DNA of 64,000 nt from Methanospirillum hungatei JF-1 (GTDB lineage Archaea > Halobacteriota > Methanomicrobia > Methanomicrobiales > Methanospirillaceae), in contig NC_007796.1 of assembly GCF_000013445.1 (NCBI RefSeq), positions 1,400,936 to 1,464,935 on the forward strand. The letters run 5' to 3'. Positions 1-64,000 of this stretch are shown piece by piece (positions within the stretch are counted from its first letter, which is position 1; every line of letters begins with the position of its first letter). The notes beneath the pieces are model-generated. The model made no database searches. It saw nothing but the letters and a program-made list of their open reading frames with translations, and was not told the origin of the DNA. The position numbers were made by a program, and so were the translations under genes.

Positions 1-2421
1 AGAATCCGGATAATAATCTGATGTAAACATGATCTCCCGTGTGCCATTTTCTGTTACACTACTCACATTGAATTCAGCCCAATACGGGGAGATTTTTCGG
101 TCTGATATGAGCCTGATAGTATGATCTGATTGCACTGACTGAAGGGTCCAGGAAATATTCACCGGAATTGTATCATTATCAACCTGAAGATATGAAGGTG
201 TGAAATCCTTATGCGACACGAATTCGAATGGAACATCTGATCCTCGTTTCACCCGTATTGTTCCATTCGGCATAATTATCCCACCATATTCAGCGGTTAC
301 ATACAAATTGCAGAATTCCGGCTCTTTCGTAGGAAGAGGGGTTGGAATGACGGTTGGAAATGGTGTTGGATGAGGATCATTTTTAGAAAAATCTACAAAT
401 ACGCTGTGATTGGTAATAATATCAGTTAATAATAATTCGTTCAGAGGTCCCTGAAGTGTGGTATCAAGATAGACATTTTGAATTCTGTATCCAGAATCCT
501 GTTGAATATGAATCCTGAGATCAGAATGAACAGGTACCTGAATGAGACCATTCGGGATTGTGGAACCACCCTGGCCCGCTGTTATATGAATATCATGTTT
601 TTGCTTTGATGGTTCGCATATCTGAAAGATAATTTTCTCATCTGACACCTGGTTATCAGGATTGACAACATGAACCAGATATGAACCAACCGGTACATGG
701 GACAGGTCAAAAGAACCCTGAACACACGTCCCGTCCGCAACTGTGATTGTGGGACTGATATTTACCAAGGTAATGGTATGTGATATGTCCGTAATATGAA
801 TGCTACACCCATCGGTAAAGCCGGAACCGGTTACAGACAACGACAGACTCGAGTCACCTGCTATCCCAGAAGAGGGATGAACCGAATAAACTACAGGAAC
901 AGGAAGTCTGACGGTGAAGATTACATCATCAACACTCTCCTGACCATCAGGGTTCTCAACATACACACCATACGAACCAGCACCGGCTCCGGTTAAATCA
1001 AATAAACCAGTAACCACCTGACCTTCATCAGACACAACTGTAGAACTCAAATTGGTGATCGAAGAACCACTCACCAGATCACGAAGATGAATAGAACACC
1101 CATCGGTGAAACCGGAACCAGTTACAGACAAAGAAAGACTTGAATCACCAATCAGACCAAAAGGGGGATTGACTGAAACTGCCGTAGGAGCAGCGTGTTT
1201 CACCGTGAATGTAATTTCATCATCACTCTCCTGACCATCAGGGTTCTCAACATACACACCATACGAACCTGCACTGACTCCGGTTAAATCAAATAAACCA
1301 TTAACCACCTGACCTTCATCAGACACAACTGTAGAACTATAGTTGGTGATCGACGAACCACTCACCAGATCACGAAGATGAATACGACACCCATCGGTGA
1401 AACCGGAACCGGTTACAGACAAAGAAAGACTTGAATCACCAATCAGACCAAAAAGAGGATTGACTGAAACTGCTGTAGGAGCGGCGTGTTTCACCGTGAA
1501 TGTAATTTCATCAACACTCTCCTGACCATCAGGGTTCTCAACATACACACCATACGAACCAGCACCGGCTCCGGTTAAATCAAATAAACCAGTAACCACC
1601 TGACCTTCATCAGACACAACTGTAGAACTATAGTTGGTGATCGACGAACCACTCACAAGATCACGAAGATGAATACGACACCCATCAGTGAAACCGGAAC
1701 CGGTTACCGAAATATCCAAAGCACCATCGCCAATTCTTCCAATATTTGGGTTAATCCCGGTAACCATCGGAGGAGGACCATACACAACAAAATACACCTC
1801 TTCTTGGGATATCTGGTCATCAGTATTCCTGACTCGTACCAGGTATCGGTCCCCACCGTCCAACCGTCCGGTAAAAGAACACTGAATTGAATTCAATAGA
1901 ACAGAGCTTACAGTCGCAGGGAAAATTTCACCTCCCTTGCTTTCCATCTCTACCGTACATCCGGACATGAATCCGCTTCCTGTTATCATACAAGAAAACG
2001 GTCCTTCCCCCAGATGACCTATACCCGGAGATATACTAACAACATGAGGGGAGGTTGCAAATAAAACTTTAAACTGCATTTGAGACGCATAACTTGCAGG
2101 TTTCGTGGTTTTGATGACAATTGTATATGGGCCGGGTTCTATAGAAATTAATGAAAAGGTAACAGCAAGTTCTGTGTCTGATCTCACCACTATCTTCGAG
2201 CAGGTATAGCGCTTTGTTACCGATTGATCCAGCAGTATATTTGAGATCTGCTCTGATTGAAATCCGGTTCCATGAAGGGTAATTATAACCTGACCAGTAT
2301 TTATCGCGGACTCCGGGCTGAAGGAAGTAATAACCATCTCCGCAGTAACCGAATTGATGAAAGAAAGCCATAAAACAATCAGAATTATAAATAGCTGAAG
2401 ACATCTACGATTCACTTTCAT
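1..2421 (-). CDS. Secreted TIG/IPT-repeat surface protein, C-terminus off window
   Basis: The reading frame is open for 807 codons from the ATG at 2421 to base 1, so the C-terminus is missing. The N-terminus has a short basic stretch and a hydrophobic core ending near SVTA, a signal peptide of about 28 residues. Six immunoglobulin-like TIG/IPT domains follow (approx. residues 30-600), recognisable by the recurring xVTGSGFTDGC and GSYGVYVENPDGQ motifs. Units 3-5 are nearly identical with a period of 97 residues. Two units of about 75 residues come next, with GGSTIPNG/GGIIMPNG signatures, separated by a Pro/Thr-rich linker (approx. 685-704). TIG repeats are typical of extracellular adhesion or S-layer-associated proteins, so a cell-surface role is inferred; the ligand is unknown. 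A TATA-like tttatatta lies upstream near 2469. Confidence 0.85.
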   Translation of the reverse strand, partial: MKVNRRCLQLFIILIVLWLSFINSVTAEMVITSFSPESAINTGQVIITLHGTGFQSEQISNILLDQSVTKRYTCSKIVVRSDTELAVTFSLISIEPGPYTIVIKTTKPASYASQMQFKVLFATSPHVVSISPGIGHLGEGPFSCMITGSGFMSGCTVEMESKGGEIFPATVSSVLLNSIQCSFTGRLDGGDRYLVRVRNTDDQISQEEVYFVVYGPPPMVTGINPNIGRIGDGALDISVTGSGFTDGCRIHLRDLVSGSSITNYSSTVVSDEGQVVTGLFDLTGAGAGSYGVYVENPDGQESVDEITFTVKHAAPTAVSVNPLFGLIGDSSLSLSVTGSGFTDGCRIHLRDLVSGSSITNYSSTVVSDEGQVVNGLFDLTGVSAGSYGVYVENPDGQESDDEITFTVKHAAPTAVSVNPPFGLIGDSSLSLSVTGSGFTDGCSIHLRDLVSGSSITNLSSTVVSDEGQVVTGLFDLTGAGAGSYGVYVENPDGQESVDDVIFTVRLPVPVVYSVHPSSGIAGDSSLSLSVTGSGFTDGCSIHITDISHTITLVNISPTITVADGTCVQGSFDLSHVPVGSYLVHVVNPDNQVSDEKIIFQICEPSKQKHDIHITAGQGGSTIPNGLIQVPVHSDLRIHIQQDSGYRIQNVYLDTTLQGPLNELLLTDIITNHSVFVDFSKNDPHPTPFPTVIPTPLPTKEPEFCNLYVTAEYGGIIMPNGTIRVKRGSDVPFEFVSHKDFTPSYLQVDNDTIPVNISWTLQSVQSDHTIRLISDRKISPYWAEFNVSSVTENGTREIMFTSDYYPDS
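748..1690 (-). repeat. Coding tandem repeat, 291-bp period
   Basis: Within the surface-protein gene, the word tgtagaact recurs at 1039, 1330 and 1621, exactly 291 bp (97 codons) apart. The surrounding DNA is almost identical between the three copies. A more diverged copy lies toward 748. Near-identity at the nucleotide level, including synonymous sites, points to recent duplication or gene conversion of whole TIG domains. Confidence 0.85.
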
Positions 2422-2528
2422 TTAATGAGCCGAGATGATAGGAAATGTAAGAATATGAATCTCTCGATTTTATATTAATGATAGAATGTCAGGATTAATA
2501 TATTATGGCAGAGGAAAAATTAAAAAAA

Positions 2529-3374
2529 TTATCCCAACTCAAAGGTAGTGACACCAAAAATTTCATTGAGAGGTAAAGCAGGAGCCATTTTCGTATACAT
2601 CCGGGCTGTCCCGAATACCTCCACCATTGATCTTTCTTGTGCCATGCGGACCGCTGCAGTATTCGGTTCAGGAGTATCGTAAAATATTACCTCCCCAGGA
2701 ATAGGTGCAGTAAGCCCTTCAAATATCTCATTGGCAATATCCGGAGTATCTGCGAAAATGGGGCCAATTTTGTACCCCTCATAACACTTTCGAATCACTC
2801 CGTACCCGGATATTTTCTCATCTTTATCCAGTTTTACAAGAGCGGTTGCTTCTGGCTGATGAATCCATTTTTCAAGAAATACTCTTCTCTCTACCGGAAA
2901 ATGAGCAGTGTCATATGCCAGTAGCTCTTCAAAGGGAACATCCTGTGAAGATATAAGGTCGGGTTGCTCTATCCCAGCTGCAACCCCCTGCCATCTGATA
3001 TTCCGGTACGCAAACCGAAGACCCATCTTCTCAGTATACTTATCCTGCATCTCATACACCCCGTCGACACCGAAATTTCTATCTCCTGCATGAGCGAAAA
3101 TGGCGGAACAAATATCCCATCCGATTCCATGATGCCGGCAGTTATCCTTTACAATGTAAAACCCACCAAAACAGAAAGTTTCATCATAATTTGTCGCTAC
3201 CCCGACCCCGATAACTTCACCATCATAATCTGCACAGAACCAGCCGGAGGGATCCACCTGGTAGTGACATGCTCCATCATGAAGACCAGGGTTCCAACCC
3301 TCTTCCCGTGCCCATTCGATGGGAATATTCACCTCATCTTCTCGTAAATTCCTGATCACATATGAAACTCTCAT
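2529..3374 (-). CDS. GNAT-family N-acetyltransferase, two-domain
   Basis: A 281-residue cytosolic protein. Residues 1-130 carry a GNAT fold, with the acetyl-CoA-binding region visible as FYIVKDNCRHHGIGWDIC (approx. 72-90) after the strand EVIGVGVATNYDE. The C-terminal half resembles the second domain found in YitI-like/DUF1248-type acetyltransferases. Substrate unknown. It is divergent from the cardiolipin synthase gene, with about 95 bp between starts. A TATA-like TTTTAATACC lies about 30 bp upstream on this strand, so the message may have a very short leader. Confidence 0.8.
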   Translation of the reverse strand: MRVSYVIRNLREDEVNIPIEWAREEGWNPGLHDGACHYQVDPSGWFCADYDGEVIGVGVATNYDETFCFGGFYIVKDNCRHHGIGWDICSAIFAHAGDRNFGVDGVYEMQDKYTEKMGLRFAYRNIRWQGVAAGIEQPDLISSQDVPFEELLAYDTAHFPVERRVFLEKWIHQPEATALVKLDKDEKISGYGVIRKCYEGYKIGPIFADTPDIANEIFEGLTAPIPGEVIFYDTPEPNTAAVRMAQERSMVEVFGTARMYTKMAPALPLNEIFGVTTFELG

Positions 3375-3468
3375 AATTATATACGGATAACAATGATGAA
3401 ATAGGTATTAAAACCGGTGGATTCAATTTGATCTGCCCATCCTCTTCAACTCCCAAGAATACTATTCT

Positions 3469-4983
3469 ATGCTGGCAGGTTCAATGCACCAGTACCAGGA
3501 TGTGACAAGCATGATACATGACCTGATCCTCGTTATTCATAACTTCCTTGTGCCAATAATATTCATAATTAACATCATTTTTGCTATTACCGTCGTATTT
3601 ATTGAGCGGAAAAACCCCACAACCACAATTGCATGGCTGATGGCCCTTCTGCTTCTCCCTGTCATCGGATTTGTGCTTTATCTCTTCATAGGACAGAGTT
3701 TTTACCGGGATCGGATGTTTCATGTGAAGAAAGAAGATGATGATGAATTGACTCAAATTATCGAGTCACAAAAAAAAGAGCTGTTTGTACATTCAGTCCC
3801 AGCTACACATCCCATTTCTGATTCATATAAGCGAATGATGTTGATGCTCATGGAGAGCAATAAGGCACCGGTAACAACAAGCAATAATGTGAGGGTTTTT
3901 GTTGATGGGAATGAAAAATTCAAAGCACTTATTGAGGCTATACAGGGTGCCAAAGATCACATCCACATGGAGTATTACATCCTGAAGGATGATGGAATCG
4001 GAAATGAAGTCTTTGCTGCACTTACCGAACGGGCCAGGGCAGGAGTTACCGTCAGGTTCCTTGGAGACGGACTTGGGTCAGCAGGGCCTCGGAAATCATT
4101 CTATGAACCATATCTGAATGCAGGAGGAAAACTGGCGTTCTTCTTTCCATCACTGATGAACATCTCTCATCCACGTCTGAACTACCGGAATCACCGAAAG
4201 ATAGCAATTATTGATGGAAAAGTAGGATTCATTGGGGGATTTAATATCGGTGATGATTATCTGAGCAGAGTCCCGGAATGGGCACCCTGGCGGGACACAG
4301 CAGTTCAGGTTACCGGTCATGCAGTTCTTGCCATGCAGATACGGTTCTTCCTTGACTGGAATTATGCAGCGAAAGAGGATAAGGTGGAATATGCTGCACG
4401 ATATTTCCCGGATGAGGGAGCAATGGAAGATGCATGGCTTCCAGTACAGATCGTATCAGGTGGGCCGGACACCTATTGGAACCCGATCAAAGAATCATAT
4501 CTGAAACTGATTACCCTGGCATCAGAATCGGTGTACATTCAGACACCCTATTTCATACCGGATGAGAGTATTATGGATGCTCTTCGGATGGCGGCTCTTT
4601 CAGGAATTGATGTCAGGATCATGATGCCGGCAAAGCCTGATCATATGTTCGTATACTGGGCAGGGTATTCTTACATTGAACAACTTCTGGATGCAGGAGT
4701 CAGGGCATATACCTATGATACCGGGTTTATTCATGCAAAAACGATAGTTGTTGATGAGGCTGCTGCATCGGTAGGAAGTGCAAACTGGGATGTTAGAAGT
4801 TTCAGACTGAACTTTGAAACAAATGCCATCATGTATGATCATAAAATTGCACGGGAATTAAAAGAATACTTTTTGGCAGATCTCAATGTCTGTTCAGAAC
4901 TCACAGCGGAACGGTTTGCAAACATGCCAAAAAAGATAAAATTAAAACTATCGATATCACGACTCTTCTCACCGCTCCTCTGA
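3469..4983 (+). CDS. cls: Archaeal cardiolipin synthase (phospholipase D superfamily)
   Basis: 504 residues. Two N-terminal membrane helices (approx. 14-40 and 52-74) precede two phospholipase D catalytic motifs: HRKIAIIDGKVGFIGG (approx. 244-259) and HAKTIVVDEAAASVGSAN (approx. 424-441). Each contains the HxK(x)4D signature. The family joins two phospholipid head groups to make cardiolipin. A Methanospirillum hungatei homologue has been characterised as acting on archaeal lipids (recalled literature). The enzyme should sit at the cytoplasmic face of the membrane. An alternative ATG lies at 3484. The 3' end overlaps the convergent PHP gene by 15 bp. Confidence 0.9.
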   Translation: MLAGSMHQYQDVTSMIHDLILVIHNFLVPIIFIINIIFAITVVFIERKNPTTTIAWLMALLLLPVIGFVLYLFIGQSFYRDRMFHVKKEDDDELTQIIESQKKELFVHSVPATHPISDSYKRMMLMLMESNKAPVTTSNNVRVFVDGNEKFKALIEAIQGAKDHIHMEYYILKDDGIGNEVFAALTERARAGVTVRFLGDGLGSAGPRKSFYEPYLNAGGKLAFFFPSLMNISHPRLNYRNHRKIAIIDGKVGFIGGFNIGDDYLSRVPEWAPWRDTAVQVTGHAVLAMQIRFFLDWNYAAKEDKVEYAARYFPDEGAMEDAWLPVQIVSGGPDTYWNPIKESYLKLITLASESVYIQTPYFIPDESIMDALRMAALSGIDVRIMMPAKPDHMFVYWAGYSYIEQLLDAGVRAYTYDTGFIHAKTIVVDEAAASVGSANWDVRSFRLNFETNAIMYDHKIARELKEYFLADLNVCSELTAERFANMPKKIKLKLSISRLFSPLL

Positions 4984-5889
4984 TTTTTCCTCTTTTTCAC
5001 CAGAGAGATTTTCGCAAAATCTACCTCTGCATGAAGATATTCGGTGAGACATTCTTCTTTTATGCACAGAATAATGTGCAAGAAGCCGTGTGGCTGAATA
5101 GGGGACAAAGCTCCAGGCAATAACACCGGCCGTCGCTCCTTTTGCAAGGTAACTACCCGGTTTCCCGATAACTATGTTCTTTCTTTTTCGTATGCCGTCC
5201 AGGAACTCATCGGTTGAGTCAGCTTGTACAGCGGTAACCACATTACCAACATCTGAAAGGATGTGAGCATCAGACCCGCCGGTAAAGGGAATGATATGGT
5301 TTTGGGCATAGGTTATCGCTTTCTGGTTCAGACTTCTTATCATGCCCCCACATATCACCTCAATGCCATCAATATGACTTAAAACACTGGGAATCATTTT
5401 TTTCTCCACGCATTTGAGAACCCCACGATTTATGCCATAATAGCCGTACGGATGAGCAGCAATCCTCAGGCAGTCAAATGGTTCAGCAAGATGCAGACAT
5501 TCCATGACCGGCAGATTTTGGAGAAGACCCGGACTGTATTCCACCCTTTTTTGAGAGAAAATCTTAAAGAAATCCTCCATATCACCGGAAGAATAAAAAT
5601 AAAAAAGCAGATGGGGGCCCTCCTCAGTTTCAAGCTCAATGCCAGGAATTACCAGGACATCAGACGAGTGGGATAGTGCATCAAGAGACCCGCTGATCTC
5701 ATTATGATCGGTGATTGCAACTCCAATGTTCCTTTTTTTAGCATACGTGAGAAGGTCAGATATCTTCGTCATTCCATCAGAATGATTCGTATGCAGGTGC
5801 ATGTCAACCGGGTAATAGCCCTCTGAAATCAGGTGAGAGATGTCAGGTGTACAACACCGGATTACATCCCCCTGTACATAATTGTTCAT
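4969..5889 (-). CDS. PHP-domain metal-dependent phosphoesterase
   Basis: 306 residues. The PHP signature HLHTNHSDGM (approx. 32-41) and the downstream VAITDHNEISG and IPGIELETEEG motifs supply the metal-binding His/Asp/Glu ligands. A later GGSDAH motif (approx. 210) completes the site. PHP proteins hydrolyse phosphoesters (histidinol phosphate, nucleoside bisphosphates or RNA/DNA ends); the substrate here cannot be told. The last about 45 residues are basic and serine-rich and lie outside the domain. The gene converges on cls with a 15-bp overlap. Confidence 0.8.
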   Translation of the reverse strand: MNNYVQGDVIRCCTPDISHLISEGYYPVDMHLHTNHSDGMTKISDLLTYAKKRNIGVAITDHNEISGSLDALSHSSDVLVIPGIELETEEGPHLLFYFYSSGDMEDFFKIFSQKRVEYSPGLLQNLPVMECLHLAEPFDCLRIAAHPYGYYGINRGVLKCVEKKMIPSVLSHIDGIEVICGGMIRSLNQKAITYAQNHIIPFTGGSDAHILSDVGNVVTAVQADSTDEFLDGIRKRKNIVIGKPGSYLAKGATAGVIAWSFVPYSATRLLAHYSVHKRRMSHRISSCRGRFCENLSGEKEEKSEER

Positions 5890-5949
5890 GATGAAATACC
5901 CTTGATAGATCTGAATACCTGAAATTCAGCTGTTTTATTACCTTTATTA

Positions 5950-6555
5950 TTACACATATTCCCCCATATAGAGTTCCTGGGTTTTTATCCATGGAGTCAC
6001 GAAAATCAGAATAATCGGAGACAGAATACTACAAACAGCCAGATTCACTAAAAACCACCCAATCATAGTCATCATAATCTGATTGATCTCAATTATGCCC
6101 CCATATGCAAGCGTATACGAACCCCAGACCGCCCCGGCAATATTGTTTATCATGACTCCAAAAATGAAGAAAATCATAAGATCACGCCTGGTTGAAAGAG
6201 CCGGATCTGCATGAAAGTATCGGAATGCCACATATGGGATGAGTGCCTGCCATAAATCAGCAAAAGACCAGTATAAGGAGACATCAACCGGAAGACCACT
6301 TAGGACTCCTGCACCAATAACACAACCGGTATATGCAGCCAGAACACCCCATATTCCAAACCAGAGGGCAAAAACTATCATGAAAGCGACAATCAGGTAA
6401 AATGATGAGACTCCGGTCACTATCGGATATGAAAAGACAAAATATTTGGCTCCGAGTGAGTTGATACAGACAAGCAGGAAAAAGAGAGATAGGTAAATAA
6501 TAAAAGGGGGACGGGTGAATGAATCGACAGGATAGAGCCGTACTGCTGGTTTCAC
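5950..6555 (-). CDS. Multi-spanning membrane protein, MASE1-like appearance
   Basis: 201 residues with about six hydrophobic helices (approx. 18-40, 45-65, 67-90, 128-145, 148-170, 172-190). The residue pattern, with WFGIWG and several conserved-looking Trp/Gly/Pro positions within helices, resembles sensory membrane domains such as MASE1 or small S-component transporters, but I cannot assign a family firmly. It is divergent from the PAS histidine kinase, with about 70 bp between starts. A role as membrane partner or sensor of that kinase is possible but only inferred. Confidence 0.65.
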   Translation of the reverse strand: MKPAVRLYPVDSFTRPPFIIYLSLFFLLVCINSLGAKYFVFSYPIVTGVSSFYLIVAFMIVFALWFGIWGVLAAYTGCVIGAGVLSGLPVDVSLYWSFADLWQALIPYVAFRYFHADPALSTRRDLMIFFIFGVMINNIAGAVWGSYTLAYGGIIEINQIMMTMIGWFLVNLAVCSILSPIILIFVTPWIKTQELYMGEYV

Positions 6556-6624
6556 AGAATAGTAATTATGTAAGAAGCGAATATAAACAATTACCGGCTA
6601 TTCATACTCAGGAGAGCAATATTA

Positions 6625-8283
6625 ATGCAGGTGATACCAGAAAAATGGGAAAACAATCCATTATATGGCGCATTTTTCATATCCATCCTGTCTGCTCTCA
6701 TTCTGCTTCCCTACTGGTGGCTGGCAGTGCAATGGTCAGCCACTCTGATTCATGATTCACCTACCCGGTTTGCCTTTACTTCAACGACCTTTCTCCTTGT
6801 TCTGGCAATTATTGATAGTGCCTTTCTTATCAGGTATTATCAGATTAGACAGAAGAATCAACTCGCCTCAGCAATACTTGAGATTCACAAAGGGGCAGAA
6901 AATTACCGGCTGCTGATTGAAAATGCTCCATTTCCAATCACTATTACAAAATTAGATGATAATACCATCCTTGTCATGAATAAAAGAGCAGTCGAACTTT
7001 TTTCTGTTGATCCATCAGAGAGAATCGGAAACCCGGTTAGTTTTCAGTTCATCGGACCTGATGACCAGAAGCGGATAAATGAAATTCTTGCCAGCAAAAA
7101 CCATGTGTCGGGATATGAAATTACCTTTCTTAAGGAAACAGGAGATCGGGTTTACATCTCCCTCTCCGCAGATATAATCGATTATATGGGAGAAAAAGCA
7201 GTTTTTGCTGCGTTTGTAGATATTTCAGAACGTGTTGCTCTGGAACAGGAGATTATCAGGAGGGAAGAGAAGTTCTCTGTTGTTTTTCACGAAGTGCCAA
7301 ACCCGCTCATGATCCTATCGGAAAATGATACCATAATTGATGTGAATCATGGGTTTGAACAGTTTTTCCACATGAGAAAAGAGGATCTCATTTCACTCTC
7401 AATTCTGGAAGTGAACTTTCTTACAGACCTTGCTCTTAAGAAACGGCCAAGAGAGTTTGAAGATCAGAATACATGGGAGTATGAAGCAAGCCTTCCTAAC
7501 GGTGAAAAAAAATTTGTCATGCTTCATTACCGGACCATTCAATATGGTGAAAGTCTGCATACCCTTCTTCTTATTCAGGATATTGATGCAATAAAACGAG
7601 GACAAAATGCATTGACACAGGCGAACAATCAATTGCTCATACTGAACAGTGTCACCCGCCATGATATTTTAAACAGAGTTATGGCCGTCATCTCTTATTG
7701 TGAGCTGCTGCGACACTCCATACAAAAGGAACCAGATATTACCTGGCTGAATAATATCGAAAAAGCCGGAGACGATATTCAGACACTTATCGAATTCACC
7801 CGCCAGTACCAGGATCTTGGGATTCATCCGCCGGTGTGGCAGCGGATTGACAGAATTATGAAAAAGAAGGAAATTCAAACGTTCCTGACCAATATTTCAG
7901 TATCTCTGCCTGATGAATCCTATGAAGTATATGCTGATCCTATGTTTGGAAAAGTCCTGTATAATCTCATTGAAAATTCTATCCGTCATGGAGAGAAGGT
8001 GACACAGATTGCTTTGTCATATGAAAAAAGAAATTCAGATCTCATTTTGCGATACACCGACAATGGAACAGGAATAGCAGATGAAGACAAGAGTAAAATT
8101 TTCACAAAAGGTTTTGGGAAGAATACAGGATTAGGCCTTTTTCTGATACGGGAGATTCTTAGCCTGACCGGGATATCAATTACCGAACATGGGATACACG
8201 GAACAGGAGTTATCTTTGATATGCTCATCCCGGCAGGTTCCTATCGAATTTCTGCTACCAATAAGGATCAGTCTTATATATGA
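6625..8283 (+). CDS. Membrane PAS-PAS sensor histidine kinase
   Basis: 552 residues. Two N-terminal membrane helices (approx. 14-34 and 50-70) are followed by two PAS domains (approx. 90-200 and 215-325). The dimerisation/phosphoacceptor helix has SVTRHDILN, with the probable phosphorylated His at 346. The HATPase domain shows the N-box NLIENSIRHG, the G1 box DNGTGI and the G2 region GFGKNTGLGLFL. This TRHDIL subclass is common in methanogen kinases. The stop overlaps the start of the next gene (metallo-hydrolase) by 4 bp, so the two are translationally coupled. No response regulator is adjacent; the stimulus is unknown. Confidence 0.88.
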   Translation: MQVIPEKWENNPLYGAFFISILSALILLPYWWLAVQWSATLIHDSPTRFAFTSTTFLLVLAIIDSAFLIRYYQIRQKNQLASAILEIHKGAENYRLLIENAPFPITITKLDDNTILVMNKRAVELFSVDPSERIGNPVSFQFIGPDDQKRINEILASKNHVSGYEITFLKETGDRVYISLSADIIDYMGEKAVFAAFVDISERVALEQEIIRREEKFSVVFHEVPNPLMILSENDTIIDVNHGFEQFFHMRKEDLISLSILEVNFLTDLALKKRPREFEDQNTWEYEASLPNGEKKFVMLHYRTIQYGESLHTLLLIQDIDAIKRGQNALTQANNQLLILNSVTRHDILNRVMAVISYCELLRHSIQKEPDITWLNNIEKAGDDIQTLIEFTRQYQDLGIHPPVWQRIDRIMKKKEIQTFLTNISVSLPDESYEVYADPMFGKVLYNLIENSIRHGEKVTQIALSYEKRNSDLILRYTDNGTGIADEDKSKIFTKGFGKNTGLGLFLIREILSLTGISITEHGIHGTGVIFDMLIPAGSYRISATNKDQSYI

Positions 8284-9167
8284 CTTTACTATCCTCCATT
8301 AGGGTATCAGATCGGACATGGATGTTGACATTTGATGACGATATTTCGGTCATGATCATCATAGGAACACAGCATACTGTTCTTTGTGATACACATTTAG
8401 GCCCTGATTCTATTCAGGAGATAAATGGCTTTCTTGCATCAATTGATCATCCAGACAACCTGTTCATTTTTAACTCCCATTCTGATTGGGATCATATCTG
8501 GGGTAATTGTGCATTTCCGGATTCAATTATTGCAGCACATACAACCTGTCGGAAACGTATGAGCGAACGGAGTGCCTTCGATCTCGTTCGAAACGGGGGA
8601 AAAACAAGAGGACCGGTGCAGATTCTCCTCCCCAATCTTACATTTGATTCCAGGCTGTGTCTTGAAAATGATGATATTGAATTCATGCATGCTCCCGGTC
8701 ATACCATTGACTCATCCGTCTGTCTTGATCGTAAGGGAGAAATCCTCTATGTAGGAGACCTGGTTGAAGATCCCATACCCTATATCGATTATGACCGGAT
8801 CGATGGATATATAAAAACTCTTGAATCGCTTGTATCATCATCTATACAAGTCTTCATCTCATCACATTCGGGGATAATTACCCGGGACCTCATCAGATCG
8901 AATATCTCTTATCTCAATGCAGTTCTCACCGGGAAGGAGGTTGATATGAGTTCATTCGGAGTATATAAAGCAGTTCATCAGGCAAATCTCAATACACTCA
9001 TCATTTTCAGATATGAGGCACTAGCACGGGAGATACTCGGGGATACATTTTCATTTGAGACATTCTGGTCCGGCATTCCAGACCAGGAAGGATCAGATCA
9101 GGAGTCGCTGGAGAATTTTCTAAATGAATATCTCCATGAAATCCGAAAAAGAAAGGGATTCCCGTAG
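8280..9167 (+). CDS. Metallo-beta-lactamase-fold hydrolase
   Basis: 295 residues with the MBL metal motif SHSDWDHIWG (residues 66-75). Asp replaces the second His of the canonical HxHxDH. Downstream ligand motifs APGHTIDSS, VGDLVEDP and SSHSG are present. Family members are hydrolases of thioesters, phosphodiesters or lactones; the substrate is unknown. It overlaps the upstream kinase by ATGA, indicating an operon. The last about 60 residues, after the MBL core, are acidic and have no obvious match. Confidence 0.8.
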   Translation: MTLLSSIRVSDRTWMLTFDDDISVMIIIGTQHTVLCDTHLGPDSIQEINGFLASIDHPDNLFIFNSHSDWDHIWGNCAFPDSIIAAHTTCRKRMSERSAFDLVRNGGKTRGPVQILLPNLTFDSRLCLENDDIEFMHAPGHTIDSSVCLDRKGEILYVGDLVEDPIPYIDYDRIDGYIKTLESLVSSSIQVFISSHSGIITRDLIRSNISYLNAVLTGKEVDMSSFGVYKAVHQANLNTLIIFRYEALAREILGDTFSFETFWSGIPDQEGSDQESLENFLNEYLHEIRKRKGFP

Positions 9168-9172
9168 CTTGT

Positions 9173-9763
9173 TTATTTCCATATTTTGGTTATTCCTGCA
9201 GAGATAATTTCATCGGTATGTACCTCATCATCTTTGATTGATAGGAGTTCAACTATGCCATTCAGTATCTGCTGGGTCATTACGAGATGATAATGTACCG
9301 GGTGATCGGTAAGCAGTCCTTCCCCGATAGCCCGGGTATAGATATCATGCATCCATTTGAATTCGTCAAATGCCTGGCTCTGGACTCTCTCACTGATGTT
9401 GGGTGAATGATGAAACTGCATTAAAAACCGTGCTTTTTCTGGATTCTCAATGGCCCAGTGTATATACCGGATAAATCCGCGTTCAAGAAGGGTTTTCACC
9501 GGCAGGGAAGCATCATCAGTGCCCCTGACAACATCACCCATCTCTTTTTTTATCGTGAGATATAACTCATCAATGATCGTATTTTTGTCAGGAAAATAAT
9601 GGAATAATGTCCCGGTCGATATCTGTGCTTCTTTACTTATCTGTGATGTCGGTGTTGCATGAAACCCCTGGGTTGTGAAGAGATGGAGAGCAGCCTTTAG
9701 GATACGTTCTCGTTTATCAGAGCCAGAGACATTCTTCTGGTCAGATGAATCGTATTGAGCCAT
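9173..9763 (-). CDS. TetR-family transcriptional regulator
   Basis: 196 residues. The N-terminal helix-turn-helix is clear: RERILKAALHLF, then TPTSQISKEAQISTGTLFHYF (approx. 18-58). The rest is a helical ligand-binding domain of TetR type without a recognisable ligand signature. It is the second gene of a two-gene operon, 22 bp after the aldo/keto reductase stop. The palindromic site ahead of the first gene fits TetR autoregulation. Confidence 0.87.
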   Translation of the reverse strand: MAQYDSSDQKNVSGSDKRERILKAALHLFTTQGFHATPTSQISKEAQISTGTLFHYFPDKNTIIDELYLTIKKEMGDVVRGTDDASLPVKTLLERGFIRYIHWAIENPEKARFLMQFHHSPNISERVQSQAFDEFKWMHDIYTRAIGEGLLTDHPVHYHLVMTQQILNGIVELLSIKDDEVHTDEIISAGITKIWK

Positions 9764-9785
9764 TCACAACACCAAAACGATGGGA

Positions 9786-11003
9786 TTAGTCTTCATCATT
9801 AACCTGTGAAGAAAACATCCGCTTCGCAATAATGAGAACACATTTTGTGATCCAGTTATCCATCGTCTTTGCAACGGTTTTCATCTCACCAGGTATATTG
9901 ATGTGCTGAGGACATGCCTGGACACATTTTCCACATTGCCTGCACAATGACGCATTAGCAGAAGTTCCCATGCCACCCATCAGTTGCATCCCATAAAATC
10001 CCCGAGTAATCATCTTATTACCGAGCATGTGGTATTGGTTATAGAAGTAAAAACACTGAGGTATGTTGACGCCGAATGGACAGGGCATACAATATGAACA
10101 CCCAGTACAGGGAATTTTCATGAGTCGTGAATATACCGCTTTTACCTTTTCTATCGTCTCCAGATCGTTCAAATTGAGATAATCGGGTACGGCTTTTTCA
10201 CAGGTCGCAAGATTCTCGGCAAGATGTCGTTCATCATTTAGTCCTGACAGTACCACGGTCACGTCGGGATGATTCCATACCCAGGAAAGGGCCCATTCAG
10301 CCGCTGTCCTGTTCAAGCCTGACTCATTGTAAATCCGGGAAACCTCTATTGGCAGGTTCTGTGCAAGCATCCCACCCCGAAGCGGTTCCATGACAATAAT
10401 GGCGATATTTTTTGAGGCAGCATATCTGAGCCCCTCAGTTCCTGCCTGATTTTCCTCATCCAGGATATTATATTGGATCTGACAGAAAGTCCAGTCATAT
10501 GCATCAATAATCTCTTTGAACGTCTTTCGGTCACCATGAAATGAAAACCCGATATTGATAATCTTCCCGGATTTTTTTGCTTCTTCCAAAAAATCCATGA
10601 CACCAAGATCCAGAAGTTTTTTCCAGATTCCGGCATTTAACGAGTGAAGGAGATAATAATCGATATAATCAGTCTGAAGGCGTTTTAATTGAATTGACAG
10701 GATTTTATCCATATCCTCTCGGGTATGGACATTCCAGGGAGGAAGTTTCGTGGCTATCCGTACCTTTTCCCGATATTTATCTTTGAGAATTCTCCCCAGG
10801 ACTTTTTCACTCTCACCACCATGATAGGGGAAAGCGGTATCAATATAATTCACCCCGTTATCGATTGCATTCCTGATAAGCCGGGTGGTTCTCTCTTCAT
10901 CAATCCGGCCTCGTTTTGTCGGGAGTCTCATTGCCCCGAATCCGAGCGCTGAAAGGCTATCACCATTTTTTGAAACAGTACGGTATTGCATGGTTGACCT
11001 CAT
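9786..11003 (-). CDS. Aldo/keto reductase with C-terminal ferredoxin domain
   Basis: 405 residues. Residues 1-280 form an AKR barrel (MRLPTKRGRIDEE, DTAFPYHGGESE with catalytic Asp/Tyr, VVLSGLNDE near its end). The C-terminal about 100 residues hold Fe-S cysteine motifs CTGCSYCMPCPFGVNIPQC and CRQCGKCVQACPQHIN. Such fusions are predicted oxidoreductases in anaerobes; the substrate is unknown. An alternative ATG is at 10991. It is first in an operon with the TetR gene and has the TetR-type operator just upstream, so expression is probably induced by a small molecule that also binds TetR. Confidence 0.87.
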   Translation of the reverse strand: MRSTMQYRTVSKNGDSLSALGFGAMRLPTKRGRIDEERTTRLIRNAIDNGVNYIDTAFPYHGGESEKVLGRILKDKYREKVRIATKLPPWNVHTREDMDKILSIQLKRLQTDYIDYYLLHSLNAGIWKKLLDLGVMDFLEEAKKSGKIINIGFSFHGDRKTFKEIIDAYDWTFCQIQYNILDEENQAGTEGLRYAASKNIAIIVMEPLRGGMLAQNLPIEVSRIYNESGLNRTAAEWALSWVWNHPDVTVVLSGLNDERHLAENLATCEKAVPDYLNLNDLETIEKVKAVYSRLMKIPCTGCSYCMPCPFGVNIPQCFYFYNQYHMLGNKMITRGFYGMQLMGGMGTSANASLCRQCGKCVQACPQHINIPGEMKTVAKTMDNWITKCVLIIAKRMFSSQVNDED

Positions 11004-11010
11004 AGTATTT

Positions 11011-11055
11011 GACTGACTGGTTAGTCTAGACTGATTAGTCAGTTAAATTATATAG
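11011..11055 (-). promoter_or_regulatory. TetR-type palindromic operator overlapping core promoter
   Basis: Bases 11011-11044 hold two facing half-sites, gactgactggttagtc and gactgattagtcagtt, centred on TCTAGA. This closely resembles the classical TGACTnnnnAGTCA operators of TetR-family repressors. A TATA-like TATATAATTTAA sits at 11043-11054 on the minus strand, about 40-50 bp ahead of the reductase ATG. The operator therefore covers the expected transcription start. Repression by the TetR protein encoded in the same operon is inferred. Confidence 0.75.
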
Positions 11056-11130
11056 GTCATCCGGTCATGTATACTGATCAGCTACATCCTTAAATAATAC
11101 CAGTTCTATCTGGTAGTACGGGGTGGACTC

Positions 11131-11659
11131 ATGGACAATCGCAAGAGGGAAAACGCATTTTCAGGGCTTGAGGCAGCAATTGTCATGATTGCCTTTGTTG
11201 TTGCTGCTGCAGTTTTCGGGTACAGCATGATCAGTACCGGAATGTTTGCAACGCAGAAAGTCCAGGAAGTCACCTATGCAAGGATAAAACAGAGTGCATC
11301 AGTAGCGATAACAGACGGCCTTATTCGTGGACATTATAATGAAGGGCAGGGAGGCCTGATATCACTTACATTTTCGATATCCGTTCCTGAAACCGGAGAA
11401 GCATAGACCTGTCAAAAATGGTCTATTACTATGTCAGAGGAAATGAAGGGGGCAATCCAGTACCACTCAATTATGTCCGAATTCCGGGATAATTGAATCA
11501 GGAGAGAACACCAGAGTCAGACTTAATTTACAAGGTGCAGGACTTGCCGGGCCCCTTGCCGTTGGCTCTTTCACTCTTGAAATTAAGCCGCCGGTTGGTG
11601 CATCAACATTATTACAACGAAAACTTCCTTCCGGGTATAATGGTGGGTATATCTCTTGA
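11131..11659 (+). pseudogene. Archaellin (FlaB-type) gene broken by frameshifts
   Basis: The 5' part encodes an archaellin N-terminus: basic leader, class III prepilin cleavage region, and the hydrophobic stretch FSGLEAAIVMIAFVVAAAVF. That frame stops at 11404-11406. Homology continues out of frame from 11406 (DLSKMVYYYVRGNEGGNPVPL) to a stop near 11492. It continues in a third frame from about 11490 (ENTRVRLNLQGAGLAGPLAV, then LEIKPPVGAS, a typical archaellin C-terminus) to 11659. At least two frameshifts make it non-functional unless sequencing is wrong. A TATA-like cttaaataata at 11089 and GGGGTGG before the ATG show it once had its own promoter. Confidence 0.85.
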
Positions 11660-11742
11660 TTTATCCACCCCTTATCACAACCCGAGATTGAACAATCGGA
11701 TGTATAATGTATACCCCAAACCAATGAGATATTGTGGGATAA

Positions 11743-12033
11743 TCAACGCATTTTCCTGCACTCTATGACATACAAAACCCGGTCTTAACTTCGGTCAGGA
11801 TCAATGGCGATTATGCAGAGATCATCTATGAAGATGATGGAACAGGCATTGCTCCTGAAGAAGAAACCAGAATATTTGACCAGAATTATGGGAAGAATAC
11901 AGGGAATGGATTGTTTTTAATCAGGGAGATCCTGTCTATCACCGAAATAACAATTGAAGAGACTGGTGTGTACGGAAAGGGAGTCAGATTTGTAATGATA
12001 ATACCACCTCGCGGATTTCAAATCAGAGGATAA
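11743..12033 (+). pseudogene. C-terminal fragment of a histidine kinase
   Basis: An open frame without a start codon encodes about 96 residues that match the end of a HATPase_c domain: YEDDGTGIAPEEE (G1 box), then QNYGKNTGNGLFLIREIL (G2 region) and a tail ending PPRGFQIRG. The N-box, the phosphoacceptor helix and all sensor domains are absent. It closely resembles the ends of the two full kinases in this window. It is a leftover of a deleted kinase gene lying directly after the archaellin remnant. Confidence 0.82.
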
Positions 12034-12090
12034 TCCGACCGATGGCAGAGGATCTGTTCTTATCTTATTGTAAAAATAGAGATTTGAGTA

Positions 12091-12717
12091 TTACCGGATT
12101 GTAAACTCAACATATTCCAGTTCTTTCTCATTCTTTGGATCCCAGATATTGGAGAGAGTAGTACTTGGATAGGCTTTCTTTTTTATTACATCCCATCCAT
12201 TTGGCATGACCGTCCCTGGACGTTCTATCTCCATTGATGCATCATAGACATTCATGTGATATTTTCCCTTCTGGAAGGGGACCTTTTTCACCTTTTCATT
12301 GATTTCAACATTAAAAGTCACTTTTCCTGAAGGGTCCTTCTTTACCGGAACAATGACCAGAGCATAATCATCAGGAATATCGACAGTCTGATATGCCTGA
12401 GTTCCATCCGGATTGAATCGTACCATGTTTATCCCGGTTTGGTTTGCTGAATCACCTGATGAAGCCAACTCCTTGAATCGGACTTTTCCGGCATTATCTT
12501 CTTTTGCATATGCAACCAGATTGTCCCAGAACTCTTTTGGGAAGATCTCAATTCCGATCTTTTTGACTTTGTCAATTGTCGTTGTTCCGCTGATGTTAAA
12601 TTTTTCTCCGGCGGCAAGGGAGCCAATGGGATCCACGGAGATATTTGCCTCTGCACAAGCAAATCCGGTCATACCAATGATGACCATGGCAATTATGATG
12701 AATTGTTTAAGAAACAT
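12091..12717 (-). CDS. Secreted protein of unknown function
   Basis: 208 residues from the ATG at 12717, chosen because AGGTGAT lies 7-13 bases upstream and because the product begins with a signal peptide (MFLKQFIIIAMVIIGMTGFACA). The mature protein starts with ANISVDPIGSLAAGEKFNISGTTTID, a beta-rich domain reminiscent of Methanomicrobiales surface or S-layer-associated proteins. A longer frame from 12801 adds 28 residues that do not look like a leader. No catalytic motif is visible. Extracellular location is inferred. Confidence 0.7.
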   Translation of the reverse strand: MFLKQFIIIAMVIIGMTGFACAEANISVDPIGSLAAGEKFNISGTTTIDKVKKIGIEIFPKEFWDNLVAYAKEDNAGKVRFKELASSGDSANQTGINMVRFNPDGTQAYQTVDIPDDYALVIVPVKKDPSGKVTFNVEINEKVKKVPFQKGKYHMNVYDASMEIERPGTVMPNGWDVIKKKAYPSTTLSNIWDPKNEKELEYVEFTIR

Positions 12718-13085
12718 GGATTTATCACCTGTTTCATGTGATAACATACCGTTGTGTTTTTCGGTAAACCTGAACTCTATAAGAATCAGTTCTGTTTCCA
12801 TAAGGGGTTTCTTATCTTATGAAAAATGTCATTTGTTATTAAACCTCCCACAACTTCCGTACCAGTAACGGTAAGTAAAACTGGGATGATAAATAAAACC
12901 CGTTCATCAGTAAAGATATCCCATTCAAACTCATCAAATACAAGTCAGGTTGTGATAAAACCAAAACCAGCCCCTATACTCAGAAGAAAACGATTACAAA
13001 TCTGAAAAAGTGCATAGACTCAATAGTCATATATATGCAATAAAAATTTGTACAATTGAGGGGAGAAATCGGTATGAAAAAGGGA
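12718..13085. other. Intergenic stretch, no gene seen
   Basis: About 370 A/T-rich bases lie between the secreted-protein start and the ilvN stop, both on the minus strand. They should contain the promoter of the secreted-protein gene. Candidate A/T boxes occur near 12835-12845 and 13029-13040. I see no conserved RNA structure or ORF of merit. Confidence 0.5.
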
Positions 13086-13589
13086 TTATCTCCCAGAACT
13101 TACCGTTGCAGATCCCCGCTGCAGAGCGATCTTTCCGGTCCTGACTAATTCGAGAACTCCGTATGGTTTGAGGAGATCTTCAATTGCAGCAATTTTTCCA
13201 CTATCTCCCGTCACTTCGACAACCAGCGTATCACTTCCGACATCGATGATCTTTGCTCTGAATATCCCTGCAATCTGCATTACTTCAGAACGAGCTTCAC
13301 CAGGCCCTGCCCTGACTTTAATCAAAGCCAGTTCTCGTTCCACATGCTCTGATTCGGATACATCAAGAACTTTAATAACCTCTATCAGCTTGTTGAGCTG
13401 CTTTTTCACCTGTTCAATCTGGACATCATTTCCCGTGACAACAATGGTGATCCGGCTGGTATCAGGCTGCTCACAATGACCAACTGCCAGGCTTTCGATA
13501 TTAAAACCCCGTCGTGAGAAGAGACCGGTAACCCGTGAGAGAACACCCGGACTATCCTCTACAAGGACACTGAATATATGTGCAGTCAT
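13086..13589 (-). CDS. ilvN: Acetolactate synthase regulatory (small) subunit
   Basis: 167 residues from the ATG at 13589. The protein begins with an ACT domain (HIFSVLVEDSPGVLSRVTGLFSRRGFNIESLAVG), followed by a C-terminal ALS_ss_C domain (RAKIIDVGSDTLVVEVTGD). It binds the IlvB catalytic subunit and confers valine feedback control. The start is one base after the ilvB stop, with AGGAG inside the ilvB end, so the two are coupled. A longer frame from 13625 would overlap ilvB and lacks support. Confidence 0.93.
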   Translation of the reverse strand: MTAHIFSVLVEDSPGVLSRVTGLFSRRGFNIESLAVGHCEQPDTSRITIVVTGNDVQIEQVKKQLNKLIEVIKVLDVSESEHVERELALIKVRAGPGEARSEVMQIAGIFRAKIIDVGSDTLVVEVTGDSGKIAAIEDLLKPYGVLELVRTGKIALQRGSATVSSGR

Positions 13590-13590
13590 G

Positions 13591-15282
13591 TTAGTTCTCC
13601 TCATGCTCGGCATGGTGGCCGACAATCATCTCACTGATATTTGCCCCTGCAGGAACCATGGGGAACACATTCTCTTCCCGTTCAACCCTGACATCAAGAA
13701 CATACGGCCCGGGATGAGCAAGTGCGGTTCTTATGGCTGCTTCCACATCAGAAGCATTCCTGACCGTAGCAGCCTCTATTCCGTAAGCTTTTGCTATTCG
13801 TTCAAAGTGAACTTCCGGTAGTTCGGTGTATGAATACCGACGCTCATAGAAGAGCTGCTGCCACTGCCTGACCATGCCAAGGAACTGATTATTGAGGACG
13901 ATTACTTTTACCGGGATGTTGTACTGTGCCACCGTCCCCAGTTCCTGGATGTTCATCTGGAATGAACCGTCACCGGCAAGGACGAAAACCGGCTGATCCG
14001 GGCAGGCAAAATGAACCCCCATTGAAGCTGGAAACCCATAGCCCATGGTCCCAAGGCCACCTGAGCTGATCCACTGACGTGGCCGGGTAAACTTAAACCA
14101 CTGAGCGGTCCACATCTGGTTCTGCCCAACTTCGCTGACAATAATTCCTTTTTCGCCTAATATATCAGCCAGAGTCTTGATTACAAACTGGGGATACAGT
14201 TTCCCATCAGACCGGTATCTGAGTGGATGATTCTTCTTCCACATCGCAACTTTTTCAGACCATTCAGGATGCGGGCATGACTCAGGAATCTTTTTGAGAA
14301 TATCAGAAAGAACACTCTTTGCATCTCCGACGATGGGAACATCCGGCTGTTTATTCTTCCCGATCTCGGCGGGGTCAATATCTATATGAATAATCTTTGC
14401 CTGTGGTGCAAAAGCCTCTATCTTTCCGGTTACGCGGTCATCAAACCTGACTCCGATGGAGAAGAGCAGATCTGATTCGGTGATGGCATAATTTGCATAC
14501 TCAGTCCCATGCATCCCAAGCATACCAAGGTTGAGCGGATGATCTGTCGGTATACACCCCAGACCCATCAAGGTAGTAGTGACCGGCATGCACATCTTCT
14601 CAGCAAGGGCGACGAGCTCTGCAGATGCATTGGATGAGATGACACCACCCCCGGCATAGATGACCGGTCGTTTTGCCTGAAGCAGGAGATCTACTGCCCG
14701 CTGGATCATCTTGCTGTGACCCTGGTACTTGGGTTTGTATCCCCTGAGTCGTGGCTGCTCATCCGGGCCGTCTACATCCGGTACCATCGAAGTGCATACA
14801 TCTTTTGGAAGATCGATGAGAACCGGCCCTTTCCGTCCGGTACTTGCAATATGAAATGCCTCCCGGATGATGCGTCTCAGGTCACGTGCGTCAGTTACCA
14901 GGTAATTATGCTTGGTAACCGGCATAGTAATCCCGGTAATATCAGACTCCTGAAAGGCGTCATTTCCCAGGAGTGATGTCGGGACCTGGCCGGTAATTGC
15001 AACCACCGGTATTGAGTCCATGTATGCGGTGGCAAGACCGGTGACCAAATTACAGGCACCGGGACCAGATGTTGCAAGACAGACCCCGGTCTTCCCGCTG
15101 GCCCGTGCATACCCGTCTGCAGCATGAATAGCGGCCTGCTCATGACGAACGAGGATATGGCGAATATCTGCATCATAGAGTTCGTCATAAATCGGAAGAA
15201 CAACACCACCCGGATACCCGAAGATGATGTCAACTCCCTGTTCTTTTAAACCTTCAATCAGTATTTGTGCTCCGCTTTTCAT
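13591..15282 (-). CDS. ilvB: Acetolactate synthase catalytic (large) subunit
   Basis: 563 residues, normal for the family. It is a thiamine-diphosphate enzyme condensing pyruvate with pyruvate or 2-oxobutanoate. Visible features are the N-terminal GYPGGVVLPIYDEL with the catalytic Glu in VRHEQAA (approx. 49), the FAD-region VRFDDRVTGK (approx. 279-288), and the ThDP motif GDGSFQMNIQEL (approx. 440-451). It overlaps cimA by 29 bp and is followed immediately by ilvN, forming a cimA-ilvB-ilvN operon for isoleucine and valine. Confidence 0.95.
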   Translation of the reverse strand: MKSGAQILIEGLKEQGVDIIFGYPGGVVLPIYDELYDADIRHILVRHEQAAIHAADGYARASGKTGVCLATSGPGACNLVTGLATAYMDSIPVVAITGQVPTSLLGNDAFQESDITGITMPVTKHNYLVTDARDLRRIIREAFHIASTGRKGPVLIDLPKDVCTSMVPDVDGPDEQPRLRGYKPKYQGHSKMIQRAVDLLLQAKRPVIYAGGGVISSNASAELVALAEKMCMPVTTTLMGLGCIPTDHPLNLGMLGMHGTEYANYAITESDLLFSIGVRFDDRVTGKIEAFAPQAKIIHIDIDPAEIGKNKQPDVPIVGDAKSVLSDILKKIPESCPHPEWSEKVAMWKKNHPLRYRSDGKLYPQFVIKTLADILGEKGIIVSEVGQNQMWTAQWFKFTRPRQWISSGGLGTMGYGFPASMGVHFACPDQPVFVLAGDGSFQMNIQELGTVAQYNIPVKVIVLNNQFLGMVRQWQQLFYERRYSYTELPEVHFERIAKAYGIEAATVRNASDVEAAIRTALAHPGPYVLDVRVEREENVFPMVPAGANISEMIVGHHAEHEEN

Positions 15283-16768
15283 GATATTCCCTCAGCAGAC
15301 GGTTCATCCCGGTGATGACCGCCTCCACGCTGGCCTGAATAATGTCGGTTCTGGCTCCGCGTGATGTTATGGTTTGTCCATCTTTTCTCAGTTTTACGGT
15401 AACTTCTACCATTGCATCTGTTCCACCGGTGACCGCATCGACATGATACTCTTCAAGTCTGATATCCCCGGCTACAGCTACTGACTGCTGCAATACCCGC
15501 AATGCTGCATCCACCGGTCCGTCACCGGTTGCTGCACCAGTCACTTCCTTTCCGTTCACCTGCATCGTAACAGAGGCTGTCGGAATTACATTCGTCCCTG
15601 AAACCACGGTATACTGCTTGAGCGAGATGACCGGCCTGCATTCAAGAAGCATGACAGCATCAGCAATTGCCATAACATCAGTATCGGTGACTCTTCTCCC
15701 TTCATCTCCAAGCGCCTTGATACGCTTTACCATCTCCTCAAGTTGTCGTGGATTTGGTGAGTACCCAAGTTCAGTCAGGGCCGCCTTTACCGAAGCTGAA
15801 CCAGAATGCTTACCCAGAACAATCCGCCGGGTTCTTCCGACAAGTTCTGGTGCTATCGGTTCATATGTCCTTGAATCACGGAAGAGCCCATGAGCATGAA
15901 TACCACTCTCATGGGTAAACGCCATTGTACCGACGATCGGTTTGTTGGTTGCAAACGGGACTCCGGTCAGCCGTGATACCAGAGTTGACAAGGGGTATAT
16001 CTTCCGGGTTTCAATTCCCGTATCAACCTTGTACAAATGCTCTAGTGCCATGACCACCTCTTCAAGGGGAGTATTCCCCGCCCGTTCACCAAGACCATTT
16101 ACGGTCACATGACAGCAGCTTGCCCCGGCCTTGAGTGCGGCAAGTGTGTTTGCAAGGGCCAGACCAAGGTCATTATGACAATGGATACTCAGTGGTGCAA
16201 GACAGAGTGGCGGAATGATCTCCGCGGTAGCCTCAGGTGTCAGCACCCCGACCGTATCACAAAAACAAAGCCGGTCAGCTCCATGCTCAATGCCTGCTGC
16301 ATACAGGGATCTGAGAAACTCCATATCCGCCCGGGATGCATCTTCACCGGAGAGTTCCACAATAAGACCACGCTCTTTGGCATATTCAACAGCATTCATC
16401 GCCATCGAAAAGACCTGCTCCCGTGTCTTCTGCATCTTCCGCTCAATATGCAGATCTGAAACCGGCACTACCAGGTGAACTGAATCTGCCCCTGCATCTG
16501 CAGCACAATCAATATCCTGTGGTAAAGCCCGGACATAGGTGCAGCATTCAGCAGACAGACCTGCCTGTGCGATAAGGCGGATGGCTTCCCGTTCTCCCTC
16601 TGATGCAACCGCAGACCCTGCTTCAATGACGTGAACTCCGATATCCGATAATGCCGTGGCTATCTCAACTTTATCTGCAGGAGAGAGAGAGACGCCAGGA
16701 GTCTGTTCACCGTCACGAAGCGTTGTATCCAGGAATCGAAACTTTTTATCGCGCAATAAAACAATCAC
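15254..16768 (-). CDS. cimA: (R)-Citramalate synthase (LeuA/CimA family)
   Basis: 504 residues. The N-terminal HMGL-like TIM barrel carries FLDTTLRDGEQTPGVSL (approx. 12-28), the metal ligands in SIHCHNDLGLA, and VNGLGERAGN. The C-terminal about 150 residues form the LeuA dimer/regulatory domain (DGPVDAALRVLQ, GGTDAMVEVTVKL). Overall resemblance to Methanocaldococcus CimA is strong. Position at the head of an ilvBN operon supports the citramalate route (pyruvate + acetyl-CoA to citramalate) toward isoleucine. 2-Isopropylmalate synthase is the main alternative. A TATA-like AAAATTTATATGC lies at 16808-16820, about 45 bp upstream. Confidence 0.8.
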   Translation of the reverse strand: MIVLLRDKKFRFLDTTLRDGEQTPGVSLSPADKVEIATALSDIGVHVIEAGSAVASEGEREAIRLIAQAGLSAECCTYVRALPQDIDCAADAGADSVHLVVPVSDLHIERKMQKTREQVFSMAMNAVEYAKERGLIVELSGEDASRADMEFLRSLYAAGIEHGADRLCFCDTVGVLTPEATAEIIPPLCLAPLSIHCHNDLGLALANTLAALKAGASCCHVTVNGLGERAGNTPLEEVVMALEHLYKVDTGIETRKIYPLSTLVSRLTGVPFATNKPIVGTMAFTHESGIHAHGLFRDSRTYEPIAPELVGRTRRIVLGKHSGSASVKAALTELGYSPNPRQLEEMVKRIKALGDEGRRVTDTDVMAIADAVMLLECRPVISLKQYTVVSGTNVIPTASVTMQVNGKEVTGAATGDGPVDAALRVLQQSVAVAGDIRLEEYHVDAVTGGTDAMVEVTVKLRKDGQTITSRGARTDIIQASVEAVITGMNRLLREYHEKRSTNTD

Positions 16769-16848
16769 TCATAGGATGTCACTCCCAAATCTATGTCGTC
16801 GTCAGAATGCATATAAATTTTCCATGAAAATGGTGTATGTTTTAAATA

Positions 16849-16880
16849 TTGGTGCAAAAAAGTAAGAAATATGGTGCACC
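16849..16880. promoter_or_regulatory. Paired GGTGCA motif upstream of cimA
   Basis: TTGGTGCA (16849-16856) and ATGGTGCACC (16871-16880) lie 23 bp apart, about 30-70 bp upstream of the cimA TATA-like box. The same GGTGCA/TGCACC word occurs as an inverted pair ahead of ilvC, suggesting a shared regulator of branched-chain amino acid genes. The regulator is unknown. Confidence 0.5.
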
Positions 16881-16922
16881 CTCGGCCCAAAAATCTGTCA
16901 GCCGAAGATTATGATAGCAGAT

Positions 16923-17618
16923 TTACCTGGCTTTAGCCTGAACCCGGGGCTCAATCAAAGTCCATATCCAGTCAGCCATCTCGCGGATGTTCTTTGTCTG
17001 GATATATACCTCACCAGGACCGGTGATATCGGTAACCAGAAACTCGCCACTAAGCAGAGTCTCTTTCCATCCGCCAAATTTCGTAACCTGGTACTGGCAG
17101 GTATCACTAAAGGCAACCAGGTGGAAGTTATCAACAATCAGCCGCTCTCCAGGTGCAAGCACATGCTTGTCGATGGCTCCAAAGGTATTGATGAAGAGCA
17201 GACCCTGACCTGAAACTTTGATCATAAACAGACCCTGACCAAAGAGCCCCTTGGTAAATCCCTGCCATTCAACATCCAGATTGACATCTTTTTCAGATGC
17301 CAGGTACGCCGCCTTCTGAATGATATATCCCTTCCCCGGAGCAACCTGCATTGTGTCAACGTCACCGAGTGGTGCTGCTGAAAATCCCGCTTTTCCGGAG
17401 GCATTGGTAGCAGTAAAATCATTCACAAAGAATGACTGTCCTCCTATGAGGGCCATCCCAATCGACCCAAGGAGACCTTTTTTCCTCATGCGGGTATGAA
17501 CTTCGATGGTTGGCTGCATCCAGCTCATAGAACCGGCTTCTGCGGTGACTGACTCCCCTGGCGCCAGGGTCACTTCAAGCATCGCATATGATGGCTTATA
17601 CTTGATCTCATACTCCAT
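16923..17618 (-). CDS. AIM24 / TIGR00266 family protein
   Basis: 231 residues from the ATG at 17618, preceded by AGGATT; a longer frame to 17717 would run through the promoter region. The protein is beta-rich, with the family pattern GESVTAEAGSMSWM near the N-terminus and FINTFGAIDKHVLAPGE later. AIM24-like proteins are widespread in bacteria and archaea and have no agreed biochemical role. It sits between cimA and ilvC, reading the same way as cimA. Confidence 0.83.
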   Translation of the reverse strand: MEYEIKYKPSYAMLEVTLAPGESVTAEAGSMSWMQPTIEVHTRMRKKGLLGSIGMALIGGQSFFVNDFTATNASGKAGFSAAPLGDVDTMQVAPGKGYIIQKAAYLASEKDVNLDVEWQGFTKGLFGQGLFMIKVSGQGLLFINTFGAIDKHVLAPGERLIVDNFHLVAFSDTCQYQVTKFGGWKETLLSGEFLVTDITGPGEVYIQTKNIREMADWIWTLIEPRVQAKAR

Positions 17619-17684
17619 AGTAATCCTGTATGATGACCTTGATGTATGATACGATAAGTACTCTGATCCCATCCCCCTTATACA

Positions 17685-17727
17685 GTGGTGCAAATAGTGC
17701 GCGACAATGCACCACACCTCGGGTGCA
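17685..17727. promoter_or_regulatory. Inverted GTGGTGCA repeat between AIM24 gene and ilvC
   Basis: GTGGTGCA at 17685-17692 and TGCACCAC at 17708-17715 form a perfect 8-bp inverted repeat with a 15-bp spacer. A third GGGTGCA is at 17721-17727. It lies 67-92 bp upstream of the AIM24 start and ahead of a TATA-like agatatact (17744) for ilvC. It resembles the paired motif upstream of cimA and probably binds the same dimeric regulator. Confidence 0.6.
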
Positions 17728-17820
17728 GAATATCCGGGGCCCTAGATATACTCGGATGAAAGGAAAAAAGATATCACGTCCACCCAAATGATTGTAAAGA
17801 GAACATTACCAGAGGCTATC

Positions 17821-18816
17821 ATGTTAGAGAAATATTATGACAAGGATGCCGATATGTCTGCAATCTCCTCTAAAACGATCGCAGTCATCGGATATGGATC
17901 ACAAGGAAGAGGACAGGCATTGAACCTCAAGGACAGCGGATTGAAGGTAATCATCGGACTCCGGCCGGGTAAGAGCTGGGATCTGGCCAAAAGTGAAGGC
18001 TTTGAAGTGATGGACGTTGCTAATGCCGCAAAGAAAGCCGATATAATCCAGATCCTCATTCCGGATGAACAACAGGGCGCAGTATACAAGACTCAGATTG
18101 CACAGGGACTTACCAAGGGTAAGACTCTTATGTTCTCTCACGGATTTAACATCCATTTTGGTCAGATTGTCCCCCCGGCAGATGTGGACGTTATCATGGT
18201 AGCACCAAAAGGACCCGGACATATGGTTCGCCGGACCTATACCGAAGGAAAGGGAGTTCCTGCACTTATCGCAATTCATCAGGATGTCTCAGGAAATGGT
18301 AAAAAAACCGCCCTTGCTTATGCAAAAGGTATCGGAGCAACCCGTGCGGTGGTCTTTGAGACCAGCTTCCGTGAGGAGACCGAGACAGATCTCTTTGGAG
18401 AACAGGCTGTCCTGTGTGGTGGGATGACATCGCTTATCAAGGCAGGATTTGAGACTTTGGTGGAAGCAGGATATGCTCCTGAAATGGCATATCTTGAAGT
18501 GCTGCACGAGACCAAGCTTATTGTTGATCTCATCTATGAAGGCGGGTTTACCAAGATGCGGAACTCCATATCAAACACCGCACAGTTTGGAGACCTGACC
18601 CGCGGACCCAGGGTTATCGGACAGGAATCATACCTTGCCATGCAGGAGATCCTTGAGGAGATCCAGACCGGCGCTTTTGCAAAAGAATGGATGCTTGAGA
18701 ATATGGTAAACCGCCCGGTATTTAACGCTCTTACCCGTGCTGATGAAGAGCATCTGATTGAAGAGGTCGGAAAAGAGATCAGGGCGACCATGCCCCAGTT
18801 TAAAGACCTGAAGTAA
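17821..18816 (+). CDS. ilvC: Ketol-acid reductoisomerase, class I
   Basis: 331 residues from the ATG at 17821, chosen because AGAGG lies 5 bases upstream and because family members begin [11 protein letters not shown] Rossmann NADPH-binding motif [10 protein letters not shown] (approx. 24-33) is followed by the knotted C-terminal domain with metal ligands in [10 protein letters not shown] and [12 protein letters not shown]. It converts acetolactate or acetohydroxybutyrate to the dihydroxy acids, the step after IlvBN. A frame from 17788 adds 11 residues without support. Expression is probably tied to the GGTGCA site upstream. Confidence 0.95.
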
Positions 18817-18843
18817 TTCGAAAATAAGGTATTGGATACTATC

Positions 18844-20070
18844 TTATCTTTTTTCCGGGAGACAGAGATGGTAAAACCGCTCGATATCCGGGAGTATATC
18901 TGATGCCCGTTTCCGAATCGATCTGACACTGTCATCCCGCTGGTTCATCCCACAGTGTGCAAGATTATTTCGAAGATCAGAAATTCTGGTCCATATCAGT
19001 ACCATCTCTTTCCAGTCATCATACCGGATCAAATCATCCGAATACCGGGTTTTCTCATAGGGCCGGTTTTGCATGGCAAGAGATCCACCAGTCAGGGTCC
19101 GTGAGACTTCATGACGGATATCCGCATCTCTCCAGTCAGCATCAAGATTCATCCGGATCATGAGCAACGTTATCAGAACTTCCCTGCCAAGCGTGACGGC
19201 CTGAAGAAACAATCCCTTATCGAGCTGAAACCCGATCAGTCGGATCTGTTTTCTGACATACTCGCCCATGTTTCGCGCCATTTCCGGCTCTGCGGCCAGG
19301 TCTGAAAGATCCCGTGTCGCTGCAAGGACAGGGATAAGGGAGGGAGCAAAACGAAGTAGTTCTTCATTTATTCCATCAATGTCATGAATGGCACCGGATG
19401 CTGCATACAACGCATCAACCGGACGGGCCAGTCTGACCGCATCACTAAACTGCCACAAAAGACTTGCCCAGCTTGTAAGTCTGACGGGAGGCTCAGGATG
19501 TTCGCCTGACCGGTGAATATTCCCCTGAAGATCTTTTACGAGTGAATACATCGGCTCTGCATCAACATAGTTCGTAACTGCCTTTACTCCGGCAATCCAG
19601 TCCAGAATGCCCATCATCGGTTTCAAATCGACAAATCGGCAAAATCCATCATCTCCTGTGACTGGTGCATATATCACTCCTGCTATGGTGACATGGCAGA
19701 CAGACTGGAGATATGAGGCTGCAAGGAATGTCATGAATGGAAGGGAATGGCACCCGGCGGTGATGTCAAAGAGAACCACTTCTTTATCTTTTACAGCACC
19801 ACAGATCGTGCTGAATATCTCCCAGAGCTGGGGCTCATCGGTCCCGAATGGTATCCAGAGCTTCTGAATCGGGATATTACGCCCCTCTAAATCAGATGCT
19901 ATCCCTGCCGCAGAGGGATCAGAGAGACAGATGATGATTTCATCAGGCCCATACAGGTGAAATATCGCTTCCTGAACCAGTTCTGTTTCAATGCAGACAG
20001 TATCCCTGCAATATCGTTTTTTTATGAACCGCCCCGGACCCGCGAAGGAGATACATCGCATCTGATTCAT
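18844..20070 (-). CDS. CARF-HEPN protein, Csx1/TM1812-like, orphan
   Basis: 408 residues. The N-terminus RCISFAGPGRF..Y, the pattern ETELVQEAIFHLYGPDEIIICLS, and the motif FDITAGCHSLPF (approx. 101-112) match the CARF domain of the TM1812 CRISPR-associated family, which usually has DxTHG; here Ala replaces the His. The C-terminal domain is helical and contains RNNLAH (367-372), the RxxxxH signature of HEPN ribonucleases. By family, the protein would sense cyclic oligoadenylate from a type III Cas10 and cleave RNA. No cas gene or CRISPR array lies in the window, so it is stand-alone here. It is divergent from the GT4 gene with overlapping core promoters. Confidence 0.8.
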   Translation of the reverse strand: MNQMRCISFAGPGRFIKKRYCRDTVCIETELVQEAIFHLYGPDEIIICLSDPSAAGIASDLEGRNIPIQKLWIPFGTDEPQLWEIFSTICGAVKDKEVVLFDITAGCHSLPFMTFLAASYLQSVCHVTIAGVIYAPVTGDDGFCRFVDLKPMMGILDWIAGVKAVTNYVDAEPMYSLVKDLQGNIHRSGEHPEPPVRLTSWASLLWQFSDAVRLARPVDALYAASGAIHDIDGINEELLRFAPSLIPVLAATRDLSDLAAEPEMARNMGEYVRKQIRLIGFQLDKGLFLQAVTLGREVLITLLMIRMNLDADWRDADIRHEVSRTLTGGSLAMQNRPYEKTRYSDDLIRYDDWKEMVLIWTRISDLRNNLAHCGMNQRDDSVRSIRKRASDILPDIERFYHLCLPEKR

Positions 20071-20120
20071 TCATTTGTATACAGGCCTATATGTACTTGA
20101 AGACACTACACAGCCGGTCC

Positions 20121-21266
20121 ATGAAAATTGCATTTGTCTATGATGTCCTGTACCCGGAGACTATCGGCGGGGTTGAAAAACGTATTTTCGAGATTGGAAC
20201 AAGACTTGCAGAGCGAGGACATGAAGTTCATCTTTTTCCCATGTTCGATGGATCTGATGTGAGCATAATAAATCGGGATGGGCTCATCATCCATCCGGTA
20301 TGTCGGCCGATGGGATTGTACACCGGCGGGCGGCGATCGATCATTCAGGCACTCAGGTATTCCTTTCACCTGTTTCCTGTCCTTTTAAAAATGAAAGTAG
20401 ACATCATCGATTGTCAGAATTTTCCCTATTTTCCCGTGATAGTATCCCGCTTGATCGGGTTTTTAAAAAAGGAAAAGTGTATCATTACCTGGCATGAGGC
20501 ATGGGGGGCATACTGGTACCAGTACCTTGGACTATCCGGAATTGGAGGCCGGGTGATTGAAAAGATTGCACTTCTCCTTTCCAGTTCATCCATTGCAGTA
20601 TCACATCATACCGCAGACCGGATGAGAGATGAAGGGTATTATGGAATTCCGGAGATCATCCCGAACGGTATACCCCTGCAGGAAATCCGGGCTATAAACC
20701 CAGCGGATAAGACTACCGACATTATCTTCATTGGCAGGTTTATCCCGGAAAAGCATCCAGAACTGGTGGTAGAAGCGGTCCGGGTTCTTATCAGGGACTA
20801 CCATGATCTCACCTGTACCATGATCGGAGATGGTCCGATGATGACCAGAATAGTGGAGATGATACATGATTATGGCTTATCTGAAAACATTCACCTGCCC
20901 GGGTTTGTGAGTGATTACCAGGAAGTGATCAGACTGATGAAAGCCGCCCGTGTGTTTGTGCTGCCAAGTGAACGGGAGGGTTTTGGGATCGTATGTGTTG
21001 AAGCGATGGCATGCGGACTTCCCATTGTCACGACACAATATCCGTTGAATGCCGCACTCGATCATGTTCTCCCGGGGTGCGGGTATTGTGCACGAGCTTG
21101 TGCAGATGACATTGCAACGGGTATACGAATGTTCCTCACACAATCTCCGGATGTACCCCTGTTAAATGAATATGCAAAAAATCATGACTGGGACCGGATA
21201 ACCAGTTCAGTTGAAGAGACATATTATCGGGTGGCTGATGAAAACCTACGAAGCCGGAAGATATGA
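20121..21266 (+). CDS. Family 4 glycosyltransferase
   Basis: 381 residues from the ATG at 20121 (MKIAFVYDVLYPETIGGVEKR). The N-terminal GT-B domain has the GGVEKR loop; the C-terminal domain has IFIGRFIPEKHP and REGFGIVCVEAMACGLPIV, the E-x7-E nucleotide-sugar motif (approx. 302-319). It should transfer a sugar from an activated donor to a lipid or glycan. Donor and acceptor cannot be told. The upstream ATG at 20091 falls near the expected TATA and start region, so 20121 is preferred. The downstream DUF1805 gene follows by 28 bp. Confidence 0.88.
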   Translation: MKIAFVYDVLYPETIGGVEKRIFEIGTRLAERGHEVHLFPMFDGSDVSIINRDGLIIHPVCRPMGLYTGGRRSIIQALRYSFHLFPVLLKMKVDIIDCQNFPYFPVIVSRLIGFLKKEKCIITWHEAWGAYWYQYLGLSGIGGRVIEKIALLLSSSSIAVSHHTADRMRDEGYYGIPEIIPNGIPLQEIRAINPADKTTDIIFIGRFIPEKHPELVVEAVRVLIRDYHDLTCTMIGDGPMMTRIVEMIHDYGLSENIHLPGFVSDYQEVIRLMKAARVFVLPSEREGFGIVCVEAMACGLPIVTTQYPLNAALDHVLPGCGYCARACADDIATGIRMFLTQSPDVPLLNEYAKNHDWDRITSSVEETYYRVADENLRSRKI

Positions 21267-21294
21267 TCTTATAAAACCAGGGTTGAATACTATC

Positions 21295-21597
21295 ATGGAA
21301 GAAGTAAAATTCTCACTGAAAGGACATGAAATAACCGGATATGTCATTCCTATCGGTGACGTAAATCTTGTTTTTGCCCGGACATCACAGGGTCTTGTCG
21401 GGTGTGGTGCCATTGATGTCATCGCTCTTGAAAAATTTAAGATACCTGCAGTAAAAGTTCGTCCGTCTTCAGGCGACTCGATCAGGAACATCGATGATCT
21501 CCTGAACGGCAAAGTTGCAGTTATCAACACTTTTGCTCAAAAATCGGGTGTTATGCAGGATATGAGTGGTGAAGAAGCACTCAAGACCCTCATGTAA
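21295..21597 (+). CDS. DUF1805 (YunC-like) protein
   Basis: 100 residues from the ATG at 21295 (MEEVKFSLKGHEITGYVIPIG); the frame starting at 21211 overlaps the glycosyltransferase and is not credible. The conserved GLVGCGAIDVIALEKFKIPAVKV block is present. The family is small, cytosolic and widespread in archaea and Bacillus, with no defined reaction. Probably cotranscribed with the GT4 gene. Confidence 0.83.
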   Translation: MEEVKFSLKGHEITGYVIPIGDVNLVFARTSQGLVGCGAIDVIALEKFKIPAVKVRPSSGDSIRNIDDLLNGKVAVINTFAQKSGVMQDMSGEEALKTLM

Positions 21598-21645
21598 TTT
21601 TTGCAATATCGTACATAAGGCACTTATTTATGGGAGAATGAGAGA

Positions 21646-22110
21646 ATGAAGAGTATGTTTTCCCACATTCTTATAGGAGTGGATGGCTCAAAAGAGAGCT
21701 TTCGGGCACTGAGTTATGCGATGACTCTTGCAAAGCAGTTTAACGGAACATGTGATGTCATGTATTCCATTCCTCCCCGGGTATATGCAGAGCTGGCCGA
21801 GCGTGAGGTAAAAATTGAAGAGCCTAGTGGTGATGTGAAATTTATCAGTATGCTTCAGCAGGAAGAGAATCATATCCGGGATCTTGTTCAGGATATTGCA
21901 GCAAAAGAAGGACTGACCATTGGATTTCATACCCGCGTTGGTGATCCGGTTGATGCCATGATAGAATATGTGTCGACATCCGGAGTTGATCTCATTGTTG
22001 TCGGATCATCAGGAAAAGGGATGGCAGATCGGTTAATTCTTGGGAGTGTCAGCACCGGCATCGTTCATAAAAGTCCTGTTCCGGTCCTGGTTACAAAACC
22101 GGAAGCCTGA
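21646..22110 (+). CDS. Universal stress protein, UspA family
   Basis: 154 residues (151 if ATG 21655 is used). A Usp fold with HILIGVDGSKES at the N-terminus and the ATP-binding signature VVGSSGKGMADRLILGSVS (G-2x-G-9x-G-S) at approx. 119-137. Family members bind ATP and act in stress adaptation; the specific role is unknown. The stop is followed by a run of T at 22115, likely termination. Confidence 0.9.
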   Translation: MKSMFSHILIGVDGSKESFRALSYAMTLAKQFNGTCDVMYSIPPRVYAELAEREVKIEEPSGDVKFISMLQQEENHIRDLVQDIAAKEGLTIGFHTRVGDPVDAMIEYVSTSGVDLIVVGSSGKGMADRLILGSVSTGIVHKSPVPVLVTKPEA

Positions 22111-22128
22111 AAAACTTTTTTGCCCTTT

Positions 22129-22821
22129 TCAGGGCCTGTTGTCATAGATATTACTGTTGATTTTTGCGATAAATACTGACCAGAGTGGTGTTAAGACGAT
22201 TAATGCCAGCCAGCCGATGATCGGAATCATCGCAAGACCGGATACGATGAGGAACAGGACGGTCATCAGTATCCAGACGATAATCCACATGATGATGTAG
22301 CCTCCCCATCCGATTCCATCAGAGATTTGTCGTGTGATAGCACCGATACTGAATGCATCCAGAATTCTTCCGGATCTGGAAAAATGAACATATGCCATAT
22401 TCATGATGAGGGTAATCAGAAGAAATACCAGAAATGCAAGGAGGATGCCGATACTCCCGACCATAAGACCGGCAAGGTGTGTGATCTTTCCTTCGGAGAA
22501 AAGGCCAGCCAGAGCAGATATGACCCCGATTGCACCAAATGCTATCGCAACAATAAATGCCGGTATCAGGTAGAGAATGGTTACAATGTTCATCTTCCAG
22601 CCGTCGATGAATAATTTTCCATACTCATCAATTTCAGGGGCGATGTCATCCGGATTTGCATACACACGAACAAGGTACCCACTTACCAGAGGCACGATGT
22701 TTATGGTGATTATCTGGATAATGGATAGAATGACGAGAACAATCCATCGTTTCCAGTGATCGATAAGGCCGGTTTTAACGTAATCAGATGCATTCGTAAT
22801 AATTGCGGAATACGATGCCAT
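22129..22821 (-). CDS. DUF4013 membrane protein
   Basis: 230 residues from the ATG at 22821. About five or six membrane helices; the C-terminus with IGWLALIVLTPLWSVFIAKINSNIYDN fits the archaeal DUF4013 family. Function unknown. A TATA-like CTATAAATAC sits at 22853-22862, about 35 bp upstream, so the leader would be only about 10 bases. A longer frame to 22923 would begin upstream of this promoter. Converges on the uspA gene. Confidence 0.75.
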   Translation of the reverse strand: MASYSAIITNASDYVKTGLIDHWKRWIVLVILSIIQIITINIVPLVSGYLVRVYANPDDIAPEIDEYGKLFIDGWKMNIVTILYLIPAFIVAIAFGAIGVISALAGLFSEGKITHLAGLMVGSIGILLAFLVFLLITLIMNMAYVHFSRSGRILDAFSIGAITRQISDGIGWGGYIIMWIIVWILMTVLFLIVSGLAMIPIIGWLALIVLTPLWSVFIAKINSNIYDNRP

Positions 22822-22863
22822 GATACAAAGTACATTTTTGAAGGTAAAAGAGTATTTATAGTA

Positions 22864-23239
22864 AATTTTCTGATCCGGTGCTATTATGAGGGATATATGA
22901 GCATGAGAAAATATCAATGGCATTCCAGGTATGCCATGAACCTGTCAATGAACGTAAATTGGGTTTTTTGATTGGATTTTGGGAGATATGCTGATTCAGG
23001 GTGTATCAGAAATACAAAAATCACATTTCATATTGTTTCTGAAAAAGAAAAGGGAACCTTTTGAGATTTTTTTACCTTACCCACACATAATAAATCGCAT
23101 CAGTTCATATAACCAAATTTTTGAGAGACATAGAAATATTCTCATTATAATTACCGAACAATTTGAACATTCGATTCATTCAATTTTTTCGGTAACAAAA
23201 CATAGGATTGCTTAAAATAATATTAATAATTGAGACTAT
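22864..23239. other. A/T-rich intergenic stretch
   Basis: About 375 bases with no convincing gene. A 78-codon frame at 22979-23215 has no family resemblance and atypical composition. The 3' part should carry the promoter of the dead toxin-antitoxin pair; attaataattgag at 23222 precedes its first ATG. Confidence 0.5.
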
Positions 23240-23473
23240 ATGGGCCAGGCATCAGAGATTCGGTATTTGTATGATCTGAATGGAAATAGGACAGATGTTG
23301 TTATTCCAATATGAGCATGGAGTGAGGATATTGCACAGATTATTATGGGAAAAATTACAAATAAGGAGAAATTCGATCCTGCAGATTATATTGGAATTGT
23401 GCATTATACTGGTTCATCTGAGGATCTTGATAAAGAGGTCAAACAGCTTAGAAATGAATGGGAAAGGCTATGA
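23240..23473 (+). pseudogene. VapB-like antitoxin with in-frame stop
   Basis: A 77-codon frame from ATG 23240 (MGQASEIRYLYDLNGNRTDV) is interrupted by TGA at 23312-23314 (codon 25) and then continues uninterrupted (AWSEDIAQIIMGKITNKEKF ... QLRNEWERL) to TGA at 23471. The last bases overlap the ATG of the PIN-domain gene (ATGA), the usual layout of an antitoxin-toxin pair. The beta-strand and VVIPI pattern resembles the N-termini of small antitoxins. A nonsense mutation is the simplest reading. Confidence 0.65.
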
Positions 23474-23852
23474 GATATTTTATCGATTCAAATATCATCA
23501 TTTATTTTATTACCGGTTCTGCATCCGATGAGGTGCTTATGACTATTAAGAAAATACTGATATCCTCATTTTTTACCTCAATAATTAGCAGGATAGAAGT
23601 TTTAGGATGGAATAAACATACCGAAAAGAGTTACAGAATGACTCATGACCTCCTTTTAGTACTGTGATTCCAGTTGATGAAGCGGTTGCAAATCACGCCA
23701 TTCATATTCGACAAAATTCGAATATCAAACTTCCTGATGCTGTAATTGCTGCCACAGCCATGAACCTGTCAGCGACACTGGTAACAAGGAATTACAAAGA
23801 TTTTACATCAGTTAAAGGGATAGAGATAATGAACCCCTTTGAATCTCTATGA
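23470..23852 (+). pseudogene. VapC-like PIN-domain toxin, frameshifted
   Basis: The first part (MRYFIDSNIIIYFITGSASD ... SRIEVLGWNKHTEKSYRM) has the PIN Asp in FIDSNI and the Glu in RIEVLG. That frame stops at 23667. The rest continues in another frame from about 23655 (TVIPVDEAVANHAIHIRQNS, then KLPDAVIAATAM with the catalytic Asp, and VTRNYKDF) to 23852. All acidic residues of a PIN ribonuclease are present, split by one frameshift near 23655-23665. With the antitoxin also broken, the module is dead. Confidence 0.8.
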
Positions 23853-24046
23853 ATATTTACTAAATATTTTACCACTATTTATTTATAAAATACTATTTCG
23901 TATACAAAAAACATTAGATTTCAATCATATAAGCCCATAAAAAACAACAATCAAATACCATGCTAGAGCGAAATTATTTAATTGTTATTATCATTTCAGG
24001 TATTGAAAAGATGAGATAAAAGAATTATTCCGGATTAACCGGAATA

Positions 24047-24337
24047 TCACAGGTATTCAGGATCGTAAAAGAAATTACACGTACAATGACCAGCCTGCTC
24101 AAGCTCATGCACATGATACACACAGGGACAGATGATAGCCTTATCTTTCTCCTTATCCCCGGACCTGATGCGACAGGGACAATATCGTTCTCCATGCTTT
24201 TCAGAATTCCGGGATAGCCCTTTTATCACGGCATTTGTCTGCTTTTCATCAGGGTTCAGGACCCATCCGTGCGATCGGGAATACTCCAGAGCCCAACTTC
24301 TTATTTCTTCTTCAGTTTCTGCCACAGGATCTCCCAT
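24047..24337 (-). CDS. Ferredoxin:thioredoxin reductase catalytic-chain family protein
   Basis: 96 residues with the complete cysteine pattern of the FTR catalytic subunit: YCPCR (approx. 53-57), IICPC (approx. 69-73) and GHCTCNFF (approx. 83-90). These bind a [4Fe-4S] cluster next to a redox-active disulfide. The family reduces thioredoxins using ferredoxin. No variable FTR subunit is present, as usual in methanogens. A TATA-like stretch lies near 24385. Confidence 0.88.
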   Translation of the reverse strand: MGDPVAETEEEIRSWALEYSRSHGWVLNPDEKQTNAVIKGLSRNSEKHGERYCPCRIRSGDKEKDKAIICPCVYHVHELEQAGHCTCNFFYDPEYL

Positions 24338-24490
24338 GTAAGTGTCAACTCACACAGACTTCAATATAATGGACCATAAGGTAAAAAACTTTTTATAGAC
24401 ACACTTTAACCAGGGAATCAGATCATTCTCATATCTTCGAGAAAAGAGATTTGTCAGGGTATGGTTCATCTTAGTAGGATACCCAGACTG

Positions 24491-26188
24491 TTATACTCCG
24501 GAATCCGGAATTATCCGTTTGAGAACATTCCGGTACGCGGCAATGACATCGCCCTTGTCAAACCGGTACACATCCTTATCAAATGACTCTCCGGTTTTTT
24601 TGTCCCAAAGCCGCATGGAATCCATGCTGATCTCATCACCAAGGTAGATAGTGCCGTCTGCCTTTCCAAACTCAAGCTTAAAGTCGACAAGTCTGATACC
24701 ACACTCATCAAAGAACCGGGTAAGGACCTTGTTTACATGTAAGGCCATCTCCTTAACCTTTCGGAGTTCATCAGCAGTCAGAATGTGCAGAACCTCAATA
24801 AGATCATCATTGATCATTGGATCGCCGCGCTCATCATCTTTATAATCAATAGTGACCACCGGGCGATCCAGCACCATTCCTTCCTTAACCGGATATTTCT
24901 TGGTCATGGAACCGGCAGCAACATTCCGGACAATGACCTCAAGCGGGATCATCTCCAGTCGACGGACGATCATAGTATCAGGTGCAGACATCCGGATATG
25001 ATGAGTTGGAATTCCTTCGGCCTCAAGCATCTTCATGAAGAATTCCGACGCCGTTGCATTAAGTCTTCCCTTGTCAGTAAACTGGTCATGCTTGACCCCG
25101 TTAAAGGCGGTCATATCATTTCGAAAGACAACAATCAGTTCATCAGGATTCTCACTGGCATAAACTGATTTTGCTTTCCCCTCATACAGGGGTTTTGCCG
25201 GTATCACGGATGTACCTCTCATATGTATTGTGTTCTCAAGGCTGATGATACAATCCCTGAGCCGTGGGTGATACCACCCTCTCCGTATATATTCAGGATA
25301 AATACAGAGCCGTTCTTTAAGCGTGTACCCTTTCGTTAAGGCCGCAAGTTCATCAAAAGCCGGCCAGGGATGCTCAGGATTTACATAGTCAATCGTCACC
25401 GGGGAGATGCCACCAAGGTCTGTTACCCCACAAGGGAGGATTTGTGCAGCGTCGGCAAGATTTGGAGGGATTTGAATGGCAATATCAGAAGGAAGGATCT
25501 CTTTCGCCATCCGGACCGTCTCCTGCATATCACGAAGGGTTGCTCCAGGAAATGCACTCATATCAGTACCTGGCTTTGGGCAGAAGTTCTGAATGATGAT
25601 CTCCTGGATATGGCCATATTTTCGGTGAAGACCGGCGATTACCTCTAATGATTCCCGCCGGTCTGACCGGGTTTCACCAATTCCAAGTAAAATGCCGGTA
25701 GTGAACGGTATTTTAAGTCTGCCGGCATCCTCAATCATGGCGATACGCCGTGCAGGTTCTTTCCCCGGGCAGTTCCGGTGCGCTGGGATGTCGGCGGTGG
25801 TCTCAAGCATAAGTCCCATACTGGCATTGACATCAGCAAGGTAGCTCATCTCGTCAGCAGTCATGATCCCGGCATTGGTATGCGGAAGAAGACCGAGACG
25901 GAGCGCCTCTTCTGCCATTGCATGACAGTATTCCAGGATCGAACCGAAACCATACTGCTCAAGGAAAGGCATAAAACCTGCCACCTCTTCAGGATGCTCA
26001 CCAAAGGTAAAGAGGGCCTCTGTGCATCCGGCCTCTGCCCCGCGCCTCAGTACCCGTATGACCTCGTCAGGTGAAAGAACACAACCTTCTCCAGGCGGGC
26101 GACGGAATATACAGTACCCGCAGATATTTCTGCAGACAAAGGTGAGTGGCACAAAAACATTCCGCGAATATGTAATTACCGGTGACAT
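24491..26188 (-). CDS. cofG-purC: Fused FO synthase subunit 1 (CofG) and SAICAR synthase (PurC)
   Basis: 565 residues in one frame. Residues 1 to about 325 are CofG, a radical-SAM enzyme with CRNICGYC (C19, C23, C26), which with CofH makes the deazaflavin FO of coenzyme F420. Residues about 328-565 are a complete PurC: YEGKAKSVYASENPDE, NDMTAFNGVKHDQ, and GDEISMDSMRLWDK near the end. PurC joins CAIR with aspartate in purine synthesis. Both halves are full length. At the junction, GAGAGGT precedes an in-frame GTG (25207, codon 328), so separate PurC may also be made. CofC is divergent next door. Confidence 0.9.
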   Translation of the reverse strand: MSPVITYSRNVFVPLTFVCRNICGYCIFRRPPGEGCVLSPDEVIRVLRRGAEAGCTEALFTFGEHPEEVAGFMPFLEQYGFGSILEYCHAMAEEALRLGLLPHTNAGIMTADEMSYLADVNASMGLMLETTADIPAHRNCPGKEPARRIAMIEDAGRLKIPFTTGILLGIGETRSDRRESLEVIAGLHRKYGHIQEIIIQNFCPKPGTDMSAFPGATLRDMQETVRMAKEILPSDIAIQIPPNLADAAQILPCGVTDLGGISPVTIDYVNPEHPWPAFDELAALTKGYTLKERLCIYPEYIRRGWYHPRLRDCIISLENTIHMRGTSVIPAKPLYEGKAKSVYASENPDELIVVFRNDMTAFNGVKHDQFTDKGRLNATASEFFMKMLEAEGIPTHHIRMSAPDTMIVRRLEMIPLEVIVRNVAAGSMTKKYPVKEGMVLDRPVVTIDYKDDERGDPMINDDLIEVLHILTADELRKVKEMALHVNKVLTRFFDECGIRLVDFKLEFGKADGTIYLGDEISMDSMRLWDKKTGESFDKDVYRFDKGDVIAAYRNVLKRIIPDSGV

Positions 26189-26288
26189 GATACCACAGCT
26201 TTGTGCATGAGATCCTTATGGTGGTTTTGAACCTGCAGGGATATGCCGATCCTTATTTCCATTCCTGATGGTAACGTTTGTTTCAGAG

Positions 26289-26921
26289 ATGCGGATACCT
26301 GTTGTCATTCCCTATAAGCCCATTCAGCCCAAGACCCGGCTCTCCTGTATTCTGACCGATGAAGAACGGGAAGATTTTGCTTTCATGATGCTTCGGGATG
26401 TGGTTAATGCCGTAAAAAATGCAGGCTGTTCTCCCCTCATCCTTGCAACCGCACCGGTCGAACTTGACGATGTGCCGGTCAGAATACTGGAAGAAGGTCT
26501 CAATGAAACAATAAATGGGTTTTGCGAAGGAAATGATGAGCCTCTGGCAATTGTCATGGCAGATCTTGCTCTTGCAGACCGTTCAGCAATCCTTACCCTT
26601 CTCACATCAGGAGGTGATCTTGCTATTGCTCCAGGTCGGGGAGGGGGAACCAATGCAATTTATGTACGATCTGCGAAAATGTTCCAGGCCCAGTATTATG
26701 GCATGAGCTATGAGAAGCATGTCAGATATGGAACTGATGCTGGTCTGATGGTTAAGATCATCGATTCATTCAGACTCTATTGTGATATTGATGAGCAAGA
26801 TGATCTCATCGAGGTGTTCATCCATAATACCGGATATTCGCGGGAATGGCTTATCAGTCATGGATTTGAGATCGCTATGAAAAAGAGTAGAATCGGAGTG
26901 AAAAGACCTGGGTATGAGTAA
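26289..26921 (+). CDS. cofC: 2-phospho-L-lactate guanylyltransferase
   Basis: 210 residues from ATG 26289 (MRIPVVIPYKPIQPKTRLSC); an ATG at 26268 would add seven residues. It activates 2-phospholactate (or a related compound) with GTP for F420 side-chain assembly. The nucleotidyltransferase fold shows the N-terminal IPYKPIQPKTRLS and the central MADLALADRSAI and APGRGGGTNAIYV motifs. It is divergent from cofG-purC, so two F420 genes share this promoter region. Confidence 0.9.
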   Translation: MRIPVVIPYKPIQPKTRLSCILTDEEREDFAFMMLRDVVNAVKNAGCSPLILATAPVELDDVPVRILEEGLNETINGFCEGNDEPLAIVMADLALADRSAILTLLTSGGDLAIAPGRGGGTNAIYVRSAKMFQAQYYGMSYEKHVRYGTDAGLMVKIIDSFRLYCDIDEQDDLIEVFIHNTGYSREWLISHGFEIAMKKSRIGVKRPGYE

Positions 26922-26930
26922 ACATCCCGT

Positions 26931-27368
26931 CTATTTCGGAGCGGGCAGCATAAGTTTGGTATCTTTGTTATAAATCATCGGGATATTCATTCCCTGACAT
27001 TCGATGATCATCACTTCAACCAGGATAAATGCCTTAGCCTCACCCCTGAGACACCCGGTGAGTACCTGATCTCGTCTTCCTGCAGAGATGTGGAGGTGTA
27101 TGGCAGGACCATCATCTCCGGTTCTGATAAAACCGGTCCCGATCAGTTCGTGAGCCAGAACAACTGATTCTGAGTGAGGTATTGGAGGGAGATGATCAAC
27201 TTCAGGGCCGGTTACCAGCTTTGCGTTCTTTACTGCCCCAATGAAGTGGATGATACCTGCCTTGATCTCATGTTCCCTGACAAATGCGTTCATTGTCTGT
27301 ATCGGATCTTCACCATGCTCTATATGGAGGTAAAAGATCCTTCCACAGGTTCCGGATGTATATTTCAT
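26931..27368 (-). CDS. PPC/DUF296 domain protein
   Basis: 145 residues forming a single PPC (plants and prokaryotes conserved) domain, with IIHFIGAVKNAKL and the His-rich metal-binding strand AIHLHISAGRRD (approx. 89-100). Stand-alone prokaryotic members have no agreed function; plant relatives have AT-hooks, which are absent here. It converges on cofC with 9 bp between stops. Confidence 0.83.
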   Translation of the reverse strand: MKYTSGTCGRIFYLHIEHGEDPIQTMNAFVREHEIKAGIIHFIGAVKNAKLVTGPEVDHLPPIPHSESVVLAHELIGTGFIRTGDDGPAIHLHISAGRRDQVLTGCLRGEAKAFILVEVMIIECQGMNIPMIYNKDTKLMLPAPK

Positions 27369-27420
27369 CGATAATTATTTTTCATGAGACGATTTTAGTT
27401 CACTGGTTTATCAGAAAGGA

Positions 27421-28143
27421 TCATTTTTCCTGCATGATGACGTCATCATGATACTCCCGTCTGGTATAGGAGTACTTGTCTGATATCCCACCCTGGAGGA
27501 CGATATAATACCACTCATACAGGGTGTTCCAAAACCCGAACTCATGATACCTGCGGAAATCAAACCCGACCTTCATATCCGGAGCAAATTTTACTTTTCC
27601 CATCTTCCGCATCCGGACAGCAATTTCCAGGTCATCTCCAGCGTCCATTATCCGGTACATTCCTGCCTTAAGAAGAGCATCTTTCCTGAAAGCAGTATTG
27701 CATCCAAGTGTATAATAATACAGTTTTGAATGAGCTCCGAATTTTATAAGGCCATTAAACAGGAGTGCATATCGTTTATTAATATCATTTTTCTCAATCG
27801 GTGTGACAGGCCCAAAGGAGAGAACTACACGAGGATCAGACAAAGACCTGACAGCATGCTCAACCCAGTCCGGTGCAACAATACTATCTGCATCGGTCGT
27901 CGCAACCAGGTTGGAACGGGCACGAAGAAACCCATCATTTCTTGCCCCTGCAACCCGTTCAGACTCCTGAACAAAGACCATATCAGCATAATCCTCGGCA
28001 ATATCATATGTTTTATCATGCGAACCCCCATCTACAACGATTATTTCATATTCATCACGCGGGATGGTCTGATGAGATAATGCTTCAAGGCTTCTTTTTA
28101 TTCTTTTCTCTTCATTATATGCAGGAATTACGACGGATATCAT
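27421..28143 (-). CDS. Family 2 glycosyltransferase
   Basis: 240 residues. A GT-A fold with VVIPAYNEEKRI at the N-terminus, VVDGGSHDKT, and the metal-binding TTDADSIV motif (approx. 76-83). A hydrophobic, tyrosine-rich C-terminus could lie on the membrane. It probably transfers a sugar to a lipid carrier. The divergent neighbour is a flippase-like membrane protein, often paired with such transferases. Confidence 0.87.
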   Translation of the reverse strand: MISVVIPAYNEEKRIKRSLEALSHQTIPRDEYEIIVVDGGSHDKTYDIAEDYADMVFVQESERVAGARNDGFLRARSNLVATTDADSIVAPDWVEHAVRSLSDPRVVLSFGPVTPIEKNDINKRYALLFNGLIKFGAHSKLYYYTLGCNTAFRKDALLKAGMYRIMDAGDDLEIAVRMRKMGKVKFAPDMKVGFDFRRYHEFGFWNTLYEWYYIVLQGGISDKYSYTRREYHDDVIMQEK

Positions 28144-28269
28144 GATATCATATGCATGTAAGGATATGAATGCTCCAGTATTATCTTATACTGCTACTCT
28201 CTTACATAGAAGGTTTATTCAGAAACCGTATTCATGACACATCCGGATGTTGTCCGGAAGGAGAATGAT

Positions 28270-29334
28270 GTGAAGATTTCATCCCGTGGATTGTTTGCAA
28301 TATCACTTATATTCAGTTTATCGGTCATTTTCATTGTATTTGGAGCAACGTTCACCGAAGAGACTATTCAATATATTCTCTCATTTAACCTAATCTTCCT
28401 TATTCTGGCCATCGGTTTTCGTATCCTGGCCCTGGCGCTCTGGGGGCTTCGGATAGTCCTCATGTCCCGATCTCTCGGGTATCATGTAGGGTTTTTCTAC
28501 TCTCTGAACATGGTTCTTGCAGGATTGCTGGCCGGAACAATAACCCCCGGTCAGGCTGGAGGAGAGCCGGTCAGGGTCCATGAACTCTATCGGACCGGAG
28601 TAAAGGTAGGAGATGCGACTGCTGTCGTCATCATGGAGCGGGTACTGGACGGTATCGTTCTGACTGGCATGGGAGTTATCATCATGTTCATGACACGAGA
28701 GATCTGGAGCACATTCAGCACAAGTCTTATTATCCTCATCATCGCCGCCTGGGTCTTTCTACTCAGCTTTCTTTTCATTCCCTTCCTTGCCATGCGGTAC
28801 CCGGTCCCCATGAAATGTCTTATTCTCCGTCTTGTATCGTGGATTACTGAAAAATTATCGCATACACGGCTTTCATCGTCAAAGATCTGTGCCTGTGCAG
28901 ATACAGAGATTGATAACTTTTTTACGTGCTTTTCACGGTTTGCAGGACCGGCACGATGGGGCCTTCTTATCGGAGGAAGTGCAACAGCATTTTTCTGGGT
29001 GACTGAATTTATGGTTGCATCTGTTATTCTGATGGGTCTCGGATTGGACCCATATATTATCCTCTCCTTTTTCTTTCAGATTCTCATTGCCATCATCATG
29101 ATGATCCCGACCACTCCAGGATCATCAGGTATTACCGAACTCTCCACCAGTTCTCTGTATGCATTGATTGTTCCGGCAGGAATGCTCGGAATTTTTGTCC
29201 TGCTCTGGCGATTTGTGACGTTTTACCTGAATATTATCCTGGGAGTTATTGCAGGGATGTGTATTGTTCACCGGGAGATATCCTGCAGAACAGAATATTC
29301 AAAAGAGATTACCCCTGACAAACCACAACCATAG
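28270..29334 (+). CDS. Lysylphosphatidylglycerol synthase TM region / UPF0104 flippase-like protein
   Basis: 354 residues from GTG 28270, preceded at 6 bases by GGAAGGAG; ATG 28234 would add 12 residues without a ribosome-binding site. Seven or eight membrane helices. The family motif GTITPGQAGGEPVRVHEL (approx. 84-101 in this numbering) and the later PTTPGSSGITELSTS are present. Family members include AglD-like and flippase-like proteins that handle lipid-linked sugars. Pairing with the divergent GT2 suggests glycolipid or glycan export. Confidence 0.85.
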   Translation: MKISSRGLFAISLIFSLSVIFIVFGATFTEETIQYILSFNLIFLILAIGFRILALALWGLRIVLMSRSLGYHVGFFYSLNMVLAGLLAGTITPGQAGGEPVRVHELYRTGVKVGDATAVVIMERVLDGIVLTGMGVIIMFMTREIWSTFSTSLIILIIAAWVFLLSFLFIPFLAMRYPVPMKCLILRLVSWITEKLSHTRLSSSKICACADTEIDNFFTCFSRFAGPARWGLLIGGSATAFFWVTEFMVASVILMGLGLDPYIILSFFFQILIAIIMMIPTTPGSSGITELSTSSLYALIVPAGMLGIFVLLWRFVTFYLNIILGVIAGMCIVHREISCRTEYSKEITPDKPQP

Positions 29335-29358
29335 GATCAAAAGAGGTGACGAAGAGGA

Positions 29359-30078
29359 TTAAATACGGTTTACTGCTGCTGTTACTGGTCCGGTGCATTG
29401 TGGTTTTGGATATGCCACCTTTTCCCACCGGTCCAGAACCTCTGAACCCTCTATGAACGCAAGGTCATGACGTTTTGCATATCGTATTGCATCTTCTTTA
29501 GAGAGAGCATATCCTGAATCATCATCAAGCATTTCGCAGATGGTGATACTTGGGATAATACCAGACATCTCTGCCATGGCAATCGACAGTTCGGTCTGAC
29601 CATGACGCTGGGACAAGAGATGTTCAGCCGCGATGAGAACCGGCATATGACCCGGAGTTCTGAAATGTTCCTTGAATGATGAAGGCTCTCCATTCATGAC
29701 TGCCTGAACTACTTCAGCAAGTGCATTTACAGTTTTCGTCCGGTCCCGGTCGGTAATCCCGGTGAAGGTATCCCTATGGTTGACCCAGAGCGAGAACGAG
29801 GAATTATTGGACGGATCATAGGGGATATCTCCCAGTTTTTCAACCATGGCACAGTTTCGGAGGACTTCACGGGCAAATGGAAGACCTAGTTTCTTAGCTG
29901 CCTGGAAGGGTATTGCCGTGCAGATAAGTCCGCCGGCATCATTTCGCATCCGGCAGATGTCGCGGGGAGTTATCATATCAGACCGCATGGCAAAATCGGT
30001 CTCTCGTTCACGGTCATCAAAGTCATACAGCAGGACCATCTCACCCTGCCTGAGTGCAGTAAATGCGTCTTTTGTCAT
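29359..30078 (-). CDS. ribB: 3,4-dihydroxy-2-butanone 4-phosphate synthase
   Basis: 239 residues. Conserved DFDDRERETDFAMRSDMIT (approx. 19-37) with catalytic acidic residues, NDAGGLICTAI, and RTPGHMPVL with HGQTELSIAMAEMSG. It converts ribulose 5-phosphate to the four-carbon precursor of riboflavin. Its start overlaps the ribK stop by 4 bp, so it is the second gene of a riboflavin operon. Confidence 0.94.
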   Translation of the reverse strand: MTKDAFTALRQGEMVLLYDFDDRERETDFAMRSDMITPRDICRMRNDAGGLICTAIPFQAAKKLGLPFAREVLRNCAMVEKLGDIPYDPSNNSSFSLWVNHRDTFTGITDRDRTKTVNALAEVVQAVMNGEPSSFKEHFRTPGHMPVLIAAEHLLSQRHGQTELSIAMAEMSGIIPSITICEMLDDDSGYALSKEDAIRYAKRHDLAFIEGSEVLDRWEKVAYPKPQCTGPVTAAVNRI

Positions 30079-30740
30079 AATGTCACCTCAATTGTTACTT
30101 CATCGCCATCTTTTAAAGAAAATCGTTTTCGAAGGCCTTCAGGAGAGACAACTTCGATAAGTTCTTCAGGATAATGGGTCCGCCCGGGAATGATAATGCC
30201 ACAGGGAACGTCCCTGATAAAACAGGGAAGACACCTGACATCTCCAAATGTCCGTCCTTCTGACTCAAATCCCTGCACGACCTTCCACTCTGCACTTGAA
30301 AGACGCTTCCTCTGAAGGGTTGCTCCAGGAAGAAGGCGGATATTCAAAGTACCGGGAAATGGGGTAAACCCAAGGATTCTCTGGAACTGATCAGCGTAGG
30401 GTTGAAGGCTCATATAATACGCCCCCTCTCCAAGACCGGACTGAACGGTTCCATTCAGCATCAGAGATTTTTCCTGCCGGCCAAACAGGCGGTAGTAATC
30501 ACAGTATTCCTGACGGAGAGCATCTTCGCCGCCATGTGTTATGGTCACCTGTTGTCCGTCAGTTCCCAAAGTCCGGCTGATAAAACCCTGCTGCTCAAGC
30601 GAGCGTAATCTTCGGGATGCCGTCTGAGGACTGAATCCAAGTTCAGAACCAAGGCTTATCGTTTTGAGGAAAACCGGAGTGTTCAGACCGCCCATGAGGG
30701 CGATCCGTTTCAGACATTCCAGATCCTCCGGAGTAACCAT
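30075..30740 (-). CDS. ribK: CTP-dependent riboflavin kinase with N-terminal HTH (RbkR-like)
   Basis: 221 residues. Residues 1-80 form a winged helix-turn-helix (LGSELGFSPQTASRRLRSLEQQGFISR). Residues about 90-221 form the archaeal riboflavin kinase domain (GLGEGAYYMSL, FTPFPGTLNIRL, PGRTHYPEELIEVVSP). It makes FMN from riboflavin using CTP. HTH-kinase proteins of this type are known as RbkR, bifunctional regulators of archaeal riboflavin genes. Two near-identical sites flank its own promoter, consistent with autoregulation. Confidence 0.92.
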   Translation of the reverse strand: MVTPEDLECLKRIALMGGLNTPVFLKTISLGSELGFSPQTASRRLRSLEQQGFISRTLGTDGQQVTITHGGEDALRQEYCDYYRLFGRQEKSLMLNGTVQSGLGEGAYYMSLQPYADQFQRILGFTPFPGTLNIRLLPGATLQRKRLSSAEWKVVQGFESEGRTFGDVRCLPCFIRDVPCGIIIPGRTHYPEELIEVVSPEGLRKRFSLKDGDEVTIEVTL

Positions 30741-30804
30741 GATATCATATGTGAGATGGATCCTATTAATGTGTTTCCATATATGGAGAGGATATCATAA
30801 GTGA
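30738..30804 (-). promoter_or_regulatory. Duplicated operator at the ribK-ribB promoter
   Basis: On the plus strand, gatatcatatgtga (30741-30754) and gatatcataagtga (30791-30804) match at 13 of 14 positions and are exactly 50 bp apart. A TATA-like CATATATGG (30779-30787) lies between them. The first site abuts the ribK ATG and forms ATGATATCAT with it; the second sits just upstream of the TATA element. This fits binding by the HTH domain of RibK/RbkR. Related CATATCACACAT words occur at 30844. Confidence 0.65.
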
Positions 30805-30966
30805 TATGATCCAGGTATTGATTCCGGAGTTCCAACCAGACTACATATCACACATCCCTTCATATATCACCATGAACATGAGTACTATGAAATTCTCATC
30901 TGCCATCTCTGTCATTGGTGAAGTCACAGCGAATGTCACTAAAAACCAGAGGTAATTGCCAGTTCA

Positions 30967-31392
30967 GTGAACACGACTATCTCATTTGCTACCATGCCCG
31001 CAGTTAATTCACCACCATATACTTGCAACCGATGTGGCTATTGCTGCAGTTACATGGGCGATGTTTTTGGCATCATGGAACAGATCGGACCGTTTGAATA
31101 TCTTATACAATACCTTATCACCGGTGTTCGGCAGGTTGTAATCATTGATCAGGACAAAAGAGAAATTTTTTCCTCTACGACAATTCTCGATCAAAGACCA
31201 CTTGCCTGCCCATTCCTCCGGTTTGATGACGAACAGCTTGCCATGTGCACAGTCCATCAGACACGGCCTGATCTTTGCCGCATGTATCTGTGTGAGAGAT
31301 GCAGAGGGAATGAAAAATCCCATGAACCTTGGGACCCAGTATTAGATTCGGACTTTTCTCTCAACCCCCCTTTAACATATCACATGATTTGA
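30967..31392 (+). CDS. YkgJ-family cysteine cluster protein
   Basis: 141 residues (132 if ATG 30994 is used). The cysteine pattern CNRCGYCC (approx. 19-26), CPFLRF, then CTVHQTRPDLCRMYLCERC (approx. 98-116) is the family signature and probably binds zinc or an Fe-S cluster. Function unknown. It stands alone on the plus strand, 226 bp from the ribK start. Confidence 0.8.
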   Translation: MNTTISFATMPAVNSPPYTCNRCGYCCSYMGDVFGIMEQIGPFEYLIQYLITGVRQVVIIDQDKREIFSSTTILDQRPLACPFLRFDDEQLAMCTVHQTRPDLCRMYLCERCRGNEKSHEPWDPVLDSDFSLNPPLTYHMI

Positions 31393-31455
31393 CAAACGTA
31401 ACCCCAGCTGCCCAGTACATTCTCATCCTGATGATGCCACTTTTGATTATTACTA

Positions 31456-32001
31456 TTGTCTTGTCGTTTATCACCCAGGCAAATTCATCTTAGACCAGAA
31501 TTTTGGGAATCACTTGTAGAACTGCAGCACATCCTCATATTCTTTGTCCTTCATGTGGCAGCGGTCAGGATATGTTGCATCAATGCAGCACGACAAACCG
31601 GGGCATTTGAATTTATCCTGGCTCAACCCGATGTTTTTCATACATTCCTGACAGACGGAGGGGCCAATCTTTCTCAGGGAAAAAAGACGCTGACCATCGC
31701 CCGAGCCATGGTCGCCCATCCCCATAAGCTCATCCTTGATGAAACGATCAGTAATGTTGATACACGAACAGAGAAAGTTATCCAGAATGGTCTATTTCAT
31801 CTGCAGGAAGGAAGAACATCGTTTATTATCGCCCATCGGCTCTCCACCATCCGACATGCAGATTGTATTCTGGTCATACATCAGGGAGAGATTATTGAGC
31901 GGGGAACCCATACTGAACTGATGGATAAGAAAGGGCTTTACTATAACCTATACATGAACCAGTTCAGAGGGAAACTGAGCGGTATCACCGGAGTATCCTA
32001 A
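31456..32001 (+). pseudogene. Remnant of an ABC transporter ATPase
   Basis: From about 31590 the frame matches the second half of an exporter-type ABC ATPase: the helical region AARQTGAFEFILAQPDVF, a changed signature GGANLSQGKKTLTIARAM, a changed Walker B LILDETISNVDTRTE, the switch FIIAHRLSTI, and GEIIERGTHTELMDKKGLY. The membrane domain, Walker A and Q-loop are missing, and LILDEA has become LILDET. The first about 45 codons have no clear homology. It cannot bind ATP normally. Confidence 0.82.
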
Positions 32002-32624
32002 TATTTCCCCGTTTTTTTCATAGTAATTACTGGAACTTGCATTAACTCCAGGTACTCATTTGAGATCATTTCAAATCCGAAATGTTCATAAAAACCGATA
32101 TTTTCTTCATTCTGCGTAGTGAGATAACAGTCAATTCCAATTTTCTCCACATGATCAAGAACAGGTCTGATAAGTCGCCCTGCAACACCCTGATTCTGAT
32201 AATCGGGATGTACACCAAGTACAAAAAGATAGAGGTGAATATAGGGCATCTCTGTCATATGCTTTTTATCAATGTGATGAGAAAACTCCAAAACCCTGTT
32301 CATAGCTTCTTTTCCGATCTTCCGCTGAAGTCGTATTCCACCACTGATAAGACCTCTGAAGGTAGTAATCTCTGATTTGTCTGATGGAAGCCATAAGGCG
32401 ACACCTCTCAAAGGATCCGGGGTAGTATATACCCATCCATATCGCAGGGTATATGTTAATTCAAACCGGAAGAGCTCGGATTGGATGGTATGGCCTTCTC
32501 CTTTTTGAGAGAAGAGATAAGCAATTTTTGGATCATTCTCAAAGGCTGATGTGAGGATGTCAGCAGCAACAGTGATTTGTTCTCTCCGTAGGGGCATTAA
32601 ACCAGGGATTTTACCAGATATCAT
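31998..32624 (-). CDS. GNAT-family N-acetyltransferase
   Basis: 208 residues. The acetyl-CoA-binding motif is visible at VLGVHPDYQNQGVAGRLIRP (approx. 135-154), followed by CYLTTQNEENIGFYEHFGFEM, typical of this acetyltransferase family. Substrate unknown. Its stop overlaps that of the convergent ABC remnant by 4 bp. An internal ATG at codon 10 is an alternative start. Confidence 0.82.
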   Translation of the reverse strand: MISGKIPGLMPLRREQITVAADILTSAFENDPKIAYLFSQKGEGHTIQSELFRFELTYTLRYGWVYTTPDPLRGVALWLPSDKSEITTFRGLISGGIRLQRKIGKEAMNRVLEFSHHIDKKHMTEMPYIHLYLFVLGVHPDYQNQGVAGRLIRPVLDHVEKIGIDCYLTTQNEENIGFYEHFGFEMISNEYLELMQVPVITMKKTGKY

Positions 32625-32667
32625 CGCATTTCATCTCTTCAGAATATCAGTAGCATTCATGAATGGG

Positions 32668-33488
32668 CTATCCATAGTACTGATCAGAGGGACTGTCAAA
32701 AGCACTCTGGATCTGAATCAATTTTTTCAGAGGGACTGATGGATTATGGTACCTCCGTTTATTCCTGTGTTTCTCTTCCAGTTGAATCGCCTCTTTGGGG
32801 CAGAGATTGATACATGCCAGACAGAAGAGACAATGATGCTGCCAAACCGGCTTATTGTCAATTATCCGGATGTTATCAGCAGGACAAACCTGATTGCATA
32901 TACCACATCCATTACAAGTGTCATCAACATGAAACCGGGTATCAATTTCTGAAAGACTCCTGATGAACCGGGGATAAAGCAGGAAATGGAGTAGCTGACT
33001 CAGTACAGGAAATCCTGGCATCTCCTTCTTTTCTGCCTGAATGGAGTTTGCGATGTTGGCAAGCAAGCTCTCTGCATCTGAAAGAAGATTTTTTGAGTCT
33101 TTTCATCCGGAGCTCCCCCATACGGAATATAATTATCAACCATCCGGACCAGCCATCCTGCCTGAAGTGAAGACCCATTTTTTTTCAGCATCTTGTCAAG
33201 TTGAAGAAGGGCATATCTTCCAATACCTCCCGCTGTTGCAACGGCAAAAATATAGGGGACATGAGAGAGGGAGACTCGTGGAATAAATTCTGACAGTATA
33301 AATGGTACACCACAGTAATTAACCGGAAATACAAAACCTACCTTATTCGTATCAGGAATCACTACACCCGCCTTTTTCATCCGAATAGGAATCGACTCGA
33401 TGACCGTGTCACCGAGTTTTTGTGCAAGGAACTCTGCCGCTGCAAGAGAATTTCCGGTTCCCGTAAATACATACAGAGTTGTTGTCAT
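32668..33488 (-). pseudogene. EFR1-type flavodoxin-ferredoxin, frameshifted
   Basis: From ATG 33488 the first part is a flavodoxin domain (TTLYVFTGTGNSLAAAEFLA, with the FMN loop TGTGNS). Near 33086-33090 the reading frame is lost. The match resumes one frame over (DAESLLANIANSIQAEKKEM) and ends with two 4Fe-4S motifs, CNGCGICNQVCP and CLFCLACINLCP, stopping at 32668. Total length would be about 270 residues, normal for EFR1-family ferredoxin proteins. TATA-like TTTATTTAAA at 33509-33518. The shift lies near a T/A run and could be a sequencing error. Confidence 0.8.
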
Positions 33489-33559
33489 ACGTGGGTAATC
33501 CACGGCAGAGTTTAAATAAATACTGGCTACTTATCACAGATATACAAATCATAAGATAC

Positions 33560-34236
33560 CACAATATCTATCAGGAAGGAAAAATCTCTGCAGAAACTGC
33601 ATATTCGAAAAAGCAGGGCCTTCCCATGATTGCATGGGTAATTACATCCCCCTCTATAATGAAGCGATCATCCGGATTATCGGAACATCATTTTAAAGAA
33701 GATTCAGGAGACAGGATATCTTGAGAATGAAGAGATAACCGTTAGAAAAAAAGACGGAACTCCTTTTATTGTTGAAGTCTCAAGTCATTATTACTACGAT
33801 AATGAGGGGAATATCGCGGTGTTGAGGGAATTTTCAAAGATATTTCTTTGAGAAAGGAGATTGATATGGTACTTATGGATAAGAACATCTTGAGACGATA
33901 ATTCAGAATGCACCATTCGGCATCCATAGTTATAAACTTCTGGACGATAAACGTTTAATCTTTACCGGATCCAACACGGCAGCGGATACCATTCTTGGGA
34001 TTGATAATAACAGATTTATTGGGAAACCAATTGAAGAGGCATTTCCGGAATTGGCAAAAACGAATATACCGGACCTGTACCGGCAGGTAGTACGCACTGG
34101 AGAAAGAGTCAGAAAAAGACAGGTTAATGATGATGGGCAGAATATCGTGAGTGCAATATTTAAGGTAACGGCATTTCAGACCGGAAAAAATGCGATGGCG
34201 GTTTTTTTCCAGATAGTGCCAACAGATAATCATTAA
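33560..34236 (+). pseudogene. Decayed PAS-domain sensor protein
   Basis: PAS-like segments appear in three frames: GNYIPLYNEAIIRIIG (about 33636-33690), ETGYLENEEITVRKKDGTPF with a PAC-like follow-on (about 33706-33830), KDISLRKEIDMVLMDKN (about 33836-33890), and a complete second PAS domain from about 33910 (QNAPFGIHSYKLLDDKRLIF) to the stop at 34236. Several frameshifts and stops separate them. No start codon, kinase or output domain remains. Confidence 0.75.
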
Positions 34237-34250
34237 AATTTATCAACCAT

Positions 34251-34717
34251 TTATATCTGAATCTCTCCACCCAGAACCGAAAAAGGCAAAATAGCCCTGC
34301 CATCCGATATGAAGTACAACCGGTGTGTTATCATGGCTGGAATTATATCTGAACTGATTTGAAAGTCGAGAGTGATGGTGGGATTATCTCTATCATCACC
34401 CTGTGAAAGAGCTTTTTGAAGATTATCTTTTTCTAAAACATGGATACTTCTCCGGTTTCCTTATTAAGCACTTCAACTCGTGTCAAAGTTAATTCATCTT
34501 CTCCAAACCGTGAAGTTTCAAGGACATATGACAGGGTAACCAGATCTCCATTCTCCGAAATGCTGATAAGTGAAGAAACTGACAGAGATATATTTCGAAT
34601 ATCATGTTCTTCCGGTAAAGGGCTATGACGGGTGGAAGTAGTAAGAAGAATACCCGCAACAATAATCGCAACGATAATAAATCCCAAACCAGTAAGATAT
34701 ACTACTTTTTTATTCAT
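34251..34717 (-). pseudogene. Membrane-anchored small protein, frameshifted near C-terminus
   Basis: From ATG 34717, residues 1-94 hold an N-terminal membrane helix (YLTGLGFIIVAIIVAGILLT) and an extracellular segment ending TRVEVLNKETGEVS, then a stop at 34433. In the next frame the sequence continues cleanly (HVLEKDNLQKALSQGDDRDN, PTITLDFQISSDIIPAMITH, LYFISDGRAILPF) to a stop at 34251. A single-base change near 34440 would restore about 155 residues. The second half resembles a domain I associate with methanogen surface proteins. Function unknown. Confidence 0.65.
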
Positions 34718-34797
34718 ACCTTCCTCCGGATTACGCAGTTACGACAGTACAAGCCCTTTCATGAAACCAGCACAGAAAATGAATAATTGAGAGATCA

Positions 34798-35544
34798 TTA
34801 TCCATCCCTTCCATAATGCAATGTGAATAATCCGACATACTCATCTCCGTAACAGGTCGAATCAGAGCGAAGAGAGAATTCCGGTTCAAGAACCTGACTG
34901 AACAGATCTAACCACTCTTTTCGAAGCATATGATAATCGGTTCTGATCCCTCTCGGTTCAGATAAAATTGATACAACCTCAGTCATGAGGAACGAATCGA
35001 TACAGTCAGTGACAACCTCAACCGGGGCATCATGAGCAAAAACAAAATCCATGATCCTCCCATATGACTGATACACCGAAACCGCAAGTTCCGGGGAATA
35101 CATCTCCGGTGTATCATTATTCGCATCCAGTTCAAACAGAAGAAAGTGGCTAATCCATGGCTTTAACCTTGAGAGATGAATTCGTTTATCCTCAACCGGC
35201 ATATGATGATATGCAAGAGAACTCATCGCAATATCGTAATGTCTGTCAAACGATAATGAACAATCCTGAATCCTAGCATTATCCGTTGAAATAATCACAT
35301 CAGGAAAGGCACTCCTCACCTTTTCTGTTGCCATGGAGATCATCGCCGGAGATGGATCAATGAGCAGGACCTCACCAATTTCCGGCACTTTCTTAGATTC
35401 CATGAGATGAGCCAGGAGACGGCAGGTAAGTGCACCATCTCCACATCCTATATCCATGAAGCGAATCGGATGATCGAATTCCGGAATCGAATGAGAAAAC
35501 TGCTCGATATTCTTTCGGTTTTTTTCCGGCTTGAACAATTTCAC
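34798..35544 (-). CDS. SAM-dependent methyltransferase, possibly 5'-frameshifted
   Basis: 248 residues from GTG 35544. A class I Rossmann methyltransferase: motif I FMDIGCGDGALT (approx. 29-40), LLIDPSPAMI (approx. 61-70), and SSLAYHHM for motif IV. Substrate unknown. Upstream, another frame reads FLSKQEIELWTHLVREIVQA and meets this frame at a 7-A run (35518-35525 region), suggesting the true N-terminus is longer and a homopolymer shift has occurred. The gene lies 30-80 bp after the REC-PAS gene on the same strand. Confidence 0.75.
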   Translation of the reverse strand: MKLFKPEKNRKNIEQFSHSIPEFDHPIRFMDIGCGDGALTCRLLAHLMESKKVPEIGEVLLIDPSPAMISMATEKVRSAFPDVIISTDNARIQDCSLSFDRHYDIAMSSLAYHHMPVEDKRIHLSRLKPWISHFLLFELDANNDTPEMYSPELAVSVYQSYGRIMDFVFAHDAPVEVVTDCIDSFLMTEVVSILSEPRGIRTDYHMLRKEWLDLFSQVLEPEFSLRSDSTCYGDEYVGLFTLHYGRDG

Positions 35545-35622
35545 GGACCAGGTGAGTCCAGAGTTCTATTTCCTGTTTTGAAAGGAAGGCATATTTTTAC
35601 CAATGAAAGGAATGTAAGATTT

Positions 35623-38121
35623 TCAGCGTATCTCTGCACTACATAGGTTCTCTATACCCACGGCCACATACCCGGTTATCTCCTCTTTTTCGTTCCGTAA
35701 TGCCCGGGTATTCCAGGTGATAGTATGCAGTCTTCCATTTTTTGCATGTATCTGTGTCTTCAAATTTGAAAAATAACTATCATCAGAAATGATATGAACA
35801 ATTTCACTGGTTATCTCTTTCCGATATGAAGCATCGGGATACAGGGATTTCCATATCCACTTTTTTCCGACCACCTCATCGGCTGTATAACCGCTTATCT
35901 CTTCAGCGGCCTTATTCCAGATGACAATATTTGTTTCCTTGTCCAGAACCATGATCCATACCAGGGCATTCTGAATGACACTCTCAAGGTATTGCTTGAT
36001 TGAGTGCAGCTCTTCCTGGGCTTTCTTCTGATCTGAAATATCCTCCAGTATCTCAACTGCCCCGATGATCCCACCATCTTCATTTCTTATAGGAGCTGCA
36101 GTAAAATAGAGCCATTTTCCATGCGTACCAAGAGACGGGAAGAAATCAACCGCCTCATAGGCTCCAGGTATTAATTTTGATGGGGAGTATTTACCGGCAT
36201 ACCACTTTTCAATCTGATCAGGAACATTATCAACCAGCAGGTCTGCAAGACAAGGCCTCTCTTCTTTATAAAAAGCCCGCCATTGCTGCGTGGATCCAAC
36301 GATCTCTGAAGAAGAGATGCCACTATGCTTGGAAAGTGCCAGGTTCCAGAACATAAGTTTATGATCTTTATCAATCACGAATGCCGGAACCGGAGATTCG
36401 TGAATAACTGCGTTCAATATGAGACCCTCCTGTTCCAGTTTCCGGTAGGCTTCTTTCTGCTCTGTGATATCCTCAAGGGTTTCTACTGCACCAATGATCT
36501 CTCCATCCTCATTTCTGATGAGGGCAGCAGTAAAATAGAGCCATTTTCCTGACTCTCCCATCCGGGGAAAATAATCAACCGCCTCATAGGCATCTTTCAC
36601 CAGGCCAGACCGGGAATATGTCCCCTTATACCATTGTGCTATTTTATCCTCCTGACCATCCACAAGAAGATCTGCAAGGCATGGCCTTTCGTTGAGATAA
36701 AATGCCATCCAATGATTTTTGGTTCCGATAACCCTGGATGAGGGAATACCACTGTACGCTGCAAGAGCCTCATTCCAATGAGTCACAATATGGTTTTTAT
36801 CAATTACAAACTGAGGAATAGGATTGCCCTGAATAACCGCCTCAAGTTTGGATTTACTCTCGATAAGTTCTCTCTGTGCTCTCTTTTCATCGGTGATGTC
36901 CCGTGCAACAATAGTAAAGCCGGATATGGTATCATCTTCATCCAGACGAATTGACATTTTGGCACTATATGACCGATTCTCTCCTGACACATGCATGTCA
37001 TAGTATATTTGTTCGGTTCGACCGCTTACAATCACCGCATTCATCGCAGATCCTAAAAGATCAGACAGATCAGGCGGGAGTATCTCACGATAATGATGCC
37101 CGATAAACTGTTCGGGAGGAATAAAATATTGCCCGGTATTTTCATTATAGGCATCAAGAAATACACCCTGTGTATCCAGAGTCAGGACCAGATCATCCAT
37201 CGAAGCGAGCGTAGAACGAAGTTTTTCCTCACTTTGGCGAAGTGCCTTCTCACTCTGGGAGATAGCAATGTATTGATGACGCAATTCCTCCTCTGTTGCC
37301 AGTATCTCCTCATATGATGCCCCCAAATCCTCTGTTTTTCTTTCTAATTCATTCAGAATTCGTTTATGCTCGGAGATATCACGAATGATCGACAAAAGAA
37401 GATAATTTCCCTTTACTTCGATTCTGTTTAGACTCACTTCTACTGGAATAAACGTTCCGTCTGTTTTTTTAAGTTTCCATTCAAAAAACCGGGGATTACC
37501 ATCAAGAGCTTCCTGTATCAGAATACCTGCCTTATCGATGGATAATGTATTGTCATCCTGATATTCCGGAGAGAAAGCAACCGGGCTCTTCCCAATGATA
37601 TCCTTCATATCCGCTGACAACAGTTCTTCAGTGCGGTGATTACATTCGATGATCCGGTTGCCATCCATGAGAAATATGGCATCCTGTGCTGCCTCAAAGA
37701 GAGTATGATATAATGTCTCACTGTAAATAAGATCCGCTTCTGCTTTTCGTTGCCGCACAATCTGTTCAATATTATTTTTAAGTTCTGCAAACTGAGAATG
37801 GGGGTCTCCTCCCTTTTGGAGGTATAAATCAGCTCCTTCTTTCAAAGCCTCAATGACGATCTCTTCACGACCCCTTCCGGTAAAAATTATGAAGGGGATC
37901 GTTTTGTTATCTCTTCTGACCGCCTTTAAAAATTCAATTCCATCCATTCCGGGCATCTGGTAATCAGATATGATCGCATCAAAGGCCCCAGAAGTAAGAA
38001 GACTTAGACCTTCCAAAGCTGAAGTCGATGTGGTAACCTGCATATCTCCTGAACGTTGCAGAAACAATCTGCATATGTCAAGAAGCACTGGCTCATCATC
38101 CACATAGAGTACTGATATCAT
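35623..38121 (-). CDS. Response regulator receiver with multiple PAS domains, no kinase
   Basis: 832 residues from ATG 38121 (MISVLYVDDEPVLL); the longer frame from 38172 would start within a TATA-like ATTATATG (38171-38178). It has an N-terminal REC domain (DDE, phospho-Asp in IISDYQMPGMDG, IIFTGR, Lys in LQKGG), then about five PAS domains and a coiled segment (approx. 265-310). PAS 3 and 4 are internal duplicates sharing RPCLADLLVD and GKWLYFTAA. The protein ends after the last PAS without HisKA or HATPase. It probably relays a sensed signal by protein contact. Confidence 0.85.
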   Translation of the reverse strand: MISVLYVDDEPVLLDICRLFLQRSGDMQVTTSTSALEGLSLLTSGAFDAIISDYQMPGMDGIEFLKAVRRDNKTIPFIIFTGRGREEIVIEALKEGADLYLQKGGDPHSQFAELKNNIEQIVRQRKAEADLIYSETLYHTLFEAAQDAIFLMDGNRIIECNHRTEELLSADMKDIIGKSPVAFSPEYQDDNTLSIDKAGILIQEALDGNPRFFEWKLKKTDGTFIPVEVSLNRIEVKGNYLLLSIIRDISEHKRILNELERKTEDLGASYEEILATEEELRHQYIAISQSEKALRQSEEKLRSTLASMDDLVLTLDTQGVFLDAYNENTGQYFIPPEQFIGHHYREILPPDLSDLLGSAMNAVIVSGRTEQIYYDMHVSGENRSYSAKMSIRLDEDDTISGFTIVARDITDEKRAQRELIESKSKLEAVIQGNPIPQFVIDKNHIVTHWNEALAAYSGIPSSRVIGTKNHWMAFYLNERPCLADLLVDGQEDKIAQWYKGTYSRSGLVKDAYEAVDYFPRMGESGKWLYFTAALIRNEDGEIIGAVETLEDITEQKEAYRKLEQEGLILNAVIHESPVPAFVIDKDHKLMFWNLALSKHSGISSSEIVGSTQQWRAFYKEERPCLADLLVDNVPDQIEKWYAGKYSPSKLIPGAYEAVDFFPSLGTHGKWLYFTAAPIRNEDGGIIGAVEILEDISDQKKAQEELHSIKQYLESVIQNALVWIMVLDKETNIVIWNKAAEEISGYTADEVVGKKWIWKSLYPDASYRKEITSEIVHIISDDSYFSNLKTQIHAKNGRLHTITWNTRALRNEKEEITGYVAVGIENLCSAEIR

Positions 38122-38172
38122 AGATGATTCCAAATTGTGAATGCATACCTGCAATTCAACTGATACACACAT

Positions 38173-38424
38173 ATAATCATTTACAGGGTTTAAAATATCT
38201 GCTATCTCAAAAGAGTGCTAAAAAAGAATTTCTAATTTTATTTTTATGTTGAAATATTTACTCAAAAAATATTAAAATGGAAAATATACTCCTTCCATCC
38301 AATCAGAATTGTATATGATATCCTTTCAGATACTCAGCACTATAAATATGATTAGGAGGAGATGTATTCCCATTCTTCGATTCAGATATACAATCACCGA
38401 TAAGAAAAGGAGTAATAAAATAGA
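38173..38424. other. Divergent promoter region, REC-PAS gene and DUF2115 gene
   Basis: About 250 A/T-rich bases containing the leftward TATA-like ATTATATG (38171-38178) and several rightward A/T boxes (38330-38350, 38395-38412). No gene is seen. Confidence 0.5.
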
Positions 38425-39096
38425 ATGGTTAAGTTACTCACATTCGATAAAGGGAAAGTTACCGGCACTCATTCAATTGCTGATGCGTGTAGGAGACTTT
38501 CTTCGCTCCTGATGCGAGGAGATTTAGGTCTTGCAATTGCTGATATCGTCCTTACATACTCACCCAACGATCTGAAACAGATGAAAGTGAATTTTTCTGG
38601 AAAGATCGATTCACTCTCTCCGGATTATAAAAAAGAACTTGAAGAGACGATTGCTGTATTCCTTGACGGAACATACCAGAACATCCGACTCATGAACCAG
38701 CAGGGTTCGTTTGCAACGATTCAGGAACCAGTTTCAGATCAAGCGAAAGAATACTGGATGATGGTTGCAGACCGATGCTCAACCGGAGATATACCTGGAA
38801 ACCGACTTCGTTTTTTAAAATTTCTCCTTTCAGGTTTTTGTATGTTCGTCCAGGAGATACCAGGTCATCCGGTTGGCATGCCCTTCCCCGGAGGAGATAA
38901 AGTCGATTTCATAGACGGGAAGTATTATTGCCCGGTCCGAACCAAGTCACATGATGTTGATGCAGCCCTTTGCCCGTTTTGCCCGGCAGAACAGACCCCG
39001 GATATCGGATATCTCAAGCCACCAATAAAGGGAAGTAAACATCGAAAGCAGGAGTATATTAAGAATATCTACGATTATCATCATTTTAACGGGTAA
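38425..39096 (+). CDS. DUF2115 (UPF0305) family protein
   Basis: 223 residues. The family is found mainly in methanogens. The C-terminal half has HPVGMPFPGG, YYCPVRTKSHDVDAALCPFCPAEQTP (approx. 158-183), a cysteine set that could bind a metal. The N-terminal about 110 residues are helical. Function unknown; no operon partner. Confidence 0.83.
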   Translation: MVKLLTFDKGKVTGTHSIADACRRLSSLLMRGDLGLAIADIVLTYSPNDLKQMKVNFSGKIDSLSPDYKKELEETIAVFLDGTYQNIRLMNQQGSFATIQEPVSDQAKEYWMMVADRCSTGDIPGNRLRFLKFLLSGFCMFVQEIPGHPVGMPFPGGDKVDFIDGKYYCPVRTKSHDVDAALCPFCPAEQTPDIGYLKPPIKGSKHRKQEYIKNIYDYHHFNG

Positions 39097-39296
39097 ATCG
39101 GAGCAGTTCTCATATTCATTTCTGCTAATTGGAGGAGGAATAATTGGTAAGATACTCATTCTCCCTTTCCATAGCTTCTCTCATCCGACTCTCAATAAGC
39201 GGTGCATTCTTCCTGCGATAACCCGGAACACCGTGTCTTGAAAAGTTAGAAAAGCAAAGTCTTATTTCTTATACAAGTCCATATACGACAGATATC
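39097..39296. other. Intergenic region with a short antisense coding scrap
   Basis: On the minus strand between about 39128 and 39255 a frame without a start reads FSNFSRHGVPGYRRKNAPLI then ESRMREAMERENEYL before a stop. It looks protein-like and may be the tail of a lost gene, but I cannot name a family. The promoter of the downstream membrane protein (ttatttcttatacaag, 39262-39277) is also here. Confidence 0.35.
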
Positions 39297-39854
39297 ATGA
39301 GCGAAGAAGATATTACCAACGCAGAAATAGATGCGGCTGTCAGGAGTATGCCCTGGTGGCTCGTTCTTGTCTGGGGAATAATGGCTATCATAATTGGTCT
39401 GATGTTTATCACTACTCCCCTGATCACCACCTATTACCTGGTTCTATTCATGGGAGTATACTGGTTTGTTGGAGGAATATTCACCCTTGCGAGTTTGTTC
39501 AGTGATAAAACAAACATGGGATGGAAGATTTTTCTTGCAATCATCAGTATCCTCGCTGGAATCGCAATCATGGCACAACCCCTGTTTGGATCAATTATTG
39601 TCGTGACAATGCTGGTGTTTTTCATCGGATTCTGGGGTATACTCATTGGTGGAACAAAACTCTATGAAGCGATGCGATCAAAAGATGCCGGAGCAGGTAT
39701 TCTTGGAGCACTCAGTATTGTCTTTGGTATCATCCTACTCATCTTCCCATGGGGAGCAGCACTTGCTCTTCCACTGATTGCTGGAGCATTTGCATTACTT
39801 GCGGGGATATGTTCTGTAGGAGTGGCTTTTCAGGTCAAGAAGGCACAGGCCTGA
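39297..39854 (+). CDS. HdeD/DUF308 family membrane protein
   Basis: 185 residues with six membrane helices arranged as three hairpins, the HdeD/DUF308 pattern (WWLVLVWGIMAIIIGL; GVYWFVGGIFTLASLF; GFWGILIGGTKLYEAM; ILGALSIVFGIILLI). The family has been tied to acid resistance in enterobacteria, but its role in archaea is unknown. A T-rich stretch directly after the stop (39862) may terminate transcription. Confidence 0.85.
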   Translation: MSEEDITNAEIDAAVRSMPWWLVLVWGIMAIIIGLMFITTPLITTYYLVLFMGVYWFVGGIFTLASLFSDKTNMGWKIFLAIISILAGIAIMAQPLFGSIIVVTMLVFFIGFWGILIGGTKLYEAMRSKDAGAGILGALSIVFGIILLIFPWGAALALPLIAGAFALLAGICSVGVAFQVKKAQA

Positions 39855-39956
39855 ACCCTCTCCTTTTTTTTCGGAATTTTTTAAAATATTAACCAGCCTT
39901 TTTTCTTGATTTCAACTATGCATTATTTTTCGGTGAGAAAAGATAAAAGAGGGTTT

Positions 39957-40406
39957 TTATGGTACCCGTGTCCAGGTCCCTGCAGCAACGACCGAGTCAT
40001 TATCAGTAACATGGCCATAGATAGCATACATGAAATCATCAGAAATTAATTCGCATGAGGTAAAAACATCCATATCGGCAAAGTGAACTGTTTTATCATC
40101 AAGACCGATTACTCCGATAATTGTCTCATTTAATCCTTTGTCAGATGAGAATTCGCAATATAACACACGGCCTTCCTGCTCAGTGATCTCTGCATGAGCA
40201 GTGAGGTTGCTAAACTTTCCTTCGTGATGCGTGAAATCACCACTTTTATCCTCTTACATTAAAACTGCCCCCTTTGACTCGACAATCCAGTAACCAACCA
40301 GACTGGGGATGTCTGAAGGATCTTCATCAACAGCAGGCTGATAAGCAATACCACACGAACATCCTATAATAAATAGGATAATAACAAAAACCAGACTTGT
40401 TCTCAT
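39957..40406 (-). pseudogene. Lipoprotein-like gene with in-frame stop
   Basis: From ATG 40406 the frame encodes a signal sequence with a lipobox-like cysteine (MRTSLVFVIILFIIGCSCG) and GYWIVESKGAVLM, then TAA at 40254-40256. The same frame continues without a break (EDKSGDFTHHEGKFSNLTAH ... YAIYGHVTDNDSVVAAGTW) to 39957. Total 149 codons. A single nonsense mutation is the simplest reading. The protein would be a secreted, membrane-anchored beta-rich protein of unknown role. Confidence 0.75.
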
Positions 40407-40554
40407 ACAAATTTTCACAGTTTCCTATTGTTTTTGGATATAATAATCCTTTACACCTTTGATCAATGAAATAGTATATACTCAAAATCTCCTGATTCCA
40501 GGTAGAAAACCGATCCTATTATACCCACAAAAATTAATCATGCTATGTTCACAT

Positions 40555-42504
40555 ATGAAATTTTTCAGGGTTTTGATCAGTATTCTCTGTCTCGTTTTGA
40601 TATGCGGGACAGGATTTGCGGATAACAGGAATGATGCATCAGAGTACACCATTGCTATCCATGAAAAAATGAATGACACTCCAGCCTGGGATAACAATGA
40701 TGAAGATTTTGATTTTGCAACCAGGGGTTTTATTGCGACGGATGATCCGCTGACTATCCCTTCGGTATATCCCGGGTATATTTCATGGGACATGGAGGCA
40801 TATAAATATCTGAATAATGATACCCGTCCGGATACGATTAACCCGCTTTTGTATAGACAGAGCCAGTTGAATAACATCAACGGTCTGTTTGAAGTCACCG
40901 ATGGGATATACCAGGTAAGGGGATATGATGTCACCAGTATGAGCCTTATCAAAGGAGATACCGGTTGGATAGTCATTGACCCGATGACTTCCGTGGAAAC
41001 TGCACAAGCTGCAATGGAACTCGTGAATAGATCACTTGGAGATTTTCCCGTTAAAGCCGTCATCTATTCTCACCCCCATGCTGATCACTACCAGGGCGTA
41101 AAGGGAGTCATTACCGAGGAGGAAGTAAAGACGGGTGATGTCCAGATCATCGCACCCGAGCATTTTATGGAGCATGCTCTCAGTGAAAATGTATATGCAG
41201 GCAATGCCATGCAACGAAGAGCGACCTACCAGTACGGTATTCAGCTTCCAAAGGATGCAAAAGGGAATGTCGATATAGGTCTTGGGAAAAGTCCATCTGT
41301 TGGAGTTGCTTCACTCATCGCTCCTACCATTGATATCACCCATACCGGACAGAAGGTCTCCATTGATGGAATAGACATGGAATTCCATCTGACAACAAAT
41401 ACCGAAGCACCGGTAGAACTTGACATATGGTTCCCCCAGAAAAAAGCCCTCCTGATGGCAGAAGACTGCACGGCAACGCTCCATAATGTTCTGACACTCC
41501 GTGGAGCACAGGTCAGGGATCCGCTCGCCTGGGCAAATGCTCTTGATGAAGCCAGGCAGTTATACGGAGATCAAGCTGAGGTGGTCTTCTGTTCCCATCA
41601 CTGGCCCAGATTCGGGAATGATAAAGTTATAGAACTCCTCGAAAACCAGAGGGATTTATACAAATACATCAACGACCAAACCCTGAATCTCATCAACAAA
41701 GGATATACCATGGATGAGATCGCGAGTATGATTGAACCTCCCGAATCTCTCAGGGAATTCTGGTACACTTACGGATTTTATGGCCAGATCTACATGGGAG
41801 TCAAAGCGACCTACCAGAAATATCTGGGCTTTTATGATGGCAATCCGATTAACTTAAAACGCCTTCCACCGGAGGAATTTGCCTCATACATGACCGAATA
41901 CATGGGAGGGGCTGAGTCCACTATGATCCGGCTGCAGGAGCATTATGATGCTGGGGAGTATGAACTGGTTGCCTCAATTGCACATTACCTCGTCTTTGCC
42001 GATCCAACCAATATGGCTGCACGGGAGATAGAAGCTGCTGCACTTGAACAACTCGGATATCAGACAGAGTCAGGAACTGCACGAAATGCATACCTGTCAG
42101 CAGCCCAGGATCTCAGACGGGAAGAGCCGATAAAAGAGATGAGCGGGATTTCCGAAGATATTATGAAGGCCATGACCATGAGCCAGTTACTTGATTATAT
42201 CTCTGTCAGGGTTAACAAGGAAAAAGTCAACGGTGAGAATTACCAGATGAATTTAATATTATCAGACTCCGGAGACAAGGCTTTGATACAAGTAAAAAAT
42301 GATGTGCTTGTCTATCGGGTTGATGTACAATCATCCGAAGCAGATGTAACGGTGACCATGCCTCGAAAGACCCTTGAACAACTTGCCCTCAATCCGACAC
42401 TTGCACTGGAAGATGTCACCGTAACCGGAGATTCAGGTTTGTTTGACCGGTTTGTCAGTATGCTTGATGTATTTGATCCAGGGTTCAATATTGTCCTTCC
42501 CTAA
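40555..42504 (+). CDS. Secreted alkylsulfatase (SdsA/BDS1-type, MBL fold)
   Basis: 649 residues from ATG 40555, which starts a signal peptide (MKFFRVLISILCLVLICGTG). The zinc motif YSHPHADHYQG (approx. 181-191), the DIWFPQKKALLMAEDC block, and SHHWPRFG are typical of type III alkylsulfatases. A middle alkyl-sulfatase dimerisation domain (RLPPEEFASYMTEYMGGAES) and an SCP2-like C-terminal domain follow. The family hydrolyses alkyl sulfate esters. An exported copy in a methanogen is unusual and suggests acquisition from bacteria. A TATA-like ggatataataatc at 40436 puts the transcript start close to 40465, so ATG 40459 is unlikely. Confidence 0.88.
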   Translation: MKFFRVLISILCLVLICGTGFADNRNDASEYTIAIHEKMNDTPAWDNNDEDFDFATRGFIATDDPLTIPSVYPGYISWDMEAYKYLNNDTRPDTINPLLYRQSQLNNINGLFEVTDGIYQVRGYDVTSMSLIKGDTGWIVIDPMTSVETAQAAMELVNRSLGDFPVKAVIYSHPHADHYQGVKGVITEEEVKTGDVQIIAPEHFMEHALSENVYAGNAMQRRATYQYGIQLPKDAKGNVDIGLGKSPSVGVASLIAPTIDITHTGQKVSIDGIDMEFHLTTNTEAPVELDIWFPQKKALLMAEDCTATLHNVLTLRGAQVRDPLAWANALDEARQLYGDQAEVVFCSHHWPRFGNDKVIELLENQRDLYKYINDQTLNLINKGYTMDEIASMIEPPESLREFWYTYGFYGQIYMGVKATYQKYLGFYDGNPINLKRLPPEEFASYMTEYMGGAESTMIRLQEHYDAGEYELVASIAHYLVFADPTNMAAREIEAAALEQLGYQTESGTARNAYLSAAQDLRREEPIKEMSGISEDIMKAMTMSQLLDYISVRVNKEKVNGENYQMNLILSDSGDKALIQVKNDVLVYRVDVQSSEADVTVTMPRKTLEQLALNPTLALEDVTVTGDSGLFDRFVSMLDVFDPGFNIVLP

Positions 42505-42553
42505 CTTTTCCTTTTTTCCAGGATAATAACAACCTTTATCCCAACTCACTACA

Positions 42554-42589
42554 GAATCACAATTATTCTCTCTCGAAATAATGTGATTC
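42554..42589. promoter_or_regulatory. Inverted repeat upstream of the CO dehydrogenase operon
   Basis: Left arm gaatcacaattatt (42554-42567) and right arm aataatgtgattc (42577-42589) pair over 13 bases with one bulged A and a 9-base spacer. It lies 44 bp before the cooF ATG and 50 bp after the alkylsulfatase stop. It could be an operator for the coo operon or the stem of a terminator for the upstream gene. There is no T-run after the right arm, which slightly favours an operator. Confidence 0.6.
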
Positions 42590-42632
42590 ATGATTCGGTG
42601 TGTGAAATTAAAACGTAACAGAGGTACCATGG

Positions 42633-43238
42633 ATGAAAACCGTCTTTGTTCGGCAGGAGCGATGTGTCGGGTGCAGGCATTGTGAGGTTGCCTGTGCGAT
42701 TGCACATTCGCAAAGTAAGAGTCTGATTCCGGCAATCTTGGAAGAAATGAAGTCTTACCCACGCATCTTTGTAGAGGCTGTTGACAATTATCTGAAATTT
42801 CCGAACCGGTGCAGACATTGCGACCCTGCCCCCTGTATGCAGGTCTGTCCGACCGGATCACTCAGCCGGGATGAAAGTACCGGTTCTGTTCTTGTTGATT
42901 ACCTGAAATGTATCAGGTGTGGTGTCTGTGCCATGGCCTGCCCTTTTGGAATTATTGAGTTCCGGAAGGTTATCAAGCCAGCACCGGATCGGGAAGTCAA
43001 TGCAAAATGTGACAATTGTATCGAAAGGCTTGGAGAAGGAAAAATTCCGGCATGTGCAGAGGCATGTAAGACAGGTGCTCTGGAATTTGGTGAGATCAAT
43101 GATCTTATCCGGGTAGCGAGGAGTGATTTTACAACCCAAATGATCACATCACGGGGAGCTGAAATCGAAGTCCCCGTCATTCCAGAGAACATCAGAGCAT
43201 TTCAGGCAGTAATGGAAAGACTTGCATCATTATCATAA
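42633..43238 (+). CDS. cooF: CooF-type ferredoxin of CO dehydrogenase
   Basis: 201 residues with four 4Fe-4S cysteine sets: CVGCRHCEVACAIAHS (approx. 10-25), CRHCDPAPCMQVCPTGSL (approx. 60-77), CIRCGVCAMACPFGII (approx. 92-107) and CDNCIERL...CAEACKTGAL (approx. 129-149). This is the CooF/HycB/DMSO-reductase B pattern. It should carry electrons from CooS. It is first in the operon, 15 bp before cooS, which has GGAGG in the gap. Confidence 0.9.
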   Translation: MKTVFVRQERCVGCRHCEVACAIAHSQSKSLIPAILEEMKSYPRIFVEAVDNYLKFPNRCRHCDPAPCMQVCPTGSLSRDESTGSVLVDYLKCIRCGVCAMACPFGIIEFRKVIKPAPDREVNAKCDNCIERLGEGKIPACAEACKTGALEFGEINDLIRVARSDFTTQMITSRGAEIEVPVIPENIRAFQAVMERLASLS

Positions 43239-43253
43239 GAGGAGGGTGGACAT

Positions 43254-45140
43254 ATGACAGAACAGGATATAAGAATAGAAGCGGAAAGGAGAGCATCAGA
43301 CCGGACCGACCAGGAGATAATCAGGAAAACATTGGACGAGGGTGTTCAGACCGTCTGGGATAGATTTGCCCTTCAACAGCCTCAGTGCGGGTTTGGGCAA
43401 CTTGGAGTCTGCTGTAATAATTGTGCCATGGGCCCCTGCAGAATAGATCCATTCGGTGGAAAGACTTCCCTTGGGGTATGTGGTGCGAATGTGGACACCA
43501 TTGTTGCACGGAATCTTCTTGATGACTTAAGTGTGGGAGCTGCTGCCCATTCAGATCATGGAAGGGAAGTTGTTCAGGTTCTGCTTGAAACTGCTGAAGG
43601 ACATGGACAAGGCTACCAGATCAAGGATGTTGAAAAATTACACCGGCTCGCAACCGAATACGGAATTCAGACAGATGGGCGGAGTCCAAACGATATAGCA
43701 AAAGATCTTGCTCTTGGTATCCTTGAAGAATTTGGTACTATTAAAAACAGGATCCAGTTGGCGGAACTGGCCCCGGATAAGACGAAAGATATCTGGAGAA
43801 AAACCGGGATCATGCCCAGAAGTATTGATCGTGAAATCGTGGAGGCAATGCATCGCATTCACATGGGAGTTGATGCGGATTATGTGAATCTGCTCCTACA
43901 TGCGATGAGAACGTCGCTCTCTGACGGATGGGGAGGTTCCATGGCAGCAACGGAATGTTCAGACATCTTGTTTGGCACTCCAACTCCGCTCACATCAATC
44001 ACAAACCTTGCTACCCTGAGCAGGGATAAGGTCAATATTGTCCTTCATGGCCATAATCCCCTGCTCTCTCAGATGATAGTCAATGTCGCAGAAGAACCTG
44101 ACCTGAAAAAAATGGCTGAGGAAAAGGGAGCAAAAGGGATCAATCTTGTTGGCATGTGCTGTACCGGCAATGAACTCCTCATGAGAAGCGGCATTCCGCT
44201 TGCCGGTTCATTCTTTGATCAGGAACTTGCCATTGCAACCGGGGCAGTCGAGGCAATGGTTGTTGATTATCAATGTATATATCACTCCATTCCGCTGACA
44301 GCCAGTTGTTACCATACCAAAGTAATTACAACCAGCACCAAGGGAAAGATCTCTGGAACTATATACAAAGAATTCAGACCAGAAAATGCCCGAGATACCG
44401 CTCATGAGATAATAAAACTGGCAATAGAGAACTTCCCGAACAGAAATCCTGACCGGGTCAGAATCCCTGAACGGCCTATGAAAGTAATGGCAGGATTCTC
44501 TGAAGAGACGATCAGAAAAGCTCTTGGAGGAACCTACAAACCACTCATCGATGCCATCGTTGCCGGTACAATCAAAGGATGTGTGGGTATTGTCGGATGT
44601 AATAATCCACGGATTAAACAGGACTATGGGCATATAACCCTTGCAAAGGAACTTATCAAACGCAATATCCTGGTTGTCGAGACCGGATGCTCAGCCATTG
44701 CCTGCGGAAAAGCAGGCCTATTAGTTCCCGAAGCAGCAGATCTCGCTGGAGAAGGACTTGCATCAGTGTGCAGGCTACTTGGTATTCCTCCAGTCCTGCA
44801 TATGGGATCCTGTGTTGACTGTTCTAGAATTCTGGTATTAGCGGCCAATATTGCGAAAGAGCTCGGAGTTGGAATCGGGGATCTCCCAATCGGTGGAGCA
44901 GCTCCGGAATGGTACTCTCAGAAAGCCATCTCAATCGGGACCTACTTTGTTTCATCCGGTGTCTATACAGTTCTTGGTATACCGCCGAAGATCTTCGGCA
45001 GTAGCAATGTTCTGAATCTGCTCGCAGACGGAGTAAAGGGGATTACAAATTCTGCATTCGCGGTTGAACCAGATCCCCTGAAGACCGCTGATCTCCTTGA
45101 AGCAGAGATCAACCGGAAGAGAAAGGCACTAAACATTTAA
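43254..45140 (+). CDS. cooS: Monofunctional Ni-Fe carbon monoxide dehydrogenase
   Basis: 628 residues, normal for CooS. It oxidises CO with water to CO2, two electrons and two protons. Cluster D/B cysteines are seen in CGFGQLGVCCNNCAMGPCR (approx. 45-63). C-cluster ligands are in GMCCTGNELL, GCVGIVGCNNPR, TGCSAIACGKAGLL and GSCVDCSR. The acetyl-CoA synthase partners (CdhA-E) are absent here, so this is the anaerobic monofunctional form. It is followed by diaphorase-like genes instead of an energy-converting hydrogenase. Confidence 0.95.
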   Translation: MTEQDIRIEAERRASDRTDQEIIRKTLDEGVQTVWDRFALQQPQCGFGQLGVCCNNCAMGPCRIDPFGGKTSLGVCGANVDTIVARNLLDDLSVGAAAHSDHGREVVQVLLETAEGHGQGYQIKDVEKLHRLATEYGIQTDGRSPNDIAKDLALGILEEFGTIKNRIQLAELAPDKTKDIWRKTGIMPRSIDREIVEAMHRIHMGVDADYVNLLLHAMRTSLSDGWGGSMAATECSDILFGTPTPLTSITNLATLSRDKVNIVLHGHNPLLSQMIVNVAEEPDLKKMAEEKGAKGINLVGMCCTGNELLMRSGIPLAGSFFDQELAIATGAVEAMVVDYQCIYHSIPLTASCYHTKVITTSTKGKISGTIYKEFRPENARDTAHEIIKLAIENFPNRNPDRVRIPERPMKVMAGFSEETIRKALGGTYKPLIDAIVAGTIKGCVGIVGCNNPRIKQDYGHITLAKELIKRNILVVETGCSAIACGKAGLLVPEAADLAGEGLASVCRLLGIPPVLHMGSCVDCSRILVLAANIAKELGVGIGDLPIGGAAPEWYSQKAISIGTYFVSSGVYTVLGIPPKIFGSSNVLNLLADGVKGITNSAFAVEPDPLKTADLLEAEINRKRKALNI

Positions 45141-45160
45141 CCTTCCTTTTGGAGAGCATA

Positions 45161-45643
45161 ATGGATGAAAAGAGGCTTGACGAAATTATTGAAAAATATC
45201 CCTATCCTGCTGGCAGAACGTTAGGAGTTTTACGGGAAATTCAGATACAGGAAAGACACATCCCCATGGATACCCTGAAACTGGTATCTGAAAAACTGGA
45301 CCTCCCTTTATCCGAGCTCTTTGCTCTTGTCACCTTTTACTCATTTTTCAGTCTGAAACCGGTTGGAGAGCACCTAATCACCGTCTGTATGGGAACCCCC
45401 TGCCATGTGAAAGGAGCAGAAAAAATATTAGAGACACTGGAAGAACATCTTGGGTTATCAGGAGAGGTACAGGACGGCAAGTATCTTCAGACAACACCTG
45501 ATAACAAGTTCACGGTTGAGATTGCCCGGTGTTTTGGTGCATGCAGCATGGCTCCGGTGCTCCATGTTGACGGTGAACTGCATGGATATGTAACCCCTGA
45601 AAGAATCCCGGAGATATTAGAGATGTACGGGTGGAAGCGATGA
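45161..45643 (+). CDS. NuoE/HydC-like [2Fe-2S] subunit
   Basis: 160 residues from ATG 45161 with GGAG 6 bases upstream. The thioredoxin-like fold carries the [2Fe-2S] ligands CMGTPCHVKG (approx. 81-90) and ARCFGACSMAP (approx. 123-133). The N-terminal helical part is the 24-kDa-subunit type. It partners NuoF-like proteins in NADH dehydrogenases, NAD-linked hydrogenases and bifurcating enzymes. The gene overlaps the next by ATGA. Confidence 0.9.
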   Translation: MDEKRLDEIIEKYPYPAGRTLGVLREIQIQERHIPMDTLKLVSEKLDLPLSELFALVTFYSFFSLKPVGEHLITVCMGTPCHVKGAEKILETLEEHLGLSGEVQDGKYLQTTPDNKFTVEIARCFGACSMAPVLHVDGELHGYVTPERIPEILEMYGWKR

Positions 45644-47328
45644 GGATTCAGACATCCGAAGATCTAGACTCCATTCGGAAAAAAGGGCTGCAAAAGATCC
45701 AGCCGGGGAGGCTTAGGATCGGAGTAGGGACATCATCATGCGGGATAGCAGTCGGAGGCATGGCCCTGTATAACCTGCTGGATGAGATAATTCAGACGAA
45801 AAACCTTGATATCTCTCTCGTTAAGACCGGATGTATCGGGTTTTGCAAAGAGGAGCCGATTGTATCAGTAAGCATCCCCGGAAAAGCCCTTGTTTTACTT
45901 CGGAAGGTGAAACCAGATGATGTAGAGAGAATTATCTCTCTCGCTCTTCATGGTGATGTTCCATCTGATCGAGTGCTCTGTACAATTTCCGACTGGGACC
46001 ATATCACCGGAAACCTTGTCTATGGGAATGAGTTCGATACTTTTCCAGAATATGGAGAGATACCCTTCTTCGCTCATCAGAAAAAAGTGATCCTTCGGGA
46101 CAGCGGCCTTATTAATCCTGAGGACATTGACGAGTATATCGGTATTGGCGGATATTTTGCAGCATATAAGGCACTCACCAGTATGAAACCTGATGCTATC
46201 ATCGATGAGGTAAAGCGATCGGGCCTTCGGGGGCGGGGAGGAGCAGGATTCCCTGCGGGTCTGAAATGGGAGATCACAAAAAAAGCACCAGGAGAAGAGA
46301 AATTTATCGTCTGCAATGCCGATGAAGGGGACCCTGGGGCCTACATGAACCGAAACGAGATGGAAAGTGATCCCCACATGCTTCTTGAGGGGATGCTCAT
46401 CGGGGCATATGCCATGGGAGTTTCTGAGGGACTGATTTACATCCGGGCTGAGTACCCTCTCGCCATTGAACGTCTCATGCTGGCACTTGACCAGGCACGA
46501 ACCTATGGGTTACTTGGGAAAAATATCTTCAATACAGGATTTGATTTTGATATCCGGATAGCGACCGGTGCAGGGGCCTTTGTCTGTGGAGAATCAACCG
46601 CTCTTGCAGCATCCATCGAAGGGAAAACCGGCCGACCACGCCTCCGCCCTCCACGACTTACCGAGAAAGGAGTCTTTGGAAAGCCGACTGATCTGAATAA
46701 TGTTGAGACATGGTGTAATGTCCCGGTTATCATAGCCAAAGGAGCGTTATGGTATTCATCCATCGGTGCAAAAGGAAACACCGGAACCAAGGTCTTTTCA
46801 CTCGTCGGAAAGGTTGATAATATCGGTATGGTAGAGGTCCCTCTGGGAACATCCCTGCATTCGATCATCTATGATATCGGAAACGGGGGAGCATTGGGAA
46901 AAGAGGTGAAGGCAGTCCAGACCGGGGGTCCATCAGGAGGGTGCATCCCGGTCAGACTCTTTGATACACCGGTTGATTTTGAAAGCCTGAATCAGGTTGG
47001 GACTATGATGGGATCAGGCGGTCTTGTGGTGATGGATGAGGATACCAACATGGTTGACATTGCCCGGTACTTTATCAATTTCGCTTCAGGTGAGTCATGC
47101 GGAAAATGTGTCCCCTGCCGGGAAGGTCTCAAACACATGCTTCTTATCCTGAATCGTATTGTCGCCGGTAAAGGCACCCGCCAGGATATCGGGCTGCTCA
47201 GAGAACTGGCTGAAACGGTTCAGAAGACATCACTCTGTGGCCTTGGACAGACTGCACCAAATCCGGTTCTGACCACGATGCAGTATTTTAAAGAGGAGTA
47301 TGATGACCTCATCTCGCCGGAGGCCTGA
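45640..47328 (+). CDS. NuoF/HydB-like NAD(P)H- and FMN-binding subunit
   Basis: 562 residues from ATG 45640, overlapping the nuoE stop. An N-terminal thioredoxin-like [2Fe-2S] region (GTSSCGIAVGG, TGCIGFCKEEP) is followed by the FMN/NADH domain with GLRGRGGAGFPAGLKW (approx. 195-210) and NADEGDPGAYMNR. An SLBB domain and the 4Fe-4S motif CGKCVPCREG (approx. 486-495) complete it. The extra C-terminal ferredoxin domain of HydB/HndC is absent; the protein ends after the NuoF core. It should exchange electrons between NAD(P)H and the Fe-S chain. Confidence 0.92.
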   Translation: MRIQTSEDLDSIRKKGLQKIQPGRLRIGVGTSSCGIAVGGMALYNLLDEIIQTKNLDISLVKTGCIGFCKEEPIVSVSIPGKALVLLRKVKPDDVERIISLALHGDVPSDRVLCTISDWDHITGNLVYGNEFDTFPEYGEIPFFAHQKKVILRDSGLINPEDIDEYIGIGGYFAAYKALTSMKPDAIIDEVKRSGLRGRGGAGFPAGLKWEITKKAPGEEKFIVCNADEGDPGAYMNRNEMESDPHMLLEGMLIGAYAMGVSEGLIYIRAEYPLAIERLMLALDQARTYGLLGKNIFNTGFDFDIRIATGAGAFVCGESTALAASIEGKTGRPRLRPPRLTEKGVFGKPTDLNNVETWCNVPVIIAKGALWYSSIGAKGNTGTKVFSLVGKVDNIGMVEVPLGTSLHSIIYDIGNGGALGKEVKAVQTGGPSGGCIPVRLFDTPVDFESLNQVGTMMGSGGLVVMDEDTNMVDIARYFINFASGESCGKCVPCREGLKHMLLILNRIVAGKGTRQDIGLLRELAETVQKTSLCGLGQTAPNPVLTTMQYFKEEYDDLISPEA

Positions 47329-47329
47329 T

Positions 47330-48142
47330 ATGTCACTCTTCGGATCCGTGAACCGGATGGTTACCATCACCATTAATAAAAATCAGTATTTGGCTGAAGA
47401 GGGAGAGATATTCCTTCTCACCGCTTTGAGGCTGAATATTGACATCCCTCACCTCTGCTATGAAAAAGCCCTGGAACCATATGGTGCCTGTCGTCTTTGT
47501 ATGGTTGATGTGGTCACCTGTGGAAAGACAACAATGACTCCCGCATGCACCATCAAAGTTCACAATGGCCTTGAAATCCTGACCGACACTCCGGAGATCA
47601 TAAAACACCGACGCCTGCTCTTTGAACTCTACCTTGCAGAAGCACCAAAATCAGAGGTAATCAGGGAGATGGCAGCGAAATACGGAGTCACAAAGACGCG
47701 GTTTCTCAAGAAGATTGTTCATGATGACCCGCTATTCGGAAAATGCATATTATGTGGATTATGTGTCCGGGTGTGTAATGAAATCATGGGCACAAGTGCC
47801 ATTAATTTCATAAACCGGGGGCCATACACGGTTATCAATACGCCGTTTTTTGAACACAATCCGGACTGTGCAGGGTGTGCTGCCTGTGCTCAGGTATGTC
47901 CGACGAAAGCGATAGTGTTTGAAGATAGTGATGCAGAACGGATCATGCAATCATGGTCCGGAACAGCCGTCCCTCTTGCAACATGTTCATCATGCAAGAA
48001 GTCATATGCACCGGAGAAACTCATGGACAAGGTGCTGGACAAACTCGACCCTGCAATTATCGAAGAGCTACGAACCCTGTGCCCTGAATGCAGGCGCAAA
48101 TACATCACCAGAATGGAGATCGGGAGAATCCCAAGGTCATAA
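47330..48142 (+). CDS. HydA/NuoG N-terminus-like iron-sulfur subunit
   Basis: 270 residues from ATG 47330 with GGAGG 8 bases upstream, 1 bp after the nuoF-like stop. It holds a [2Fe-2S] domain (CYEKALEPYGACRLCMVDV and a fourth Cys), then a helix without the usual His-Cys3 cluster, and two 4Fe-4S motifs (CILCGLCVRVCNEIMG, CAGCAACAQVCPTKAI). A C-terminal CxxC pair (CSSCKKSY, CPECRRKY) looks like a zinc ribbon. The H-cluster hydrogenase domain of HydA/HndD is missing. It probably bridges CooF/CooS and NuoF electron paths. Confidence 0.87.
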   Translation: MSLFGSVNRMVTITINKNQYLAEEGEIFLLTALRLNIDIPHLCYEKALEPYGACRLCMVDVVTCGKTTMTPACTIKVHNGLEILTDTPEIIKHRRLLFELYLAEAPKSEVIREMAAKYGVTKTRFLKKIVHDDPLFGKCILCGLCVRVCNEIMGTSAINFINRGPYTVINTPFFEHNPDCAGCAACAQVCPTKAIVFEDSDAERIMQSWSGTAVPLATCSSCKKSYAPEKLMDKVLDKLDPAIIEELRTLCPECRRKYITRMEIGRIPRS

Positions 48143-48182
48143 TATCATGGAACGAAAATCATTCGAGGAGTAAAAAAGTATA

Positions 48183-49001
48183 ATGAGCACTCAAGGATTT
48201 CGGATAGTTATTACCGGAAAAGGGGGCGTTGGAAAGACCACGATAACCTCACTCCTCTCTCATCTTTTCGCAGGAAGAGGATATTCTGTATTAGCGGTTG
48301 ATGAAGATCCCCAGATGAACCTCCCCTATGCTATCGGGGTTTCTCCCGAAGATGCTGAATCGATTGTTCCGCTCTCAAAAAACCTGGATTATATAGAGGA
48401 GAAGACCGGGGCCAGACCTGATTCCGGATATGGTCTCATGTTCTCCCTCAACCCGGATGTTTCAGATGTAGTTGAGCGGTTTGGAATGAAAGGCCCGAAC
48501 GGTGTCAACATCCTGGTCATGGGAACCGTAGTAAAAGCTGCTACCGGGTGCCTTTGTCCGGAGAACACCCTGCTTGACGCAGTTATGAGACATATCAATC
48601 TTCGGGAGGGGGAGATAATTCTCATGGATACCCAGGCAGGGGTTGAGCATTTTGGCCGGGCCATTGCAAAAGGCTTTAATCAGGCAATTCTGGTTGCAGA
48701 TCCAACATTTAATGCGGTCCAGGTTGTAAAACATGCAGCAGAACTTGCCAGAGAGCTGGAGATAAGGGATATCCATCTTGTCATAAACCGGGTTAGATCC
48801 CCAGGAGATATCACAAAAGTAACCAGGATGCTTGCCGGCCATGAAGAACTGTTCTCTGGAAAATATTACATTCCGTACGATGAGATGATGTCATTATTTG
48901 ATCCGGATGTACGGCCAATACTCGATGAACCGTCAGAGTTTGTGGATGGAGTCAGGGAATTGATGATGTCACTTGAGATGCATGGGCTATTGAGAGCGTG
49001 A
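48183..49001 (+). CDS. cooC: CO dehydrogenase nickel-insertion ATPase
   Basis: 272 residues. A MinD/NifH-like ATPase with the deviant Walker A GKGGVGKTT (approx. 12-20), DEDPQMNLP, the family Cys pair CLCPEN (approx. 122-127) thought to hold metal at the dimer interface, and LMDTQAGVEHFGR. It helps insert nickel into the CooS C-cluster. It is last in the six-gene operon, 40 bp after the preceding stop, with GAGGAG before the ATG. Confidence 0.93.
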   Translation: MSTQGFRIVITGKGGVGKTTITSLLSHLFAGRGYSVLAVDEDPQMNLPYAIGVSPEDAESIVPLSKNLDYIEEKTGARPDSGYGLMFSLNPDVSDVVERFGMKGPNGVNILVMGTVVKAATGCLCPENTLLDAVMRHINLREGEIILMDTQAGVEHFGRAIAKGFNQAILVADPTFNAVQVVKHAAELARELEIRDIHLVINRVRSPGDITKVTRMLAGHEELFSGKYYIPYDEMMSLFDPDVRPILDEPSEFVDGVRELMMSLEMHGLLRA

Positions 49002-49092
49002 AGAACGACCGATGAGTGAGTTCATAATTTTATCTTTTCTCCGGATAAGATGCCAAATTTAATACCTAATAATACACTATATTTCATATCAC

Positions 49093-49374
49093 ATGTCTGC
49101 ACTCTCACCTTCTGAAGATATTCGATCGGTTACTGATCTGAAACGTCATACCCGGGAGATCCTGGATCATATTCATACAACTGGTCGGCCAGTTTTCCTT
49201 ACCGTCAATGGCCGGGCAGATTCTGTATTGCTAGATGTAAAAGAGTATGAAAAATTAATTCATGCCGGGAATATTGCCAGATTACTTGCATCTGCAGAAC
49301 AGGATGTAGAACAAGGAAAAACCAGATCGTTTCATACCTTTATCCAAGAGTTCAAGCGTGATAACGCCATTTGA
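49093..49374 (+). CDS. Phd/YefM-family antitoxin
   Basis: 93 residues. The N-terminal Phd/YefM DNA-binding fold is visible in SVTDLKRHTREILDHIHTTG and PVFLTVNGRADSVLLDVKEYEKL. Such antitoxins bind a RelE/ParE toxin and repress their own promoter. The following toxin gene is truncated to 33 codons, so the antitoxin is an orphan. A TATA-like tttaatacc lies at 49058. Confidence 0.85.
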   Translation: MSALSPSEDIRSVTDLKRHTREILDHIHTTGRPVFLTVNGRADSVLLDVKEYEKLIHAGNIARLLASAEQDVEQGKTRSFHTFIQEFKRDNAI

Positions 49375-49764
49375 GATAGAAATTACAGAATCAGCAGAGG
49401 AGGATCTAGAGAGTATCTCTTTGAATCTCCGGAAGGGTTTCGGCCCCCTGATGACCTGATTCGTGAGTTCCTGAACTTCCGGATTCTTGATTTCTTCAAT
49501 AAAGAGTTCCATATCTGCATGCCCGTCCCGTGAACCTATCCGGATTGGGAACAGAACATATCTTCCGGTTTCATCGTCATCAATCTCATCAAAAACTTCC
49601 TGAATCTCTTCAGAAGACATCATATACTCAGATAATCGGATAATTTCCTCCTCCTGCAGATCAATGATATATCTGGTGTCAAAGGTGCAATTATCCAGAG
49701 CTTCTGCTATCTCATCGATTGAAAGATGAACGACTCGTTGATTAACATCATTATCTTTGACCAT
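49282..49764 (-). CDS. UPF0158 family protein with replaced C-terminus
   Basis: 160 residues from ATG 49764 (MVKDNDVNQRVVHLSIDEIA). The family pattern LDNCTFDTRYIIDLQEEEII and RGPKPFRRFKEIL is clear up to about base 49420. The remaining about 38 residues (SRSSSADSV...) are the antisense of the toxin and antitoxin genes and have no homology. The protein therefore lacks its natural C-terminus. Function of the family is unknown. Longer starts (49776, 49800) are less likely. Confidence 0.7.
   Translation of the reverse strand: MVKDNDVNQRVVHLSIDEIAEALDNCTFDTRYIIDLQEEEIIRLSEYMMSSEEIQEVFDEIDDDETGRYVLFPIRIGSRDGHADMELFIEEIKNPEVQELTNQVIRGPKPFRRFKEILSRSSSADSVISISNGVITLELLDKGMKRSGFSLFYILFCRCK
49358..49459 (+). 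pseudogene. Truncated RelE/ParE toxin
   Basis: Overlapping the antitoxin end, GTG 49358 starts VITPFEIEITESAEEDLESI, a typical RelE/ParE beginning. The frame then passes into antisense of the UPF0158 gene and stops at 49459 after 33 codons. The catalytic C-terminal part is gone. A deletion between two converging genes near 49415-49425 explains it. Confidence 0.65.
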
Positions 49765-49840
49765 CGAATTCCCCATTATCCCCAAATAAGATATCAGCAA
49801 AATATCCGGAATTCAGACTGTGCTTATAACTTTAGATGTG

Positions 49841-50689
49841 TTATTTGATAAACGTCCCATTCTGGTATTCGGTAAATGCCTGATCCACCTCTTCCTTTGT
49901 GTTCATGACAATCGGTCCTCCCCAGGCAATTGGTTCTCCTATTGGCTTTCCAGAGATCCACAAAAACCGACAGCCGTCTTCCCCGGATGTAAGATCAAGG
50001 ACAGTTCCCGGAGCCAGGAGTGCAAGATTCCGGTTTTTCAAAAAGACCGGATCTCCAACCCCTACCGTGCATCTCCCTTCAAACACGTACATGATTCCGG
50101 TAAAACCAGGCCGGGCCTGATGATAAAACTTCGAATTCGCTGGGACTGACACGTCAAGATATTCCGGATCCACGATGATCTCACGAACCGGACCAGTTAA
50201 TCGTCCATATGTACCTGCGATCACCCGGACTTTCGAACCATTCTCAAGAGTATCCACCGGGATCATATCGGGAGATATCTCCTGGTATCGGGGCACATGA
50301 TATTTTTGCGACCGGGGAAGGTTGACCCAGAGCTGAAATCCTCCCATCTTTCCATCAACTGGCTTTGGCATCTCCTGGTGAATAATCCCTGAACCAGCCG
50401 TCATCCACTGAACCGCTCCTGCTCCAACTATTCCGGAATTTCCTATACTATCGCCGTGCTCAACCTTTCCTTCGAGCATGTAGGTAACCGTTTCAATGCC
50501 CCGGTGGGGGTGCCAGGGAAAGCCTTTCAGGTAATCAGCCGGAGAATCCCCCCTGAAATCATCAAGCATCAGAAATGGATCAAAACGGGGTATCTCATGG
50601 TATCCAAAGGCTCGATGCAGCCTGACCCCGGCTCCTTCGATAGTCTCACGTGCAATAAGAATCTCCTTCACCGGCTGATTTAACCCCAT
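49841..50689 (-). CDS. Pirin-family protein
   Basis: 282 residues of bicupin pirin type. The N-terminal domain has HRAFGYHEIPRFDPFLMLDDF and the metal-binding HPHRGIETVTYMLEG (approx. 60-74), with further His/Glu in IIHQEMP. Some pirins are quercetinases; others act in redox signalling. The role here is unknown. It stands alone with a leftward promoter near 50730. Confidence 0.87.
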   Translation of the reverse strand: MGLNQPVKEILIARETIEGAGVRLHRAFGYHEIPRFDPFLMLDDFRGDSPADYLKGFPWHPHRGIETVTYMLEGKVEHGDSIGNSGIVGAGAVQWMTAGSGIIHQEMPKPVDGKMGGFQLWVNLPRSQKYHVPRYQEISPDMIPVDTLENGSKVRVIAGTYGRLTGPVREIIVDPEYLDVSVPANSKFYHQARPGFTGIMYVFEGRCTVGVGDPVFLKNRNLALLAPGTVLDLTSGEDGCRFLWISGKPIGEPIAWGGPIVMNTKEEVDQAFTEYQNGTFIK

Positions 50690-50800
50690 AAATCATAATC
50701 AACGTGAGACTTAATAAATACCAATGAAACGTAATGATTTTTATATTTTGTTAAGTTTTCAAAAGAGTATTGAGATGTCATGATGTGTTACCTGTAAAGG

Positions 50801-51511
50801 CTACCGGTTTTTACGCCCATACGGACAGACATACAAACATAATCCACAAACGGGTTCTTCCTGGTGTTCTTTCATATTCTGGAAATACTGGTCACAAAGA
50901 GCAGCAGCATACCTGACCTCTCGTGATTCTCCTTCCCTGAAAGGCTCACCGGTAAATGCCTGAACCGGACAGATATCAACACAGGCCTGACATTTCCCAC
51001 ATTGCTCATCCATCGGCTTTGAAACTGCCGGAAAAGGGGCATCGGTCAGAACACTCCCCCACCTGACTCGTGGTCCGTGTTCAGGGGTGATAAGCATACA
51101 ACTCTTTCCAATCCAACCAAAACCTGCCTGCCGTGCTGCAAGTTTATGTGAAAATATTGAGCATATTCTCTCATTATCAAACCGTAATGATGCAGGGACA
51201 GGGAAAGCAGAAAATCCGTTCTTCTGGATAATATCTGCAACCCTGGAAGTAAGAATATCAAGACGGGTATTTATGACCTGATATGCATGATGGGAATAAA
51301 TGCTCTTTGCTCCCTGTATATCAGAGGTAACCAAATTAACAACAGAATCCTGGAGCACTATTCCAAATACTATCGCTTTTGAATATGAGCGGACAAAATC
51401 ACCACCCTGCCTATACACTTCATCATGGACCTGAGTAAGATCGGCAACTCCTAAATATTCTGTTCCATGATTCCTGCAAAGAGACTGGATCTCTTCAAAA
51501 CAATTATTCAT
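50801..51511 (-). CDS. QueG-like 4Fe-4S double-cluster protein
   Basis: 236 residues from ATG 51511 (a TTG at 51529 would add six). An N-terminal QueG-type domain contains KLAARQAGFGWIGKSCMLITPEHGPRVRWGSVLT. The C-terminal ferredoxin cysteines are CGKCQACVDICPVQAF and CGLCLYVCPYG. It is shorter than true epoxyqueuosine reductase and lacks the HEAT-like C-terminus, so a different reductive-type activity is likely. Confidence 0.83.
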   Translation of the reverse strand: MNNCFEEIQSLCRNHGTEYLGVADLTQVHDEVYRQGGDFVRSYSKAIVFGIVLQDSVVNLVTSDIQGAKSIYSHHAYQVINTRLDILTSRVADIIQKNGFSAFPVPASLRFDNERICSIFSHKLAARQAGFGWIGKSCMLITPEHGPRVRWGSVLTDAPFPAVSKPMDEQCGKCQACVDICPVQAFTGEPFREGESREVRYAAALCDQYFQNMKEHQEEPVCGLCLYVCPYGRKNR

Positions 51512-51693
51512 ATTATCTGCCTGTAGCAATTTTTCTACCGTGGGTGGTATTTCAGTATAAAACCAGCGGTGATCACCTGGTCAGAATGTATATTAGATTT
51601 AAGGATTTTTTTGTGTCCGCAGTGAAAAAAAGGTAATTTCTCTTGTAAGGAACTCTGATAAAATTTAAGTCATTGAACAACGAGAGGTCTCTC

Positions 51694-52356
51694 ATGGGAG
51701 CAAAACGAAGCTTTACGATTTATCTGGTCCTCTTCAGTCTTCTCGTATGTTCAGGAGTTTCTGCTATAGGAATCAGCACATTACTGGAAGGAAACGAGAA
51801 ATTCGTAAACGGGACATTTACCGAAGAAAAGGAACAATTTGAACAATTACTTTCAGGACAAAGTCCGCACACACTCATTATCAGTTGCAGTGATTCACGC
51901 AGTGCACCGGAAATGATTTTTTCAAGCGGTCCTGGAGAACTCTTTGTTCACCGGAACATAGGTAATATCGTAGCGCCGGATGACTGGAGCCTTGCTACAG
52001 TGCTTGAGTACGGAATAAAACATCTGGGCATAGATACGATTGTCGTTATGGGTCATGAGAAATGCGGAGCAATGAAGGCTCTCGGGACCGGTGGAGGAGA
52101 CGGTGATTCATTTGTTCCCGGATGGCTTGCAAATTCCGCTCCTGCTCTTTCAAGTCTTTTGGCAAGAAGCGAAAAGCCAGATTCAGGTGAAGATTTAGAT
52201 TCATGGCTGCGTGAACTGGAAAAAGAAAATATCCGACTGCAGCTTGAACATCTGAAAACTAATCCGGACGTAAGTCTGGGACTTCGTAACGGAAACCTGC
52301 AAATAATCGGACTATATTGGAATATGACTTCAGGAAAAGTTGAACAGATTGGATAA
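51694..52356 (+). CDS. Exported beta-class carbonic anhydrase
   Basis: 220 residues from ATG 51694, with GAGAGGT upstream and a signal peptide at the start (FTIYLVLFSLLVCSGVSA). The zinc site shows CSDSRSAPE (first Cys with Asp-Arg dyad) and VVMGHEKCGAMKAL (His and Cys). It interconverts CO2 and bicarbonate, here outside the membrane, where it could aid CO2 supply to the hydrogenotrophic pathway (inferred). Confidence 0.9.
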   Translation: MGAKRSFTIYLVLFSLLVCSGVSAIGISTLLEGNEKFVNGTFTEEKEQFEQLLSGQSPHTLIISCSDSRSAPEMIFSSGPGELFVHRNIGNIVAPDDWSLATVLEYGIKHLGIDTIVVMGHEKCGAMKALGTGGGDGDSFVPGWLANSAPALSSLLARSEKPDSGEDLDSWLRELEKENIRLQLEHLKTNPDVSLGLRNGNLQIIGLYWNMTSGKVEQIG

Positions 52357-52421
52357 TTTGAGTGTAAAGGTATAGATATCCTGCAAATATCACTTGAATT
52401 ATTTCCAAAAAAAGATTCGGA

Positions 52422-52787
52422 TCATGGCTTGTACCTTAATCCTGCCAGTTCCCCTTCTCCGGTCATGTATACCCAATATCCATGATAAGGAAGCAGCATC
52501 CGGTTATCTGAATATTCACCGGTCCCGCCGTTCATAATTATAGTACCATACTGCTGTCTGAACTCATCAAACGGAACACAATATCTCCAGAGATCCTGAA
52601 CAGATAGCAGGCTGTCCCGGCCGAATATGAAATAGTTCAGGAAAATCCGATCTAATTCCATCCCTTCCCAAGAGAAACAACTGGTAGAACCTGAACAGGA
52701 TATGGATCAAACTGAACTGGAACATGGTTGCAGCCATAGAATAAATCCAAGATTCTTCAAAAGGGCCAAAAACATATGAACCCTCAG
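52422..52787 (-). pseudogene. C-terminal scrap of a Methanospirillum-type surface protein
   Basis: One frame (52661 to 52422) reads DRIFLNYFIFGRDSLLSVQD, then IIMNGGTGEYSDNRMLLPYHGYWVYM, resembling the repeated C-terminal domain of large secreted proteins in these methanogens. Another frame upstream (about 52787-52640) gives EESWIYSMAATMFQF. No start exists, and the frames must be joined by a shift. It directly abuts the truncated EFR1 gene. Confidence 0.6.
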
Positions 52788-53011
52788 TAATTTTTAGTCG
52801 GGTGGAGAAAATCGCGAACAATGGCAGGAATTCCTGCATCATACACCGGGCAAATAATTCCTACACGGCCAGAGGGGGCTGTAATTGCCTTATCAGTTTT
52901 CATCTGTGAAACAACAGAGATGAGTTCTGCATCTTCAATTTTTTCAGAGATTTTTCTGGCGACAGAGAGAGAATTCCCATTTCCGGTAAAATAATAGAGG
53001 GTAGTCTTCAT
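52784..53011 (-). pseudogene. Truncated EFR1-type flavodoxin
   Basis: 75 residues starting MKTTLYYFTGNGNSLSVARK, with the FMN-binding loop TGNGNS, then CPVYDAGIPAIVRDFL, and stopping at 52784. The second half of the flavodoxin fold and the two 4Fe-4S motifs of EFR1 proteins are missing. It overlaps the upstream flavodoxin stop by ATGA, so the two were an operon. Closely related to the frameshifted EFR1 gene at 32668-33488. Confidence 0.75.
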
Positions 53012-53499
53012 AGATTATTCCATGCGGATTTGATATCGGCAACGATGGTATCAATAGCAGCATTGTCAGTGGAGGTATTCCTGTCGAGGACAGCAGTATT
53101 CGATATCACAAGACCCTTCTCTTTCATCCGGGCAATAAAGGGGACTAATGCCTCATTGCCACTTTGTGCACTTTTACAGGTCAGGATTCCATAACTCTTT
53201 TTCCCCTGGCATCCTGTCAGGCTTTCAATAGCACCATTGATAACCGGGGTTGGTTTTCCCGCCCAGACCGGTGACGCGATGATGACCATATCATAGCCGG
53301 TAACATCAATTTTTTCTGGTCTGACTTTATCAGCAAGGCCCTTCATAGCCCGAAAACATCCTTTTGGAACCACCATCAGGCTTGAATATTCTTTTTCCGG
53401 AGTCACCTCAATGGGATCTCCAGATAGCTCTTCACCAATCTTTTCAGCAACTCTGCGGGTAACACCAGAGTGTGAGTGATAAATTATTATCGATTTCAT
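53008..53499 (-). CDS. Flavodoxin
   Basis: 163 residues from ATG 53499, with GGTGG 4 bases upstream. The FMN phosphate loop is IIYHSHSGVTRRVAE, and the later loops ASPVWAGKPTPVINGAIE and LTCKSAQSGNE fit a flavodoxin of the NAD(P)H-oxidoreductase-like group. It would carry electrons in the cytosol. The downstream EFR1 partner is truncated. A longer frame to 53565 lacks support. Confidence 0.85.
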   Translation of the reverse strand: MKSIIIYHSHSGVTRRVAEKIGEELSGDPIEVTPEKEYSSLMVVPKGCFRAMKGLADKVRPEKIDVTGYDMVIIASPVWAGKPTPVINGAIESLTGCQGKKSYGILTCKSAQSGNEALVPFIARMKEKGLVISNTAVLDRNTSTDNAAIDTIVADIKSAWNNL

Positions 53500-53744
53500 A
53501 TTTCCACCATTTCCATTGTTCATACTGAACAGAATGTTACCACTGTGAAACAGGCATGGTAGCATAATCCCAGCGTTTTCCTTTCTTTCCCGTGATCCAA
53601 AGTTAGCATCAGGTTAGACACGAAGATCACTAAAGCATATAATTAATTGCTTATATTCTTATATTAGGTTTTTGTTCTTGTAATCCAAACAAAAAAGAGA
53701 GATCAGTTATATTCTTTTCATATAACCTATTTTATGAGTAATAA

Positions 53745-54359
53745 ATGTCTGAATTTGTATCCCTGCTTACTAGTGAAATCGGTGAAATCGCAGTAATCCC
53801 CATCAGTGCCCTGAATAATACCGGCCTAGAACATCTGAACCCATTTCTGGCACCAGGGAACACGGTCATATTTCTTGGCTCTTCCGGAGTTGGAAAATCA
53901 ACGCTTATCAATACCCTCAACGGAACATCTGTTCAGAAAACGGAGGATATCAGAGAAGACGATGGAAAGGAAAGGCATACCACGATGGTCAGGCATCTGG
54001 TTTCTCTCCCTTCAGGAAGCTGTCTGATTGATACGCCTGGGATGCGGGAGATCCGAATCTGGACTGCTGAAGAGTCTGTTCAGGATGCATTTGAAGACAT
54101 TGCAAAGTTTTCACAGAGATGCAGGTTTTCAGACTGTGCCCATGAACAGGAACCAGGATGTGCAGTCAGAAAAGCCGTTGAAGAGGGAGAGAGATCCGCT
54201 GGTCGTCTGGAGCGATACAAAAAATTGCTGAAAGAAGCAGCATTTGAGAGAGGAAATGCAGAGATAGGGCTAAAACGGTTTGAAAAGATCAGATACAAAG
54301 GAATCAGTCAACTCGCGAATGAATATCGGGAGAAGAAAAAATGGGATGCATACCGGTAA
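53745..54359 (+). CDS. RsgA-like circularly permuted GTPase, N-terminally truncated
   Basis: 204 residues. RsgA GTPases have motif order G4-G5-G1-G2-G3. Here G5 (IPISALNNTG), G1 (GSSGVGKSTLIN), G2 (RHTTMVRHL) and G3 (DTPGMRE) are present, with a C-terminal zinc region (CRFSDCAHEQEPGCAVRKAVEEG). The N-terminal OB-fold and the G4 NKxD motif are absent; intact proteins are about 300-350 residues. RsgA is a bacterial ribosome-assembly factor, so transfer from bacteria is likely. A promoter-like ttcatataacc precedes it at 53717, so it may still be expressed. Confidence 0.8.
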   Translation: MSEFVSLLTSEIGEIAVIPISALNNTGLEHLNPFLAPGNTVIFLGSSGVGKSTLINTLNGTSVQKTEDIREDDGKERHTTMVRHLVSLPSGSCLIDTPGMREIRIWTAEESVQDAFEDIAKFSQRCRFSDCAHEQEPGCAVRKAVEEGERSAGRLERYKKLLKEAAFERGNAEIGLKRFEKIRYKGISQLANEYREKKKWDAYR

Positions 54360-54722
54360 TACCTGACATAGCCGAACTCTCCGGTCCAGGATAGAACTGA
54401 TCAACTAAAAAAACAAATTCATTCAATTCTTCTGCTACCTAAAATGATAGGATGACGATCGATTGGTTCAATACATTCAGGCCTTCATAAGGAGAACATA
54501 GTCAGACATATGGACATACATACATAATTCTTGTAATCCGGATGCTATTGATAGTATAATGGCAACCGGCCATATGGGTTTGTCTTAAAACAACTCTTCT
54601 TTTCTGGTGATCAGAGTACACACTCATATAGATATGGAATGCCAGGCTGGATACTTCCCGCGGATTGGCGAAAACATTATCATTTTATCGGATGAGAATG
54701 ATATTCAGAGGAGGTTATTGAG
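54360..54722. other. Intergenic stretch, no gene seen
   Basis: About 360 bases between the RsgA-like gene and a secreted-protein gene on the same strand. A GGAGG (54712-54716) serves the downstream start. I see no conserved ORF, repeat or RNA fold. Confidence 0.5.
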
Positions 54723-55421
54723 ATGAAAACAATTTTTCTTGTTGCCCTTGCAACGATTATTCTCCTGTGCAGCTCATCTATGGTTACTGCAGAAGAAAAA
54801 CCCGGTATAGATATTCTCACTCAAAACTCATGGAATGGATCCTGGGCATCTGATGAATACTCACTTCTTATTCTTCAGAATGGTTCATTCATCGCTGGCA
54901 GTTATACGCCGGATAACATTACTGCCCGTGATCCTGGTCTGCTCAAAGGAACCTTATCAGAAGACGGATGTACCTTTTCAGGAATCTGGTCTGAAGCAGG
55001 CACTGTTTCTTTGATTCTTGCCGATGATGGAGAGTCATTTTCCGGCACAGGAACGGTGAACCAGGAGGGGCTTATGGAAGAGCCCTTCACCTATACGATA
55101 CATGGAACCAGAGAAGGAACGAGACAAGATGTGAATAACACCTGGACAGGAACATGGAAAACCGGGAGTAAAACATATAATCTTACGCAGAATGGAACCG
55201 CACTCTCCGGCTCATATATACCGTTTGACCTTGATTCTGACGAACCCGGACTGATTGACGGAGTCATATCTGAAGATGGAAAAATAATGAACGGGACATG
55301 GATTGAAACGGGTAAATTTTCGTTTATTATGAGTGATGACGGTCTGACATTTAATGGAACATATACAACAGAACTCACCGAACAGGCTGTTACAGATAGC
55401 TGGAATGGAATAAAAATTTAA
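54723..55421 (+). CDS. Secreted protein with two repeated beta domains
   Basis: 232 residues. A signal peptide (MKTIFLVALATIILLCSSSM) is followed by two homologous units of about 95 residues. Each has W-x-G-x-W, a LILQNGSFIAGSY / NLTQNGTALSGSY segment, DPGLLKGTLSEDG / EPGLIDGVISEDG, and a DDGESFSGTG / DDGLTFNGTY ending. Similar small domains occur in secreted archaeal and bacterial proteins; function unknown. Many N-x-S/T sites could be glycosylated. It converges on the Cache histidine kinase. Confidence 0.75.
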   Translation: MKTIFLVALATIILLCSSSMVTAEEKPGIDILTQNSWNGSWASDEYSLLILQNGSFIAGSYTPDNITARDPGLLKGTLSEDGCTFSGIWSEAGTVSLILADDGESFSGTGTVNQEGLMEEPFTYTIHGTREGTRQDVNNTWTGTWKTGSKTYNLTQNGTALSGSYIPFDLDSDEPGLIDGVISEDGKIMNGTWIETGKFSFIMSDDGLTFNGTYTTELTEQAVTDSWNGIKI

Positions 55422-55427
55422 TTTTTC

Positions 55428-58235
55428 CTAACCCATCTTACTATCTTTTCTGTATTTACCTTTGGGAACATCGATCTCAAACCGGCATCCTGTACCATAC
55501 TGTCCATTTTCGATAATTGTAATATCAGACATTGCAAGGATCTCTCGTGTCAGAAACAGACCATATCCGGTATTCTTACCAAAACCTCTTTCAAAGATAT
55601 ACTTTTTCTGATCATCCAAAATCCCGGTTCCATCATCCTCTACCGTGATAAGAAAACCGGTACTGGTCTCGGTTCCACGAACTTCAATATATGTCAGATC
55701 TCCCCCATGACGGATTGCATTTTCAATAAGATTATAGCAGACCTTCTCAAAAAGGGGATCACATAAAATTGAAACCCCGGCTACATTCACACGAACCTGC
55801 ACGTCTCCCGTATCAATCTGGTGAGCAACCCGTCTGAACACCTCTCCGATATCCTGCCACTCAGGTAATTTCAGTCCGAGTTCCTGGTATGTCTTTGAAA
55901 AGGCAACAAATTGTTCAATTTCAGTCAATGAGCGCCTAATACGATCAATATAGTCCTTCTGTTCCTGGTGTAACTCATTATCATCCAGGAAGGATAGGAA
56001 TGCTTTTGAGATCATAATCTTATTCAGGATATCGTGCCGGGTAATTCCGGATAAAAGGTTTAACTTTTTATTTGCAACCAGTAGTGCTTCTTCTGCCTGC
56101 TTATGAGAGGTGATATCTCTTACCGACTCTATTGCACCGACAACATTCCCATTCTTATCATACAAAGGGGCAGCGATAACAGAAATATATGCCATCTTTC
56201 CCTTAATTTCAACCCAAAGACTTGTTGATAACAGATCTTCAGACCTGTTGATTGCCGGGTATAAACCATCATAAGATAACTCAGGATGTAATGCATAGTC
56301 TATGAGCAGGGGCCTTTTCTCTGAATATATTGCATATGAGTATTGGAAATCCCCTTTACCAATCATGGACCCCGAGTCATACCCAGTAAACTTCTCCATT
56401 GCACGGTTCCAGAAGAGAATGACCCCATTCTTATCGATGACAAAGGTAGGATCTGGGAGGAGTTCAAGGATCATCTCTACCCGTGAATAGGCATCACGAA
56501 GAGCTTCCTTTTCTGCAAAAGAGATGATTGCCTGACGTTCAATGGTGATATCACGGATGTGGACCAGACTTAAGATGTCACCATCTTCGGTGACCTTGGT
56601 TACTCGGATATTCAGATATTGCTCAGCATTATCTTTGGTTCGTGATATTGTTCGGCTTTCATATCCATCCGAACCGGCGTTCATTGAAGATTCAATCATC
56701 TGGGCAATAGTCTTGCCAATTTCATCGAATAAACCAGTAATTTCTCTTCCAGAAACTATGTTACCGGACAGAGAAAACATCTCTTCAGCTGCATGATTCA
56801 TCTCAAGAAGTGTATATCCTTTACAGAGGATGATCGCATCTACAGAGGCCTGAAAGAGACTCATGTATCGCTCTTCACTGGCTTTCAACGATGAAAACAT
56901 GGTCTTTAACTGATCAGCCATAAATTTGAAGGAATGTGAAAGTTCACCAAGTTCGTCTTTTCGGTTAATATCAGTCCAAGAGGAGAAATCACCATCAGCA
57001 AGGGCTTTTGCGGACTTGTTCATCGCAAGAACAGGACGGGTAATGTACCGTGCAAGGAGAATACAGAGGATAATTGTTCCAAGAAGGGAACCTAATAAAA
57101 TCAGCAGGGTAGTCTTATTGTGAGCTTCAATACTCCCCATGAAATCAGATTCAGGAATGACAACCACAATAAGCCAGTCAAGCCCATATGAGTCTTGGTA
57201 TGGAGATAACTCAACACGCAACGGACCCGATTCAAAATCACAAATAAATTGTTTTCTGGTCGAAATATTGGTACTATTTTCCATATGATGACTGATAAAA
57301 TACGTCACTTTCTGAATGACCGGATCAGTACATTCAGCAGCATAGAGACGAACCAGCTCGCCATTAACCTGATGATAAGGTTCTTTGATGGTTGAAGCTG
57401 CAATTATCTGACCATTTTTATCTATAATGAACGCCTGCCCGTTTTCAGAGATCTTGATCTGCTGCAGGAAGTCTCCAATCCCACTCAATGTCAGGGATGT
57501 GTCCATGACTCCTATGAGAGTTTCCTGATCAGAATATGCAGGAGTAACAGCATCGATACTGACCACTCCTTCAAGCCACATATAAATCGGTGTCCATGCC
57601 GGACCCCCTGCCCTGACTGCTGCCTGATACCACGGTCTGGTCCGGGGATCATAATCAGGTATTGTCAGTGTCTTTTCCCCTAGACTTCCATCAGGTAACA
57701 GGCGGTACTCTATAAAGGAATGATTTGTCAGTGAGTTTGAAACGCCGTAAAACCGCTCGGTTCCGTTTACCAATCCAGGGGCACCTACCTTTGAAATGAT
57801 GGTATAATTGCCATCCTGCTGATTAGCATAGCATACTGCTTCAATCGTATCAAATCGAAATGATAACTCTCTGAAATACGAGATCAGGTCGGAATTTTTA
57901 TGGACATGTATATGCCCGAGCCTGATACTGTCAAGACAAAGTTGGTTTACCAGATGAGGGGTTTTGAGATATTCATTCAATTGATCGGTTATCCGATCAG
58001 AGACCTCACCCTGAACCTGTCCGGCCAGTTCATTAACAGCGAACTGACTGGCCTGAAATGAAAAAAATCCGGTGATACAGATAGCAAGGAAAACTATGAG
58101 TGCAAAACTAATGGTGAGGACGGTTTGTAATTTAAATCTTCCAATAAAATGACTGCTTTTTTGAAACACCGTTTCTTCGGACTCATTAACTGAAGAATCA
58201 GAAGAACCTTCTTTTGGAATCTCGTGAGAGTTCAT
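55428..58235 (-). CDS. Cache-HAMP-PAS-PAS sensor histidine kinase
   Basis: 935 residues. A first membrane helix (approx. 38-62) is followed by a large extracellular double-Cache domain (DPRTRPWYQAAVRAGGPAW, approx. 200-218), a second helix (approx. 375-395), HAMP, two PAS domains (second with FVIDKNGVILFWNRAMEKFT), the H-box GITRHDILNK, and a HATPase with NLIENAIRHG, DDGTGI and GFGKNTGYGLFL. It senses an external small molecule. The PAS2 region shares the RPLLIDYAL-type insert with the REC-PAS protein in this window. No partner regulator is adjacent. Confidence 0.9.
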   Translation of the reverse strand: MNSHEIPKEGSSDSSVNESEETVFQKSSHFIGRFKLQTVLTISFALIVFLAICITGFFSFQASQFAVNELAGQVQGEVSDRITDQLNEYLKTPHLVNQLCLDSIRLGHIHVHKNSDLISYFRELSFRFDTIEAVCYANQQDGNYTIISKVGAPGLVNGTERFYGVSNSLTNHSFIEYRLLPDGSLGEKTLTIPDYDPRTRPWYQAAVRAGGPAWTPIYMWLEGVVSIDAVTPAYSDQETLIGVMDTSLTLSGIGDFLQQIKISENGQAFIIDKNGQIIAASTIKEPYHQVNGELVRLYAAECTDPVIQKVTYFISHHMENSTNISTRKQFICDFESGPLRVELSPYQDSYGLDWLIVVVIPESDFMGSIEAHNKTTLLILLGSLLGTIILCILLARYITRPVLAMNKSAKALADGDFSSWTDINRKDELGELSHSFKFMADQLKTMFSSLKASEERYMSLFQASVDAIILCKGYTLLEMNHAAEEMFSLSGNIVSGREITGLFDEIGKTIAQMIESSMNAGSDGYESRTISRTKDNAEQYLNIRVTKVTEDGDILSLVHIRDITIERQAIISFAEKEALRDAYSRVEMILELLPDPTFVIDKNGVILFWNRAMEKFTGYDSGSMIGKGDFQYSYAIYSEKRPLLIDYALHPELSYDGLYPAINRSEDLLSTSLWVEIKGKMAYISVIAAPLYDKNGNVVGAIESVRDITSHKQAEEALLVANKKLNLLSGITRHDILNKIMISKAFLSFLDDNELHQEQKDYIDRIRRSLTEIEQFVAFSKTYQELGLKLPEWQDIGEVFRRVAHQIDTGDVQVRVNVAGVSILCDPLFEKVCYNLIENAIRHGGDLTYIEVRGTETSTGFLITVEDDGTGILDDQKKYIFERGFGKNTGYGLFLTREILAMSDITIIENGQYGTGCRFEIDVPKGKYRKDSKMG

Positions 58236-58491
58236 GTATCAGGTAGGTAAAGATCTATCATTCAAAGTATAATAGGATAAATATATCCATCTTATCCTGG
58301 CTATGGAGTAAAATAAGATTGAACTGAGAGATTTGCCCAATTTATCACAGAAGTAAAATTAAAAAAAATGACCGGATTTATCTAAATATCATTTCCCTCA
58401 ATATTTTTAAGAGGCATTGACCATGTCGGTATGAATCACCAAAACTTTTAATGGTATTCCAACCGAATCCAGAATCAGGTGAAGTACTGCT

Positions 58492-58911
58492 ATGACAACA
58501 CAACTCATAGAATATTTTAACAAGTCACCACGGATCGGAGTACTAAGTACGGCAGATAAATCAGGCCATGTTGATTCTGGTATTTTTGGATCACCCCGGA
58601 TGACTGATGAGAAAACGGTGATCATGGGACTTTCAAATAACCGGACACTTGCGAATCTGCAGCAAAATCCCCATGCAGTCTACCTGATCATTGAACCGGG
58701 AACAACAATTACTGACTGGAAAGGGATTCGAGTTTACCTGGTTGCATTACAGATTGCAACCTCCGGAGGGGATTTGGATGCGTTTAAAAGTCAAATCGCT
58801 GAGGTGATAGGGAAAGAATCTGCAGATATGATGGTAGCACTGGTAACTTTTGAGGTCACTGGAGTCCGGCCGATAGTAGACATGGGTCAGGGATGGGAAC
58901 AATCAATATAG
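58492..58911 (+). CDS. Pyridoxamine 5'-phosphate oxidase-like flavoprotein
   Basis: 139 residues. A split-barrel FMN-binding fold: LIEYFNKSPRIGVLSTADKSGHVDSGIFGSPRM at the N-terminus, then NRTLANLQQNPHAVYLIIEPG. Such small proteins bind FMN, F420 or haem and often reduce unknown substrates; true PNPOx activity is unlikely. Monocistronic. Confidence 0.82.
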   Translation: MTTQLIEYFNKSPRIGVLSTADKSGHVDSGIFGSPRMTDEKTVIMGLSNNRTLANLQQNPHAVYLIIEPGTTITDWKGIRVYLVALQIATSGGDLDAFKSQIAEVIGKESADMMVALVTFEVTGVRPIVDMGQGWEQSI

Positions 58912-58930
58912 TTTCTCTTACGGACTTCCT

Positions 58931-59119
58931 TCAAAACCGGCTATTCAATCCCAATTTAGAGAGATCATTTTTCATAAAACCCTTCAGGGACCGATCCTGT
59001 ACCAGTTCATGCATGCTCTTGCAAATGGAACATTCATGGTCTTTTACCTCTCCGGAGCGATTACACTCCTCTGCACAGGGATATTTTTCCGGTTTAATAG
59101 GGCACAACAGAAATGTCAA
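58931..59119 (-). CDS. Possible small cysteine-rich protein
   Basis: A 62-codon frame from TTG 59119 with clustered cysteines (CPIKPEKYPCAEECNRSGEVKDHECSICKS). The spacing suggests a zinc- or Fe-S-binding peptide. It lies 67 bp downstream of clpB on the same strand. No good ribosome-binding site is visible and I recognise no family, so it may be spurious. Confidence 0.3.
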   Translation of the reverse strand: MTFLLCPIKPEKYPCAEECNRSGEVKDHECSICKSMHELVQDRSLKGFMKNDLSKLGLNSRF

Positions 59120-59186
59120 AAAGGATCAAATCATGAAGATTGATTACTCATCGGAAAAAAAGGAGACTGTTTTTAGATCTCACCGT

Positions 59187-61784
59187 TCAGGTATTTCGAA
59201 ATACCAGGGACCCATCCTTTTCATCCACAATGATCTCTTTCTCTTTCGTAACCTCTCCGGCAAGTATCATCTTCGAGAGTTCATTGAGCAGGTTTCTCTG
59301 GATAACCCGTTTGATGGGACGTGCTCCGAACAGGGGATCAAACCCGAGGTTTGCTATATGACCGATTGCTTTCTCTGTGACGGTGAACCTGACATCATTC
59401 TTCTCAAGCATCTTCCTGACGATATCAAGCTGCAGTTTGACGACCGTACGAATCTCATCCATGGTCAGTGGCCTGAACATGATGACTTCATCAATCCGAT
59501 TCAGAAACTCCGGACGAATCGTCTTCTTGAGAAGATCAAACACCAGGTCTTTGGTCTGATCATAGATCTCCTCCCTGTTTTTGTCAGTGACATGTTCCAG
59601 GTTTTCCTGGATGATATGTGACCCGATGTTTGAGGTCATAATGATGATGGTATTCTTAAAGTCTACCGTCCGCCCCTTATTGTCAGTCAGTCGGCCGTCG
59701 TCCAGAACCTGAAGCAGGATATTAAAGACATCCGGATGGGCCTTCTCTATCTCGTCAAGTAATACCACAGAGTAGGGTTTTCTCCGGACCGCTTCAGTCA
59801 GCTGACCCGATTCCTCATATCCGACATATCCAGGCGGAGCACCAACCAGCCTGGAAACCGTGTGCCGTTCCTGGTACTCGGACATATCAATCCTGACCAT
59901 GCTGTTCTCATTATTGAAGAGAAATTCTGCAAGGGCTTTAGCTAGTTCTGTCTTCCCGACACCGGTTGTTCCGAGGAAGATGAATGATCCGATTGGCCGC
60001 TTTGAATCTGACAGACCTGCACGGCTCCGGCGTATGGCATCAGATACCGCCCGGATAGCTTCATCCTGACCGACAACACGCTTATGAAGTTCTGCCTCCA
60101 GGGTGAGGAGTTTTTGTTTCTCACTCTGCAGCATCCTGCTAACCGGAATGCCGGTCCACCTGGAAACCACTTCGGCTATCTCTTCTGCATCCACCTCTTC
60201 ATTGACCATGGCCGAATCTTTCTGCAGGTCGGTCAGTTGTTGCTTCAGACCCTCGATGATCTTTTCTTTCTCAGGGATCCGGCCATATCTGATCTCAGCA
60301 ACCTTTCCGAGGTCTCCGGCCCGGTTGGCACTTTCTGCCTCAAATTTGAGATCTTCTATCTGATTTTTCAGCAACTGTATCTGTTCGACAATATCCTTCT
60401 CTGACTGCCATTTTGCCTTCAGCCGGTTCCGCTCCTCGGTAAGATTTCCAATCTCCTCATTGAGAGCATCAAGTTTAACCTGATCCTTTTCCCGTTTAAT
60501 GGCTTCCCGCTCTATCTCCAGTTGCCTGATCTTCCGCTCAATTATCTCAAGTTCTTCAGGAACGGAGTTTATCTCAAGCCGGAGTTTTGACGCTGCTTCA
60601 TCGATCAGGTCAATCGCCTTGTCAGGGAGGAACCGGTCGGAGATATACCGCTGCGAGAGTTCAACGGCTGCAATTATGGCTTCATCCTTGATCCGGACAT
60701 GATGATGTGTCTCGTATTTTTCCTTGATACCACGGAGGATGGATATCGCATCCAGGGTATCAGGCTCGTTTACCATCACCGGCTGGAACCGTCGTTCCAA
60801 GGCCTTATCTTTCTCAAAGTACTTCTGGTATTCCTTTAAGGTCGTTGCACCAATGACATGCAGTTCTCCCCTGGAAAGAGCGGGCTTTAAGATATTGGCG
60901 GCATCCATTGCCCCTTCACCAGCCCCGGCACCGACAAGGGTATGAATCTCATCAATGAAGAGGATGATTTCGCCGTCTGATGAGACAACCTCTTTTACCA
61001 CACTCTTGAGTCGTTCCTCAAATTCTCCCTTGTATTTCGCTCCTGCAATCAGGGCACCCATGTCAAGGGAGAAGATCTGCTTCGTCTTCAGGTTATCAGG
61101 AACATCACCGTCAATAATCCGGTGTGCAAGACCTTCTGCAATTGCAGTCTTTCCAACACCAGGCTCACCGATCAGTATCGGATTATTCTTTGTTCTCCGT
61201 GATAGGATCTGTAAGACCCTTCTGATCTCATCATCCCGGCCAATGACCGGATCAAGTTTTCCGGAGAATGCAAGTTCATTCAGATTCCGTGCAAACTGAT
61301 TTAAGGCATTATAGGTCTCTTCTGCAGTCTGGCTGCTAACTGTGGACCCTTTCCTCAAAATTCGGATAGCCTCTTTCAGATCCTTTTCAGTCACGCCAAA
61401 TTCTTTGAGCAGTCGCGAAGTTGGCTCATTCACCGAGAGAATACCGAGAAGGAGATGTTCAATCGAGACGAAATCATCCTTCAATTCCTGGGCATATCCA
61501 CTCGCTTTCTGGAGGGCTTTTGATGAATCGTGTGAAAGGTACTGTTCCCCTCCAGTAATTTTTGGTAATGCCTCAATATTTCGATCCAGAACCTGGTTTA
61601 ACCGGTCAAGATTGACATTGAGTTTTTTGAGGAGGTAGGGGATGACATTCTCATCTACAATAAGCATCCCTTTGAGAATATGAGCAGGTTCTATCGCCTG
61701 GTTCTGTTTACCAGCAGCGATATCCATCGCTTTCTGAATTGCTTCCTGTGATTTGAGTGTAAAATTGTTGAAGTTCATAATCAT
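59187..61784 (-). CDS. clpB: ClpB disaggregase
   Basis: 865 residues, full length. Clp_N repeats (approx. 5-145), AAA module 1 with GEPGVGKT (approx. 206-213) and FIDEIHT, the long coiled middle domain (approx. 410-525) that defines ClpB, and AAA module 2 with [15 protein letters not shown] and [12 protein letters not shown], then the ClpB D2-small domain. It rescues aggregated proteins, usually with DnaK/DnaJ. A TATA-like CTATATATAG (61813-61822) stands about 30-40 bp before the ATG. Confidence 0.95.
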
Positions 61785-61824
61785 GATCTCTTTGTTATTG
61801 ATTTGTAATTCTATATATAGTTAT

Positions 61825-62211
61825 TGTAAGCCATTCATATTTTTTCTAAAGAGAACGGATCCACTAAATATCATAAAATAGGGTACATTTTCAAAAAAAC
61901 CCAAAATATTGATATAAAGGTTTTTTTATGAAGGGGAGTAGGATAGGTACAACCAACTCTCAGTTCTCTTCAGATTCTGTGATTTTCATAAACCGGGTAA
62001 ACTGGTAGACCTCTGGTATCCTCCCTTTCTCCCAATTCTTCCATTTCCATCGCAAAAGGATGTATGACCTCAAATATTGGAGATAAGGACAAATAGCTAG
62101 TAAAGACGGACATTAATAGATACATTGATAAACGTCCGGATTATCACTAGTTATCCATACCCACAATATTAATATTATCAATCTCCATAAGGATAAAGTA
62201 AGGGACATCTC
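61825..62211. other. Divergent intergenic region, clpB and response regulator
   Basis: About 390 A/T-rich bases. Contains a rightward TATA-like tgatataaaggt (61911) followed by a 26-codon frame (ATG 61928, MKGSRIGTTNSQFSS...) that may be chance, and A/T boxes near 62165-62180 close to the response-regulator start. No RNA gene recognised. Confidence 0.45.
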
Positions 62212-62850
62212 ATGGGGAAAAACCCTAAGAAAATACTCATTATCGATGACGAAGCGGTATTCAGAGAGGCAATGACACGAGCGCTGACCTCTTGCGGGTA
62301 TCGGTGTGTTCCAGAGGAAGATCCAGCGAAAGGGATAATGAGACTGAAACGAGAACCATATGATCTGGTTCTCCTTGATATCATGATGGACCCTGTTGAT
62401 GGATGGGATACCTTAGCTCATCTCCGAACTTTCTCAAATGGCAGAGAAACACCTGTTATAATGGCATCGGCGAAAAAACTCAATATCGACGAGGTCATCA
62501 GGTATGGTGAATATCTTGCAGGTTTTGTCGAAAAACCATTTGTAGATACAGAATTCTGTGATGCAATAGATGAATTCTTTGACTGGTATGATCCCCTTAT
62601 AGCAAACGCAAATGCTGCACGATTACAGGGCGTCTCTCCGGATATATGTACTTCCTGGATTCGTGTTGGGAGGCAGATAAAAGCAATCACCCAGATGTTG
62701 GAATATGTGAATCCATCCTGCATACCTGACGAGTCAATGTCAGAAGATGAATGTATGGACCGGCGGATGGCCCAGGTTAGGGAGATATTAGAAAGAAAGA
62801 GGAGAGAGCGAGACAATATAAAAATTCTCTATCCGGTTTTTTCTATTTAG
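62212..62850 (+). CDS. Response regulator with unassigned C-terminal helix domain
   Basis: 212 residues. REC domain: acidic pair IDDE (approx. 11-14), phospho-Asp 56 in VLLDIMMDPVDGW, Ser/Ala in IMASAKK, and Lys in VEKPF. The C-terminal about 80 residues are helical with a basic end (EILERKRRERDNIK) and resemble no DNA-binding domain I know. Output probably by protein contact. No kinase is adjacent; the two orphan kinases in the window are possible partners. Confidence 0.87.
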   Translation: MGKNPKKILIIDDEAVFREAMTRALTSCGYRCVPEEDPAKGIMRLKREPYDLVLLDIMMDPVDGWDTLAHLRTFSNGRETPVIMASAKKLNIDEVIRYGEYLAGFVEKPFVDTEFCDAIDEFFDWYDPLIANANAARLQGVSPDICTSWIRVGRQIKAITQMLEYVNPSCIPDESMSEDECMDRRMAQVREILERKRRERDNIKILYPVFSI

Positions 62851-62907
62851 GTACATGGTTTTTCCAGATGAGTATCATCAAATAATTAGATTAGAATTTT
62901 TCTCTCT

Positions 62908-64000
62908 TTAAGGAGAGGAGGGAAGGGGAATCCCTTCAATCCCAAAGAAGGTCAACCTACCCATATTATCTGAAGAAGTACATAACCGGCCATCATCCAA
63001 CTTTAACTCGAAAGTTCCAGGTGGGGCTACTTCTCGGATATAATCTTCCATGACGACACAATTTTCGCATCCTTCTGCTTTTTCATCCTCATCAGGTTTC
63101 AAAGTACCCCTGTACCAGGGTTTTCCATTCCAATACAATGTATATGGAATGCTGCCAGACTCATCAGGTTTCATTGCCACGGTACTTATTTTAAATACCT
63201 CTGAATAATCCATTTGAGAGGTTTTTGCATGAACTTCCTGAATCGTGCAGCAATCTTTACATGGCTCTTTTTCTCCTGCCAGGACTGCTATCTTATAGAC
63301 AGGTTCAGTTCTTTTAGGTTTAACTTCCCCACCTGTATCTGGAACCTCAACTACCTGGTCTTCATATCCATCTTCATGTTCAAAGGTTAGGAGATATTTC
63401 CCTGGATCTACTCCAGTTATCAGTAAGGGAGTCAATCCTTGGGGTTCTCCATTAATGTATACCTCAATATTTTCAGGCTGTTCCAAGAGGTTGATCGAAC
63501 CATTCACAATTTCTATTGATTCAATTTGGGATGGTTCTTCAGGAATTTTGCTTAATAATCCTTCATCCGGATTTGGAGTAATTATTGGCTGAATTTCTGG
63601 AGTGACCTCTTCGGTAGGTTCAGGAGTCAACGTAGGCTCTGGAGTGACCTCTTCGGTAGGTTCAGGAGTCATCGTAGGCTCTGGAGTGACCTCTTCGGTA
63701 GGTTCAGGAGTCAACGTAGGCTCTGGAGTGACCTCTTCGGTAGGTTCAGGAGTCAACGTAGGCTCTGGAGTGACCTCTTCGGTAGGTTCAGGAGTCAACG
63801 TAGGCTCTGGAGTGACCTCTTCGGTAGGTTCAGGAGTCATCGTAGGCTCTGGAGTGACCTCTTCGGTAGGTTCAGGAGTCATCGTAGGCTCTGGAGTGAC
63901 CTCTTCGGTAGGTTCAGGAGTCATCGTAGGCTCTGGAGTGACCTCTTCGGTAGGTTCAGGAGTCATCGTAGGCTCTGGAGTGACCTCTTCGGTAGGTTCA
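62908..64000 (-). CDS. TPEP-repeat and PEGA-domain surface protein, N-terminus off window
   Basis: The frame is open from base 64000 to the stop at 62908, so the N-terminus is missing. The N-terminal part is a Pro/Thr/Glu repeat (TPEPTEEVTPEPTM/L), about 9.5 copies of 14 residues, likely an extended stalk or glycosylated linker. A PEGA domain follows (ENIEVYINGEPQGLTPLLIT, then PGKYLLTFEHEDGYED). The C-terminal about 130 residues contain cysteine motifs CKDCC and CENC and a beta-rich fold of unknown type. Cell-surface location is inferred from the repeats and the PEGA domain. Confidence 0.8.
   Translation of the reverse strand, partial: EPTEEVTPEPTMTPEPTEEVTPEPTMTPEPTEEVTPEPTMTPEPTEEVTPEPTMTPEPTEEVTPEPTLTPEPTEEVTPEPTLTPEPTEEVTPEPTLTPEPTEEVTPEPTMTPEPTEEVTPEPTLTPEPTEEVTPEIQPIITPNPDEGLLSKIPEEPSQIESIEIVNGSINLLEQPENIEVYINGEPQGLTPLLITGVDPGKYLLTFEHEDGYEDQVVEVPDTGGEVKPKRTEPVYKIAVLAGEKEPCKDCCTIQEVHAKTSQMDYSEVFKISTVAMKPDESGSIPYTLYWNGKPWYRGTLKPDEDEKAEGCENCVVMEDYIREVAPPGTFELKLDDGRLCTSSDNMGRLTFFGIEGIPLPSSP
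63602..64000 (-). repeat. Coding minisatellite, 42-bp period
   Basis: The 42-bp unit beginning gtgacctcttcggtaggttc repeats without gaps from 63602 to the window edge, about 9.5 copies. The only variation seen is one base (gtcaac or gtcatc), giving Leu or Met in the peptide. It codes for the 14-residue TPEP stalk. Such homogeneity implies slippage or recent expansion. Confidence 0.9.

Follow-up and report, generated by a model that had tools for sequence, protein, structure and literature searches.

CARF domains are usually read as sensors of the signal made by Cas10, and the proteins that carry them are annotated as CRISPR-associated by default. The stretch of DNA considered here, termed the window, encompasses 64,000 nucleotides of Methanospirillum hungatei JF-1 (positions 1400936-1464935 of the single 3,544,738-base contig of this genome, G000) and harbors a CARF-HEPN protein in which the ligand motif is altered and the ribonuclease site is intact. 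The question raised by the locus is which signal, if any, such a protein answers. An earlier note on this DNA had suggested that it either serves a distant type III system or responds to another nucleotide signal.

Domains and fold of the protein

The open reading frame at 18844-20070 lies, with all of its parts, on the reverse strand and encodes a stand-alone Csx1-like CARF-HTH-HEPN protein of 408 amino acids plus a stop codon; PADLOC, an AlphaFold model and structure matches bear out exactly the extent and domain content first read from the sequence. The CARF sensor domain comprises residues 1-153 (19612-20070), as placed by PADLOC and by CARF-only structure matches (VIA-align) that stop at residues 152-153. 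A helical linker (HTH), at residues 154-261 approximately (19288-19611), joins it to the ribonuclease domain in the model and in an alignment to the CARF-HTH part of Csx1-Crn2 (8y75). The HEPN ribonuclease domain itself, recognized by PADLOC, the model and the structure match, takes up residues from about 262 to 408 (18847-19287). Its R-x4-H catalytic motif reads RNNLAH at residues 367-372 (18955-18972), and R367, N368 and H372 are invariant in the alignment among all relatives examined.

Residues 4-401 are matched by the PADLOC CARF2--CARF_HEPN model at 9e-81, and the PADLOC Csx1 models match at 2e-68. The NCBIfam models fall below their cut-offs, with TIGR02221 (cas_TM1812, CRISPR-associated) scoring 68.2 bits against 76.25 and the DxTHG domain model 8.2 bits against 21, and neither Pfam nor a sequence search against PDB chains returned a match. 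The AlphaFold model, built with 27 relatives, has a mean pLDDT of 90.7 and matches the Marinitoga Csx1-Crn2 structure 8y7g along its full length (Z 22.0, 4.1 Å over 380 residues) as well as SisCsx1 6qzt (Z 20.0, 3.7 Å over 357 residues). This likeness to Csx1 is far beyond chance. With SisCsx1, the Synechocystis enzyme SyCsx1 (about 27% identity over 99% of the query) and Marinitoga Csx1-Crn2, the protein shares the CARF-HTH-HEPN order, the full-length fold and the RNxxAHCGM context of the active site; it is a relative of Csx1 and probably resembles it mechanically. Csx1 enzymes are effectors of type III CRISPR, dimers in which bound cA4 activates the cleavage of single-stranded RNA.

The window protein nevertheless departs from Csx1 type III effectors in three traits: its ligand motif, where its gene lies, and the reliance on Cas10. 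The ligand His and the YG-motif Gly of Csx1 are replaced, along with the Arg in one of two subclades described below, and the gene lies outside a CRISPR locus, among metabolic genes, where it is kept also in genomes without Cas10.

The ligand pocket across Methanospirillum

The altered motif, DITAGCH, occupies residues 102-108 (19747-19767) and differs from the Csx1 consensus DxTHGxR by H105A and R108H; the replacement of DxTHG by DITAG is thus as originally described. It extends from residue 102 as DITAGCHSLPF. When aligned to SyCsx1, for which D114, H117, G118, R120 and H388 serve as reference residues with published numbers, A105 corresponds to H117, H108 to R120 and H372 to H388. In SyCsx1 either H117D or R120A leaves the RNase activity with cA4 barely measurable (PMC9676260), and in SisCsx1 the H155 of the same motif contacts the bases of cA4, with N158 contacting the phosphates via water (PMC6754442). 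A second conserved CARF change, from Gly to Ala in the YG motif at residue 135 (19666-19668), is found in 10 of 10 Methanospirillum orthologues.

Relatives of the protein are present in 31 of 232 genomes of the order; a class-level search covered the identical 232 genomes and gained none. The Methanospirillum orthologues fall into two subclades, A and B. Subclade A contains six full-length members, the window protein and five others at 65-97% identity to it, all of which have the motif DIT[AS]GCHSLPF, so that the ligand His has become Ala in five and Ser in one and the Arg has become His in all six. The four members of subclade B, at 46-47% identity to the window protein, read DVTDGHR or DITDGRD: the His is Asp in every one and the Arg is retained in three. 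Subclade B therefore carries naturally the same change, H117D, that nearly abolished the activation of SyCsx1 by cA4 (PMC9676260). The earlier note had pointed to the THG position among close homologues, and that position is altered in all 10 orthologues (Ala or Ser in six, Asp in four). The pocket change is fixed in Methanospirillum and is not a quirk of a single genome. The HEPN sequence R-N-x-L-A-H-C-G-M is kept throughout both subclades. Among Csx1 proteins linked to type III systems, that is, from Cas10-bearing genomes and outside the clade of the window protein, 11 of 11 retain both His and Arg, against 0 of 18 in the stand-alone clade, although the proteins counted are not phylogenetically independent. 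Residual binding of cA4 by the Methanospirillum orthologues is possible, since the Arg persists in three of the four subclade B members and subclade A has preserved some CARF features, Tyr20 and Gly11.

Judged from substitution rates, the gene is under purifying selection. Between the genes of G000 and G199, dN is 0.016 and dS 0.19 (dN/dS 0.083). In the trio G198, G207 and G200, which are without detected Cas10, dN/dS is 0.064-0.074 for the whole gene and 0.037-0.062 for the CARF part, although dS is above 1 in this trio; the ratio is equally low in the CARF and HEPN parts. The motif block of subclade A has a pairwise identity of 0.94, compared with a protein mean of 0.68, which places it level with the HEPN motif and at rank 10 of 396 windows along the protein. 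Positions common to 11 or more of 12 type III-linked proteins (SyCsx1 and the 11 Csx1 counted above) were taken as conserved. Of these, 16 of 33 in the CARF domain have been lost in subclade A or B, whereas in the rest of the protein 3 of 28 have been lost (Fisher p = 0.002; p = 0.12 for A alone and 0.003 for B alone). Both subclades have lost, among other positions, the ligand His as well as a Thr (position 50) and a Gly (position 135); no residue of the HEPN R-N-x-x-A-H-C-G-M sequence is lost.

A fixed address, with and without type III CRISPR

The neighbors of the gene are, as had been noted, concerned with amino acids and glycosylation. A convergent ilvC (17788-18816, forward strand) and a divergent family 4 glycosyltransferase gene, GT4 (20091-21266, forward strand), are both conserved in this position. 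The latter also passes the PF20706 GT4-conflict model (43.5 bits against a cut-off of 26), with PF00534 providing the better fit. Both neighbors belong to other transcription units, such that there is no conserved operon partner, and the GC and GC3 of the gene resemble those of the adjacent ilv genes. The order ilvN-ilvB-leuA-AIM24-ilvC, CARF-HEPN, GT4-DUF1805-usp is found in every Methanospirillum genome to the limits of the contigs. The core of ilvC, CARF-HEPN and GT4 is seen in G000, G199, G201, G203, G205, G208, G198, G207 and G200, and in G204 the GT4 side alone is present, at a contig end. The contig of G206 ends inside the CARF-HEPN gene, leaving a C-terminal piece, with two extra genes after ilvC, and that of G202 stops before the gene, with at least one extra gene after ilvC; the partial copy in the former and the missing full copy in the latter are thus due to contig ends. 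The genes inserted between ilvC and the CARF-HEPN site (L074 3900-6470 in G206, L095 2446-3970 in G202) include one resembling phospholipase D/cardiolipin synthase, named by eye from its sequence, in both genomes and a PHP-type gene in G206.

The earlier note had found neither a CRISPR array nor a cas gene nearby, and this holds for the whole 64-kb window, in which the array search was empty, Rfam gave no match, and outside which all Cas1, Cas10 and RAMP matches of the genome lie. At the scale of the genome, a search for Cas10 and arrays revealed a complete type III locus at 828000-864000 (L012, L010), 560 kb from the window gene. It harbors the one Cas10 detected by profile, whose translation contains HDLGK (HD) and GGDD motifs, in an operon with several RAMP proteins, together with Cas1, Cas2, a CARF5 (Cas_NE0113) HTH protein and two CRISPR arrays of the same repeat, with 39 and 37 copies in the stretches read. 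Adjoining Cas1/2, the arrays and the Cas10 operon are two convergent Csx1 paralogues (838346-840875), which belong to the same family as the window protein, at 27-31% identity, and have the same HEPN motif, but which keep DITHGFR and DITHAYR as their ligand motifs. A complete type III locus whose CARF proteins shared the altered motif had been held to make the window gene an ordinary dispersed effector; the locus exists, but its Csx1 paralogues retain His and Arg, and so only half of that expectation is borne out. An HD-domain protein of 560 amino acids is encoded upstream of the Csx1 pair, and elsewhere in this genome a weak Cas1 match in two pieces of one 319-aa frame (1573953-1574579) is possibly a diverged Cas1.

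Across the genus, Cas10 is recognized by PF22335 in 6 of 12 genomes. It accompanies the CARF-HEPN gene in G000 and is missing from the carriers G200 (99% complete), G201 (99%, one contig), G203 (96%) and G207 (99%, one contig), where neither profile nor protein searches found Cas10 and where RAMP and CARF5 are likewise absent; absence of Cas10 and RAMP here refers to PF22335, PF03787 and one Cas10 sequence, from which a diverged polymerase could escape. Two less complete genomes, G198 and G206, are further carriers without Cas10, RAMP or CARF5. The CARF5 gene is seen in no genome without Cas10, and among the Cas10-bearing genomes tested the fragmented G204 alone is without it. In the tree, the clade of the window protein joins the proteins of g15 and G197 (96/93 support), apart from all type III-linked Csx1, and the Csx1 of Methanospirillum type III loci form clades distinct from it. 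Since CARF5 tracks Cas10 and the window clade stands apart from type III Csx1, the type III module is gained and lost as a unit, whereas the window gene persists. A role as partner or inhibitor of type III Csx1 was considered and, as a general role, rejected because no second protein of this CARF-HEPN family is present in the carriers without Cas10.

A metagenome-assembled genome named M. hungatei encodes a protein 97% identical to it, and the close relatives recovered by a scan of genome contigs numbered just two, including one from M. stamsii. No relative was found in phage records or viral contigs, and the matches in plasmids are distant: none reaches 60% identity, and most bear the annotation csx2, CRISPR-associated. 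The sister stand-alone clade of g15 and G197, from genera other than Methanospirillum (genomes G212-G218 and G197; loci L085-L090) has the motifs DLTYAPG/DLTHASG or EIQNGSR with an intact HEPN site; its genes adjoin FmdE and lie near cofC in genomes where no Cas10 or RAMP was found. In another genus, g36 (G105, G106, G107 and G109; L080, L078, L081 and L079), the Csx1 has a normal DITHGFR or DITHGYR and an intact HEPN site, again with no Cas10 or RAMP found in the genomes; the neighbors at the three longer loci include DUF1805 and a RecQ-like helicase, with a PocR/GAF response regulator in two. Single neighbors common to the window and to the loci of g15, G197, G130 and g36 (cofC, DUF4013 and DUF1805) suggest a shared ancestral address, which we do not claim because the tree groups the g36 protein with a type III-linked Csx1.

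Candidate signals and rival explanations

The reading that we favor, with a probability of around 0.6, is that the gene encodes a Csx1-derived HEPN ribonuclease that is resident in Methanospirillum, has been uncoupled from type III CRISPR and would respond to a signal from a source other than Cas10. What sequence shows in its favor is the Csx1 fold with an undamaged HEPN site, pocket changes and a chromosomal address that are both fixed, presence without Cas10, and purifying selection. Because the pocket is rewritten and the gene is kept even in species without CRISPR machinery for making the Cas10 signal, the protein probably answers another signal. The proposal of another nucleotide signal acting via the altered pocket gains indirect support from a change that is fixed and under purifying selection and that matches the substitutions which nearly abolish the cA4 response in SyCsx1 (PMC9676260). 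Mechanistically, the protein would dimerize as other Csx1 do, with the CARF pocket on one side and the composite HEPN site on the other. The CARF dimer would bind a ligand other than the cA4 made by Cas10, the HTH linker would relay this binding to the composite HEPN site, and the cleavage of RNA would then slow growth or stop an infection. A natural guess for the ligand is a symmetric cyclic nucleotide of the host such as c-di-AMP, since each carrier genome tested encodes a diadenylate cyclase (15 of 15 genomes), though such enzymes are widespread and so do not single out c-di-AMP. More tentatively, and with somewhat less than even odds, the system could represent a CARF second-messenger pathway without CRISPR, in which a housekeeping or stress nucleotide of the host, as opposed to a cyclic oligoadenylate from Cas10, opens a HEPN ribonuclease that arose from an escaped type III effector with a re-specialized pocket.

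The main rival, which we consider unlikely, holds that the CARF domain is blind to small molecules and acts as a dimer scaffold, control of the HEPN RNase falling to expression, a protein partner or an interaction of the antitoxin kind. The joint loss of several pocket residues would suit such a scaffold, as would the different courses taken by the two subclades (A/S-C-H as opposed to D-H/R-R/D), which fit a relaxed ligand contact; yet few stretches of the protein are better conserved than the motif block of subclade A, dN/dS is as low in the CARF part as in the HEPN part, and the operon offers no conserved partner gene. A more doubtful alternative is that of an ordinary dispersed type III effector answering a cyclic oligoadenylate made by Cas10, perhaps with a preference for another ring size. 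In G000 the HD and GGDD motifs of Cas10 are indeed intact and two further Csx1 are encoded, and the fold and HEPN site are of the Csx1 type. Against this as a main role stand the retention of the gene, at the same address, in genomes without Cas10, RAMP or CARF5, the nearly abolished cA4 activation when matching SyCsx1 residues are changed (PMC9676260), and the type III-locus Csx1, which have normal His and Arg, are without the altered motif and belong to different clades.

Less probable again is an undecayed leftover of a recently lost type III system, or a protein awaiting Cas10 from mobile elements. Type III loci do come and go in the genus, as the 6 in 12 distribution of Cas10 illustrates, but the gene belongs to a vertical clade of its own and does not move with type III genes, had no relative in the phage records or viral contigs searched, and is intact in genomes lacking Cas10, three of which (G198, G207 and G200) group together with a mutual dS above 1 and a dN/dS near 0.07. 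A pseudogene or a chance resemblance, in whose favor stands the altered motif and nothing beyond it, is very improbable in the face of full-length orthologues, a dN/dS of about 0.08, invariant catalytic residues and a confident full-length Csx1 fold.

A diverged orphan CARF-fold protein has a precedent in the orphan Csx15 of Pseudomonas fluorescens, which likewise lies outside a CRISPR locus and is suspected of functional divergence, but which still binds and sequesters cA4 and is proposed to be a ring nuclease and not a HEPN ribonuclease (PMC13148439). Within the literature library searched, no paper joins CARF, HEPN and Methanospirillum. The window protein provides a concrete place to look for another CARF ligand, being genus-wide, found in species unable to make the Cas10 signal, and altered at a pocket where such change breaks the cA4 response in the laboratory. 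Its orthologues also form a natural series, with Ala, Ser or Asp at one position and His, Arg or Asp at another, on which the evolution of CARF specificity could be tested.

Elsewhere in the window, a fusion of a radical SAM protein with SAICAR synthetase (PurC) is encoded at 24491-26188. It is found in subclade A genomes, and in subclade B genomes (L070, L071 and L072) radical SAM and PurC appear as two separate, adjoining matches. Near the end of the window, at 63554-63973, lie about 10 nearly perfect tandem repeats of a 42-nt unit.
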